Source: Chaetoderma sp. LZ-2023a (taxonomy: Eukaryota; Mollusca; Caudofoveata; Chaetodermatida; Chaetodermatidae). Taken from it: DNA of 64,000 nucleotides. The notes below the pieces were generated by a model. That model saw only the letters and a list, made by a program, of their open reading frames with translations, was not told the origin of the DNA and searched no databases. Positions within the stretch are counted from its first letter, which is position 1; every line of letters begins with the position of its first letter. A program made the translations under genes and the position numbers. Below, piece by piece: positions 1-64,000 of the stretch. The DNA lies in contig CM067360.1 in NCBI GenBank assembly GCA_034401795.1, forward strand, positions 118,809,704 to 118,873,703, in the 5' to 3' direction.

Positions 1-2
1 CT

Positions 3-677
3 CTCTCCATCCCTCCTCCTCCTCTTCCTCCTACGCTTCATCTCTCTTCTCCTCACGCACCTACTTCTGCTCCTCTTCTTCTGTCTCCACCTCCTCTCCC
101 TCCTATGGAGAAAAATAGTAACCTGTCTGACAGGAAGTTTGCTAAGTACCGTCATCAATCGCATAGCAAGGGCATGTGGAGGATCCCCAGAATCACCAAA
201 AAGATTCTGATGATAGGGACCTCTAATCTAGCCCGAATTGATTTAGATGTCCATCCTGACATCCAGGTTGAGTGCTATCCTGGTGCCGCATTATCACATT
301 TCAGAACAATGGCTATGCGACACCAGGATGGCCCTAGCCCGGAGAAGATCATCTTGAATATTGGCATCAACTCCAAAAATGAGCATCCAACCAAAGCCTC
401 AAGCCATTTACGGTTCATGGCTCGTGAATTTAAAAACACCTTCCCTAATGCGGAGTTGCACTTTGCTGAGATTAACTTCTCTGATAGCTTGTCAGACAGG
501 CAAAGGTACTGTCTCAAGCGTATCAACGAATCAGCAAGGTCCAACTGCCACGTTGATAAGGTCATCCCCAAAATTTCTGATGCGAATTTTCATGTTGAGA
601 AGGATAGAATCCATTGGACGAAAGAAACAGCTAATTGTATTTATAACCATTGGTTGACGGTACTTAGTTTAAACTAA
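3..677 (+). CDS. PLE ORF1 with SGNH/GDSL-hydrolase-like domain (5' end outside window)
   Basis: The first ATG is at 105 and gives 190 aa, but the frame stays open upstream to the window edge through a proline/serine-rich stretch, so the true start may lie further left. Numbered from the ATG at 105, the SGNH blocks appear in order and at normal spacing: GTS with the candidate nucleophile S40, G60 in a PGAALSH segment, N89 in NIGIN, and D167-x-x-H170 near the end. This is the catalytic set of SGNH esterases, so hydrolytic activity is plausible but unproven. Esterase-like domains of this kind are known to me in ORF1 of CR1-type LINEs and in giant rotifer PLE derivatives. The ORF stops with TAA at 675-677 and overlaps ORF2 by ten bases in a different frame, with a frameshift-type heptamer at the overlap. 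Its substrate is unknown; a role in RNP or membrane interaction would be speculation. Confidence 0.8.
   Translation, partial: LSIPPPPLPPTLHLSSPHAPTSAPLLLSPPPLPPMEKNSNLSDRKFAKYRHQSHSKGMWRIPRITKKILMIGTSNLARIDLDVHPDIQVECYPGAALSHFRTMAMRHQDGPSPEKIILNIGINSKNEHPTKASSHLRFMAREFKNTFPNAELHFAEINFSDSLSDRQRYCLKRINESARSNCHVDKVIPKISDANFHVEKDRIHWTKETANCIYNHWLTVLSLN
668..674 (+). promoter_or_regulatory. Candidate -1 programmed ribosomal frameshift site TTTAAAC
   Basis: In the ORF1 frame the codons read AGT TTA AAC TAA, so the heptamer is phased T TTA AAC, a classical X XXY YYZ slippery site, and the next codon is the ORF1 stop. The -1 frame opens exactly at 668 (an in-frame TAG sits at 665-667) and runs uninterrupted into ORF2. 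Possible downstream stimulators found by eye are a 5-bp hairpin CCTAA(701-705)/TTAGG(713-717), nested in a stem CAAGG(686-690)/CCTTG(724-728), 11 nt after the heptamer. No folding was run. The ATG at 678, directly after the stop, is in the ORF1 frame and reads only ten codons before a TAG, so stop-restart there cannot produce ORF2. Confidence 0.7.
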
Positions 678-3034
678 ATGTGGGTCAAGGCAATAGCTCC
701 CCTAACATAGGATTAGGAACAAACCTTGTCAATTTAGCAGCTGACTATGATCTCTCACCATCTGAAAAATCAATTCTCGATCGTGGTCTTACTTTTATAC
801 CAACTCCAAAACCAAAAACAGGATTAGATTTGCTTTTAGACACAGGTCTTATTGAAGTAGCTCATTTTGGTCATTCAGTAAAAATAGCCCATCATTTTCG
901 AAATTTAAATGGAGTGTCAAAACCATTCACTGGAAAATCCGGTTGGGACCCTCCAGATAGGCTAGTTGATGACAATGTTAAAGCAACCATAAAAACGGTT
1001 GCTGGTATAGCCAGATCATTGCCAGTTACAAACAATAAGCAAAACCTTTCATTTCTCGAACAACAGGCTATCAACAAATTACGTAGAAATCAAAATATTA
1101 TTATAAAACCAGCCGATAAAGGTTCAGCAACTGTGATTATGTCTAGAGAAAACTACATCCGCGAGGCCGAAAGGCAGTTAACTAACAACAGGCATTACAG
1201 AAAACTTGATAATTTAATTTGGCCTCAAAACCGACAAAATTTCATTGAAATACTTAATTCATTGCATACAGATAAGTACATCGATAAGAAACAGCTAAAG
1301 TATCTGCTAGGTGAGAATAATCCACAAAATCGGACATTTTATATCTTGCCTAAAATCCATAAACCTATCAGCACCTGGTTAGATCCATTGACACCTCCTG
1401 GACGACCCATCATTTCAGACTGTGGCAGTGAGTCTTATGGCATTTCAGAATATATTGATTACTATTTAAAGCCCATTGCTAATAGACACAAGAGCTTTCT
1501 CAAAAACACTGAACACTTTCTTTCAAAGTTATCCAAATTGTCAGTTCCGAAAGATGCATATTTAGTCACATTAGACATAGATGCTATGTATACCAATATA
1601 GATATTGATGCTGGAGTCAATGCTATTAAGAATTCTTTTGTCAAATTTCCTGATCCAGATCGACCAGACACGGACATTCTAAAATTATTAGAGCTAAGTC
1701 TTAAAGGAAACGATTTCCAATTTAATGGTGAAAATTACCTTCAAATCTGTGGATGCGCAATGGGTAAACGATTCAGCCCAAATTTTGCCACGATTTATGT
1801 TGCGGAGTGGGAAGAGGAGGCACTGAACAAATCAACCAAAAAGCCTCTTCTTTACCTCAGATATCTAGATGACATCTTCATAGTTTGGCAACATTCAGAA
1901 GAAGACTTTTGGGAATTTTTTCGCATTTTAAATAACCAAGATTCGAATATCAAGCTAAAAGCTACTATTAGTGGAACATCTGTTGACTTTTTAGATGTCA
2001 CGATCTATAAGGGTCCTCAATTTGATTCCTCTGGAAAATTAGAATATAAAGTATTCTTTAAGCCAACAGACTCACATCAGCTGCTTCCCAAAAAATCATT
2101 TCATCCTCCACACACATTTAAAGGTTTGATCAAATCGCAAATCATAAGATTTTTTCGAAACTCTAGCAACAGGCAAAATCTGAATAGTGCATGCTCTACT
2201 CTGTTTGATGCTTTGAAAGCACGAGGCTATTCAGCCCGTTTTCTTCGAAAAATTAAAGCAGACACCATCAATGAGCTTGAAAATCTAAAACCTCATAGCG
2301 GACCCGAGTTTGAGCCTGTCCAAATTAAACACAATAAACCAATCATGTGCGATGGATCAGTTTCTAAATGCGACAAAAATAGATGCAAAGTAAACAACTA
2401 TATTGTAAACCAACAAACATTCCTGAGCTTTCAAACTAAAAATGAATATCATATCCGAACTAATATGCATTGTGATTCTGAGAATGTAGTTTATTTGATC
2501 AATTGTGCCCTTTGCCAGAAACAGTATGTTGGTGAAACAAAAAATGCATTTAGAGTGCGTGCTAGACGCCACGTTTCTGATATTAACACCTCAGCAGATA
2601 CGCCAATTGCTCAACATTTCCAACTTCCTGATCATTCAGTTGAACATCATTTTGAAATCATGCCAATAGAACAGATTCCGACCTTCGATAGTGAGGAAGA
2701 AACGAGTTCGTTTCGCAAAATCCGAGAAGGCCATTGGATTAGAACACTCCAAACAAAAGCACCATTTGGAATAAATGTAGATTCGGGAATATCACAAAAG
2801 AACAAAATTATCCCATTTCAACTCATATACAATAGACGTAATGTTGAATTAGCAAAAACCATGAAAGACGAATATTCACAGTTGCAATCTAAATTAAAGG
2901 AACCGATCAAAGCACGACCAGTAATAGCTTACAATAGAAATCCAAACCTGAAAGATTTGCTAGTAAGATCAAAGTTAGACCTTATGGTTCCTGATAACAA
3001 TGACAAGGTTTCATCCCTCCCTACCTATTCTTAA
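668..3034 (+). CDS. PLE ORF2: reverse transcriptase with C-terminal GIY-YIG endonuclease (full length)
   Basis: This is the intact polymerase of copy A. Residues are numbered from codon 680, which is GTG and not a likely eukaryotic start; the first in-frame ATG is at 1139 (residue 154), inside conserved sequence. The N-terminal segment LSPSEKSILDRGLTFIP is PLE-like. RT blocks follow: KPADKG 143-148, LPKIHKP 223-229, GRPIIS 241-246, the first catalytic Asp D299 in TLDIDAMYTNI, MGKRFSPN from 361, and YLDD 395-398. A thumb-like KPTDSHQLL segment follows near 463. A cysteine-rich linker (C609, C612 and upstream Cys) leads into GIY-YIG: VYL 604-606, YVG 616-618, Arg625/627, and the terminal Glu E683. 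P470 replaces a His kept in every long copy. RT primes from an EN nick in this family. Translation probably needs a -1 shift from ORF1. The clade is not assigned. Confidence 0.95.
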   Translation, partial: FKLNVGQGNSSPNIGLGTNLVNLAADYDLSPSEKSILDRGLTFIPTPKPKTGLDLLLDTGLIEVAHFGHSVKIAHHFRNLNGVSKPFTGKSGWDPPDRLVDDNVKATIKTVAGIARSLPVTNNKQNLSFLEQQAINKLRRNQNIIIKPADKGSATVIMSRENYIREAERQLTNNRHYRKLDNLIWPQNRQNFIEILNSLHTDKYIDKKQLKYLLGENNPQNRTFYILPKIHKPISTWLDPLTPPGRPIISDCGSESYGISEYIDYYLKPIANRHKSFLKNTEHFLSKLSKLSVPKDAYLVTLDIDAMYTNIDIDAGVNAIKNSFVKFPDPDRPDTDILKLLELSLKGNDFQFNGENYLQICGCAMGKRFSPNFATIYVAEWEEEALNKSTKKPLLYLRYLDDIFIVWQHSEEDFWEFFRILNNQDSNIKLKATISGTSVDFLDVTIYKGPQFDSSGKLEYKVFFKPTDSHQLLPKKSFHPPHTFKGLIKSQIIRFFRNSSNRQNLNSACSTLFDALKARGYSARFLRKIKADTINELENLKPHSGPEFEPVQIKHNKPIMCDGSVSKCDKNRCKVNNYIVNQQTFLSFQTKNEYHIRTNMHCDSENVVYLINCALCQKQYVGETKNAFRVRARRHVSDINTSADTPIAQHFQLPDHSVEHHFEIMPIEQIPTFDSEEETSSFRKIREGHWIRTLQTKAPFGINVDSGISQKNKIIPFQLIYNRRNVELAKTMKDEYSQLQSKLKEPIKARPVIAYNRNPNLKDLLVRSKLDLMVPDNNDKVSSLPTYS

Positions 3035-3988
<954 letters not shown>

Positions 3989-4467
3989 TTTAGAGTGCGT
4001 GCCACGTTTCTGATATTAACACCTCAGCAGATACGCCAATTGCTCAACATTTCCAACTTCCGGATCATTCAGTTGAACATCATTTTGAAATCATGCCAAT
4101 AGAACAGATTCCGACCTTCGATAGTGAGGAAGAAACGAGTTCGTTTCGCAAAATCCGAGAGGGCCATTGGATTAGAACACTCCAAACAAAAGCACCATTT
4201 GGAATAAATGTAGATTCGGGAATATCACAAAAGAACACAATTATCCCATTTCAACTCATATACAATAGACGTAATGTTGAATTAGCAAAAACCATGAAAG
4301 ACGAATATTCACAGTTGCAATCTAAATTAAAGGAACCGATCAAAGCACGACCAGTAATAGCTTACAATAGAAATCCAAACCTGAAAGATTTGCTAGTAAG
4401 ATCAAAGTTAGACCTTATAGTTCCTGATAACAATGACAAGGTTTCATCCCTCCCTACCTATTCTTAA
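3989..4467 (+). pseudogene. Copy B: short 5'-truncated PLE ORF2 remnant
   Basis: It starts at tttagagtgcg, matching copy A 2549 (ORF2 codon 624), straight after the (ACAG)n linker. A 7-bp deletion relative to copy A (around 2561-2568) shifts the frame, so only the last 124 residues from the Met at 4093 remain open. It keeps the terminal endonuclease segment with the catalytic-type Glu (REGHW) but has lost RT and the GIY and YIG motifs. Subfamily markers are cttccgg, cgagagg and Ile in LDLIVPD. Confidence 0.9.
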
Positions 4468-4566
4468 ATAAATCTAATCCCAACCAAAATCAATGGTGGG
4501 GCAACATGAAATCATATCCGTAGGACATCTTTTAATTTTGTGTCTGCAAAAGTATGTGTGCGTACG

Positions 4567-4598
<32 letters not shown>

Positions 4599-4926
4599 TT
4601 CGTTCGTTCGTTCGTTCGTTCGTTCGTTCGTGCGTGCGTTCGTTCGTTCGGGCGTCCGGGCGTTTGTTCGTATGTGTGTATGTGTGTGGGTGTGTGCTCG
4701 TACATCCGCACGTGTGTGCATCTATACTTGCGTGGGTGTATGTGTGCGTGTGTGTATGTGGGTGTGGGTGCATTAATTCGTGAGTACATTAGTGCGCGGG
4801 TGTGTGCGTGCATGCATTCGTGCGTTCGTTCGTGCATGCGTTCATGCATGCATTATTGCGTGCATTCGTGCATGTATTACTGTGGGCATGTGTTATTGCA
4901 TGCATTCGTGCATTCGTTCAGATGTG

Positions 4927-4970
<44 letters not shown>

Positions 4971-5181
4971 GGCGTGCATTCGTGTGTGTGTGATTTCTCT
5001 ATAATGTAGGATCAATCCCAGCCTTTACCTGTTAAAGCGACCTACTGATAAGTTCATTTTACCCCAACTAATCTCAAGGGGGGACCACTCTAAGTAAATC
5101 TAAACTTGGTCTCGATAGGACAAATTTAGGTAAAGAAATTTGTAATTAAATTCCTGTGCCAATGCGTTTTTTTCAATGTAA

Positions 5182-5217
<36 letters not shown>

Positions 5218-5280
5218 TGTCAGACTGTCAGACTGCCAGACTGCCAGCCTGCCAGCCTGCCAGCCTGCCAGCCTGCCAGC
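4468..5280 (+). repeat. Copy B 3' region, type 1, with compound linker
   Basis: The UTR is followed by a GTGC/TTCG microsatellite of type 1 (gtgcgcggg and ctgtgggcatg markers, short final GTGC run, aatccc in the tail) and the tail to 5183. The linker then grades from (ACAG)n through two CAGACTGT and two CAGACTGC units into CAGCCTGC repeats. The next copy joins at ctaaaattatt. Confidence 0.9.
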
Positions 5281-6635
5281 TAAAATTATTAGAGCTAAGT
5301 CTTAAAGGAAACGATTTCCAATTTAATGGTGAAAATTACCTTCAAATCTGTGGATGCGCAATGGGTAAACGATTCAGCCCAAATTTTGCCACGATTTATG
5401 TTGCGGAGTGGGAAGAGGAGGCACTGAACAAATCAACCAAAAAGCCTCTTCTTTACCTCAGATATCTAGATGACATCTTCATAGTTTGGCAACATTCAGA
5501 AGAAGACTTTTGGGAATTTTTTCGCATTTTAAATAACCAAGATTCGAATATCAAGCTAAAAGCTACTATTAGTGGAACATCTGTTGACTTTTTAGATGTC
5601 ACGATCTATAAGGGTCCTCAATTTGATTCCTCTGGAAAATTAGAATATAAAGTATTCTTTAAGCCAACAGACTCACATCAGCTGCTTCACAAAAAATCAT
5701 TTCATCCTCCACACACATTTAAAGGTTTGATCAAATCGCAAATCATAAGATTTTTTCGAAACTCTAGCAACAGGCAAAATCTGAATAGTGCATGCTCTAC
5801 TCTGTTTGATGCTTTGAAAGCACGAGGCTATTCAGCCCGTTTTCTTCGAAAAATTAAAGCAGACACCATCAATGAGCTTGAAAATCTAAAACCTCATAGC
5901 GGACCCGAGTTTGAGCCTGTCCAAATTAAACACAATAAACCAATCATGTGCGATGGATCAGTTTCTAAATGCGACAAAAATAGATGCAAAGTAAACAACT
6001 ATATTGTAAACCAACAAACATTCCTGAGCTTTCAAACTAAAAATGAATATCATATCCGAACTAATATGCATTGTGATTCTGAGAATGTAGTTTATTTGAT
6101 CAATTGCGCCCTTTGCCAGAAACAGTATGTTGGTGAAACAAAAAATGCATTTAGAGTGCGTGCTAGACGCCACGTTTCTGATATTAACACCTCAGCAGAT
6201 ACGCCAATTGCTCAACATTTCCAACTTCCTGATCATTCAGTTGAACATCATTTTGAAATCATGCCAATAGAACAGATTCCGACCTTCGATAGTGAGGAAG
6301 AAACGAGTTCGTTTCGCAAAATCCAAGAAGGCCATTGGATTAGAACACTCCAAACAAAAGCACCATTTGGAATAAATGTAGATTCGGGAATATCACAAAA
6401 GAACAAAATTATCCCATTTCAACTCATATACAATAGACGTAATGTTGAATTAGCAAAAACCATGAAAGACGAATATTCACAGTTGCAATCTAAATTAAAG
6501 GAACCGATCAAAGCACGACCAGTAATAGCTTACAATAGAAATCCAAACCTGAAAGATTTGCTAGTAAGATCAAAGTTAGACCTTATGGTTCCTGATAACA
6601 ATGACAAGGTTTCATCCCTCCCTACCTATTCTTAA
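5281..6635 (+). pseudogene. Copy C: long 5'-truncated PLE ORF2 remnant
   Basis: It begins at the base matching copy A 1680 (codon 334). The frame is open to the normal stop; the first Met (5361) is an internal Met of ORF2 and gives 424 aa. It keeps YLDD, the thumb-like region and the whole GIY-YIG domain, but lacks the finger motifs and the first catalytic Asp, so it cannot be a working RT. It carries Gln before the conserved Glu (IQEGHW). The conserved His replaced by P470 in copy A is present here. It differs from copy A at only about three sites over 1.35 kb. Confidence 0.9.
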
Positions 6636-6738
6636 ATAAATCTAATCCCAACCAAAATCAATGGTGGGGCAACATGAAATCATATCCGTAGGACATCTTT
6701 TAATTTTGTGTCTGCAAAAGTATGTGTGCGTACGTGTG

Positions 6739-6782
<44 letters not shown>

Positions 6783-7118
6783 TTCGTTCGTTCGTTCGTT
6801 CGTTCGTTCGTTCGTTCGTTCGTGCGTGCGTTCGTTCGTTCGGGCGTCCGGGCGTTTGTTCGTATGTGTGTATGTGTGTGGGTGTGTGCTCGTACATCCG
6901 CACGTGTGTGCATCTATACTTGCGTGGGTGTATGTGTGCGTGTGTGTATGTGGGTGTGGGTGCATTAATTCGTGAGTACATTAGTGCGCGGGTGTGTGCG
7001 TGCATGCATTCGTGCGTTCGTTCGTGCATGCGTTCATGCATGCATTATTGCGTGCATTCGTGCATGTATTACTGTGGGCATGTGTTATTGCATGCATTCG
7101 TGCATTCGTTCAGATGTG

Positions 7119-7154
<36 letters not shown>

Positions 7155-7456
7155 GGCGTGCATTCGTGTGTGTGTGATTTCTCTATAATGTAGGATCAAT
7201 CCCAGCCTTTACCTGTTAAAGCGACCTACTGATAAGTTCATTTTACCCCAACTAATCTCAAGGGGGGACCACTCTAAGTAAATCTAAACTTGGTCTCGAT
7301 AGGACAAATTTAGGTAAAGAAATTTGTAATTAAATTCCTGTGCCAATGCGTTTTTTTCAATGTAAAGACAGACAGACAGACAGACAGACAGACTGTCAGA
7401 CTGTCAGACTGCCAGACTGCCAGCCTGCCAGCCTGCCAGCCTGCCAGCCTGCCAGC
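6636..7456 (+). repeat. Copy C 3' region, type 1, compound linker
   Basis: UTR, GTGC then TTCG runs (longer than in copy B), type-1 markers, tail ending at 7367, and an ACAG to CAGACTGT to CAGACTGC to CAGCCTGC linker into a long copy. Confidence 0.9.
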
Positions 7457-8811
7457 TAAAATTATTAGAGCTAAGTCTTAAAGGAAACGATTTCCAATTT
7501 AATGGTGAAAATTACCTTCAAATCTGTGGATGCGCAATGGGTAAACGATTCAGCCCAAATTTTGCCACGATTTATGTTGCGGAGTGGGAAGAGGAGGCAC
7601 TGAACAAATCAACCAAAAAGCCTCTTCTTTACCTCAGATATCTAGATGACATCTTCATAGTTTGGCAACATTCAGAAGAAGACTTTTGGGAATTTTTTCG
7701 CATTTTAAATAACCAAGATTCGAATATCAAGCTAAAAGCTACTATTAGTGGAACATCTGTTGACTTTTTAGATGTCACGATCTATAAGGGTCCTCAATTT
7801 GATTCCTCTGGAAAATTAGAATATAAAGTATTCTTTAAGCCAACAGACTCACATCAGCTGCTTCACAAAAAATCATTTCATCCTCCACACACATTTAAAG
7901 GTTTGATCAAATCGCAAATCATAAGATTTTTTCGAAACTCTAGCAACAGGCAAAATCTGAATAGTGCATGCTCTACTCTGTTTGATGCTTTGAAAGCACG
8001 AGGCTATTCAGCCCGTTTTCTTCGAAAAATTAAAGCAGACACCATCAATGAGCTTGAAAATCTAAAACCTCATAGCGGACCCGAGTTTGAGCCTGTCCAA
8101 ATTAAACACAATAAACCAATCATGTGCGATGGATCAGTTTCTAAATGCGACAAAAATAGATGCAAAGTAAACAACTATATTGTAAACCAACAAACATTCC
8201 TGAGCTTTCAAACTAAAAATGAATATCATATCCGAACTAATATGCATTGTGATTCTGAGAATGTAGTTTATTTGATCAATTGTGCCCTTTGCCAGAAACA
8301 GTATGTTGGTGAAACAAAAAATGCATTTAGAGTGCGTGCTAGACGCCACGTTTCTGATATTAACACCTCAGCAGATACGCCAATTGCTCAACATTTCCAA
8401 CTTCCTGATCATTCAGTTGAACATCATTTTGAAATCATGCCAATAGAACAGATTCCGACCTTCGATAGTGAGGAAGAAACGAGTTCGTTTCGCAAAATCC
8501 GAGAAGGCCATTGGATTAGAACACTCCAAACAAAAGCACCATTTGGAATAAATGTAGATTCGGGAATATCACAAAAGAACAAAATTATCCCATTTCAACT
8601 CATATACAATAGACGTAATGTTGAATTAGCAAAAACCATGAAAGACGAATATTCACAGTTGCAATCTAAATTAAAGGAACCGATCAAAGCACGACCAGTA
8701 ATAGCTTACAATAGAAATCCAAACCTGAAAGATTTGCTAGTAAGATCAAAGTTAGACCTTATGGTTCCTGATAACAATGACAAGGTTTCATCCCTCCCTA
8801 CCTATTCTTAA
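7457..8811 (+). pseudogene. Copy D: long 5'-truncated PLE ORF2 remnant
   Basis: Same breakpoint as copy C. The frame is intact to the stop; the 424-aa stretch from the Met at 7537 keeps YLDD and a full GIY-YIG domain with REGHW. The finger region and first catalytic Asp are absent. It is followed by a type-2 3' region, unlike copy C. Confidence 0.9.
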
Positions 8812-9744
<933 letters not shown>

Positions 9745-10223
9745 TTTAGAGTGCGTGCCACGTTTCTGATATTAACACCTCAGCAGATACGCCAATTGCT
9801 CAACATTTCCAACTTCCGGATCATTCAGTTGAACATCATTTTGAAATCATGCCAATAGAACAGATTCCGACCTTCGATAGTGAGGAAGAAACGAGTTCGT
9901 TTCGCAAAATCCGAGAAGGCCATTGGATTAGAACACTCCAAACAAAAGCACCATTTGGAATAAATGTAGATTCGGGAATATCACAAAAGAACAAAATTAT
10001 CCCATTTCAACTCATATACAATAGACGTAATGTTGAATTAGCAAAAACCATGAAAGACGAATATTCACAGTTGCAATCTAAATTAAAGGAACCGATCAAA
10101 GCACGACCAGTAATAGCTTACAATAGAAATCCAAACCTGAAAGATTTGCTAGTAAGATCAAAGTTAGACCTTATGGTTCCTGATAACAATGACAAGGTTT
10201 CATCCCTCCCTACCTATTCTTAA
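9745..10223 (+). pseudogene. Copy E: short PLE ORF2 remnant
   Basis: Same breakpoint and 7-bp deletion as copy B. The open part runs from the Met at 9849, 124 aa, with Met in LDLMVPD and cgagaagg, unlike B. It is nearly identical to copy I, 6,850 bp away. Confidence 0.9.
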
Positions 10224-10575
10224 ATAAATCTAATCCCCAACCAAAATCAATGGTGGGGCAACATGAAATCATATCCGTAGGACATCTTTTAATTTTGTGT
10301 CTGCAAAAGTATGTGTGCGTACGTGTGTGCGTGCGTGCGTGCGTTCGTTCGTGCGTGCGTTCGTTCGTTCGTGCGTCCGGGCGTTTGTTCGTATGTGTGT
10401 ATGTGTGTGGGTGTGTGCTCGTACATCCGCACGTGTGTGCATCTATACTTGCGTGGGTGTATGTGTGCGTGTGTGTATGTGGGTGTGGGTGCATTAATTC
10501 GTGAGTACATTAGTGCGTGGGTGTGTGCGTGCATGCATTCGTGCGTTCGTTCGTGCATGAACATCGTCGTGTCGT
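10224..10575 (+). repeat. Copy E 3' region, cut by the assembly gap
   Basis: The UTR has one extra C (taatcccc at about 10233) compared with the other copies. The microsatellite matches copy I until about 10559; the last 16 bases before the N run match no other copy and look like contig-end error. Confidence 0.85.
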
Positions 10576-11075
10576 NNNNNNNNNNNNNNNNNNNNNNNNN
10601 NNNNNNNNNNNNNNNNNNNNNNNNNNNNNNNNNNNNNNNNNNNNNNNNNNNNNNNNNNNNNNNNNNNNNNNNNNNNNNNNNNNNNNNNNNNNNNNNNNNN
10701 NNNNNNNNNNNNNNNNNNNNNNNNNNNNNNNNNNNNNNNNNNNNNNNNNNNNNNNNNNNNNNNNNNNNNNNNNNNNNNNNNNNNNNNNNNNNNNNNNNNN
10801 NNNNNNNNNNNNNNNNNNNNNNNNNNNNNNNNNNNNNNNNNNNNNNNNNNNNNNNNNNNNNNNNNNNNNNNNNNNNNNNNNNNNNNNNNNNNNNNNNNNN
10901 NNNNNNNNNNNNNNNNNNNNNNNNNNNNNNNNNNNNNNNNNNNNNNNNNNNNNNNNNNNNNNNNNNNNNNNNNNNNNNNNNNNNNNNNNNNNNNNNNNNN
11001 NNNNNNNNNNNNNNNNNNNNNNNNNNNNNNNNNNNNNNNNNNNNNNNNNNNNNNNNNNNNNNNNNNNNNNNNNNN
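10576..11075. other. Assembly gap of exactly 500 N
   Basis: The round length suggests an arbitrary-size scaffold gap. The sequence on its right repeats the sequence from 4225 onward, and the sequence on its left matches the sequence ending near 17408. Confidence 0.98.
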
Positions 11076-11318
11076 TCACAAAAGAACACAATTATCCCAT
11101 TTCAACTCATATACAATAGACGTAATGTTGAATTAGCAAAAACCATGAAAGACGAATATTCACAGTTGCAATCTAAATTAAAGGAACCGATCAAAGCACG
11201 ACCAGTAATAGCTTACAATAGAAATCCAAACCTGAAAGATTTGCTAGTAAGATCAAAGTTAGACCTTATAGTTCCTGATAACAATGACAAGGTTTCATCC
11301 CTCCCTACCTATTCTTAA
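11076..11318 (+). pseudogene. Copy F: PLE ORF2 3' end after the gap
   Basis: Only the C-terminal coding part is present. It has the markers of copy B (aacacaatt and Ile in LDLIVPD) and aligns with 4225-4467 at a constant 6,851-bp offset. It is probably the same molecule as copy B placed twice. Confidence 0.85.
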
Positions 11319-11417
11319 ATAAATCTAATCCCAACCAAAATCAATGGTGGGGCAACATGAAATCATATCCGTAGGACATCTTTTAATTTTGTGTCTGCAA
11401 AAGTATGTGTGCGTACG

Positions 11418-11449
<32 letters not shown>

Positions 11450-11777
11450 TTCGTTCGTTCGTTCGTTCGTTCGTTCGTTCGTGCGTGCGTTCGTTCGTTC
11501 GGGCGTCCGGGCGTTTGTTCGTATGTGTGTATGTGTGTGGGTGTGTGCTCGTACATCCGCACGTGTGTGCATCTATACTTGCGTGGGTGTATGTGTGCGT
11601 GTGTGTATGTGGGTGTGGGTGCATTAATTCGTGAGTACATTAGTGCGCGGGTGTGTGCGTGCATGCATTCGTGCGTTCGTTCGTGCATGCGTTCATGCAT
11701 GCATTATTGCGTGCATTCGTGCATGTATTACTGTGGGCATGTGTTATTGCATGCATTCGTGCATTCGTTCAGATGTG

Positions 11778-11821
<44 letters not shown>

Positions 11822-12032
11822 GGCGTGCATTCGTGTGTGTGTGATTTCTCTATAATGTAGGATCAATCCCAGCCTTTACCTGTTAAAGCGACCTACTGAT
11901 AAGTTCATTTTACCCCAACTAATCTCAAGGGGGGACCACTCTAAGTAAATCTAAACTTGGTCTCGATAGGACAAATTTAGGTAAAGAAATTTGTAATTAA
12001 ATTCCTGTGCCAATGCGTTTTTTTCAATGTAA

Positions 12033-12068
<36 letters not shown>

Positions 12069-12131
12069 TGTCAGACTGTCAGACTGCCAGACTGCCAGCC
12101 TGCCAGCCTGCCAGCCTGCCAGCCTGCCAGC
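11319..12131 (+). repeat. Copy F 3' region, type 1 (equals copy B region)
   Basis: It matches 4468-5280 at offset 6,851 in microsatellite length, tail and linker. Microsatellite lengths vary between the other copies, so equal length here argues for the same locus. Confidence 0.88.
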
Positions 12132-13486
12132 TAAAATTATTAGAGCTAAGTCTTAAAGGAAACGATTTCCAATTTAATGGTGAAAATTACCTTCAAATCT
12201 GTGGATGCGCAATGGGTAAACGATTCAGCCCAAATTTTGCCACGATTTATGTTGCGGAGTGGGAAGAGGAGGCACTGAACAAATCAACCAAAAAGCCTCT
12301 TCTTTACCTCAGATATCTAGATGACATCTTCATAGTTTGGCAACATTCAGAAGAAGACTTTTGGGAATTTTTTCGCATTTTAAATAACCAAGATTCGAAT
12401 ATCAAGCTAAAAGCTACTATTAGTGGAACATCTGTTGACTTTTTAGATGTCACGATCTATAAGGGTCCTCAATTTGATTCCTCTGGAAAATTAGAATATA
12501 AAGTATTCTTTAAGCCAACAGACTCACATCAGCTGCTTCACAAAAAATCATTTCATCCTCCACACACATTTAAAGGTTTGATCAAATCGCAAATCATAAG
12601 ATTTTTTCGAAACTCTAGCAACAGGCAAAATCTGAATAGTGCATGCTCTACTCTGTTTGATGCTTTGAAAGCACGAGGCTATTCAGCCCGTTTTCTTCGA
12701 AAAATTAAAGCAGACACCATCAATGAGCTTGAAAATCTAAAACCTCATAGCGGACCCGAGTTTGAGCCTGTCCAAATTAAACACAATAAACCAATCATGT
12801 GCGATGGATCAGTTTCTAAATGCGACAAAAATAGATGCAAAGTAAACAACTATATTGTAAACCAACAAACATTCCTGAGCTTTCAAACTAAAAATGAATA
12901 TCATATCCGAACTAATATGCATTGTGATTCTGAGAATGTAGTTTATTTGATCAATTGCGCCCTTTGCCAGAAACAGTATGTTGGTGAAACAAAAAATGCA
13001 TTTAGAGTGCGTGCTAGACGCCACGTTTCTGATATTAACACCTCAGCAGATACGCCAATTGCTCAACATTTCCAACTTCCTGATCATTCAGTTGAACATC
13101 ATTTTGAAATCATGCCAATAGAACAGATTCCGACCTTCGATAGTGAGGAAGAAACGAGTTCGTTTCGCAAAATCCAAGAAGGCCATTGGATTAGAACACT
13201 CCAAACAAAAGCACCATTTGGAATAAATGTAGATTCGGGAATATCACAAAAGAACAAAATTATCCCATTTCAACTCATATACAATAGACGTAATGTTGAA
13301 TTAGCAAAAACCATGAAAGACGAATATTCACAGTTGCAATCTAAATTAAAGGAACCGATCAAAGCACGACCAGTAATAGCTTACAATAGAAATCCAAACC
13401 TGAAAGATTTGCTAGTAAGATCAAAGTTAGACCTTATGGTTCCTGATAACAATGACAAGGTTTCATCCCTCCCTACCTATTCTTAA
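12132..13486 (+). pseudogene. Copy G: long PLE ORF2 remnant (equals copy C)
   Basis: The frame is open, with 424 aa from the Met at 12212 and the IQEGHW variant found otherwise only in copy C. The offset is exactly 6,851 bp. Confidence 0.9.
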
Positions 13487-13589
13487 ATAAATCTAATCCC
13501 AACCAAAATCAATGGTGGGGCAACATGAAATCATATCCGTAGGACATCTTTTAATTTTGTGTCTGCAAAAGTATGTGTGCGTACGTGTG

Positions 13590-13633
<44 letters not shown>

Positions 13634-13969
13634 TTCGTTCGTTCGTTCGTTCGTTCGTTCGTTCGTTCGTTCGTGCGTGCGTTCGTTCGTTCGGGCGTCC
13701 GGGCGTTTGTTCGTATGTGTGTATGTGTGTGGGTGTGTGCTCGTACATCCGCACGTGTGTGCATCTATACTTGCGTGGGTGTATGTGTGCGTGTGTGTAT
13801 GTGGGTGTGGGTGCATTAATTCGTGAGTACATTAGTGCGCGGGTGTGTGCGTGCATGCATTCGTGCGTTCGTTCGTGCATGCGTTCATGCATGCATTATT
13901 GCGTGCATTCGTGCATGTATTACTGTGGGCATGTGTTATTGCATGCATTCGTGCATTCGTTCAGATGTG

Positions 13970-14005
<36 letters not shown>

Positions 14006-14307
14006 GGCGTGCATTCGTGTGTGTGTGATTTCTCTATAATGTAGGATCAATCCCAGCCTTTACCTGTTAAAGCGACCTACTGATAAGTTCATTTTACCCC
14101 AACTAATCTCAAGGGGGGACCACTCTAAGTAAATCTAAACTTGGTCTCGATAGGACAAATTTAGGTAAAGAAATTTGTAATTAAATTCCTGTGCCAATGC
14201 GTTTTTTTCAATGTAAAGACAGACAGACAGACAGACAGACAGACTGTCAGACTGTCAGACTGCCAGACTGCCAGCCTGCCAGCCTGCCAGCCTGCCAGCC
14301 TGCCAGC
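13487..14307 (+). repeat. Copy G 3' region, type 1 (equals copy C region)
   Basis: Same microsatellite structure, tail and compound linker as 6636-7456. Confidence 0.88.
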
Positions 14308-15662
14308 TAAAATTATTAGAGCTAAGTCTTAAAGGAAACGATTTCCAATTTAATGGTGAAAATTACCTTCAAATCTGTGGATGCGCAATGGGTAAACGAT
14401 TCAGCCCAAATTTTGCCACGATTTATGTTGCGGAGTGGGAAGAGGAGGCACTGAACAAATCAACCAAAAAGCCTCTTCTTTACCTCAGATATCTAGATGA
14501 CATCTTCATAGTTTGGCAACATTCAGAAGAAGACTTTTGGGAATTTTTTCGCATTTTAAATAACCAAGATTCGAATATCAAGCTAAAAGCTACTATTAGT
14601 GGAACATCTGTTGACTTTTTAGATGTCACGATCTATAAGGGTCCTCAATTTGATTCCTCTGGAAAATTAGAATATAAAGTATTCTTTAAGCCAACAGACT
14701 CACATCAGCTGCTTCACAAAAAATCATTTCATCCTCCACACACATTTAAAGGTTTGATCAAATCGCAAATCATAAGATTTTTTCGAAACTCTAGCAACAG
14801 GCAAAATCTGAATAGTGCATGCTCTACTCTGTTTGATGCTTTGAAAGCACGAGGCTATTCAGCCCGTTTTCTTCGAAAAATTAAAGCAGACACCATCAAT
14901 GAGCTTGAAAATCTAAAACCTCATAGCGGACCCGAGTTTGAGCCTGTCCAAATTAAACACAATAAACCAATCATGTGCGATGGATCAGTTTCTAAATGCG
15001 ACAAAAATAGATGCAAAGTAAACAACTATATTGTAAACCAACAAACATTCCTGAGCTTTCAAACTAAAAATGAATATCATATCCGAACTAATATGCATTG
15101 TGATTCTGAGAATGTAGTTTATTTGATCAATTGTGCCCTTTGCCAGAAACAGTATGTTGGTGAAACAAAAAATGCATTTAGAGTGCGTGCTAGACGCCAC
15201 GTTTCTGATATTAACACCTCAGCAGATACGCCAATTGCTCAACATTTCCAACTTCCTGATCATTCAGTTGAACATCATTTTGAAATCATGCCAATAGAAC
15301 AGATTCCGACCTTCGATAGTGAGGAAGAAACGAGTTCGTTTCGCAAAATCCGAGAAGGCCATTGGATTAGAACACTCCAAACAAAAGCACCATTTGGAAT
15401 AAATGTAGATTCGGGAATATCACAAAAGAACAAAATTATCCCATTTCAACTCATATACAATAGACGTAATGTTGAATTAGCAAAAACCATGAAAGACGAA
15501 TATTCACAGTTGCAATCTAAATTAAAGGAACCGATCAAAGCACGACCAGTAATAGCTTACAATAGAAATCCAAACCTGAAAGATTTGCTAGTAAGATCAA
15601 AGTTAGACCTTATGGTTCCTGATAACAATGACAAGGTTTCATCCCTCCCTACCTATTCTTAA
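14308..15662 (+). pseudogene. Copy H: long PLE ORF2 remnant (equals copy D)
   Basis: The frame is open with 424 aa from the Met at 14388. It matches copy D at offset 6,851, with YLDD and GIY-YIG kept and the RT N-terminal half missing. Confidence 0.9.
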
Positions 15663-16594
<932 letters not shown>

Positions 16595-17073
16595 TTTAGA
16601 GTGCGTGCCACGTTTCTGATATTAACACCTCAGCAGATACGCCAATTGCTCAACATTTCCAACTTCCGGATCATTCAGTTGAACATCATTTTGAAATCAT
16701 GCCAATAGAACAGATTCCGACCTTCGATAGTGAGGAAGAAACGAGTTCGTTTCGCAAAATCCGAGAAGGCCATTGGATTAGAACACTCCAAACAAAAGCA
16801 CCATTTGGAATAAATGTAGATTCGGGAATATCACAAAAGAACAAAATTATCCCATTTCAACTCATATACAATAGACGTAATGTTGAATTAGCAAAAACCA
16901 TGAAAGACGAATATTCACAGTTGCAATCTAAATTAAAGGAACCGATCAAAGCACGACCAGTAATAGCTTACAATAGAAATCCAAACCTGAAAGATTTGCT
17001 AGTAAGATCAAAGTTAGACCTTATGGTTCCTGATAACAATGACAAGGTTTCATCCCTCCCTACCTATTCTTAA
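16595..17073 (+). pseudogene. Copy I: short PLE ORF2 remnant (equals copy E)
   Basis: The 7-bp deletion is present; the open part from the Met at 16699 is 124 aa, with Met in LDLMVPD as in copy E. Confidence 0.9.
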
Positions 17074-17492
17074 ATAAATCTAATCCCAACCAAAATCAAT
17101 GGTGGGGCAACATGAAATCATATCCGTAGGACATCTTTTAATTTTGTGTCTGCAAAAGTATGTGTGCGTACGTGTGTGCGTGCGTGCGTGCGTTCGTTCG
17201 TGCGTGCGTTCGTTCGTTCGTGCGTCCGGGCGTTTGTTCGTATGTGTGTATGTGTGTGGGTGTGTGCTCGTACATCCGCACGTGTGTGCATCTATACTTG
17301 CGTGGGTGTATGTGTGCGTGTGTGTATGTGGGTGTGGGTGCATTAATTCGTGAGTACATTAGTGCGTGGGTGTGTGCGTGCATGCATTCGTGCGTTCGTT
17401 CGTGCATGCGTTCATGCATGCATTATTGCGTGCATTCGTGCATGTATTACTGTGTGCATGTGTTATTGCATGCATTCGTGCATTCGTTCAGA

Positions 17493-17584
<92 letters not shown>

Positions 17585-17592
17585 TACGTACG

Positions 17593-17624
<32 letters not shown>

Positions 17625-17907
17625 TGAGTGCGTAAGTGCGTGCGTAGTTGCGTAAGTGCGTAAGTGCGTGCGTGCGTACGGCCGTGCGGGCGTGCGGGCG
17701 TGCATTCGTGTGTGTGTGATTTCTCTATAATGTAGGATCAATTCCAGCCTTTACCTGTTAAAGCGACCTACTGATAAGTTCATTTTACCCCAACTAATCT
17801 CAAGGGGGGACCACTCTAAGTAAATCTAAACTTGGTCTCGATAGGACAAATTTAGGTAAAGAAATTTGTAATTAAATTCCTGTGCCAATGCGTTTTTTTC
17901 AATGTAA

Positions 17908-17947
<40 letters not shown>
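17074..17947 (+). repeat. Copy I 3' region, type 2, simple (ACAG)n linker
   Basis: Complete version of the region that the gap interrupts in copy E: GTGC run with a GTAC pair, a gcgtagttgc variant, tail, and pure (ACAG)n into a short copy. Confidence 0.9.
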
Positions 17948-18426
17948 TTTAGAGTGCGTGCCACGTTTCTGATATTAACACCTCAGCAGATACGCCAATT
18001 GCTCAACATTTCCAACTTCCGGATCATTCAGTTGAACATCATTTTGAAATCATGCCAATAGAACAGATTCCGACCTTCGATAGTGAGGAAGAAACGAGTT
18101 CGTTTCGCAAAATCCGAGAGGGCCATTGGATTAGAACACTCCAAACAAAAGCACCATTTGGAATAATTGTAGATTCGGGAATATCACAAAAGAACAAAAT
18201 TATCCCATTTCAACTCATATACAATAGACGTAATGTTGAATTAGCAAAAACCATGAAAGACGAATATTCACAGTTGCAATCTAAATTAAAGGAACCGATC
18301 AAAGCACGACCAGTAATAGCTTACAATAGAAATCCAAACCTGAAAGATTTGCTAGTAAGATCAAAGTTAGACCTTATAGTTCCTGATAACAATGACAAGG
18401 TTTCATCCCTCCCTACCTATTCTTAA
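17948..18426 (+). pseudogene. Copy J: short PLE ORF2 remnant
   Basis: Shared 7-bp deletion. The 124-aa open part from 18052 carries a private Asn-to-Ile change (FGIIVDSG) and the type-1 marker Ile in LDLIVPD. Confidence 0.9.
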
Positions 18427-19331
<905 letters not shown>

Positions 19332-20686
19332 TAAAATTATTAGAGCTAAGTCTTAAAGGAAACGATTTCCAATTTAATGGTGAAAATTACCTTCAAATCT
19401 GTGGATGCGCAATGGGTAAACGATTCAGCCCAAATTTTGCCACGATTTATGTTGCGGAGTGGGAAGAGGAGGCACTGAACAAATCAACCAAAAAGCCTCT
19501 TCTTTACCTCAGATATCTAGATGACATCTTCATAGTTTGGCAACATTCAGAAGAAGACTTTTGGGAATTTTTTCGCATTTTAAATAACCAAGATTCGAAT
19601 ATCAAGCTAAAAGCTACTATTAGTGGAACATCTGTTGACTTTTTAGATGTCACGATCTATAAGGGTCCTCAATTTGATTCCTCTGGAAAATTAGAATATA
19701 AAGTATTCTTTAAGCCAACAGACTCACATCAGCTGCTTCACAAAAAATCATTTCATCCTCCACACACATTTAAAGGTTTGATCAAATCGCAAATCATAAG
19801 ATTTTTTCGAAACTCTAGCAACAGGCAAAATCTGAATAGTGCATGCTCTACTCTGTTTGATGCTTTGAAAGCACGAGGCTATTCAGCCCGTTTTCTTCGA
19901 AAAATTAAAGCAGACACCATCAATGAGCTTGAAAATCTAAAACCTCATAGCGGACCCGAGTTTGAGCCTGTCCAAATTAAACACAATAAAGCAATCATGT
20001 GCGATGGATCAGTTTCTAAATGCGACAAAAATAGATGCAAAGTAAACAACTATATTGTAAACCAACAAACATTCCTGAGCTTTCAAACTAAAAATGAATA
20101 TCATATCCGAACTAATATGCATTGTGATTCTGAGAATGTAGTTTATTTGATCAATTGTGCCCTTTGCCAGAAACAGTATGTTGGTGAAACAAAAAATGCA
20201 TTTAGAGTGCGTGCTAGACGCCACGTTTCTGATATTAACACCTCAGCAGATACGCCAATTGCTCAACATTTCCAACTTCCTGATCATTCAGTTGAACATC
20301 ATTTTGAAATCATGCCAATAGAACAGATTCCGACCTTCGATAGTGAGGAAGAAACGAGTTCGTTTCGCAAAATCCGAGAAGGCCATTGGATTAGAACACT
20401 CCAAACAAAAGCACCATTTGGAATAAATGTAGATTCGGGAATATCACAAAAGAACAAAATTATCCCATTTCAACTCATATACAATAGACGTAATGTTGAA
20501 TTAGCAAAAACCATGAAAGACGAATATTCACAGTTGCAATCTAAATTAAAGGAACCGATCAAAGCACGACCAGTAATAGCTTACAATAGAAATCCAAACC
20601 TGAAAGATTTGCTAGTAAGATCAAAGTTAGACCTTATGGTTCCTGATAACAATGACAAGGTTTCATCCCTCCCTACCTATTCTTAA
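19332..20686 (+). pseudogene. Copy K: long PLE ORF2 remnant
   Basis: 424 aa open from the Met at 19412, with a private Pro-to-Ala change (HNKAIMC) in the linker before the cysteine-rich part. RT finger motifs are absent; YLDD and GIY-YIG are kept. Confidence 0.9.
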
Positions 20687-21616
<930 letters not shown>

Positions 21617-22095
21617 TTTAGAGTGCGTGCCACGTTTCTGATATTAACACCTCAGCAGATACGCCAATTGCTCAACATTTCCAACTTCCGGATCATTCAG
21701 TTGAACATCATTTTGAAATCATGCCAATAGAACAGATTCCGACCTTCGATAGTGAGGAAGAAACGAGTTCGTTTCGCAAAATCCGAGAGGGCCATTGGAT
21801 TAGAACACTCCAAACAAAAGCACCATTTGGAATAAATGTAGATTCGGGAATATCACAAAAGAACAAAATTATCCCATTTCAACTCATATACAATAGACGT
21901 AATGTTGAATTAGCAAAAACCATGAAAGACGAATATTCACAGTTGCAATCTAAATTAAAGGAACCGATCAAAGCACGACCAGTAATAGCTTACAATAGAA
22001 ATCCAAACCTGAAAGATTTGCTAGTAAGATCAAAGTTAGACCTTATAGTTCCTGATAACAATGACAAGGTTTCATCCCTCCCTACCTATTCTTAA
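21617..22095 (+). pseudogene. Copy L: short PLE ORF2 remnant
   Basis: Shared 7-bp deletion; 124 aa open from 21721 with REGHW and the type-1 marker Ile in LDLIVPD. Confidence 0.9.
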
Positions 22096-22996
<901 letters not shown>

Positions 22997-24351
22997 TAAA
23001 ATTATTAGAGCTAAGTCTTAAAGGAAACGATTTCCAATTTAATGGTGAAAATTACCTTCAAATCTGTGGATGCGCAATGGGTAAACGATTCAGCCCAAAT
23101 TTTGCCACGATTTATGTTGCGGAGTGGGAAGAGGAGGCACTGAACAAATCAACCAAAAAGCCTCTTCTTTACCTCAGATATCTAGATGACATCTTCATAG
23201 TTTGGCAACATTCAGAAGAAGACTTTTGGGAATTTTTTCGCATTTTAAATAACCAAGATTCGAATATCAAGCTAAAAGCTACTATTAGTGGAACATCTGT
23301 TGACTTTTTAGATGTCACGATCTATAAGGGTCCTCAATTTGATTCCTCTGGAAAATTAGAATATAAAGTATTCTTTAAGCCAACAGACTCACATCAGCTG
23401 CTTCACAAAAAATCATTTCATCCTCCACACACATTTAAAGGTTTGATCAAATCGCAAATCATAAGATTTTTTCGAAACTCTAGCAACAGGCAAAATCTGA
23501 ATAGTGCATGCTCTACTCTGTTTGATGCTTTGAAAGCACGAGGCTATTCAGCCCGTTTTCTTCGAAAAATTAAAGCAGACACCATCAATGAGCTTGAAAA
23601 TCTAAAACCTCATAGCGGACCCGAGTTTGAGCCTGTCCAAATTAAACACAATAAACCAATCATGTGCGATGGATCAGTTTCTAAATGCGACAAAAATAGA
23701 TGCAAAGTAAACAACTATATTGTAAACCAACAAACATTCCTGAGCTTTCAAACTAAAAATGAATATCATATCCGAACTAATATGCATTGTGATTCTGAGA
23801 ATGTAGTTTATTTGATCAATTGTGCCCTTTGCCAGAAACAGTATGTTGGTGAAACAAAAAATGCATTTAGAGTGCGTGCTAGACGCCACGTTTCTGATAT
23901 TAACACCTCAGCAGATACGCCAATTGCTCAACATTTCCAACTTCCTGATCATTCAGTTGAACATCATTTTGAAATCATGCCAATAGAACAGATTCCGACC
24001 TTCGATAGTGAGGAAGAAACGAGTTCGTTTCGCAAAATCCGACAAGGCCATTGGATTAGAACACTCCAAACAAAAGCACCATTTGGAATAAATGTAGATT
24101 CGGGAATATCACAAAAGAACAAAATTATCCCATTTCAACTCATATACAATAGACGTAATGTTGAATTAGCAAAAACCATGAAAGACGAATATTCACAGTT
24201 GCAATCTAAATTAAAGGAACCGATCAAAGCACGACCAGTAATAGCTTACAATAGAAATCCAAACCTGAAAGATTTGCTAGTAAGATCAAAGTTAGACCTT
24301 ATGGTTCCTGATAACAATGACAAGGTTTCATCCCTCCCTACCTATTCTTAA
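22997..24351 (+). pseudogene. Copy M: long PLE ORF2 remnant with catalytic-Glu change
   Basis: 424 aa open from the Met at 23077. Codon GAA, equivalent to E683 of copy A, is CAA here, giving RQGHW; this Glu is the expected metal ligand of GIY-YIG nucleases, so the domain is probably inactive even if expressed. The RT N-terminal half is missing. Confidence 0.9.
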
Positions 24352-24770
24352 ATAAATCTAATCCCAACCAAAATCAATGGTGGGGCAACATGAAATCATA
24401 TCCGTAGGACATCTTTTAATTTTGTGTCTGCAAAAGTATGTGTGCGTACGTGTGTGTGTGCGAGCGTGCGTTCGTTCGTGCGTGCGTTCGTTCGTTCGTG
24501 CGTCCGGGCGTTTGTTCGTATGTGTGTATGTGTGTGGGGGTGTGCTCGTACATCCGCACGTGTGTGCATCTATACTTGCGTGGGTGTATGTGTGCGTGTG
24601 TGTATGTGGGTGTGGGTGCATTAATTCGTGAGTACATTAGTGCGTGGGTGTGTGCGTGCATGCATTCGTGCGTTCGTTCGTGCATGCGTTCATGCATGCA
24701 TTATTGCGTGCATTCGTGCATGTATTACTGTGTGCATGTGTTATTGCATGCATTCGTGCATTCGTTCAGA

Positions 24771-24858
<88 letters not shown>

Positions 24859-25145
24859 TGAGTGCGTGAGTGCGTAAGTGCGTGCGTAGGTGCGTGCGTA
24901 AGTGCGTGCGTGCGTACGGCCGTGCGGGCGTGCGGGCGTGCATTCGTGTGTGTGTGATTTCTCTATAATGTAGGATCAATTCCAGCCTTTACCTGTTAAA
25001 GCGACCTACTGATAAGTTCATTTTACCCCAACTAATCTCAAGGGGGGACCACTCTAAGTAAATCTAAACTTGGTCTCGATAGGACAAATTTAGGTAAAGA
25101 AATTTGTAATTAAATTCCTGTGCCAATGCGTTTTTTTCAATGTAA

Positions 25146-25213
<68 letters not shown>
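24352..25213 (+). repeat. Copy M 3' region, type 2, long (ACAG)n linker
   Basis: Shorter GTGC run, private changes (tgtgtgcgagcg, gtggggg), tail, and a long pure (ACAG)n run at about 25148-25213. Confidence 0.9.
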
Positions 25214-25692
25214 TTTAGAGTGCGTGCCACGTTTCTGATATTAACACCTCAGCAGATACGCCAATTGCTCAACATTTCCAACTTCCGGATCATTCAGTTG
25301 AACATCATTTTGAAATCATGCCAATAGAACAGATTCCGACCTTCGATAGTGAGGAAGAAACGAGTTCGTTTCGCAAAATCCGAGAGGGCCATTGGATTAG
25401 AACACTCCAAACAAAAGCACCATTTGGAATAAATGTAGATTCGGGAATATCACAAAAGAACAAAATTATCCCATTTCAACTCATATACAATAGACGTAAT
25501 GTTGAATTAGCAAAAACCATGAAAGACGAATATTCACAGTTGCAATCTAAATTAAAGGAACCGATCAAAGCACGACCAGTAATAGCTTACAATAGAAATC
25601 CAAACCTGAAAGATTTGCTAGTAAGATCAAAGTTAGACCTTATAGTTCCTGATAACAATGACAAGGTTTCATCCCTCCCTACCTATTCTTAA
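25214..25692 (+). pseudogene. Copy N: short PLE ORF2 remnant, last of the array
   Basis: Shared 7-bp deletion; 124 aa open from 25318 with the type-1 marker Ile. Confidence 0.9.
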
Positions 25693-25795
25693 ATAAATCT
25701 AATCCCAACCAAAATCAATGGTGGGGCAACATGAAATCATATCCGTAGGACATCTTTTAATTTTGTGTCTGCAAAAGTATGTGTGCGTACGTGTG

Positions 25796-25843
<48 letters not shown>

Positions 25844-26183
25844 TTCGTTCGTTCGTTCGTTCGTTCGTTCGTTCGTTCGTTCGTTCGTGCGTGCGTTCGT
25901 TCGTTCGGGCGTCCGGGCGTTTGTTCGTATGTGTGTATGTGTGTGGGTGTGTGCTCGTACATCCGCACGTGTGTGCATCTATACTTGCGTGGGTGTATGT
26001 GTGCGTGTGTGTATGTGGGTGTGGGTGCATTAATTCGTGAGTACATTAGTGCGCGGGTGTGTGCGTGCATGCATTCGTGCGTTCGTTCGTGCATGCGTTC
26101 ATGCATGCATTATTGCGTGCATTCGTGCATGTATTACTGTGGGCATGTGTTATTGCATGCATTCGTGCATTCGTTCAGATGTG

Positions 26184-26242
<59 letters not shown>

Positions 26243-26462
26243 TTGCGTGCGGGCGTGCATTCGTGTGTGTGTGATTTCTCTATAATGTAGGATCAATCCC
26301 AGCCTTTACCTGTTAAAGCGACCTACTGATAAGTTCATTTTACCCCAACTAATCTCTAGGGGGGACCACTCTAAGTAAATCTAAACTTGGTCTCGATAGG
26401 ACAAATTTAGGTAAAGAAATTTGTAATTAAATTCCTGTGCCAATGCGTTTTTTTCAATGTAA

Positions 26463-26494
<32 letters not shown>

Positions 26495-26541
26495 TGTCAG
26501 ACTGTCAGACTGCCAGACTGCCAGCCTGCCAGCCTGCCAGC
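25693..26541 (+). repeat. Copy N 3' region, type 1, end of array
   Basis: Type-1 microsatellite and tail (with a private tctctagggg change) and a compound linker. After the CAGCCTGC units at 26541 the array stops in unrelated sequence, so no further long copy follows. Confidence 0.9.
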
Positions 26542-26982
26542 CAATCATTCATTTCACTTAGGAAGAAATGGTGCTGTTATTGGTGTAGTGTCACAATTTT
26601 AGCATGGCTATATTATTAGGCATTTTTGACAAGATTATACCATCTAATTACCTCACGCGAGGCCCTGTCGCTATCCTAATCTAACGATTCCGCGCACCAC
26701 CAGTCTGAAAAAAGCTTCCCATATCGATGATGCTGGTGGTAATGATCCAGTTAATGCCCGATATATAGCTCAATATGCAACATGTTATATTGGCTGGCTT
26801 CGGATAAGGTGTAATAAGCTGAGATGCAGCGCAGGGTGGTTGACAGATTTTGCAATAACATGTTTGAAATTATGCCTGTTTGTACAATTGAATACATATT
26901 CGGGCATCCGTGTACCGATGCTTGTGTTGATTTGCCTTTGCAAAAATGTAAATACCTCATTATCAAAGTTTCAGTGAAAATA
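26542..26982. other. Non-genic sequence
   Basis: Short ORFs only; no motif, RNA gene or repeat recognised. Confidence 0.5.
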
Positions 26983-27265
26983 TAAAATTGTTACAAGTCT
27001 ATAATTTTTTATTTAATTGTGTGCCTATGTGTAATGAAAGGAAACAAATCTTAGCATATGATGATTTAATTACGTATAAATTAATATACTTTTTTAAGTC
27101 GCTATATTGAAATAGAGGCACGCGCCTCTATTTCAAGGTCGCAAATTAAAAAAAGTATATTAATTTATACGTAATGAAATCATCATATGTTAAGATGTAT
27201 TTCTTGTCATTACATATAGGCACACAGCTAACACTTCTAAAAGTATTCAATACACACAATTTTAT
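26983..27265. mobile_element. Foldback MITE, copy 1
   Basis: A long imperfect inverted repeat is centred near 27120. The core arms ttgaaatagaggc and gcctctatttcaa are separated by 4 nt, and pairing continues outward through attacgtataaattaatata and its complement to about 27020 and 27225. The outer limits at taaaattgt and acaatttta are approximate. It has no coding capacity. A diverged relative lies at 39903-40111. AT-rich arms suggest a nonautonomous DNA transposon of unknown superfamily. Confidence 0.8.
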
Positions 27266-27729
27266 TTTCAGGAATTTTGCTGTGAATATGCAGCTTTAAA
27301 TCTAACTTGAAATGAAGATGTATCATAAGTAATAGTTGATGGAATTTTTCGGTTTCCAAGACATAAATCAATTTATCAGCGACCCTCCCTCGTCTCTGTT
27401 CGGCAAAGCATCATCTGGTACGGTGAGCCATAGTTGTGCGACTGTAAACCTAATTTAGTTTGACAATCATACCGAAGTTATAAGAGGAATGACAAACAGA
27501 TACAGTGTTGCGGTTAATATGTAGATCGTGTATTAGGTCCATGTCGTGATGCCATTTTCAGCTCCATAAGAAAAACATGTAAACTTCAGCTAGCTGATAT
27601 TCTGATCACTAGTGTATATACGGCATGCCATATTCGGTAAAGGTTGGTTAATAAAAGACGCGTCACGGACAATCAAAGCGTCATCATTAAACTCGATTAG
27701 ACCCGAAATGCCAAATCATAACAATCCAT
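27266..27729. other. Non-genic sequence
   Basis: Nothing recognised. Confidence 0.5.
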
Positions 27730-28010
27730 TTGTGTCAACACAGCCTCAAAGCTCTCAAATTACTGCTTAATATAGCAATTACACATCTTTGTTGTTCAAC
27801 ATTTTTCAAAATATGTTAATTTTAGGCCACTTTAGTAAATTTATCAGTGAATTTGTTTTCGCTGGATTGACGATCAAAGGGTTACTGGCAATGATAATTC
27901 CAGTTTTTGCTTAGCCAGTGTCTGTCTGCAGGCCGAGAAAAGAATATTTTTGAAAAGTTACCACTTGAATGACAGACTCGGTTACCATTAAAGGGATAAG
28001 TTGACACACA
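27730..28010. mobile_element. MITE with TTGTGTCAAC ends, copy i
   Basis: It begins TTGTGTCAAC and ends GTTGACACAC. Internal blocks (gagaaaagaatatttttgaaa, ttaccac, gactcggttacc) match copies at 33507-33915, 35905-36245 and 37745-38085. Confidence 0.7.
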
Positions 28011-28100
28011 CGGGGTTACAGACAGTTTCAGTTTTCCTAATTCCGCTCAGGCTATGTAACAATAGCATATGAGGGCACCATTTGTACAATTTGGCGGTAG

Positions 28101-28208
<108 letters not shown>

Positions 28209-29070
28209 TTGTAATATCGGGTGTAGGTGGCGTGCTCGTATTTGTGCCGTTAGCAATAGGTATGATAGATGACTGTTTTGTCTTTGAGAGTATAAGGAAT
28301 TTACTGAGATTGACGAGCAGTGGCTTGTTGTGTATTGACATTAGTCCGTGGGTTTTCTCTTTGTTGTTTTGCCTGGCAAAATATTAAGTTATATATTTGC
28401 GTCTTAGGCTATTAAATTGGTTGCAGTCTAAAAGAAAGGGATTAACGACGAGGGCAATTATTCGTTGAGATGGTGTTCTGCATTGAGTAAACCGCCACAT
28501 CCTCTCAATCTCTGAAACGGCTAAACATTGACCGACGCTACAACGGTGGCCGTAAACAGTAATTATTTACCATCTTTCCTGGCGGGAAACATAACCATGT
28601 GCTCGCATCGGTATTCCTACATTTTCTCTCACGCAAAGGGGATCACATGATAGAGCGATACATCAATCACGTCTGATCTATGGATGTCTAATTATGTCTA
28701 ATGGCGAAACCAGCTGCCAATCGTTGTGCAGATGATGGGAAGAAGAACTCTCGTATTGAAATGAAATGGTTATTTTCTAATCCAGCATATTGTGGAATTT
28801 GTATCTGCAAATAAATTAAACAATAGTGGATGCATGCGCGCAGGGGTGAGGGAATAAAATAAGTAAATACAAGGGGCACACCCATTACCTTTCTGACCAT
28901 CAGCTTGGCCCCCTGTTTTTGTTAGCAATTATCAACACGCTAAGCTGAATCTACGGCGAGCATTGAGCTACACGCTTTAAGCTATCAATAAGCTATGTAA
29001 CCCCGACGACATTGCATTCCCCATAGACATGTGCGCTTACATTCCTGGTAATATTACACATACTGTTTTT
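28209..29070. other. Non-genic sequence
   Basis: Nothing recognised. Confidence 0.5.
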
Positions 29071-29400
29071 ATTCATTCATTCATTCATTCATTCATTCAT
29101 TCATTCATTCATTCATTCATTCATTCATTCATTCATTCATCCATCCATCCATCCATCCATCCATCCATCCATCCATTCATTCATTCATTCATTCATTCAT
29201 TCATTCATTAATTCATTAATTCATTAATTCATTAATTCATTCATTCATTCATTCATTCATTCATTCATTCATTCATTAATTCATTCATTCATTAATTCAT
29301 TCAGTCAGTCAGTCAGCCATTCAGCCACCCATTCGTCCGTCCGTCCATCCCTCTGCCCGTCCGTCTGGCCGTCCGCCCGCCGCCCAGCCACCCGACCGCC
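29071..29400. repeat. (ATTC)n microsatellite with CATC, CAGT and CCGT derivatives
   Basis: About 230 bp of ATTC, interrupted by CATC and TTAA-containing units, grades into CAGT and then CCGT/CCGC units. Confidence 0.95.
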
Positions 29401-32308
29401 TTTCCATCCATCAAGTCATTTAATCTCGTATGGTATGAACGTCATCAGTAGTCGGCATAGTGATGCAAATCGAGTGTGACCACATCACTGACACGGATGC
29501 TTGGGGAGTTCAGAGAGGAATACAAAATATATTTTTGATGACTTACGATGCCACTAAGGAAACCTCTACCAAATACAGAAAACTGCTGTATTTCGTAGAA
29601 CAATGAACATGGAGATAACGGGCCATTCAAAGGTTGATTGCTGACATACATCATACATTACAACATCTTAGGAAGAACGTATTTAAGATGCACGTTCAGA
29701 GATGATATCCAGCGATTTATACAATAGTTAATTAACACATGATGTCCCTTGCATGCACATTTAGGGATTCCTTTCTGGGATTGCCTCACTACAATGAAAA
29801 TGGTGCCAGTATCAACTAATTACCTCTATCAAAGCGGAATTCTCAGAATCTGAATGACTGGATTACTACAGCAACAAGGCAAATAATACAAATGCTAAAA
29901 ATATGTGTTAAACTGCCTAAAATTTCGTATACATTCAAGCTCGAAGATATACACGCTTTACATTCGGGCGTGACTACCTGCTTGATAAAAAACAAACCAC
30001 TCACAATCAGGAATAATCAGTAATGTTTAGGAAAGCTGACTGATTCGCACATTAAACGCGTCTGTTTGAGTTGCCATATACGCAATAGAAAAGGCTCAAT
30101 GGCAAAGGAATAGTGATGGATAAGTATAGCTGCGCAATGTCATCTCATACGCCGTCTTGCAGCTCTTGCTATGAAAAGATGCGGAATATACGTATCACGA
30201 TTTTACACATGCGGATTCGCTCATTGACATTCTGACCATAACTGTTGTCCAACAATACAGCACATGCTACTGAACAGGTGTATAGTACCACATGGCTGCA
30301 TCATATTAGTGGTCAATGGGCGATGAGTTTGTACAATCGGGAAACAATAACGCGCTACTCTTCTAATTGACCACAAACAATGCCAATACTGCAGAAGAAT
30401 CACACAGCACTAATAGGGAAATTCAATACGTCAACTCACTCATTAGGTACTTCATTTCCAAGTAATGTTGCGCGCATCTGATCTAAAACTGAATAAACAG
30501 TACCCCCCCCCCCCCCCGCACCCCCCCCCCCCAAATAGCCCCAACCCACCCATTAAGAACGCGCTGCCGGTAGTCCTGAATTTGACAGCAACATCTTAGA
30601 CCAACATTATTAGCATGTTAGCAGTAGATAAGCGAGCACGGAGAGTAAAGAGAACACACACCAGCGTAAATAAGCATATGCGAGCAAAGTGATTAAATGC
30701 AGTCTAATTAACCATGATATATCTCACCACTAACGTGAACCTATGCTATGCTCATTATTCAACATGGCTATCTCTAGGTAACTTGCTAACGAAAGCCAGA
30801 ATGACCTTCAGGGATGCTGTCCCGTATGCACCGCAATGACTGAGCCCGTGTTACCAGTTCAGGCATCCGCTCACACCGTATACCATGGTATATTACAAAC
30901 AGGTGTGCAACTGTTTTTCCTAGAAGTATCTCCTAGACAAAGAGCTTTATAGCAATAGAATATATCGATTGTATACACGTGTTTTAGTAGTTATGTATGC
31001 GCTATGTATCTTTATACCTGTATCATAGATGTATGGACTTTTCAATGATTGATCAACTTAATATAGCTCTGTCTTTAATTGGCTATGTTACGTATTATGG
31101 TCATCTTGGACGAAAACCTGCATTCCACTATTAGCGATCTGAACCTGGATTACATTTGGCACGTGGGGGGGGGGGTCCGTCGCATGTGTTGTCCAGAAAG
31201 CCACACGCATTTTCATGACGAAGTCGGCCGGCACCGGTCTCTGCAGTGGTCTTGAGGCATGCACTTTTGCAGACCAAAAGAATAACTGAGCCAGCCATTC
31301 CAGTGGTAAGTTTACACAAAAAGAACATCTCCTGTCTGCAAATGGGCATTCATTAAGCAACATTTGCGATTCTTCTGACTAAATTTAGCCATTACGGGAT
31401 TAATCACAATAACCAAATAAAGAGCTACACTCGGCGTGCGGAAGCAAACTGGTGTATTTACCAATAACGACTTGCTGCAATTTTGTGGTTTCAAACTAAT
31501 CTTACGGCACTATCACAGATGACTCGAGCATGGAATCATTGACGCTGTAGCGCACGTTCCGTCAATATTGACCATTGCCGTCGCAGAATCGATGAACACT
31601 CGAAATGGTATATGCTTTATTCATCAGGGTAAATACTGCAATAACATAGGCATTTCTCCCAGAATGGCACAGGAAACCGTATTTGATGTATATGGAAGGA
31701 ATTCATAAGCATACGATTTCCTATATGGACTTGCGGTGATGTGCTGTGTTTGGAACAGCCGGTGCTATCTTATTTGAGGGCCAACATGGTATTGCCAACA
31801 CTTATTTGGAGGCTTTATATTAGGTGGACAGAGCAGTGCATGCCTTAAGGATATACTCACTCACCATCACCACCAGCCACACACGTTTAAAGATATTAAT
31901 TAATCCGTTAACCCTCAAATTTGTTCAAGGAAATTATAATTTACTCATAGAAAATGTGAATTCGCGGACAAAATGAAGACTATTGTTGAAAGATCATCAC
32001 TGGAATTACCGGCCGGCAATCAAGCCAGTTAGTCAAGTGATACTTATTCAAAAATAGTATCCTTTTGCTCTGCAAATGGGCACTTCTCAAGACGACAGCA
32101 GAAGCCGTTTGTGCTAAAGGCTTAACGACTTATCTGTGTTAAGTAGAAGACTATGAGAAAAGAAACACAATTGCGGAGTGTTATTATTATAAGATGGAAA
32201 GGAATGTTCGCATAAACCATGTTATAAAATAAATTTGGACCACTTTAGTCACTTTATATTCGAACGAAATTATACTATCTGCCACTCAAGTACCTGGTGT
32301 CGAAAAAC
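29401..32308. other. Non-genic sequence with weak MITE remnants
   Basis: Poly-C tracts lie at 30503-30517 and 30521-30532 and a poly-G tract near 31167. Segments around 31250-31400 and 31950-32120 resemble the TTGTGTCAAC MITE (gagccagccattccagtggtaa block) but are degraded. No coding sequence is supported. Confidence 0.5.
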
Positions 32309-32605
32309 ATGGCCAGATTATCATCCATCATATGACGTCAACATCAACTACGTGCAGTATCGGATAACGTCATACTCGAATACAGCATGACCTGCTCGAT
32401 GTAGTCCGCCTTAGCGCATACTTATAGTCCGACACGTTGTACGAATTGTATGTCTTTACTATTTATACACATTTTGTTGACTGTTTTGCCATAGGCCGCA
32501 ACAACACCCAGCCAAATTAGTTTCAAAAAATTCAACAGCTTACTTGTACACTTTTCTGGAAATTGATAATCATGTCTTTCGGGGATCGATCGATCCCAAC
32601 ATGGG
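32309..32605 (+). repeat. Composite interspersed repeat, copy 1
   Basis: Blocks in order: a TGACGTCA-like region, tgtatgtctttactattta, a ttgttgactgtttt arm, gcaacaacacccag, caaattagtttcaaaa, attcaacagctta, ctggaaattgata, and gatcgatcgatcccaac. The same order recurs at 34312, 35018, 38213 and 39102. Confidence 0.75.
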
Positions 32606-33506
32606 TGACGCGTGGGTGGACCCTAACTAGGGATGATGTCTTAATCATACGCTCCCTCGCGAACGTCAAGAAGACCGTCAGAAAAGTGTACGTATTATCT
32701 TATATGAATTTACTATTTAATAAACAATATCTTGAACATTTTGATATTTTGAAACCTATTGACGGAGGGCGGTTGCGATCATGTCAAATTAGTTTCAAAA
32801 TAGTAAACAGCTTACCAGTGTTGTTAGCTTGAGTTTGGAAGTTGGGATTCAAAGTATATGAATCGAATACAGCACACGTCAAAGTGGGTGGGGCTTATCT
32901 AGACACGGACGGACCATAGTCAGATATGGATACGTCTATTACTGATATAATCTTGGATAAGTTGGCAGTTAGCAGCCAAAACTGCACCTATTATTTCTGT
33001 AGACCCAGCCCAGGCAAGAGCAAACCTTCACAACGCGCTGACAGACGGGTTTAGGCAAAATATATACACACCGATACCCTCCGATTCCAGTAAAAGAACT
33101 CTGGTACGCTCGAAAATCATACATAAATGCATACATTGAGAACATTCTATTGCTTACACCCATGTTTTGCGGAGGTTGTATCCTAACTTAAATATTTTCC
33201 ATTTGCAGAATATATCAACACATTTGTGGTCATTTTCAGGATATATCACCACTTATGACGGTCATGACCTCAGCCGCTGATTGTTGTCCCATCATAAGCA
33301 AGCTGCGCATTAAAGCTAAAGCCCGGATTTTTTCCCTGGGATGTATGTATGTGTGGTGGGGGTGGGGGGGGGGGGGCGTGTGTGTGTGTGGTGGTGAGTG
33401 GGGAGGGGGCGTGGGCTGTGTGTGTGCTGTTGTATCGTGTAGTATTGCCATCGCGTGAGGAAACTAGCAGGGAATCACTTCCAGCATATCCTGATCTTAA
33501 CTCCTC
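32606..33506. other. Non-genic sequence with a G-rich TG tract
   Basis: Part of 32690-32830 repeats fragments of the CTGTTGAATATTTTGAAAC palindrome. A G-rich/GT-rich tract lies at about 33345-33425. No gene seen. Confidence 0.55.
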
Positions 33507-33915
33507 TTGTGTCAATTTAACTCTTTAATGGTCAATCCCGCCAAAAAATCGGACTATGTAGCGGTCTTGAGGGATGTCAATATTTTCATCCATGAGAATA
33601 TGATTACTGAAAATGTACCGCTGTAATGACTGGTTCGGTAACCGAGACAGTCACTACAGTGGTAAATCTTTAAAAAATAGTCTTCTTTCAGCCGACAATT
33701 AGACACTAGCTAAGAAAAAATATTGGTTTTTCATGGGCAAGTCTGCAAAAAACAGCACCTGTCGTGGTCTTGAGTACTGCCTATTTGCACGGCAGCAGAA
33801 AGTTATTTTTGTAAATTGTATTGTAAAATATATAATTTTCATGAAAGATCGTGATCATTAAAGGGTTAACCCGACACAAGTAGAATTCCGAGCGCTTTGA
33901 TGCGCTGTGGACATA
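33507..33915. mobile_element. MITE with TTGTGTCAAC ends, copy ii
   Basis: Ends are ttgtgtcaatttaac and a degraded tgtggacataa. The subterminal pair ttaactctttaatgg and cattaaagggttaa is inverted. The internal palindrome ctggttcggtaaccgagacag is present. Confidence 0.7.
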
Positions 33916-34311
33916 AGATGGGTACAACTATCAAATAACAGCATTTGGTCACGTGACATTACTGATGGTAAATAAGGATAATTTCGTGGCCATGTACGTA
34001 TCACAATCCCAGGTCAGGAACCGCACTGGAATACCACATAAGAGCCGACGAGTAGATATGCATTGCTCCATACAGTTTGCACACGATTCAAAGCAGATCA
34101 ATCGTGAATACATTTTTAAAATATTCAACATAATAATTTTAAAATCGTAAACGCTTTTGGTGAGCGACATTTCGGGTTCAGCGGGATTAATCTTCAAATG
34201 ATGTGCGTGTCTATTTCAGATAAATAAGCGAACATATTTCCAAAACAAAAACAGAAGTATGTTTGAAACCGATGTGCGGTATGTTCTGGTGGACATCTTT
34301 AAGATAATAGT

Positions 34312-34606
34312 GCTTTCCAATGTATCATATGCCGCCATAATCAACTACCCGACGCATAGGATGGGGCATAATCAATGACATCACGAACGACGCGGATACG
34401 TTCGTTACGAACACATAATTCACGACGGACTAATCGGTGTTGTTGGAATTGTATGTCTTTATTATTTAATACAGATGCTGTTGAATATTTTGAAAATAAT
34501 TTGCGCGCCAGTCAAATTAGTTTCAAAAGATTCAACAGCTTACCAGTATAGCTTTCTGGAAATGGATAGGCGGGGAATTTACGGATCGATCGATCTCAAC
34601 GCGGGA
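34312..34606 (+). repeat. Composite interspersed repeat, copy 2
   Basis: Same block order as copy 1. The palindrome reads ctgttgaatattttgaaaat with its complement caaattagtttcaaaaga, then ggatcgatcgatctcaac. Confidence 0.75.
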
Positions 34607-35017
34607 AATGTGTGCGTGGAGCATAGGTAGAGATGGACGGGGCATAACTAAAACTGGATTTCTCCATCTCCCCTTTCCAATTCAATTATGTTCAAATTAT
34701 TCAACACCATGTTTTATTCTGTTTTTGGAATCATGTTATATTATTTCAGATTTGTTCTGTTTGTTGACATTATCGTAGCGACCGGGATGGTTCCGAGAAG
34801 AGCACGTCGGTTATATGATACGCTAATAATAAATGTCAGGAATTCGGTGATGAAGCAGTTACATATTTTCTGGGAGAGCGCTGCCTAATAAGCAATCTCT
34901 AGGCATGCAATTGTCACTACCCCGACTGCAATGAATCACCAAGTTGTTTCGAAAGATCAAATAGAAGTTACAGATTAGATATAATATTGTATGAGCTGTT
35001 GTGGATAGAGAGCAATG

Positions 35018-35400
35018 GACCTTTCCAGTGTATCCGTCTATCGCATGACAACCTAATCAACTAGGTGGCGTGTAGGCTGACGTCACACTCAATTGCGGCA
35101 TGACTGGCGTAGATGAGTTCGCCGCGAACGCTTAATTGATGACGGACTAAGCATTGTTGAACGAATTGTATGTCTTTACTATTTGATAAACATGCTGTTG
35201 ACTATTTTAAAACTAAGTTGACTGGCCACAGCTGCTGCCATATGCATATCTCACCATATAGTCCTATGCATCACTATACATGTCATATGCAGCAACAACA
35301 CCCAGTCAAATTGGTTTCGATATAGCTAAAAACTTACCTGGATAGTTGTTCTGGAAATTGATAGTCAGGCAGCTTACCCACCGATCGGTCCCAACACGGC
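35018..35400 (+). repeat. Composite interspersed repeat, copy 3
   Basis: Same blocks, with an extra ~70-bp insertion (catatgcatatctcacc and following) between the palindrome arms. Confidence 0.75.
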
Positions 35401-35489
35401 GAAGTATTCGTGGAATTTAGCTGGATATGGGCGGTGCATAACTAAAATTGGCCTGCTTTCAGTGGCGTGTCGAAGGAGCAAATGTACTG

Positions 35490-35830
35490 TTTGACATATT
35501 GAAGTGTGTATAATAGAATGGTGTGGTTCTTTTTCGATACGGCTTACTACAGGATGCTGCACAGAGTGCTTGTCAGTTTATTTTAGAAGATATTTGCGAT
35601 TACAGAAATGCCGTCAATCAAATACAATCTCATGCATCTAAGTGTCAAAGCTTGGATTGGCTAGGGTTTACCTACAAATAAAGTCAAATTACTTGTTAGA
35701 GTTACATTAGCAGTGCACATTATATAACGGATGGCGATATATGTCAGGAGAATGTATCGAATATCTCAGCGTCCAACTAACTCTCCGCGATTCACCTTTT
35801 CAACTGCTTGTCAAACTAATGTCTAAGCTA
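35490..35830 (+). repeat. Interspersed repeat family R2, copy 1
   Basis: Contains gattacagaaatgccgtcaa, aatctcatgcatctaagtg and tgtcaaagc blocks, shared with 39530-39760 and 51700-52030, and more weakly with 59060-59220. The element type is unknown. Confidence 0.65.
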
Positions 35831-35904
35831 TCTTTTTGACCGGAGTTCTCCGCGTATTGGGCTGGTCAACACCGGGCGTTTATTAGCTGGTAGATTACCC
35901 ACTC

Positions 35905-36245
35905 TTGTGTCAACAGCGCCTCAATGCACCGAAAATACTGCTTAATATATCAATTAAACATGTTGATGGTCAATATTTTTTCAAGACATTTAGTTTTAGA
36001 AGATTAATTTTTTCAAATTTGCCATTGAATGATTTTTTTCGCTGGCTTGACCATAACAGGGGTAATGGTAAAGAAAATATATCTACAGGCCAAGAGAAGA
36101 GTATTTTTGAAAATTTACCACTAGAATTACTGGCTCGGTTACCGAGCCAGCCATTCTAGTGGTAAATATTTAAAAAAAAATACTCTTCTCTAGGCCTTTC
36201 AAATAGCCACTGCGGAGTTGTTTTGGTCAATGTAACCATTACAAT
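35905..36245. mobile_element. MITE with TTGTGTCAAC ends, copy iii, with near-perfect palindrome
   Basis: Starts ttgtgtcaacagcgcctc. The palindrome 36088-36196 is centred at 36140/36141 with about 54-bp arms (ggccaagagaagagta against tactcttctctaggcc; ctggctcggtt against accgagccag). The right end is unclear. Confidence 0.7.
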
Positions 36246-36835
36246 CATAATATAATGAAACACACTATTACAATATACATCAGTCTACCTGTATCTTGGA
36301 ATTCAGTTTCTGGGTGTTCAACGAGCAAAGGCGTTACAAGAAGAAATTGCTTTTGTAGCCATATGTGCGTTAAACATAGTGGCACACGCCTAATGATCAC
36401 ATGTACGGTTTATGCATCAATAACAAATACGCATAGTACGAGCGCGCCAATAACTGTCTAGTTATCTGTAATGATACAAAGGAAACGCATCTTAGCAGCT
36501 GAAGAAACAGCGTGTCTCTAACATCATCACCTCCTACAGTAACACAACAATCATGAAGTATCATGCGGGCAATGCAAACACACTTTTGGGAGTAACTAAT
36601 TAAATACACTTGACAACCGTAGGGTTGCTCTATTGCCCGGCTTGATGTCATTATGAATTAGCATCATGCCAGCGATGTGCACACATCGGACGTTTGAGAT
36701 ATTACAAGTAAGCAAAAGGTGGTGAATGTAGCACTGACACCCTCATACCCAGACGTAATGTACAATTTGAATATGAAAATCCAAATATAAGGGTATAATT
36801 TGCAAGCGTATATATTTAGTTATTTGTCTTCGCGT
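36246..36835. other. Non-genic sequence
   Basis: Weakly related to 40140-40620 and 53880-54360 (a 'gcgatgtgcacacatcggacg' type block occurs in each), so probably another old interspersed repeat. No gene. Confidence 0.5.
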
Positions 36836-37055
36836 CCACCCATCTGTCTGTTAATCTGTCCATCCATCCGCATATCCATACATCCGTATGCCTATACATC
36901 TGCCCGGCCACCTGCCCGGCCGTCACACCTGCCCATCTGGCGGCCTGCCTGCCTGTATGCCCACCAGGTTGCCCACCTGCGCCCCACCACGAGACGCCCC
37001 CCCCCCCTCCAGCCCATCAGCCCGTCCAGTCACCCAACCACCGAGAGGGATATTC
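36836..37055. repeat. C-rich degenerate CCAT/CCGC repeat
   Basis: Degenerate tetranucleotide units with a poly-C tract near 37002. Confidence 0.75.
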
Positions 37056-37744
37056 TATCTTAACTTAACTGTTGCAGATTAGCAGAATACATCAACTCGA
37101 TTGAGGTAATTTTCAGAATACCTCAACATGTATTACGTCATCACTTGCGTTATTGACTGCCATTCCGACATTATTAATGGCTTGTACCGCGTAGTATTGC
37201 CCACGCGTGAGAGAAATGCCAGATCATCGATATCAAATAGCAGCACATGATCATGTGAAATTGGTGTGATAAGCATAGAGTCCTGATAATGCAAGCGTCA
37301 TAATTCCAGGAAGGAACTGACGAGGAGATACGTGTTTCCATACAGTTTACACACGATTCAAAACAGATCAATCCTGAGTATATAGTCAACAAATTCAACG
37401 ACATAATTTAAAAATTATACACGCTTTTTGGTGAAGGAAGGATCTTTTGGGTTGAGCGGTGTTAATCTTGAAATTATGTTTGCATATATTATAGCTCATG
37501 GATAAGTTAACATGTCCTCCACCCCCACCTCACCACCCCATCCCCACCCACCCACCCCACAAAAAACCCACCAACATAAGCATAATAGTGCACGTTTGAA
37601 CACGATGCAAGGTGTGTTCTGCCGCACATATTGCACACAACTGGGTTGGCAGCAAGATCTTCTTTTCCAATTCAGTTTTTTTTTTCAAAATATTAATCAA
37701 CAGTACATCCTATTCCTGTTTTGGAATCATGTTATATTAACCCC
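37056..37744. other. Non-genic sequence with a CCCCA-rich tract
   Basis: The tract 37518-37563 is C-rich. Segments resemble 33900-34300 (acacgattcaaagcagatcaat block), indicating another interspersed repeat. Confidence 0.5.
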
Positions 37745-38085
37745 TTGTGTGTCAACTTAACCCTTCTAGCGTCAAATATGCTAGTTCAAACAAACTAAAC
37801 TCAGCTATGTAGTGGTGTTGAGGCATGTCTATAACCGAGCCAGTCATTCCAGTGGTGAATCTTTAAAAAAAATGTACTCTTCTCTTGGCCTTTAATGGAC
37901 AGTGGCTAAGCAAAACTTAACTTATCTTTAACGTTACCCTTTTGATGGTCAAGCCGGTCAAAATTCAAATGGTAAATTTATAAAAACAGTCTTCTAAAAT
38001 TAAAATTATTTGAGAAATGTTGACCATTAACAAGATTAATTGATATAAATTGTATTTTGAGCGCTTTGCGGCGTTGTTGACACAC
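37745..38085. mobile_element. MITE with TTGTGTCAAC ends, copy iv
   Basis: Begins ttgtgtgtcaacttaaccc and ends tgttgacacac. It contains the ccgagccagtcattccagtg block. Confidence 0.7.
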
Positions 38086-38212
38086 TGGGTTTAATTCTGA
38101 GCTGCACTGTTTGCCGCAGCAAAGGTGATCATTCCGAGCAGAACAAGATATGCTACTGATGGATGACTGTCATTTGGCGATGAAGTACGTATATATTCCT
38201 GGGAAATAACAA

Positions 38213-38545
38213 CCCTTTCCACTTTATCCTTCACTCATACGACGGCATAATTAACTACTTGACGTGTAGTATGACATAGTAATCAATGACGTCATTATGA
38301 CGGTATGCATGACGTAGAGAAGTACGTCACGAACGCATCATTGAAGCTGGACTATGTGTTGTTGTACGAATTGCACGTCTTTACTAGTTAATACTTATTC
38401 TGTTGAATATTTTTAAACTAATTTCTGCCATAGGCAGAAACAGCACATTACTCAAATTAGTTACATAATATTTAACAGCTTCTCTGCATAGTTTTCTGGA
38501 ATGTGATAGTCGGGTAGGTGAGGGATCGATCGATCCCAACACACG
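38213..38545 (+). repeat. Composite interspersed repeat, copy 4
   Basis: TGACGTCA-like blocks, gcacgtctttactagttaat, a ctgttgaatatttttaaact arm, and gggatcgatcgatcccaac. Confidence 0.75.
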
Positions 38546-38879
38546 CGAGGTGTGGGTGGAGCTCAGCTATAGGTGGGCTGGGCTTAGCAAATAAATTGAA
38601 CGGTCCACTGCCTATTAAGATATCCCTAGGGATGCAGTCCCCACTATACATCCACCCCACCCTCAAGAAATGAATCCGTAAGTTGTTTTTAAAGATCAAA
38701 TAGAAGTTAAAGACTAGATAGAATATTGTATGAATAGTTGCCGATACAGATCAATGATCGAATCCAGTATTTGTTATGCCCCGCCATTTTCTAGCGAAGT
38801 GTTGAGCATGCTGTGTCCGTGCTACGCTCGATCGAACCACGGACTCTTTGACTCTCGATTTCTACACCAAATATACATG

Positions 38880-38980
38880 TAAACTGTTGAATATTTGAAA
38901 CTAATACGACTGGGTGGTGGTCCTGCCAGTGGCAGCAACAGCGCTCAATCAAATTAGTTTCAAAATAGTCAACGGAATGT
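38880..38980. mobile_element. Palindromic MITE core, best isolated copy
   Basis: Arms ctgttgaatatttgaaacta and tagtttcaaaatagtcaac flank a GC-richer centre with gtggtcctgccagtggcagc. Arms of this type occur inside the composite repeats and at 47500 and 63155. Confidence 0.65.
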
Positions 38981-39101
38981 GTATTAAATATTAAAGACAT
39001 GCACTGCGTACTTGGCAGAGTTCTAAGCATTTGTGTTGGACTTAGACATGCCATTCATGATCTATTTTTTTGTGACATCAGCCTACATGCGACGTAATTC
39101 A

Positions 39102-39380
39102 CCGTTCCAGAGTGTCCACAGATGAGCTAAGGTCATATGACGTCATAATCACCTAAGTGGCCTGTAGGGTGACGTCATAAATGAGTCTATTTGCCCCATC
39201 TTTAACTCTTAATAGTCCGACACCTTGAATTGCATGTCTTTATTATTTAATAAACATTCTATCGGCAACAACATCACCCAGTCAAATTGGTTTCAAAATA
39301 TTCAACAGCTTACGTGTATGTTTTTTTCTGGAAATTGATAGTCAGTGAGTTCAGCGATCGATTGATCCCAACAGGAGCGA
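39102..39380 (+). repeat. Composite interspersed repeat, copy 5
   Basis: The 5' arm of the palindrome is lost; cggcaacaacatcacccag, caaattggtttcaaaatatt and gcgatcgattgatcccaac are kept. Confidence 0.75.
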
Positions 39381-39529
39381 GATATGGGTGGAGCTTAGAT
39401 AGAGGTTGGCGGAGCATATCTAAAACTGTAAAAATCCATTGCTTATGGCGTCATATAATTGACTGGCAGACTGGAGTCCTCCATCAGTGGCTATTTAAAG
39501 GCGCACATGTCCTCTCTGGCATATTGCAG

Positions 39530-39760
39530 CGTGTCTAATAGAAAGGCAGGGCTCTTCTTCGATGCGGGTTACCACATTATGTATCAAAGTTTGCGTGCCA
39601 GTTTATTTCATAATATGTATGCCATTACAGAAATGGCGTCAATCAAGTACAATCTCATGCATCTAAGTTCCAAGGTGAGAATTGGCTAAGGCTTAGCTAC
39701 AACTAGGATCCAATTCCTTGTCAGAGTACCATTATCAGTACAAATGATAAAACACGTGCT
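39530..39760 (+). repeat. Interspersed repeat family R2, copy 2
   Basis: ccattacagaaatggcgtc, caatctcatgcatctaag and ccttgtcagag blocks match 35490-35830 and 51700-52030. Confidence 0.65.
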
Positions 39761-39902
39761 CATCTATAATTCTGTAATATATACATTGAAATTGAGTTTC
39801 TGGGAATTCAGTGGGCAAAGGCGTTGCAATACGAGATTGTATTTGTAGCGATATTTAAAGGTGCATATTTACATCCTAATTTTTGAAAATAAAAGTGTCA
39901 AC

Positions 39903-40111
39903 ATTGTATACTTTTAGAGGTTTAAATTACAGGTCTAGATGTGAAACGAAACAAATATTAACACATGAAGGTATCATTACGTATAAATTACTATACTTGT
40001 TTTTAAGTAATGAAATTGAATGAGAGGCACGTGCCCCTAATTCAACTTCGTGATTAAAATATTATATCATTACACTGAGGTACACAAATTAAGACTCTAA
40101 AAGTATACAAT
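39903..40111. mobile_element. Foldback MITE, copy 2 (diverged)
   Basis: Perfect 17-bp terminal inverted repeats: attgtatacttttagag at 39903-39919 and its complement at 40095-40111. The centre gagaggcacgtgcccc and the arm attacgtataaattactata match the copy at 26983-27265. Confidence 0.8.
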
Positions 40112-40632
40112 ATAAACCAATTTATGTTCACACATGCTGGTGTGAATGTGCATGTTTAATTTCTACGGATTAACGCACGCATACAGATCATGCGATATGC
40201 ATATGCATCAATAGCAACCAATATCGGGTCAATAGCTGTCCAATGATCTGCACAGCTGAGCACAAAGGAACCATATCTTCCTAGCTGACGAAACAGCGGT
40301 GTCTCTGACATCATCAAATATCAGCTCATGAAGTAACGCAAAAAATCTGAATTATCATATCGGTAATACAAACACACATTTGGGAACACATACTTAAAGA
40401 CACATAGCCAGCGCCGGATTTTTCTGTCGATCGGCTCAATGCCATTACCAATTAGCTACATGACAGAGATATGTCCACATCGGACGTGTTGGGATATTAC
40501 GAAGTAGCACGATGGTCAATTTAGCGACGCGGACATAGCACCCTCATGCCAAGATGCAATGCACACTTGACTATATAAAAAACAATATAAAGGTATAATT
40601 TGTAAGCATATATAGTTAGTTATTTGATTTAA
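40112..40632. other. Non-genic sequence
   Basis: Shares an old repeat with 36360-36790 and 53890-54360. No gene seen. Confidence 0.5.
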
Positions 40633-41172
40633 TATCCATCCATCCATCCGACCATAAATCCATCCATCCACCATTCATCCGCCCACCCAGCCACGCGACG
40701 CCCGCCCACCCGCCCACCAATCTATCCATCTGTCTATCCATTCCTTCACCCATCCAACTAAACACCCACCACACAATCCACCCACCAGCTTACCCAAACA
40801 CTCACCCACTCACCCACCCATCCACCCACCAGCCTACGTAAACACTCACCCACCCATCCACCCACCAGCCTACGCAAACACTCACCCACTCACCCACCCA
40901 TCCATCCACCCAACGATACACACACCTACCCACCCCACCCATTCAGCCGGTGGGTCAGTGGGTCGATTGGTTCGAAGATTGGTCAGTCGGTTGGTTTTTC
41001 ATTATGTCAGTCGTTTGTTCGGTCATGCATTCGCTCCGTCCGGCAGTTAGTCCACGAGTCGGTTGTTTTCTCAGTCAGTCGATCGTTCTATCGGTCAGTT
41101 AGTTGACTGGTCGATCGGTCGGTCTGTCGGTATGTCGGTCAGTCTGTCGATCGGTCGATCGGTCGGTAGGGT
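40633..41172. repeat. CCAT/CCAC repeats followed by GGTC/TCAG repeats
   Basis: About 310 bp of CCAT/CACC units, including three similar accagcctacgcaaacactc units (40785-40890), then a switch to TCGG/TCAG-type units. Part of this second block resembles 61090-61250. Confidence 0.85.
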
Positions 41173-41790
41173 AGAACATTGTCCAAATATTAGCGGTGTA
41201 CTCATTTAATGGTGCAAACCCATATATAAAAAGGCTCTGCACGGTCAGTAAATTCATTATTCGGCTATTATCTCGGTCAAACAATTGGTCACCCATTCAG
41301 TCAACCATGTATCTAACTATGTAGATGTGACAGAGTAAAATTGATACAAATTTCAGTCATCATATTTTGGAAATATTATATATGCCACTTAACCTGATGC
41401 TAGACCCTGCTAGTACACTCATGCATACAATCTGGTACCACAGGATAAATTGTAATGTTATAACGTGTCCATCATTTTGTTTATTTTTCTTATTTTTATT
41501 TGGTTACTTGTTAATTTTTACCTCTATGAAAAATATGAAGATTCATTGCTTACAATAATATCTGCATTACCTATGCATTACGCGGTGCTGTGTTTTGGGC
41601 CCAGCATTGAGGACATTGAGGTAATCATGCCACTCAGTATGTCATGGATTAGAAGAACGTAGCTAGAATAACAATATCCCAATTTCAATGGAAGAACTCT
41701 GTGCCACCATGGTGCCACTTATTACTTACAACACTTACCTCTCTATGACATTGAGATAAGCATGCCCATCAGCATATCATGTAGTAAGCT

Positions 41791-42705
41791 GTGTTTCCAC
41801 GATACACTTAATCGAATCCGACGTCGGATTCAACTAAAAAATCGGCCAGACATACGACCAAATCTGCGTATGTCAGACGAATCGTACATGCAGGACTGGT
41901 TTTATTTTTTCGATCAGTCGTGCGATCTGTCGGATTCGACAACCAATCAGCGTTCTGATATAGGCGTCGTCATCAAAGTGTTAAAGAGGTACTACGGTGA
42001 ACATATAGAGACGATATAATGTATTGCACATACACTATCAGGTGGGAGGAAGTGTAAGTTTGCAATATAGGGACAAGATCCATTGGGATAAATTCACAAT
42101 AACGCGATACAGATACATATATGAGTAGATGCATATTGCCTTTTCTCTACATACAACTCACGCCTTTAAATCCTCGCCAGCCCATTCCACCACCACATAT
42201 CGTACCACTATATATTTACACAATGTATATGTGATAGTGAGATGGGTGGGCGAAAGCTCAAAGGCCCGTGCTTAAAAATGACCATACACATGAATTTATC
42301 TCCGTGGGTGAATATTATAGTAGCAGAGATACAGTACAGTTCAGAAACAATCCAACATGCCTCCAAACCTAAATGAACTGCTGAACATTTTGGACCGGAT
42401 CCTATCAGAGGAGACTGCTGACGACTCTGACAACGCAGCGTATCTGGAAGATACCAGGAAATAGCTGCCTGATACCGAATGCATCGGCCCGGTATCGCCC
42501 CGACATCGGGCCAGTAAGCTGCCTTATCTGTGTGAATCAATAATGGCCTCCAATCAAATCAAGTCCAAAATACCCAACAGAACATTTCGTACCTCATGTT
42601 CAAACGTGTACTAACTAACATGCTTCTAATTTTGCTTTGGATAATACATACAACACACACGGCCGCACGTACGCACGTACGCACGTACGCACGCACGCGC
42701 ACACA

Positions 42706-42737
<32 letters not shown>

Positions 42738-43854
42738 GGCACGCACGCACGCACGCGCGCACGCACATACGCACGCACGTACATACACATATTAACACGA
42801 CATGCAGACACATACCCATACGTGGGAGTGGTCAGATATTTGAGAAAGGTGGGTCAAATTACAGATGACACTTATGATGTGTGTTTATGACACACACTTA
42901 TGATACATGTTACACTTGAAAGGCTTATTACTATGTCACTGTACAAACATCATTTATATTAAGCGCTAACCGGACACATTATCCGCCATCTGATTACCAA
43001 TAGAAATCAGTTCTTGGAGCCGCAGATCATCTTTGATATGGGTGTGTATGTGTGCTTGTATGTATTATCCAAAGCAAAATTAGAAGCTTGCTAGTTAGTA
43101 AATTTTGAACATGAGGTAGGAAATGCTCTGTTGGGTATTTTGGACTTGCTTTGATTGGATTCCAGTGTTGACTTACACAGATAACGTAGCTTACTGGCCC
43201 GATGTCGGGCGGATACCGGGGCGGTGGATTCAGTATCAGCCTACTATTGGCTGGCGTCTGCACGAAAAACTGCGTTGTCAGGGTGGTCAGCGGTGTCCTC
43301 TGATAGGAGCAGGTCCAAAATGGTCAACAGTTCATTTAGATTTGGGGACGCGTTGGGTTATTTCTGATCTGTACTATATCTCTGCTACTATGCTATTCAC
43401 CCACGGAGATGAATACGTGTATGTGGGTGTTTGTATGCACGGCCTTTGGACTTTCGCCCACCCATCTCACCATCAAATATACATTGTATTCCACTATTAC
43501 ATATACATTGTGTATATATGTAGTGGTATGGTATGTGGTAGTGGAATGGGGGGGGGGAGGGCAGGATTTAAAGGCAATATGATGATGATTACTGTAGTAC
43601 ATACATCCTACAGCTGCAATCTCTCCTTCGCTTTTGCCCACCGCTTTATCAATTTGATGACGACCCCTATATCAGTGCGCGGATTGTGTGTGTGAATGCG
43701 ACAGATCGCACGGTTGTTTGGAAGATTCGTACCAGTCCTACCGGTACGATTCGTCTGACACACGCCAATTTGGTCGCATGACTGGCCGATTTCTTAGTTG
43801 AATCCGACGCCGGATTCGATTTAGTGTCTCGTAGAAACATAGCGTTAGCACATA
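41791..43854. mobile_element. Foldback transposon with about 0.85-kb inverted arms
   Basis: The left arm (41791-about 42660) is repeated inverted at about 43056-43854. The outer arms carry taatcgaatccgacgtcgga on the left against tccgacgccggattcgattt on the right. Inner arms carry tccaatcaaatcaagtccaa against ttggacttgctttgattgga, and ctaattttgctttggataat against its complement. The spacer holds an (ACGC)n microsatellite at 42660-42785. The mirrored ORFs (42208-42540 minus, 110 aa; 43123-43695 plus, 190 aa) share stretches such as AYWPDVG because they are the same arm sequence. I recognise no protein family in them. Target-site duplication was not resolved. Confidence 0.85.
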
Positions 43855-44995
43855 TCGTGTTAATATATTTATTGCTGGTTGAAGCCTACTCCGTGTACTA
43901 GTAAGGTATGCTTAGTACATTTTCTTCTTTTCTTTCGTATTCCAAATGGCAGGTTTGCTGTTTACTGTGAAAACGAGTTATCTAGGGCCTACCAGCTCAG
44001 ATCAAATTGCTTTCAAAATATTCACTAGATCACCTAGTTGGCATATGCACAAGTACAAAAGGAAAATATCATACCGCGTACAATAAGGCTGGCTTATTAT
44101 TTCATTGTCTAAGTTAATATATCTGCCCACCAAATAATAGAAATTGCAATTTAGACTCCTGCTGCTGATTTTGTAAACAATTAACCCACACCAATTCAAG
44201 ATGCATTGGTTACAATATCATCAACAGCCCTCCATATCTAGCTTATAGAAAGTGGAATATTTAGAGAACAGAGTAAAGAAAAGGGTTACTCTAAATACAC
44301 ACATTTCTTGTCAAGTATAGCCCTCTCTGATATCAGAGTAAGCCACCGCTCAATGTTAAGACTTTTGTGTAAATGGTATGTCCGTTAATAGCCTCACATC
44401 TATGTTGTTCACCGTCGCCAAGTTGACTTTGTTTCTTTTGAAAGCAAGTTATTGTCTTAATTAGTGGTCAGGCACGTTGCTTTCAAAATAAGCAGACTTT
44501 GTACCATTTGCAAACAATTCTCGGCCATACATATTTCAGATTTTGAAACCGTTTTTACTGTCCTATTTTCTAGACACTCACAGCCCCCTGTGACATTCTC
44601 TTATGACTCATTGCTTCTGGCAACAATTTGACTGTTTCCGTTGGAGACAATGTCTGCCAGTCCAGTTGCCTTCAAAATAGTCGGAACTTCTTGCTAGCCC
44701 CATAGAGTGCAATACATGGTGCTACTTAAATAGGATTAATTATTCTACTATTACTCTACATATATATCTGAAATTAAAAAGAGAGATAACTTAGGGGTCA
44801 AGATTGAATTGCCCCCGTATTACATTCTAAGTCAATCTTAGTTCAATACTGAAAGTATTTACGGTTTAAAGACATCGCCCCATAGTTTTGAATCATCTTT
44901 GCAAGTAATTTCTGCCTGTCTTCTACATAACTTAGAATGAAAATGTATATGCATCTACAATATAATCTCTATGGTGCACATATTTCGTGAAAATG
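43855..44995. other. Non-genic sequence
   Basis: Nothing recognised except short 'ttgctttcaaaata' blocks, which recur four times and may be old MITE ends. Confidence 0.45.
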
Positions 44996-45478
44996 AGCGA
45001 ATGGCAGAAGGAAAGAATGAATGAAAGAGTGAACTAACGAATGAAAGAACAATAGAACGAAAGAATGAACGAACGAACGAATGGACGATCGAACGAGTGA
45101 ACGAAGGAATGAAGGAGTGCACGAAAGAACGACTGAATGAATACATGCACGAATGAATGAATGAATGAATGTATGAATGAATAAATGAATGAATGAATGA
45201 ATGAATGAATGAATGAATGAATGAATGAATGAATGATATTATGAATAAATGAACGAATGATAACCGAAGGAACGAACGAATGAGTGAGAGAATGAATGAA
45301 TGATCGAACGAACGAACGAATGAACGAGCGAATGGACACACGAATGTAGGAATGAACGAACGCACGAACGACTGAATGAATGATTGAATGAATGGATGAA
45401 TGAAAGAATGATTGAATGAATGAAGTGATGAAAGATCCTGTGAATAAGTTCATGCATTCTTTCATTCATTCATTTAGT
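44996..45478. repeat. (GAAT)n/(GAAC)n microsatellite
   Basis: About 480 bp of degenerate GAAT/GAAC/GAAA units. The serine/phenylalanine/histidine-rich ORFs on the minus strand come from the repeat. A similar tract lies at 60110-60860. Confidence 0.9.
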
Positions 45479-48400
45479 CGTTCGTTCGTTCGTATGTTCA
45501 ATCATTCAATATTGTGGATCTGAATTTCCTTTTTTCCACTATTGATATTCAGTAACATAATTATTAATTTACCTTATCGAATAATGATGCGTTCCTCAAT
45601 TTCTTATTTGCCTAATATATTGCTTAAACTGTTAATATTTCTTTCGATGAGACTATTAAATAGCACGCATTAAGAAGGGCTACGCTAATTTGCATCGCTC
45701 CAAAACATCACACGATTAGTTTTGCTAAGCATAAGATGTCGTACGGTCCGCACTTCTTAATGATATGATACGGCTCCAGCTAAATCAATCCATCCACACA
45801 TCCAGCCAGCCAGCTAGCCACTCACCCACCCAGCCACCCACTCACCAATCCATCCACCCACCCACCCCCACCCCACCCCCAAGCACCCACCCAAACTCAG
45901 ACCAAACACCGGCCCACCCATACATCCATCCAATTAGACTGGACACGTGACTAAAGTAATGCCCACATTGCATGGGTTAATAATGTCATCACGATATGTA
46001 CAAATTGTTCCCCTCATCTGCGAACAATCCAATTAATGGGCGGATATTAAATCGAAAGTATCTTTGTAGCAGCTCATTTACTTGGAGATAGGTAAATTGA
46101 AGCGAGCCACAAATGCCAATTGGCCAAATCACTAGAAACTTGTATGTCATAATAGCCATTGCCCACGCAAGCAGTGAGCAGTCCACTCCGTAATCCCATT
46201 TAGCTGGCATGTACTTCATTAGACGTCCCCATCTAAGTAGCTACTGGTAATACACTATGTATCTAGAATATTCAAGTGTGTAATGTATGCCACAACCAAC
46301 AAGGCGGGAGTGTATTCTCATGTATGGGCATGGGCAATTGTCAATACATGGTCCGGAGGGTGGTCCGGAGAGTGTTTCGTAATATATCGTCTGCAGAGAA
46401 AGATATGCGTGTTGGCAGGACGGTCAATCTTGAAATGCTGTTAGGATACACAGAGTCAAGTCACGTGGCTGGGTTACTATCGTTGTTGCACATATCAGAA
46501 GCTATTCATGCCATTCCTTCACATTGGCTTTCGAATATCGGACACAATACAATACTCCACACCACACACAGTTTCGTCACTGGTTCAGATAGAACCCACG
46601 TCTATCAAGCAAAGCTCTATTTTCAGTGCGCCATCATCAGGGTAATACACCACTGGTGGCGGGATAAATTAGTATCCTCGTAAATGTAATTTGATTTGGC
46701 TGCCATTCAGAAGCTGTGAGAAGAATTCTCAACTGATTAAGCGCTGCACTTACCATGGCAGTCAGTCGTGTGCCTCATGTCAGAATAGCTCGCATTTGAA
46801 TTACGTTTCCAACTCCAGATGAAAGTTCCCGATGCACTGATCTTAATATGTATCCAAGAGATAATATTGAAATATCCAAACACGATTAACTAGTCTAATG
46901 GATGTGGGTGCATATCATTGTAGAATAACAATCTCATGCCAAGGCGCCATAGCAAGACTGGGCTGGACAATATTTCGGCGATTGTCCCCACAAACGACAC
47001 TAAATGACTGGGCATTAGATTAATGCTTGGTACCTTGGTAACCGTTCAGCTCCTTGCGTGAAAACTGAAGCAAACCTAGGATGATGAAGTAACGCACAAA
47101 CACGAATGTGATATGCCAGTTGTAAGCAGCACAGTCTGATCTGTGGCCAACATGGTCCCTCTCTTAGATTCCGTAACACTCTACGGTGGTATGCATTCGA
47201 CGATCAGCTTCCAGTTAGGAATATATGTATCAAAATATCTCATAACAGTTACTGGCAGAGGTGTTGACTATAATAACTCACATTTTCCACAGATAGAACT
47301 AACTCATCTAAGTTACTGAACACGTGGTTGGTGTATATGTATTACCATGCACAGCTGGAATACTATTTATCAACGAGCAATCAAGATTTAGAAAATGATG
47401 ACCATGTCTTATCATTTGCGTTGCATACGAGATTACTTAACCCTTTGACGCCAAGAAGTACAGCATCTCAATGTCAGGGCAACTGTACACATACGCTGTT
47501 GAATGTTTGAATCACATTGGACATGATGCTGTTGCTGCCTTACGCAGCGACATCTTCCAGTCGAATTAGTTTCAAAATATATAATATAATCGTTCTTACA
47601 TGTTGCGCTATTTATCTTAGCTGTTCTTTTTGGTCCACATGGTGCCTATTCTATTAGTTCTAGTTATCAATATGGTAGGGTGGGGGGGGGGTGGATTGCG
47701 AAATAAATTCAGGTATCAGGCATATTAGCTGTTTATGATGCGGAAGGCAACTATATACTTTTCTAATACCTAGATGGCATACGAATACGTATCTGCCGAC
47801 AGTTTGACGGGTTGATACTGTTTTCGCAGTTCCATCATAAGCAGGGTATTTTTTTCATAACCACCGCAATATCGCAGACAGGCCAATAAAGAGGACACTC
47901 TCGTGACTAGTCCATCGATACGTCACATAGTATGAAAGCAGGTAGCGAATAATATAGATGTTCCTTAGGCGTCATGACATTTCCCAGTATCGTCATGTTT
48001 AGTTGAAGGTCACTTGATTCCTAGAAACAGAACCATTAACTAGCCATGCGTGGCAGACAGCCTGACAATAGGCTATGAATATCACACCCCACGACTAACG
48101 TTATTATGCTCCCATTCCGAATATGAGTACACATGTAAACTAACATATTAGATACGTATGTGCTGTGTTATTCTTAGACTTATCTATGTACCCAGTTGAA
48201 ATCATGTTTGAGGAGAAGTTACCGGTAAGCCAGCAAAGGCTGTGTTGTGCTAGAGGAGGTTGGGATGAGGTAGATGGATGGCGTAGTGTGTAATAACATG
48301 AATAGAGAAGGGCTTTGGGAGATAAGCATGTATATGTAAAACTGCAATTGAATTGCGGAGTGTCATATTTTGCGCAAAAATTTGAAGGATATTACGTTAC

Positions 48401-49600
48401 AGATGTACGCTCTCAGCAGGGGCACCAGATGGCATTGGTTAGCTAGATTGAACACGGCGAATATAAAATGTTCAATGCTTGGCGAACGGTATGGAAAAAG
48501 ACAGATTGGTTGAACTGGTCATAACTGAGGTGGTTTGCGTATGGATGCAATGTGTTCAAACCGTGATAATGGGCAGCTAGAGCAATACAGGACACGATTC
48601 AGAAGGAATATGGTCTTGTATAAAAAGCACAGAAAATATGGTTTAGACACGCGAACACAAAGAGCTTAACCATGCGTGCCTCAAAGGTCAGTTAGCAATA
48701 CTACAGGCAAAGCAGCCCAGTTAGAACAACATGGAAGGCAAGCTTTGTCTCGTCATCCATGGACATCACAATGTGACGTATCCCAACCTTGAATGCGAAG
48801 AATTACGTGCCCAACACGGTGACATTTTGTGTGATTCATAAATCCTCGATCTATTGCTCGATCAATAAGTTGATTGATTGTATATGGATACGTATTTAGT
48901 ATGCATATTATATTTCCTTTGGTATATGGAAATCGGTATACATCATTGCTAATATTTTATGCAATAGTACTTGTTTTTTTTTAATTCTTAGCGTGTGTGG
49001 TAAAGACGACATGTGTGCGTTAAGCACAGATACACACATGAAGAGCTTCCCTCTATATGCGGCAGTGAAATGTGTTTTCTTTACCAAGGACGTGTTGAAT
49101 GCAATTCTGATGCTCCAGCTATTCGAGCAGCATTAGTACTAATGCTAAGATAATGATGAAATCTTTGGCGTAGTGGCTCACGTCTTGTCAATATTTTTCT
49201 TCACCTTCGTATGAAACGCGAACAATCGAATTGAGATGTGACTTATTCATCGGGGTAAACAGTGCAAGAGCATGGATACCTAGACGGGAATGGTAATGAG
49301 AAAATCGTTCTTGATATTAATATGGGATGGAGATGTCTGGGACGAGTATATAAATATATACGATACATAACTGTTCCTGCATAGGAATTTGTGGGCGGTA
49401 TACACCCGCCCCTCATGCGACAACATGCCTGCTATGTAAAACAAATGGCAGTCTTTATATCAGCTGGCCAGAGCATCACGTGCATGTTGCAAGCACTCAC
49501 GCCGAGGAAATCTGATATGTAAACATGTTTAGTTATTCCTAAGCCATTCTTTATATTGACAATACCATGGGGAAATCAATGAATCTGAGATGGCGGTGAA
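45479..49600 (+). repeat. Segmental duplication, copy 1
   Basis: It matches 61256 to the window end in direct orientation. Shared landmarks are cgttcgttcgttcgtatg, gaataatgatgcgttcctc, gaagctattcatgccatt and cataaatcctcgat. It holds about 1,228 bp (47590 to about 48826) absent from copy 2, and a CCA-rich stretch (45785-45930) mostly lost in copy 2. No gene is supported; the 135-aa ORF at 46276 is broken in copy 2. Confidence 0.9.
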
Positions 49601-49851
49601 GAAATACTTCACATGGGATAAATGCAAGTAATTCATTAATAAAGTATTTAGATATCTTCTGGAAAAGCTCTTCATAATAAGTGATCACAATACATACTGT
49701 CGTCGCTCCCCTTGTGGACATGAATCAGGAAGCTCTTTCGAAAGATAAGATCAAATAGCGGTCAAAGTACAGATAATTTCAAAATAGTCAACAGAATGCT
49801 TATTAAATAGTGTATATTAAGTAATATACCAGAATATACTACACTAATATA
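49601..49851. other. Non-genic flank of Tc1-like element
   Basis: Contains one palindrome arm fragment (aatttcaaaatagtcaacag, about 49780). Ends in the TA target dinucleotide at 49850-49851. Confidence 0.6.
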
Positions 49852-51519
49852 CACCTGTGCAAAAGTTATGCACCACCCTATTTTTACGCACATGCGAGGG
49901 TATATTCATGTGCTATGAAGAAAGCAATAACATAAACAGTTATGTACCCATCCATCTTAGTGCAAGAGGTAATAATGCAACTAGAAGAATGCTGATTATG
50001 ATGGTGGGGAAACACTGTATGTTTTTGTTTGAACTTGAAAACGAGGCCTGAATATGGTTACGTTGACACAACTGACAACTATTGCCCTACAGTTGACACA
50101 CGTGGCTAGATTGTCATTAATGGTGTCTGAAAACGAAGTTTAACATCTGTGCACGAGTTTGAGACTGTCATTATTAATACCGGGTATATCCACCTTGTGC
50201 CTGGATGACGGCCTGGATACGACGTCTCATGCTGGTCACCAACCGACTGATACGCCATTGTGGTATTCGTTGCCATTCAAGATGGAGTGCGTCTGTTAAT
50301 TCCTGTAGGTTCTGCACAGGAGGACCCCTCCTTCTCACCATGTTTCCCAGAATGTCCCAGATATGCTCAATAGGGTTCATGTCAGGGCTCCTTGCTGGCC
50401 ATGGTAGGGTTTCGATGGCATTCTGGCGGAGGTATTCATGCACAGCTCTAGCACGATGTGGTCGGGCGTTGTCATCCATGAATATAGGGTGGGTTCCAGG
50501 TGCATGATTTACAAAATGAGGGACCACAACTCTATCCAGTATGGAATCTTGATATCTTTGTCCATTTAGTGTTCCAGGTACAGTCAACAGATCCAGCTTA
50601 CACTCAAATGAGATGCACCCCCATATCATAACGGAACCTCCACCACATGGAACTTCTTCCCTGATGTTACGTTGGTCGTACGCCGTGCGTCTGGACCTCC
50701 ATACACGAGTTCGACCATCTGTGGCATGAAGCAGGAACCGACTTTCATCGGACCAGTGTACCCGTCTCCAGGATCTCATGTTCCAGTGTCTTCTTTCGTT
50801 GCACCACCTCAGACGCTCCTCTTTGTGGTGTGCAGTGAGGAGAGGACGTCTGACAGGTCTCCTAGCTTTCATGCCAGCAGCATACAGTCTCCTTTTGACG
50901 ATAGACATTGACACTCTATTGCGCGTTTCCCATTGCTGGCTGAGCACTCTGCTGTTGGTGAATGGAGATCTCCTAACAAGGCGTACTAGGGCTCGATCAT
51001 CACGGGCAGTAGTCTTCTTCGGTCTTCCAGATCTAGGCCTGTCCTTCACCTCGTTAGTTTGCCCATGTTTTGCAATCAAACGACTGATTACAGTATGGTT
51101 AATGTTCAGCTGTCTGCCAATCTCTCTGCATGACATACCAGTGGTATGCATGCCTATGATTTGCCATTGCTCACGATCACATAACCTTCGTCTTGCCATA
51201 GCGGTTCACAATCAAGAGCTAATTCTCTCGGTGAATTTATTCTACAAATAAACCACGGTCATGAACACAAAATTCCTAATATTGTCGCCTAAATCTGTAT
51301 GTAATGTTCTACACCTCAAACTGGACTTTTACATAACTGAACACATGTGCTGTTTCCTACCACGCACGGACATCAAGCGGCGTGAAGTCATGCAAGCATG
51401 TGCATTTCGTACTTGGAATTATGTCAGCTAACGCGGGGACAAAAAGTATGGCAGCCTAGTTGTACCATCATGTTTCTACGTTCTATTGTTTTTGCTGGTG
51501 CTTAACTTTTGCACAGGTG
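49852..51519 (-). mobile_element. Tc1-like DNA transposon, structurally complete
   Basis: 1,668 bp. The terminal inverted repeats begin CACCTGTGCAAAAGTTA and are 24 bp with one mismatch. TA dinucleotides flank both ends (49850-49851 and 51520-51521), as expected for Tc1/mariner insertion. It encodes one intact transposase on the minus strand and has a second, broken copy at 54583-56237. All components for autonomous mobility are present in sequence. Confidence 0.95.
50174..51199 (-). CDS. Tc1-like DD34E transposase, intact
   Basis: 341 aa, the usual length for Tc1 transposases, without stops or frameshifts. The N-terminus (about 1-115) shows paired-type helix-turn-helix features (MSCREIGRQLNINHTVISRL) followed by a basic GRPR-like RPRSGRPKK segment. 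The catalytic triad is D151 (HWSDESRF), D243 (FMDDNARPH) and E278 (DMNPIEHIWD) with 34 residues between D243 and E278, so DD34E. Glycine-rich GGGSVMIWG at 186-194 is also typical. It cuts and pastes its element at TA sites in the nucleus. The start Met at 51199 gives the expected N-terminus. The element TIRs lie 320 bp on each side. It is the only intact non-PLE gene in the window. Confidence 0.95.
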   Translation of the reverse strand: MARRRLCDREQWQIIGMHTTGMSCREIGRQLNINHTVISRLIAKHGQTNEVKDRPRSGRPKKTTARDDRALVRLVRRSPFTNSRVLSQQWETRNRVSMSIVKRRLYAAGMKARRPVRRPLLTAHHKEERLRWCNERRHWNMRSWRRVHWSDESRFLLHATDGRTRVWRSRRTAYDQRNIREEVPCGGGSVMIWGCISFECKLDLLTVPGTLNGQRYQDSILDRVVVPHFVNHAPGTHPIFMDDNARPHRARAVHEYLRQNAIETLPWPARSPDMNPIEHIWDILGNMVRRRGPPVQNLQELTDALHLEWQRIPQWRISRLVTSMRRRIQAVIQAQGGYTRY

Positions 51520-51521
51520 TA

Positions 51522-51699
51522 TATATAAGGCCAGCGATTCGTGCAATTCGGTGGCCTATTAATCGTTTACGATATACTTAGATATGCCATTCGTGACATA
51601 ATTCATTGTGCCTTCAGTCTACATGTGACGTAATTGATTATGACGTCATATATTTAACGGACAGACTGGAATCCTAGATTCAATGGTTTGTCAAATGAA
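51522..51699. other. Repeat-derived flank
   Basis: The catgtgacgtaattgattat type block resembles 39080-39180 and 58960-59030 (composite repeat fragments). Confidence 0.5.
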
Positions 51700-52030
51700 C
51701 AAAGGTACTCTTTGGCATATTGAATTGTGATAATCGAATGGCATGCCTCTTTTGCTATGCGGGTTACAACAGTATGTGTTTCAGTTTATTTCATATGACT
51801 TTTGTGATTACAGAATTTCCGTCAATCAAATTTAATCTCATGCATCTAAGTGTCAAAGCTGGGATTGGGCAGGGTTTACATACACATACAGGCACATTCC
51901 TTGTCAGAGTCACATTACCAGTCCACATTACATAACACATTCTCAACAATGCTAAGACAATTTATCAAATATCTCGGCTGTCAACTAGCTCACCTAGATT
52001 ACTCTTTTCAGCCTCCTGTCCAACTAATTT
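51700..52030 (+). repeat. Interspersed repeat family R2, copy 3
   Basis: gattacagaatttccgtcaa, atctcatgcatctaagtgtc and ccttgtcagagtcacatta blocks match 35490-35830 almost along its full length. Confidence 0.7.
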
Positions 52031-54432
52031 AAGTTATCCTATAGATCGTGTTCCTCTGTGTATTGCCAGGGTAAATGGCGGACGTCTAGTAGCGAATAGA
52101 ATAACGGAATTAAAAATGGCACGCGTTCTAAGCTTCGTGAGCAATACTTGTTGCCGTACATGCTCAAATACGCATTCAGCGAGATCATATATCTAGTTGA
52201 TGCCCATCCACACATGAAACGTTTTCGGACATTTATCTCTGATGACACTATTCCCACATGAGATTAACATATAGCATCTAAAGGCACCTAACTATTCGAG
52301 GCACTTACTCCGTAGACGTGAGTTGAATAGCAATACCATTGCAGACAGCAATGTGGTCGATTTATGCCCAGTGATGAACCGGCCCATCATCTGCGGAAGC
52401 ACCAACTGACATACGCATATTAAATGTATACCTGGTTGCAGCGCTTCCGTAAAATTGGGGAAGTGGCGGGGGACTTGCAACGAGCTGCAGGTGATGAATG
52501 TTAATGTCATTAGAACCATGTAACTCATAATAACCATTACTATATATGATACGTGTAATCAGTGTGCACTTAATTGCAGTAGCCAACGCTACCGTATTAG
52601 ATGCCCTACTATTGTTTAAGTTTCTCTTTAGACAGCCGAATCGTGCTCTCCTCAATGTACTGATGTGCTGACCAGATATGTATTTCGCTATATATGAGTT
52701 GATAAAACGTTCTCATCTATCAACAATCGTGCCCATGTGCGCCAGTGTAGTGCATCACCAACGCTAACGCGGCAATTCGAGTATACACATACATATCGTA
52801 GAAATTGGCATTTTCTGACACAGTTTAAATTAACCCTTATCAATGGTTCTTCGGGTCATCAACAATTCGTATCAAATTTTCTAAGGGACGGAGATCTGGA
52901 TGCTGTAAACACGGTTCATCGGAAATCCCAAATAGAATTGCCGAATATACTAATGATCAAGCACTCGTTTATCAGGATACACCACTACAGTACGAGCTTA
53001 ATCAGAAGGAGCCATGCATACATGCGCATATTCTGTATCAACATTTTTTCCTGAAGACTCTGGCATCCAAGTTAATAGAACCTTGCTAGAGTGCGATTGA
53101 AGATAATAGTTACTGTTACTTTATCGATTTCATTTCACAAAGAATGCCATCCCGCCCATCAAGATATACAAGCATGGTAGATAAGCTGCTACAACAGCTT
53201 CTGAATTAGGCTGTCAACACACCAAGACAGTAACCGCTAATGCCACCAGTAAATCACAGGTAGTGACTGAGACCATGCATTAAATACATATAAAATGCCA
53301 ACAATAGGAGAGACGCTGGCACATGTTCCTTTCAACATGAAACTATCCATTCCTCATGTTCTATTCAGGTATTCGATGTTGATATAGGTATCTGGTACCA
53401 ACCATATATGACTGATTTCTACATCACGTGCATATATGTTACTGATAAACAAGGTATGGACGTATAGACACATTAGCTGGAATACCAGAGTGCATATCTC
53501 TCAAATGCTCGCAGTTAGATTCAGCATCAGAAGATGGGGTAAGACAAATCATCGTGTCTTAAAATGCATGTCTTCATTTTAGTACATTTCGAGCTACGCT
53601 GAGTCATCCTAGAAAACCGGGCATTGCGCAGCAAGCATTAGCTGTATTGCAAACACGGATAAGAATCCGTCCTGCATAGCCATGTTCGAGGCATAAACCA
53701 TCTTACCATATAAGTTGCTATCTAAGTGTGCCAGTTTTAACCGCTTGACCCAGCAATGGCAAAATACGAAAAAACTAAAAGCCTGTAGAAATATGGAGCA
53801 GCTTACCTATATAGTTACCTTGGAATTGGTAAACTGGATTTCAGCGAGCTAAGGTGTTACAATAAGAAATTGTAAGTGTTACCATATGTAATATATCGCG
53901 ATTATTAAACGTCTAACTGCTCACGTGTTGGTCCTATGCGTCGATAAGACATAAGCTAACTACACTGATCCAATAGTGGTCTAATTATCTCTACTGATGA
54001 ACACAAACGAAACATATCTAACAGTGGAGGAGAGAGCCGTGTCTCTAATATTATCACATTTCAGCTCCAACAGTAACCCAAGAATCATGACGTATCATGT
54101 CGATAATAAAAAACAATATTTAGGAGCAAATACTTAAAGCCACTTGACCACCGCCAAGCTTTTGCATCGCTTCGCTTGGTGTCATTGCCAATTAGCAACA
54201 TGGCAGCGATGCATACACATTGGACGTGTGAGGAATTACAAGTAGGTGACTGTAGCGCTGAACACATAGCGCCCTCATACTCAGAAGCAACCGACAATTT
54301 TGCAATACAAAAACAAATATAAAGCTCTAATTTGCAAGTATATAATGTTAGTTATTTGGTTTCATATTGATCCATACATCCATCTATCTAACCACTCACA
54401 CAGAGGCACACACGCATGCATACACACACCAA
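52031..54432. other. Non-genic sequence
   Basis: 52300-53060 has weak similarity in short words to the segmental duplication (tatcagg, gatacaccac). 53880-54360 shares an old repeat with 36360-36790. ORFs up to 105 aa have no recognisable domain. Confidence 0.45.
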
Positions 54433-54434
54433 CA

Positions 54435-54506
<72 letters not shown>

Positions 54507-54507
54507 C
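54433..54507. repeat. (CACG)n microsatellite
   Basis: About 18 units, the same motif as the PLE 3' microsatellite on the opposite strand, but with no PLE sequence beside it. Confidence 0.95.
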
Positions 54508-54582
54508 ACTGAAAATGTTGAATTGTAGATAACAACACCCCCTTTTAATAAGCATTGAACTTGTTACAGTATGTATACTATA

Positions 54583-56237
54583 CACCTGTGCAAAAGTTAA
54601 GCACCACCCTATTTTTACGCACATGCGAGGGTATATTCATGTGCTATGAAGAAAGCAATAGCATAAACATTTATGTACCCATCCATCTTAGTGCAAGAGG
54701 TAATAATGTAACTAGAGGAATGCTGATTATGATGGTGGGGAAACACTGTATGTTTTTGTTTGAACTTGAAAACGAGGCCTGAATATGGTTACGTTGACAC
54801 AACTGACAACTATTGCCCTACAGTTGACACACGTGGCTAGATTGTCATTAATGGTGTCTGAAAACGAAGTTTAACATCTGTGCACGAGTTTGAGACTGTC
54901 ATTATTAATACCGGTATATCCACCTTGTGCCTGGATGATGGCCTGGACACGACGTCTCATGCTGGTCACCAACCGACTGATACGCCATTGTGGTATTCGT
55001 TGCCATTCAAGATGGAGTGCGTCTGTTAGTTCCTGTAGGTTCTGCACAGGAGGATCCCTCCTTCTCACCATGTTTCCCAGAATGTCCCAGATATGCTCAA
55101 TAGGGTTCATGTCAGGGCTCCTTGCTGGCCATGGTAGGGTTTCGATGGCATTCTGGCGGAGGTATTAATGCACAGCTCTAGCACGATGTGGTCGGGCGTT
55201 GTCATCCATGAATATAGGGTGGGTTCCAGGTGCATGATTTACAAAATGAGGGACCACAACTCTATCCAGTATGGAATCTTGATATCTTTGTCCATTTAGT
55301 GTTCCAGGTACAGTCAACAGATCCAGCTTACAATCAAATGAGATGCACCCCCATATCATAACGGAACCTCCACCAAATGGAACTTCTTCCATGATGTTAC
55401 GTTGGTCGTACGCCGTGCGTCTGGACCTCCATACACGAGTTCGACCATCTGTGGCATGAAGCAGGAACCGACTTTCATCGGACCAGTGTACCCGTCTCCA
55501 GGATCTCATGTTCCAGTGTCTTCTTTCGTTGCACCACCTCAGACGCTCCTCTTTGTGGTGTGCAGTGAGGAGAGGACGTCTGACAGGTCTCCTAGCTTTC
55601 ATGCCAGCAGCATACAGTCTCCTTTTGACGTAGACATTTACACTCTATTGCGCGTTTCCCATTGCTGGCTGAGCACTCTGCTGTTGGTGAATGGAGATCT
55701 CCTAACAAGGCGTACTAGGGCTCGATCATCACGGGCAGTAGTCTTCTTCGGTCTTCCAGATCTAGGCCTGTCCTTCACCTCGTTAGTTTGCCAATGTTTT
55801 GCAATCAAACGACTGATTACAGTATGGTTAATGTTCAGCTGTCTGCCGATCTCTCTGCATGACATACCAGTGGTATGCATGCCTATGATTTGCCATTTCA
55901 CACGATCACTTAACCTTCGTCTTGCCATAGCGGTTCACAATCAAGAGCTAATTCTCTCTGTACAAATAAACCACGGTCATGAACACAAAATTCCTAATCT
56001 TGTCGCCTAAATCTGTATGTAATGTTCTACACCTCAAACTGGACTTTTACATAACTGAACACGTGTGCTGTTTCCCGCCACGCACGGACATCAAGCGGCG
56101 TGAAGTCATGCATGCATGTGCATTTCGTACTTGGAATTATGTCAGCTAACGCGGGGACAAAAAGTATGGCAGCCTAGTTGTACCATCATGTTTCTACGTT
56201 CTATTGTTTTTGCTGGTGCTTAACTTTTGCACAGGTG
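54583..56237 (-). mobile_element. Tc1-like DNA transposon, second copy, defective
   Basis: 1,655 bp with the same TIRs (CACCTGTGCAAAAGTTA at the left end and its complement at 56237) and TA flanks (54581-54582, 56238-56239). It differs from the intact copy at scattered bases, an 11-bp deletion near 55955 and two 1-bp deletions. Confidence 0.95.
54871..55928 (-). pseudogene. Tc1-like transposase, broken
   Basis: The frame is disrupted at three points compared with the intact copy. A 1-bp deletion near 55629 breaks it after residue 96, in the DNA-binding half. A G-to-T type change at 55165-55167 turns the Glu of HEYL (E255) into a stop, between D243 and E278. A 1-bp deletion near 54913 alters the last residues. 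The catalytic motifs HWSDES, FMDDNARPH and DMNPIEHIWD are still readable in separate pieces. Any product would lack the third catalytic residue, so it is inactive. Confidence 0.95.
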
Positions 56238-56239
56238 TA

Positions 56240-57819
56240 TATATATACTAACATTGTTTTAGAAACGTGTTGGAGCATGGTCGACAGTACATTATGGGGT
56301 GAGTGAAGCGAGCGGCAGTTGCTCTGAAGCAGCAATCACACTAAAGCAATCTTAATTACCAGACATGCCATAATTTGATAAAGGTAAACAACATTGACTC
56401 AATATTTCTACAAGAGCTCTCCTTGAGTATCACATTTAAAGTAAGTCTACAGGCGTTGGATGCATTCAACGTGATTTCATGTTTCGTATGTAATATTAAA
56501 CAGAAACTGTAGTACGTTGTACTCGTTTTCAAATTCGATATATCCTGTTCAAAGCGTTAACCAACACTATTGTTATATTGATCTCTCCTAGAACAGGTGA
56601 TCAGGCAATTTTTCATAGAATAGTCAGGACTGGTGTATATAAATGCTATAAATATATGGTACACTTACCATCTATTGCATTTGCCTAGCTCGTGTTCAAA
56701 TAACGTGTCCAACCCTAGAATCTAATTCCTGTTATCATAATACCAATATGTATTTCATAGATTGCATTAACTCATCGAAAAATAACAGAGTACTCTAATA
56801 TGAATTTGAGTACACATTAGAGCAGAATTGTTATCATAAATCAGGATACATACTGACAGAGAGCCCGCATCGAGAACCAGTTCTGAAACTACAGTTGATG
56901 TTTGGCTATTAGTATTTGATGCAGTAATAAACACATAACGCCTGCATTGAGCATTGCAACAGAAATTTAACGACGAATGCTCTACTTTGGAGAAACAAAT
57001 AATTCACACACAAACAGCAATACACATACTAGCTGCAAGCAACCAATGCTGACTCATTAGTACGCTGCGTAATTTACTGCAGTGTGTATGACATAATTCT
57101 TTTCAAATCTGCCTGGAACATAAATGCCTTCAATTGCTTGATCTCTTCAGAAACCACATCGCTCGGGAACAAGTTTTCATTTCAAATTTTTTACTCATCG
57201 TTATTTCAAGAAAGGAACTCGATTTAACAATCGTGACTCAACTTGACAAGGTTTAAGCAATCCGTTTACTATATGTCTTCCAACACAGTGTCTTCTTTTA
57301 GCTTATTGTAACAGTAATGGATGTTAGAGGATGTCAATGAGTGAAATAATATATTATCTCCGTATATTTAAGAAGGACGTGTGCACTATCATAGTCATGG
57401 ATATATAATCTGATTCTGGAATATGATCATCAAGAGCAGTCACATGGTGCCCAAATATGCTGCAGCTGAATATGTGTTTATTGTTTAGATCTAGGGTAAG
57501 GCTTGTCAATAAATATCCATTTTGGTACATTTACAAAAGTGTTCTTTTCTTCAGCTGCACATGGCCATTCACATATACATATCGTTAACATTAAATGTGT
57601 CATTCTATTAGTAGAAGTAATGAATCCAGTTTCAGCTATTACTCACCCATCTCTGGCTAAGTTCCGCACAGAATCTTCCCGTGTCCAACCCTAAATCCCA
57701 ATTTGCATAACACTATACAGGTAAAAATGCCCAGTCAGCCAATTAGTTTCAAAATATTCAACAGACTGTTTACTAAATAGAAAGGTTATATGATGTGTAC
57801 AACTTGGTATATTAGTAAG
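56240..57819. other. Non-genic sequence
   Basis: No coding, RNA gene or repeat recognised, except one attagtttcaaaatattcaac palindrome arm near 57743. Confidence 0.5.
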
Positions 57820-57827
57820 CATTTATG

Positions 57828-58936
57828 TAGGCTTGCACGATTTTTCGATTTAATCGTGAAGTTCGAGTTATTTTTAAGATCGCGATATTTATGATATAAT
57901 TGAGGAAAAATCGGAAAATCGTCAACAATTTCATGTTTGTTTAAAATCTGAAGTGTGTGCTTTTCCGTCGTACAATTATAATCGATTCTCATTATATTTA
58001 TATCCCGCCATGCCATTCACGTGCCGAATAATTACTAATCACAACACAAATCGCTACGGGAAACAAGCTAACAATAGCGAGGTAACACCTTTGTAATTGA
58101 GGAAACCAGCTAGTTACTCAGTCGAATTGCCATATACTTTTTTTCTTTCGCTGCAGACCCAGAGTCTGTCGTGAAATACCAAGTGTATACTTAGTTTCCA
58201 AGTGTCAGGCAATACTCAGTGAACATAATTCTTTTTAATACAGGAGGTAGCATTTTCAAGCGGTGTAATAATTGTTCCTTTTTTATTCGGGTGTCATGTC
58301 TAATTAAAGAAAATAAAACAACAGTATTCCAAATTGTTGTATTTTGAACTGTGCGTTCTGTTGATTACTCTTAAATGTAAATCGTACATTCTGAAAGCAA
58401 CTATAAACTGCACTATAGGACGAGTTTACGCCATTACTCTCAAAGCTACTCAAACGTCATATGTATGTGGATTGCGCAGTATCTTCCAGGGTATTAATAT
58501 TAACGTCTTTGCACTACTTGGGTAATGACTCAAACTCGTCCTACAAGGGGAGGCTATAAGCGGGAGCGGGATATATATTTTTACTCGACGACATTTTATG
58601 TCAAATTTTTGATGAAATAAAAAGTGTTTATTAAACTATGCGCAATATTTAGGCGGTCCCAATTAATAATTTCTCCCACAATCATGGATTTAAGGTATAC
58701 ATTAAGCATAGACATAGGATGGTAAGAATGTGTCGCATAAAATTGTGTTCTAATTCCATGCTATTTTTGCACAATGTATTTCAACTTTTTCTAAAAAGTC
58801 CAAGTTCCAGTTTTTGTGACTTGTCACGTTCCTCGGTTTATACTTTTGGGAGTTTGGACCTACGATTTAATCGAAAATCGCGATTTTTTAATATAAAATT
58901 GGTCGCGATGTTTCAAAGCAGAAATCGTGCACCCTA
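57828..58936. mobile_element. Nonautonomous hAT-like element
   Basis: 1,109 bp. Ends: TAGGCTTGCACGATTT at the left and AAATCGTGCACCCTA at the right, which are inverted repeats with small differences. The flanking 8-mers catttatg (57820-57827) and cctttatg (58937-58944) match at 7 of 8 bases, as expected for the 8-bp target duplications of hAT elements. Subterminal blocks tcgatttaatcg and atcgcgat occur at both ends. No transposase ORF is present. Confidence 0.78.
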
Positions 58937-58944
58937 CCTTTATG

Positions 58945-59582
58945 ATGGACGCCATTTACGCCTCCATGATGTAATTAATTATGATGTCAGCCTAAATGTG
59001 GCGTAGTTGATCATGAAGTCATATGATTGATCGCTAAATTTGATGTATCCATCTAGCTGTGTGCGATGCAGTACTATGCAACTAATACTGGTTATTGTTT
59101 TATGGTATAACATGTTTCGCATTTAGTCAATAACGGCAATCAAATATGACCCCATTCCAGTCAGTGTCAAATCGGAGGGTGACCTGCATTTGCATTCTAA
59201 TACCGTCAGAATCGCTTCCCAAGTAAAATTATCACCAGACATTGCGTTACTTACACTGGTTAGCAGTTTATGTCCATCCGCAACTGGAAAATAACTCTGG
59301 ATCGGCTAAATATTTTGAGAACAATTTGGCCTAGCCTTTTCAGTCAAATTGTTTTCAAAATATTCTGCATCTCCATAGTTAAACGCCATTCGGTCTCCAG
59401 GCAACTTCCCCCGATTCATTGCACTTATTACTGCTTAACGTTAACCGAAAGACTTTACAAGTTACAGTGCTCCAGGTAACGTCAAACAGTAGTAAGTGCA
59501 ATGAATTATGGGAAGTAGGATGGAGACTGCAGAGATTCAAAAAGCAAACAGTTAAGATAACACATTCATGGGATAGGCTACC
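58945..59582. other. Non-genic sequence with R2 remnant
   Basis: 59060-59220 weakly matches family R2. An attgttttcaaaatattc arm is at about 59350. 59410-59500 holds a small imperfect palindrome around cattgcacttattactg / agtaagtgcaatgaatt. Confidence 0.55.
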
Positions 59583-60053
59583 TCAATTATACCTGACACG
59601 TGATTAGAGCAACACTCACATGCTTCGATTTGTCACCACGATTTGTCACCACGATTTGTCACCGCGATTTGTCACCACGATTTGTCACCACGATTTGTCA
59701 CCACGATTTGTCACCACGATTTGCCCATTTAACATTATCTGCAAACACTTAAATTAATAGACAGATATTAAATCGATACTTGATTGTAGCAGTTCATCCT
59801 TGGAGCTAGATAATTCGCGTCAATTATACCTGACACGTGATTAGAGCAACACTCACATGCTTCGATTTGTCACCACGATTTGTCACCACGATTTGTCACC
59901 GAGATTTGTCACCACGATTTGTCACCACGATTTGTCACCACGATTTGTCACCACGATTTGCCCATTTAACATTATCTGCAAACACTTAAATTAATAGACA
60001 GATATTAAATCGATACTTGATTGTAGCAGTTCATCCTTGGAGCTAGATAATTC
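59583..60053 (+). repeat. 237-bp tandem duplication containing a 13-bp minisatellite
   Basis: Two copies (59583-59819 and 59820-60053), each with seven GATTTGTCACCAC units plus a partial one. The fourth unit differs: ccgcg in the first block and ccgag in the second. Confidence 0.92.
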
Positions 60054-60109
60054 TAGTGCGCCACCAGTGATGAATGGCCAAATTATTAGACATAAGTACA
60101 GCAGTGATG

Positions 60110-60860
60110 ATCGAGTGAATGCATACATGAATAAAGGAATGAACGAATGAATGAATGCACGAACGAACAAATGAACGAAGGAATGAATGGATGCGTGAAT
60201 GAATGAATGCATGTACAATTGACTGAAGGCACGAATGAATGCACGAGCAGGTGAATGAACAAACGAATCAACACAAGAACAAATGGATGAAAGAATAATT
60301 GTATGACTTGATGAAAATTCTTATGAATAAATGAGTGAATGGCCGAAGAAACGAATGAACGAAAGTGCGAGGTAATGAATGAACGAATGAAAGAACAAAC
60401 AAATGAACAAATGGATGATCGAACGAACGCATGAAGGGATGAAGGGGTGAACGAAAGAATGACTGAATGAATAACTGAACGAACGAATGCATGAACGAAG
60501 GTATGAATGAATGCATGAATGAATTAATTAATGATTCGATGAATGAATGAATGAATGAATGTATGAATGATATTAGGAGTAAATGAATGAATGGCCGCAT
60601 ACACGATGGAATGGAGGAATGAGGGAGCCAGCGAACGAATGAATGACTGAACGAACGAACGAATGAACGAGCAAACACATAAATGGGCAAACGAACGAAG
60701 GAATGAGCGAGCGAACGAACGACTGAATGAATGATTGAATGAATGAATGGATGAATGAAAGAATGAATGAATGGAGTGATGACAGATCTTATGAATAAGT
60801 TCATTCATTCGTTCATTCGTCGTTTAGTCGTTCATTCGATCGTGTGTTCATTCATTCAAT
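60110..60860. repeat. (GAAT)n microsatellite, second tract
   Basis: Degenerate GAAT/GAAC units, with an end (gatcttatgaataagttcat onward) homologous to 45430-45500. Confidence 0.9.
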
Positions 60861-61255
60861 ATTGTGAATCTTAATTTCCTTTTTTCCACTGTTTATATTC
60901 AGAAACATAATTATTAATTGGACTATTGATTCGTAATAGATAACATATATTAAGTTATCTATCGGTCTTGCCATTTTGGTTCAGTTTTCTATTGAGCCAT
61001 CCATCTATCAATGTGCTCTCTCACTGGCCGTCATTTCCATCTATTTACATGTATTCATTTAGTACATTGATCAAACGGTCAGTTAGTGGAATGGCCAGTG
61101 GGGTATTTGGTATGTTGATCGGTTGATCTGTTGGTCGGACAGTCAGTCGAGTGGATGGTAAACCAGTCAGTCTATTTAATTGGTTGATCATTCAGACGGG
61201 CAGTCAATCATACCAGTTCGACACTCAGTCTATCATATATCTAACTATGCAGCCA
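60861..61255. repeat. Partial copy of the duplication start plus inserted segment
   Basis: 60861-60925 repeats the sequence at 45510-45565 (aatttccttttttccact). The next ~330 bp contains GGTC/TCAG-type units and tatctaactatgcag, resembling 41000-41330. At 61256 the duplicated sequence starts again. Confidence 0.7.
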
Positions 61256-64000
61256 CGTTCGTTCGTTCGTATGTTCAATCATTCAATATTGTGAATCTGA
61301 ATTTCATTTTTTCCACTATTGATATTCAGTATCATAATTATTAATTTACCTTATCGAATAATGATGCGTTCCTCAATTTCTTATTTGCCAAATATATTGC
61401 TTAAACTGTTAATCTTTCTTTCGAAGAGACTATCAAATAACACGCATTAAGAAGGCCTACGCTAATTTGCATCGCTCTAAAACATCGGACACGGTTAGTT
61501 TTGCTAACCTGTTCCACGGTCCGCACTTCTTAATGATATGGCAAAGCTCCAGCTAAATCAATCCATCCACCCATCCAGCCAGCCAGCCAAACACCGAACC
61601 ACCTGTGCATCCATCCAATTAGACTGAACAGGCGTAATGTCCACATTGCATGGGTTAATAATGCCATCAAGATATGTACAATTGGTTCCCCTCATCTGCG
61701 AACACTTCAATTAATGGGCGGGTATTAAATCAAAATTTCCTTTGTAGCAGCTCATTTCCTTGGAGATGGGCACATTGAAGCGAGCCACAAAAGCCGATTG
61801 GCCAACTCACTAGAAACGTGTACGTCATAATAATCATTGCCCGCGCAATGTGTAAGCAGTCCAATCCGTAATCCCATTTATCTGGCATGTTCTTCATTAG
61901 ACGCCCCCATCTAAGAATATAATGTTAATGCTCTATGTATCTAGAATATTCAACTGTGTAATAAATGCCGCAACCAACTATGCGGGGGTGTATTCCCATG
62001 CATGGGCATGGGTAACTGTCGATACACGATCTGGAGGGTAATTCATAATATATCATCTGCAGAGAAAGATACGCGCATTGGCAGGAAGGCAAGTCTTGAA
62101 ATGCTTTTGGGATACACAGAGCCAAGTCACGAGGTTTGGTTAATATCGTTGTTGCACATATCAGAAGCTATTCATGCCATTCATTCACATTGACTTTCGA
62201 ATATTGGCCGACATACAATACTCCACACTACACACAGGTTCGCCACTGTTTCAGATAGAACCCACGTCTATCAAGCAACGCTCTATTTTCAGTGGGCCAC
62301 CCTCGGAGTACTAAGCCACTGGTGGCGGGATAAATTAGTATCATCATAAATGTGATTTGACTGCCATTCAGAAGCTGTGAGAAGAATGCTCAACTGATTA
62401 AGTACTGCACTTACCATGTCAGTCATTCGCGTGCATACATGTCAGAATAGCTCGTTTTTTAATTACGTTTCCAACTCCAGATGAAAGTTCCTGATGCATT
62501 GATCTTGATATTTATCCTAGAGATAATGTTGGGATATCCAAACACGATTAACTAGTCAACTGGAATTGCGTGCATATCGTTGTAGAATCACAATTGCATG
62601 TCAAGTCGCCATAGCAAGACTGGGCAGGAAAATAATTCGGCGATTGTTCCCAAAAACGGCACTAAATGACTGGATATTAGATTAATGCTTGGTACCTTGG
62701 TAACCGTTCAGCTCCTTCCGTGAAAACTGAAGCAAACCTAGGATGCTGAAGTAACGCGCAAACACCAATAAGATATGATAGTTATAAGCAACACAGTCTG
62801 AGTTGTGGTCAACATGGTGTCCCTCTTAGATTCTGTGCATGCTCTAAGGTGGTATGCTTTCGACGATCAGCTTCCAGCAAGAAGATATTTATCAAAAGGA
62901 TTTAATAACAGTTACTGGGAGAGGTCTTGACTGTAATAACTCACATTTGCGGCAGAATTAACTCATCTGAGTTACTGAACACGTGTTAAGTGTGTAAGTA
63001 TTACCATGCAAAGCTGGAATACTATGTATCAACGCGCAGTCAAGATTTAGAACATGATGACAATGTTTTATCATTTGCGTTGCATACGAGATTAGTTAAC
63101 CCTTTGACGCCGATCATTACAGCATCTCAATGGCAGGGCAATGGTACACGTACGCTGTTGAAAATTTTGAAACGCATTGGACCGGATGCTGTTGCTGCCT
63201 TGCGCAGCAACAGGTTCCAGTCGAATTAGTTTCAAAATATCTAATATCAAATGTTTACCTTTTGTGTCATTCATAAATCCTCGATCCATTGCTCGATTAA
63301 TAAGTTGATTGATTTTATATGGACACTTATTTAGTAGGCATATTATATTTCCTTTGGTATATGGAAATCGGCATACCGCCATTGCTAATATTATATGCAC
63401 TAGTACTTGTTTTTTTAAATTCTTAGCGTGTGTGGTAAATAAATGTGTCAAGCACAGATAAACACAGGAAGATCTCCCTTCTATATGCGGCAGTGAAATG
63501 TTTTTTTCCGTTACTAAGGACGTGTTGAATGCAATTCTGAAGATCCAGCTATTCGAGCAGCATTAGTACTAATGATAATATAATGATGAAATCCTTGGCG
63601 TAGTGGCTTACGCCTTGTCAATATTATTCTTCACCTTCGTATGAAACGCGAACAATCGAACTGAGATGTGACTTATTCATCAGGGTATGCAGTACACGAG
63701 CATGGCTAATAAGACGGAAATGGTAATGGGAAAATCGTTCTTGATGTTAATATGGGATGTGGTTGTCTGGGATGAGTATATAAATATATACGATACATAA
63801 CTGTTCCTGCATAGGAATTTGTCGGCGGTATCCACCCGGCCCTCTTGCGACAACATGCCTGTTATATAAAACAAATGGCGGTCTTTATATCAGCTGGCCG
63901 GAGCACTACGTGCGTGTTGCAAGCACTCACGCCGAGGGAAACTGATATGTAAACATTTTTAGTTATTCCTAAGCTGTTCTTTATATTGACACTACCGTGG
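61256..64000 (+). repeat. Segmental duplication, copy 2 (runs off the window)
   Basis: Direct repeat of 45479-49600 with many scattered differences. The offset shifts from about 15,777 to 15,662 and then 14,434 because of the CCA-region loss and the 1,228-bp difference near 63245. The end of the duplication is not reached. Confidence 0.9.

Follow-up and report, generated by a model that had tools for sequence, protein, structure and literature searches.

Retroviruses and coronaviruses, IBV among the latter, produce a low-ratio fusion to their polymerase by -1 ribosomal frameshifting, between gag and pol or between ORF1a and ORF1b, at heptamers of the same class as the one described here. U_UUA_AAC is named as the IBV site, and TTTAAAC, GGGAAAC and AAAAAAC are among the heptamers named as most shifty with mammalian ribosomes (PMC5009743, excerpts). 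Endonuclease-bearing Penelope-like elements (PLEs) encode, like the element of this study, a reverse transcriptase (RT) followed by a GIY-YIG endonuclease. In the rotifer PLEs Athena/Terminon, the PLE polymerase is associated with GDSL/SGNH ORFs (PMC5408684, excerpts); unlike our element, they are endonuclease-deficient, telomere-associated and composed of many ORFs. The SGNH esterase of non-LTR ORF1s has also been found in PLEs of RepBase (PMC3905857, excerpts). The main text of that paper does not contain the word frameshift, whereas the esterase ORF studied here ends in a putative slip site. A paper on bdelloid PLEs treats frameshifts, in its available parts, as copy defects (PMC3846280). 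The PMC full texts searched, a corpus outside of which RepBase lies, contained neither a programmed frameshift linking a PLE polymerase to its SGNH ORF1 nor an account of how two-ORF PLEs express their RT. Retroelement frameshifting, PLEs and SGNH ORF1s are each known; new with respect to these papers is their combination, a conserved slip site joining an SGNH ORF1 to a PLE polymerase.

The window, that is, the whole stretch of 64 kb analysed, contains one such junction (Table 1). Its features suggest an endonuclease-bearing PLE that very probably obtains its polymerase by programmed -1 ribosomal frameshifting, which would be an old feature of a broad clade. The codons in the ORF1 frame are TTA (669-671), AAC (672-674) and TAA (675-677), preceded by T at 668. 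A heptamer of the pattern X XXY YYZ thus lies in 0 phase with ORF1 in the window, which also has, like the related element L001 (see below), a -1 ORF open through the site and a 0-frame stop close by. TTTAAAC occurs twice on the plus strand of the 64 kb (668 and 38412) and six times on the minus strand.

Table 1 Features of the junction between ORF1 and ORF2 in the window
Feature	Position	Strand	Remarks
ORF1	105..677	+	Open from base 3 and truncated at the window start; first ATG at 105
C-terminal end of ORF1, ...HWLTVLSLN-stop		+	SGNH-hydrolase-like domain
TAG stop of the -1 frame	665..667	+	Directly upstream of the heptamer; agrees with the ORF boundary
Slippery heptamer T TTA AAC	668..674	+	Seen in the DNA; shared with L001; deduced in relatives
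TAA, 0-frame stop of ORF1	675..677	+	Adjoins the heptamer
ORF2, -1 frame, 788 codons	668..3034	+	Putative PLE-type reverse transcriptase and GIY-YIG endonuclease
Expected place of a stimulatory RNA structure	675..760	+	None significant in the window copy

Since the TAG lies directly upstream, the -1 ORF opens exactly at the heptamer, and no reading in the -1 frame can lead into ORF2 from farther upstream. With TTT (668) counted as codon 1, the ORF2 frame has its first ATG at codon 158 (position 1139), and in the alignment this Met forms the end of the conserved KPADKGSATVIM stretch of ORF2. A GTG in the ORF2 frame is present at 680. The preliminary description had named codon 154 for the first ATG, a number that fits a count from this GTG; apart from the number, the lack of an early ATG was confirmed. 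Its other readings of the window hold as well: the heptamer lies in the phase T TTA AAC and is followed by the ORF1 stop, the -1 frame opens at the heptamer and runs for 788 codons, and the ATG at 678 is out of the ORF2 frame, as it sits in that of ORF1. The junction is present once in the window; the element's 13 other nucleotide matches are truncated at the 5' end and do not contain it.

ORF2 matches the Pfam family RVT_1 at the cut-off (E 7.1e-7, 29.6 bits), and the YLDD motif is visible in its translation. C-terminal to the RT, GIY-YIG scored slightly below its cut-off (E 3.9e-4, 21.1 bits vs. 22.6 bits), and PF01541 is precomputed on many of the listed ORF2 homologues, P0006 among them (1246 passed among 7998 candidates scored; 120 of them were listed). 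We take the pair of RT and GIY-YIG domains as the mark of a Penelope-like element. This pair points to an endonuclease-bearing PLE, a class assigned here by domains. The ORF2 sequence had no match in PDB. In a test for hammerhead ribozymes, no Rfam match at gathering score was present in the window, in which the 5' end of the element is cut off.

The affiliation of ORF1 to the SGNH-type proteins, already proposed in the preliminary description, is supported by profile and fold. By the match of a 4-row ORF1 profile to PDB 4c1b (ZfL2-1; E 1.6e-5), ORF1 resembles the SGNH ORF1s of non-LTR elements. A 67-row profile gave no match against PDB, and 4c1b is absent among the 50 matches listed from a further search behind the SGNH assignment. 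The fold of ORF1 agrees with that of SGNH proteins. In the 67 rows of alignment A3 (window, P0001, L002 and 64 of the 99 ORF1 homologues), S40, G60, N89, D167 and H170 are invariant, and we take these residues to represent the SGNH blocks (catalytic Ser, Gly, Asn, His). The Asp of GDS is replaced by Thr in the window ORF1. PF13472 (Pfam GDSL) was detected at E<=0.01 in 6 of the 67 family members, the two that were looked at scoring below the curated cut-off; the window sequence had no match. The homologue P0001 shares 99% identity over 82% of the window ORF1 and ends with the same LSLN. Named ORF1 homologues include those of the teleosts Oreochromis, Sarotherodon, Channa, Scophthalmus and Solea. 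In fish-type ORF1s (P0122 and its kin, alignment A4), an N-terminal region is conserved around GNAxNWGYTTLxILEDHY, possibly a Gag-like or RNA-binding part.

Genome contigs of bacterial assemblies contained five related loci, L001 to L005. L003 to L005 were more distant and excluded from the comparison of junctions, and junction DNA was read in three elements, those of the window, L001 and L002. The five loci, filed under Epulopiscium, Enterovibrio, a Bathymodiolus symbiont and others, appear to be animal-type retroelements that likely derive from host contamination. One ORF1, P0122, is entered in NCBI as a bacterial hypothetical protein. The viral contigs scanned contained no relatives, and a search of phages and plasmids with P0039 gave no match.

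L001, filed under Epulopiscium, shares about 40% RT identity with the window element. It encodes a 616-codon SGNH ORF1, which had no Pfam match at E 0.1, and carries TTTAAAC at 3119-3125 in the 0 phase, with the RT in the -1 frame. Its ORF2 frame overlaps ORF1 upstream of the heptamer without an ATG, the first one being located only at codon 371, and the TAA of ORF1 is the fifth codon past the heptamer instead of the next one as in the window. The 2600 bases of L001 that were checked occur again, identical, 5441 bases further on. L002, filed under Enterovibrio, has kept both ORFs, long and open, and their -1 relation, and reads TTTATGT at the position expected for the heptamer. The ORF1 stop is thereby overlapped by an ATG of the ORF2 frame (ATGTTAG, within 1085-1096), which may mark either a decayed site or a change from frameshifting to reinitiation. 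The expectation that heptamer, stop and frames recur in relatives was thus borne out for L001, with the stop five codons on, and for the frames but not the heptamer of L002. An ATG-started ORF2 in relatives, which the preliminary description had considered as evidence against frameshifting, is possible in L002 and finds no parallel in the late first ATG of L001. P0157, an ORF1 ending in QLGL, may resemble L002.

Conservation of the site was further followed in the protein sequences of both ORFs. TTTAAAC followed by T encodes Phe-Lys-Leu in the -1 frame. For the ORF2 homologues, the alignment covered residues 1 to 330; 98 of the 120 left the three columns of the site unfilled and are uninformative, and 22 reached the site. 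Seventeen of these 22 read F/G/K-K-[L/R] (FKL 14, FKR 1, GKL 1, KKL 1), the -1 reading of TTTAAAC, GGGAAAC or AAAAAAC (XXX AAA C), a count that, like those below, covers related and hence non-independent homologues and deduces the site beyond the three elements from protein letters. The other five are non-canonical (TFL, FFC, IKL, FFL and the unclear P0084). Alignment A1 comprised 36 of the 120 homologues chosen by eye, and a run with all 120 gave the identical 22 sequences; between runs, P0084 changed from AKT to LPL and P0089 from GFF to FFL, both remaining misses. In the alignment, the homology of the ORF2s starts at the site, and the residues upstream look unrelated.

On the side of ORF1, TTA AAC encodes Leu-Asn in the 0 frame. 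Among the 85 homologues with the C-terminal block (14 of the 99 lack it and were left out), 78 end in W-x3-Leu-Asn; the window and P0001, with W-x5-LN, stand outside both sets. The remaining seven have VN (3), LG (2), EH (1) or LK (1) at this place. In the 85 sequences, the site is followed by 0 to 16 residues. In 71 of the 78, LN is followed by L, F, W, C, S or the protein end (background 25%), chemically unlike outcomes that are all possible Tnn codons, and the exceptions are seven Met. This bias fits a Leu codon CTN kept in the other frame. A residue without any NNT codon precedes LN in 7 of the 78, and the full TTTAAAC is therefore impossible in those; this test of base 1 is non-discriminating, the first x position likewise having such residues in just 4 of 78.

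If Leu-Asn in the 0 frame and Phe-Lys in the -1 frame are encoded in one element, only TTTAAA[C/T] is possible, a statement to be read with the ORF1 and ORF2 homologues counted as separate sets, unpaired by contig. The dual-frame constraint spans these 7-8 bases, and the site appears to be constrained in both frames among the relatives. The reading of the proteins in both frames agrees with a conserved heptamer, with exceptions in 5 of 22 ORF2 and 7 of 85 ORF1 homologues. The conserved Trp of ORF1 provides a further register: if ORF1 has W-x3-LN, the ORF2 frame should show [M/L/V][G/A/V/D/E] at positions -4 and -3 relative to the site. This was the case in 11 of 19 ORF2 sequences (3 of the 22, with fewer than four residues before the site, were not counted), compared with 645 of 15641 positions (4.1%) deeper in the same proteins. 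Other upstream registers tried gave 0-2 matches. Downstream, register +2 scored 9 of 22, because the conserved Leu falls in that register, and the remaining registers 0-4 of 22. The varied "start" residues that gene callers assign to many ORF2s thus look like ORF1 read out of frame.

In an RT tree of 39 sequences, midpoint-rooted for drawing only, the canonical reading occurred in both branches of the deepest split, one of which includes L001. A group of P0018, P0089 and P0084 and the single rows P0009, P0029 and L002 were without it. ORF1 tails (P0122-P0220) often read L-K-A-P just past the slip site, with A at the third position in 37 of 65 and P at the fourth in 42 of 65. Their conservation is above that expected of a dispensable tail, perhaps reflecting base pairing or a constraint from the ORF2 frame.

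In the mechanism that we propose, most ribosomes would complete ORF1 with its C-terminal SGNH esterase-like domain and terminate at the TAA at 675. A minority, with tRNA-Leu on UUA and tRNA-Asn on AAC, would slip one base back, the tRNAs would re-pair on UUU and AAA, and reading would go on in ORF2. The product would be a fusion of ORF1, RT and endonuclease in a Gag-Pol-like proportion, a low ratio that we liken to that of retroviruses and coronaviruses and infer here. On this view, a broad PLE clade would have had the heptamer, the -1 relation of its frames and an ORF1 stop close by since early in its history. What the sequences show is the anatomy, the phase and a conservation that holds in both frames; that slippage takes place, how often it does so and what the fusion serves for are deduced. 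Frameshifting as the economical route to the RT, put forward in the preliminary description, thereby gains support from L001 and the protein reading in both frames, as far as sequences can tell. It seems rather likely, with less confidence, that -1 frameshifting at UUUAAAC-type sites is ancestral in a large clade of animal PLEs, whose RT is kin to telomerase, as a Gag-Pol-like economy with an SGNH esterase as "Gag", and that lineages like L002 later switched to an overlapping ATG at the same position.

Unlike at retroviral and coronavirus sites, no conserved stimulatory pseudoknot was found in this PLE (window and L001). The preliminary description had suggested folding 675-760. In the window, MFE folding of the downstream RNA gave nothing better than shuffles (z -0.17 for 86 nt, -0.31 for 136 nt), and the score in a home-made scan for H-type pseudoknots was attained in 38 of 60 shuffles. 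L001 folded somewhat better than shuffles across 136 nt (z -3.00), which did not hold for 86 nt (z -1.10), and its pseudoknot score was attained in 5 of 60 shuffles; this weak candidate has its first stem beginning past a 6-nt spacer.

A separate translation of ORF2, by termination-reinitiation or by internal initiation near the ORF1 stop and with an incidental heptamer, appears improbable for the window element. L002, in which the ORF2-frame ATG over the ORF1 stop replaces the heptamer, speaks for it. The predicted ORF2s of P0011, P0030, P0046 and P0113 also start with Met, four codons before the site, which is where an out-of-frame Trp codon would yield ATG, and the window offers the GTG at 680. 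Separate initiation would, however, not preserve Leu-Asn in the 0 frame together with Phe-Lys-Leu in the -1 frame, and it has to contend with the TAG directly before the heptamer and with first ORF2-frame ATGs as late as codon 158 in the window and 371 in L001.

Still less probable is a joining of ORF1 and ORF2 by splicing, or an ORF2 expressed from its own transcript begun inside the element. A splice junction would not account for the dual-frame constraint on 7-8 bases, and the frames overlap at a canonical heptamer, in the same phase in L001, even though a spliceosomal intron inside the ORF has been reported for one Penelope copy (PMC3846280, excerpts). That the two frames result from a private indel in a decayed copy, whose ancestor had a single fused frame, is hardly credible: the window contains just one junction copy, but P0001 ends in LSLN as the window does, and 78 of the 85 ORF1 homologues have LN near the end. 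This explanation, named in the preliminary description as one that would refute its reading, was rejected on the same two-frame arrangement in L001 and L002.

If programmed frameshifting is indeed used, such PLEs would owe to the conserved slip site a fixed ratio of ORF1 to RT and a polymerase tethered to ORF1, and would stand beside retroviruses in their expression strategy. The site would also account for the varied ORF2 N-termini of gene callers. Annotators should link the two ORFs of such elements through a -1 shift and avoid trimming to the first ATG.

The region 3060-26300 of the window holds 13 more 3' pieces of the same element. Six begin at element base 1679 and six at 2568, two fixed breakpoints, and the thirteenth abuts an N gap. 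Simple repeats of the GCCAGCCT or CAGA type lie before the pieces; GTGC-type repeats come after them in the cases inspected on that side. The segments 4225-10559 and 11076-17408, which flank a 500-N gap (10576-11075), are 99.97% identical, and part of this region may therefore be an assembly duplication. Farther downstream, positions 50174-51205 of the minus strand contain a 343-codon open frame for a Tc1/mariner-type transposase (HTH_Tnp_Tc3_2, DDE_3), and a partial second Tc1/mariner-type copy, judged by eye from its translation, lies at 55165-55644 on the same strand.
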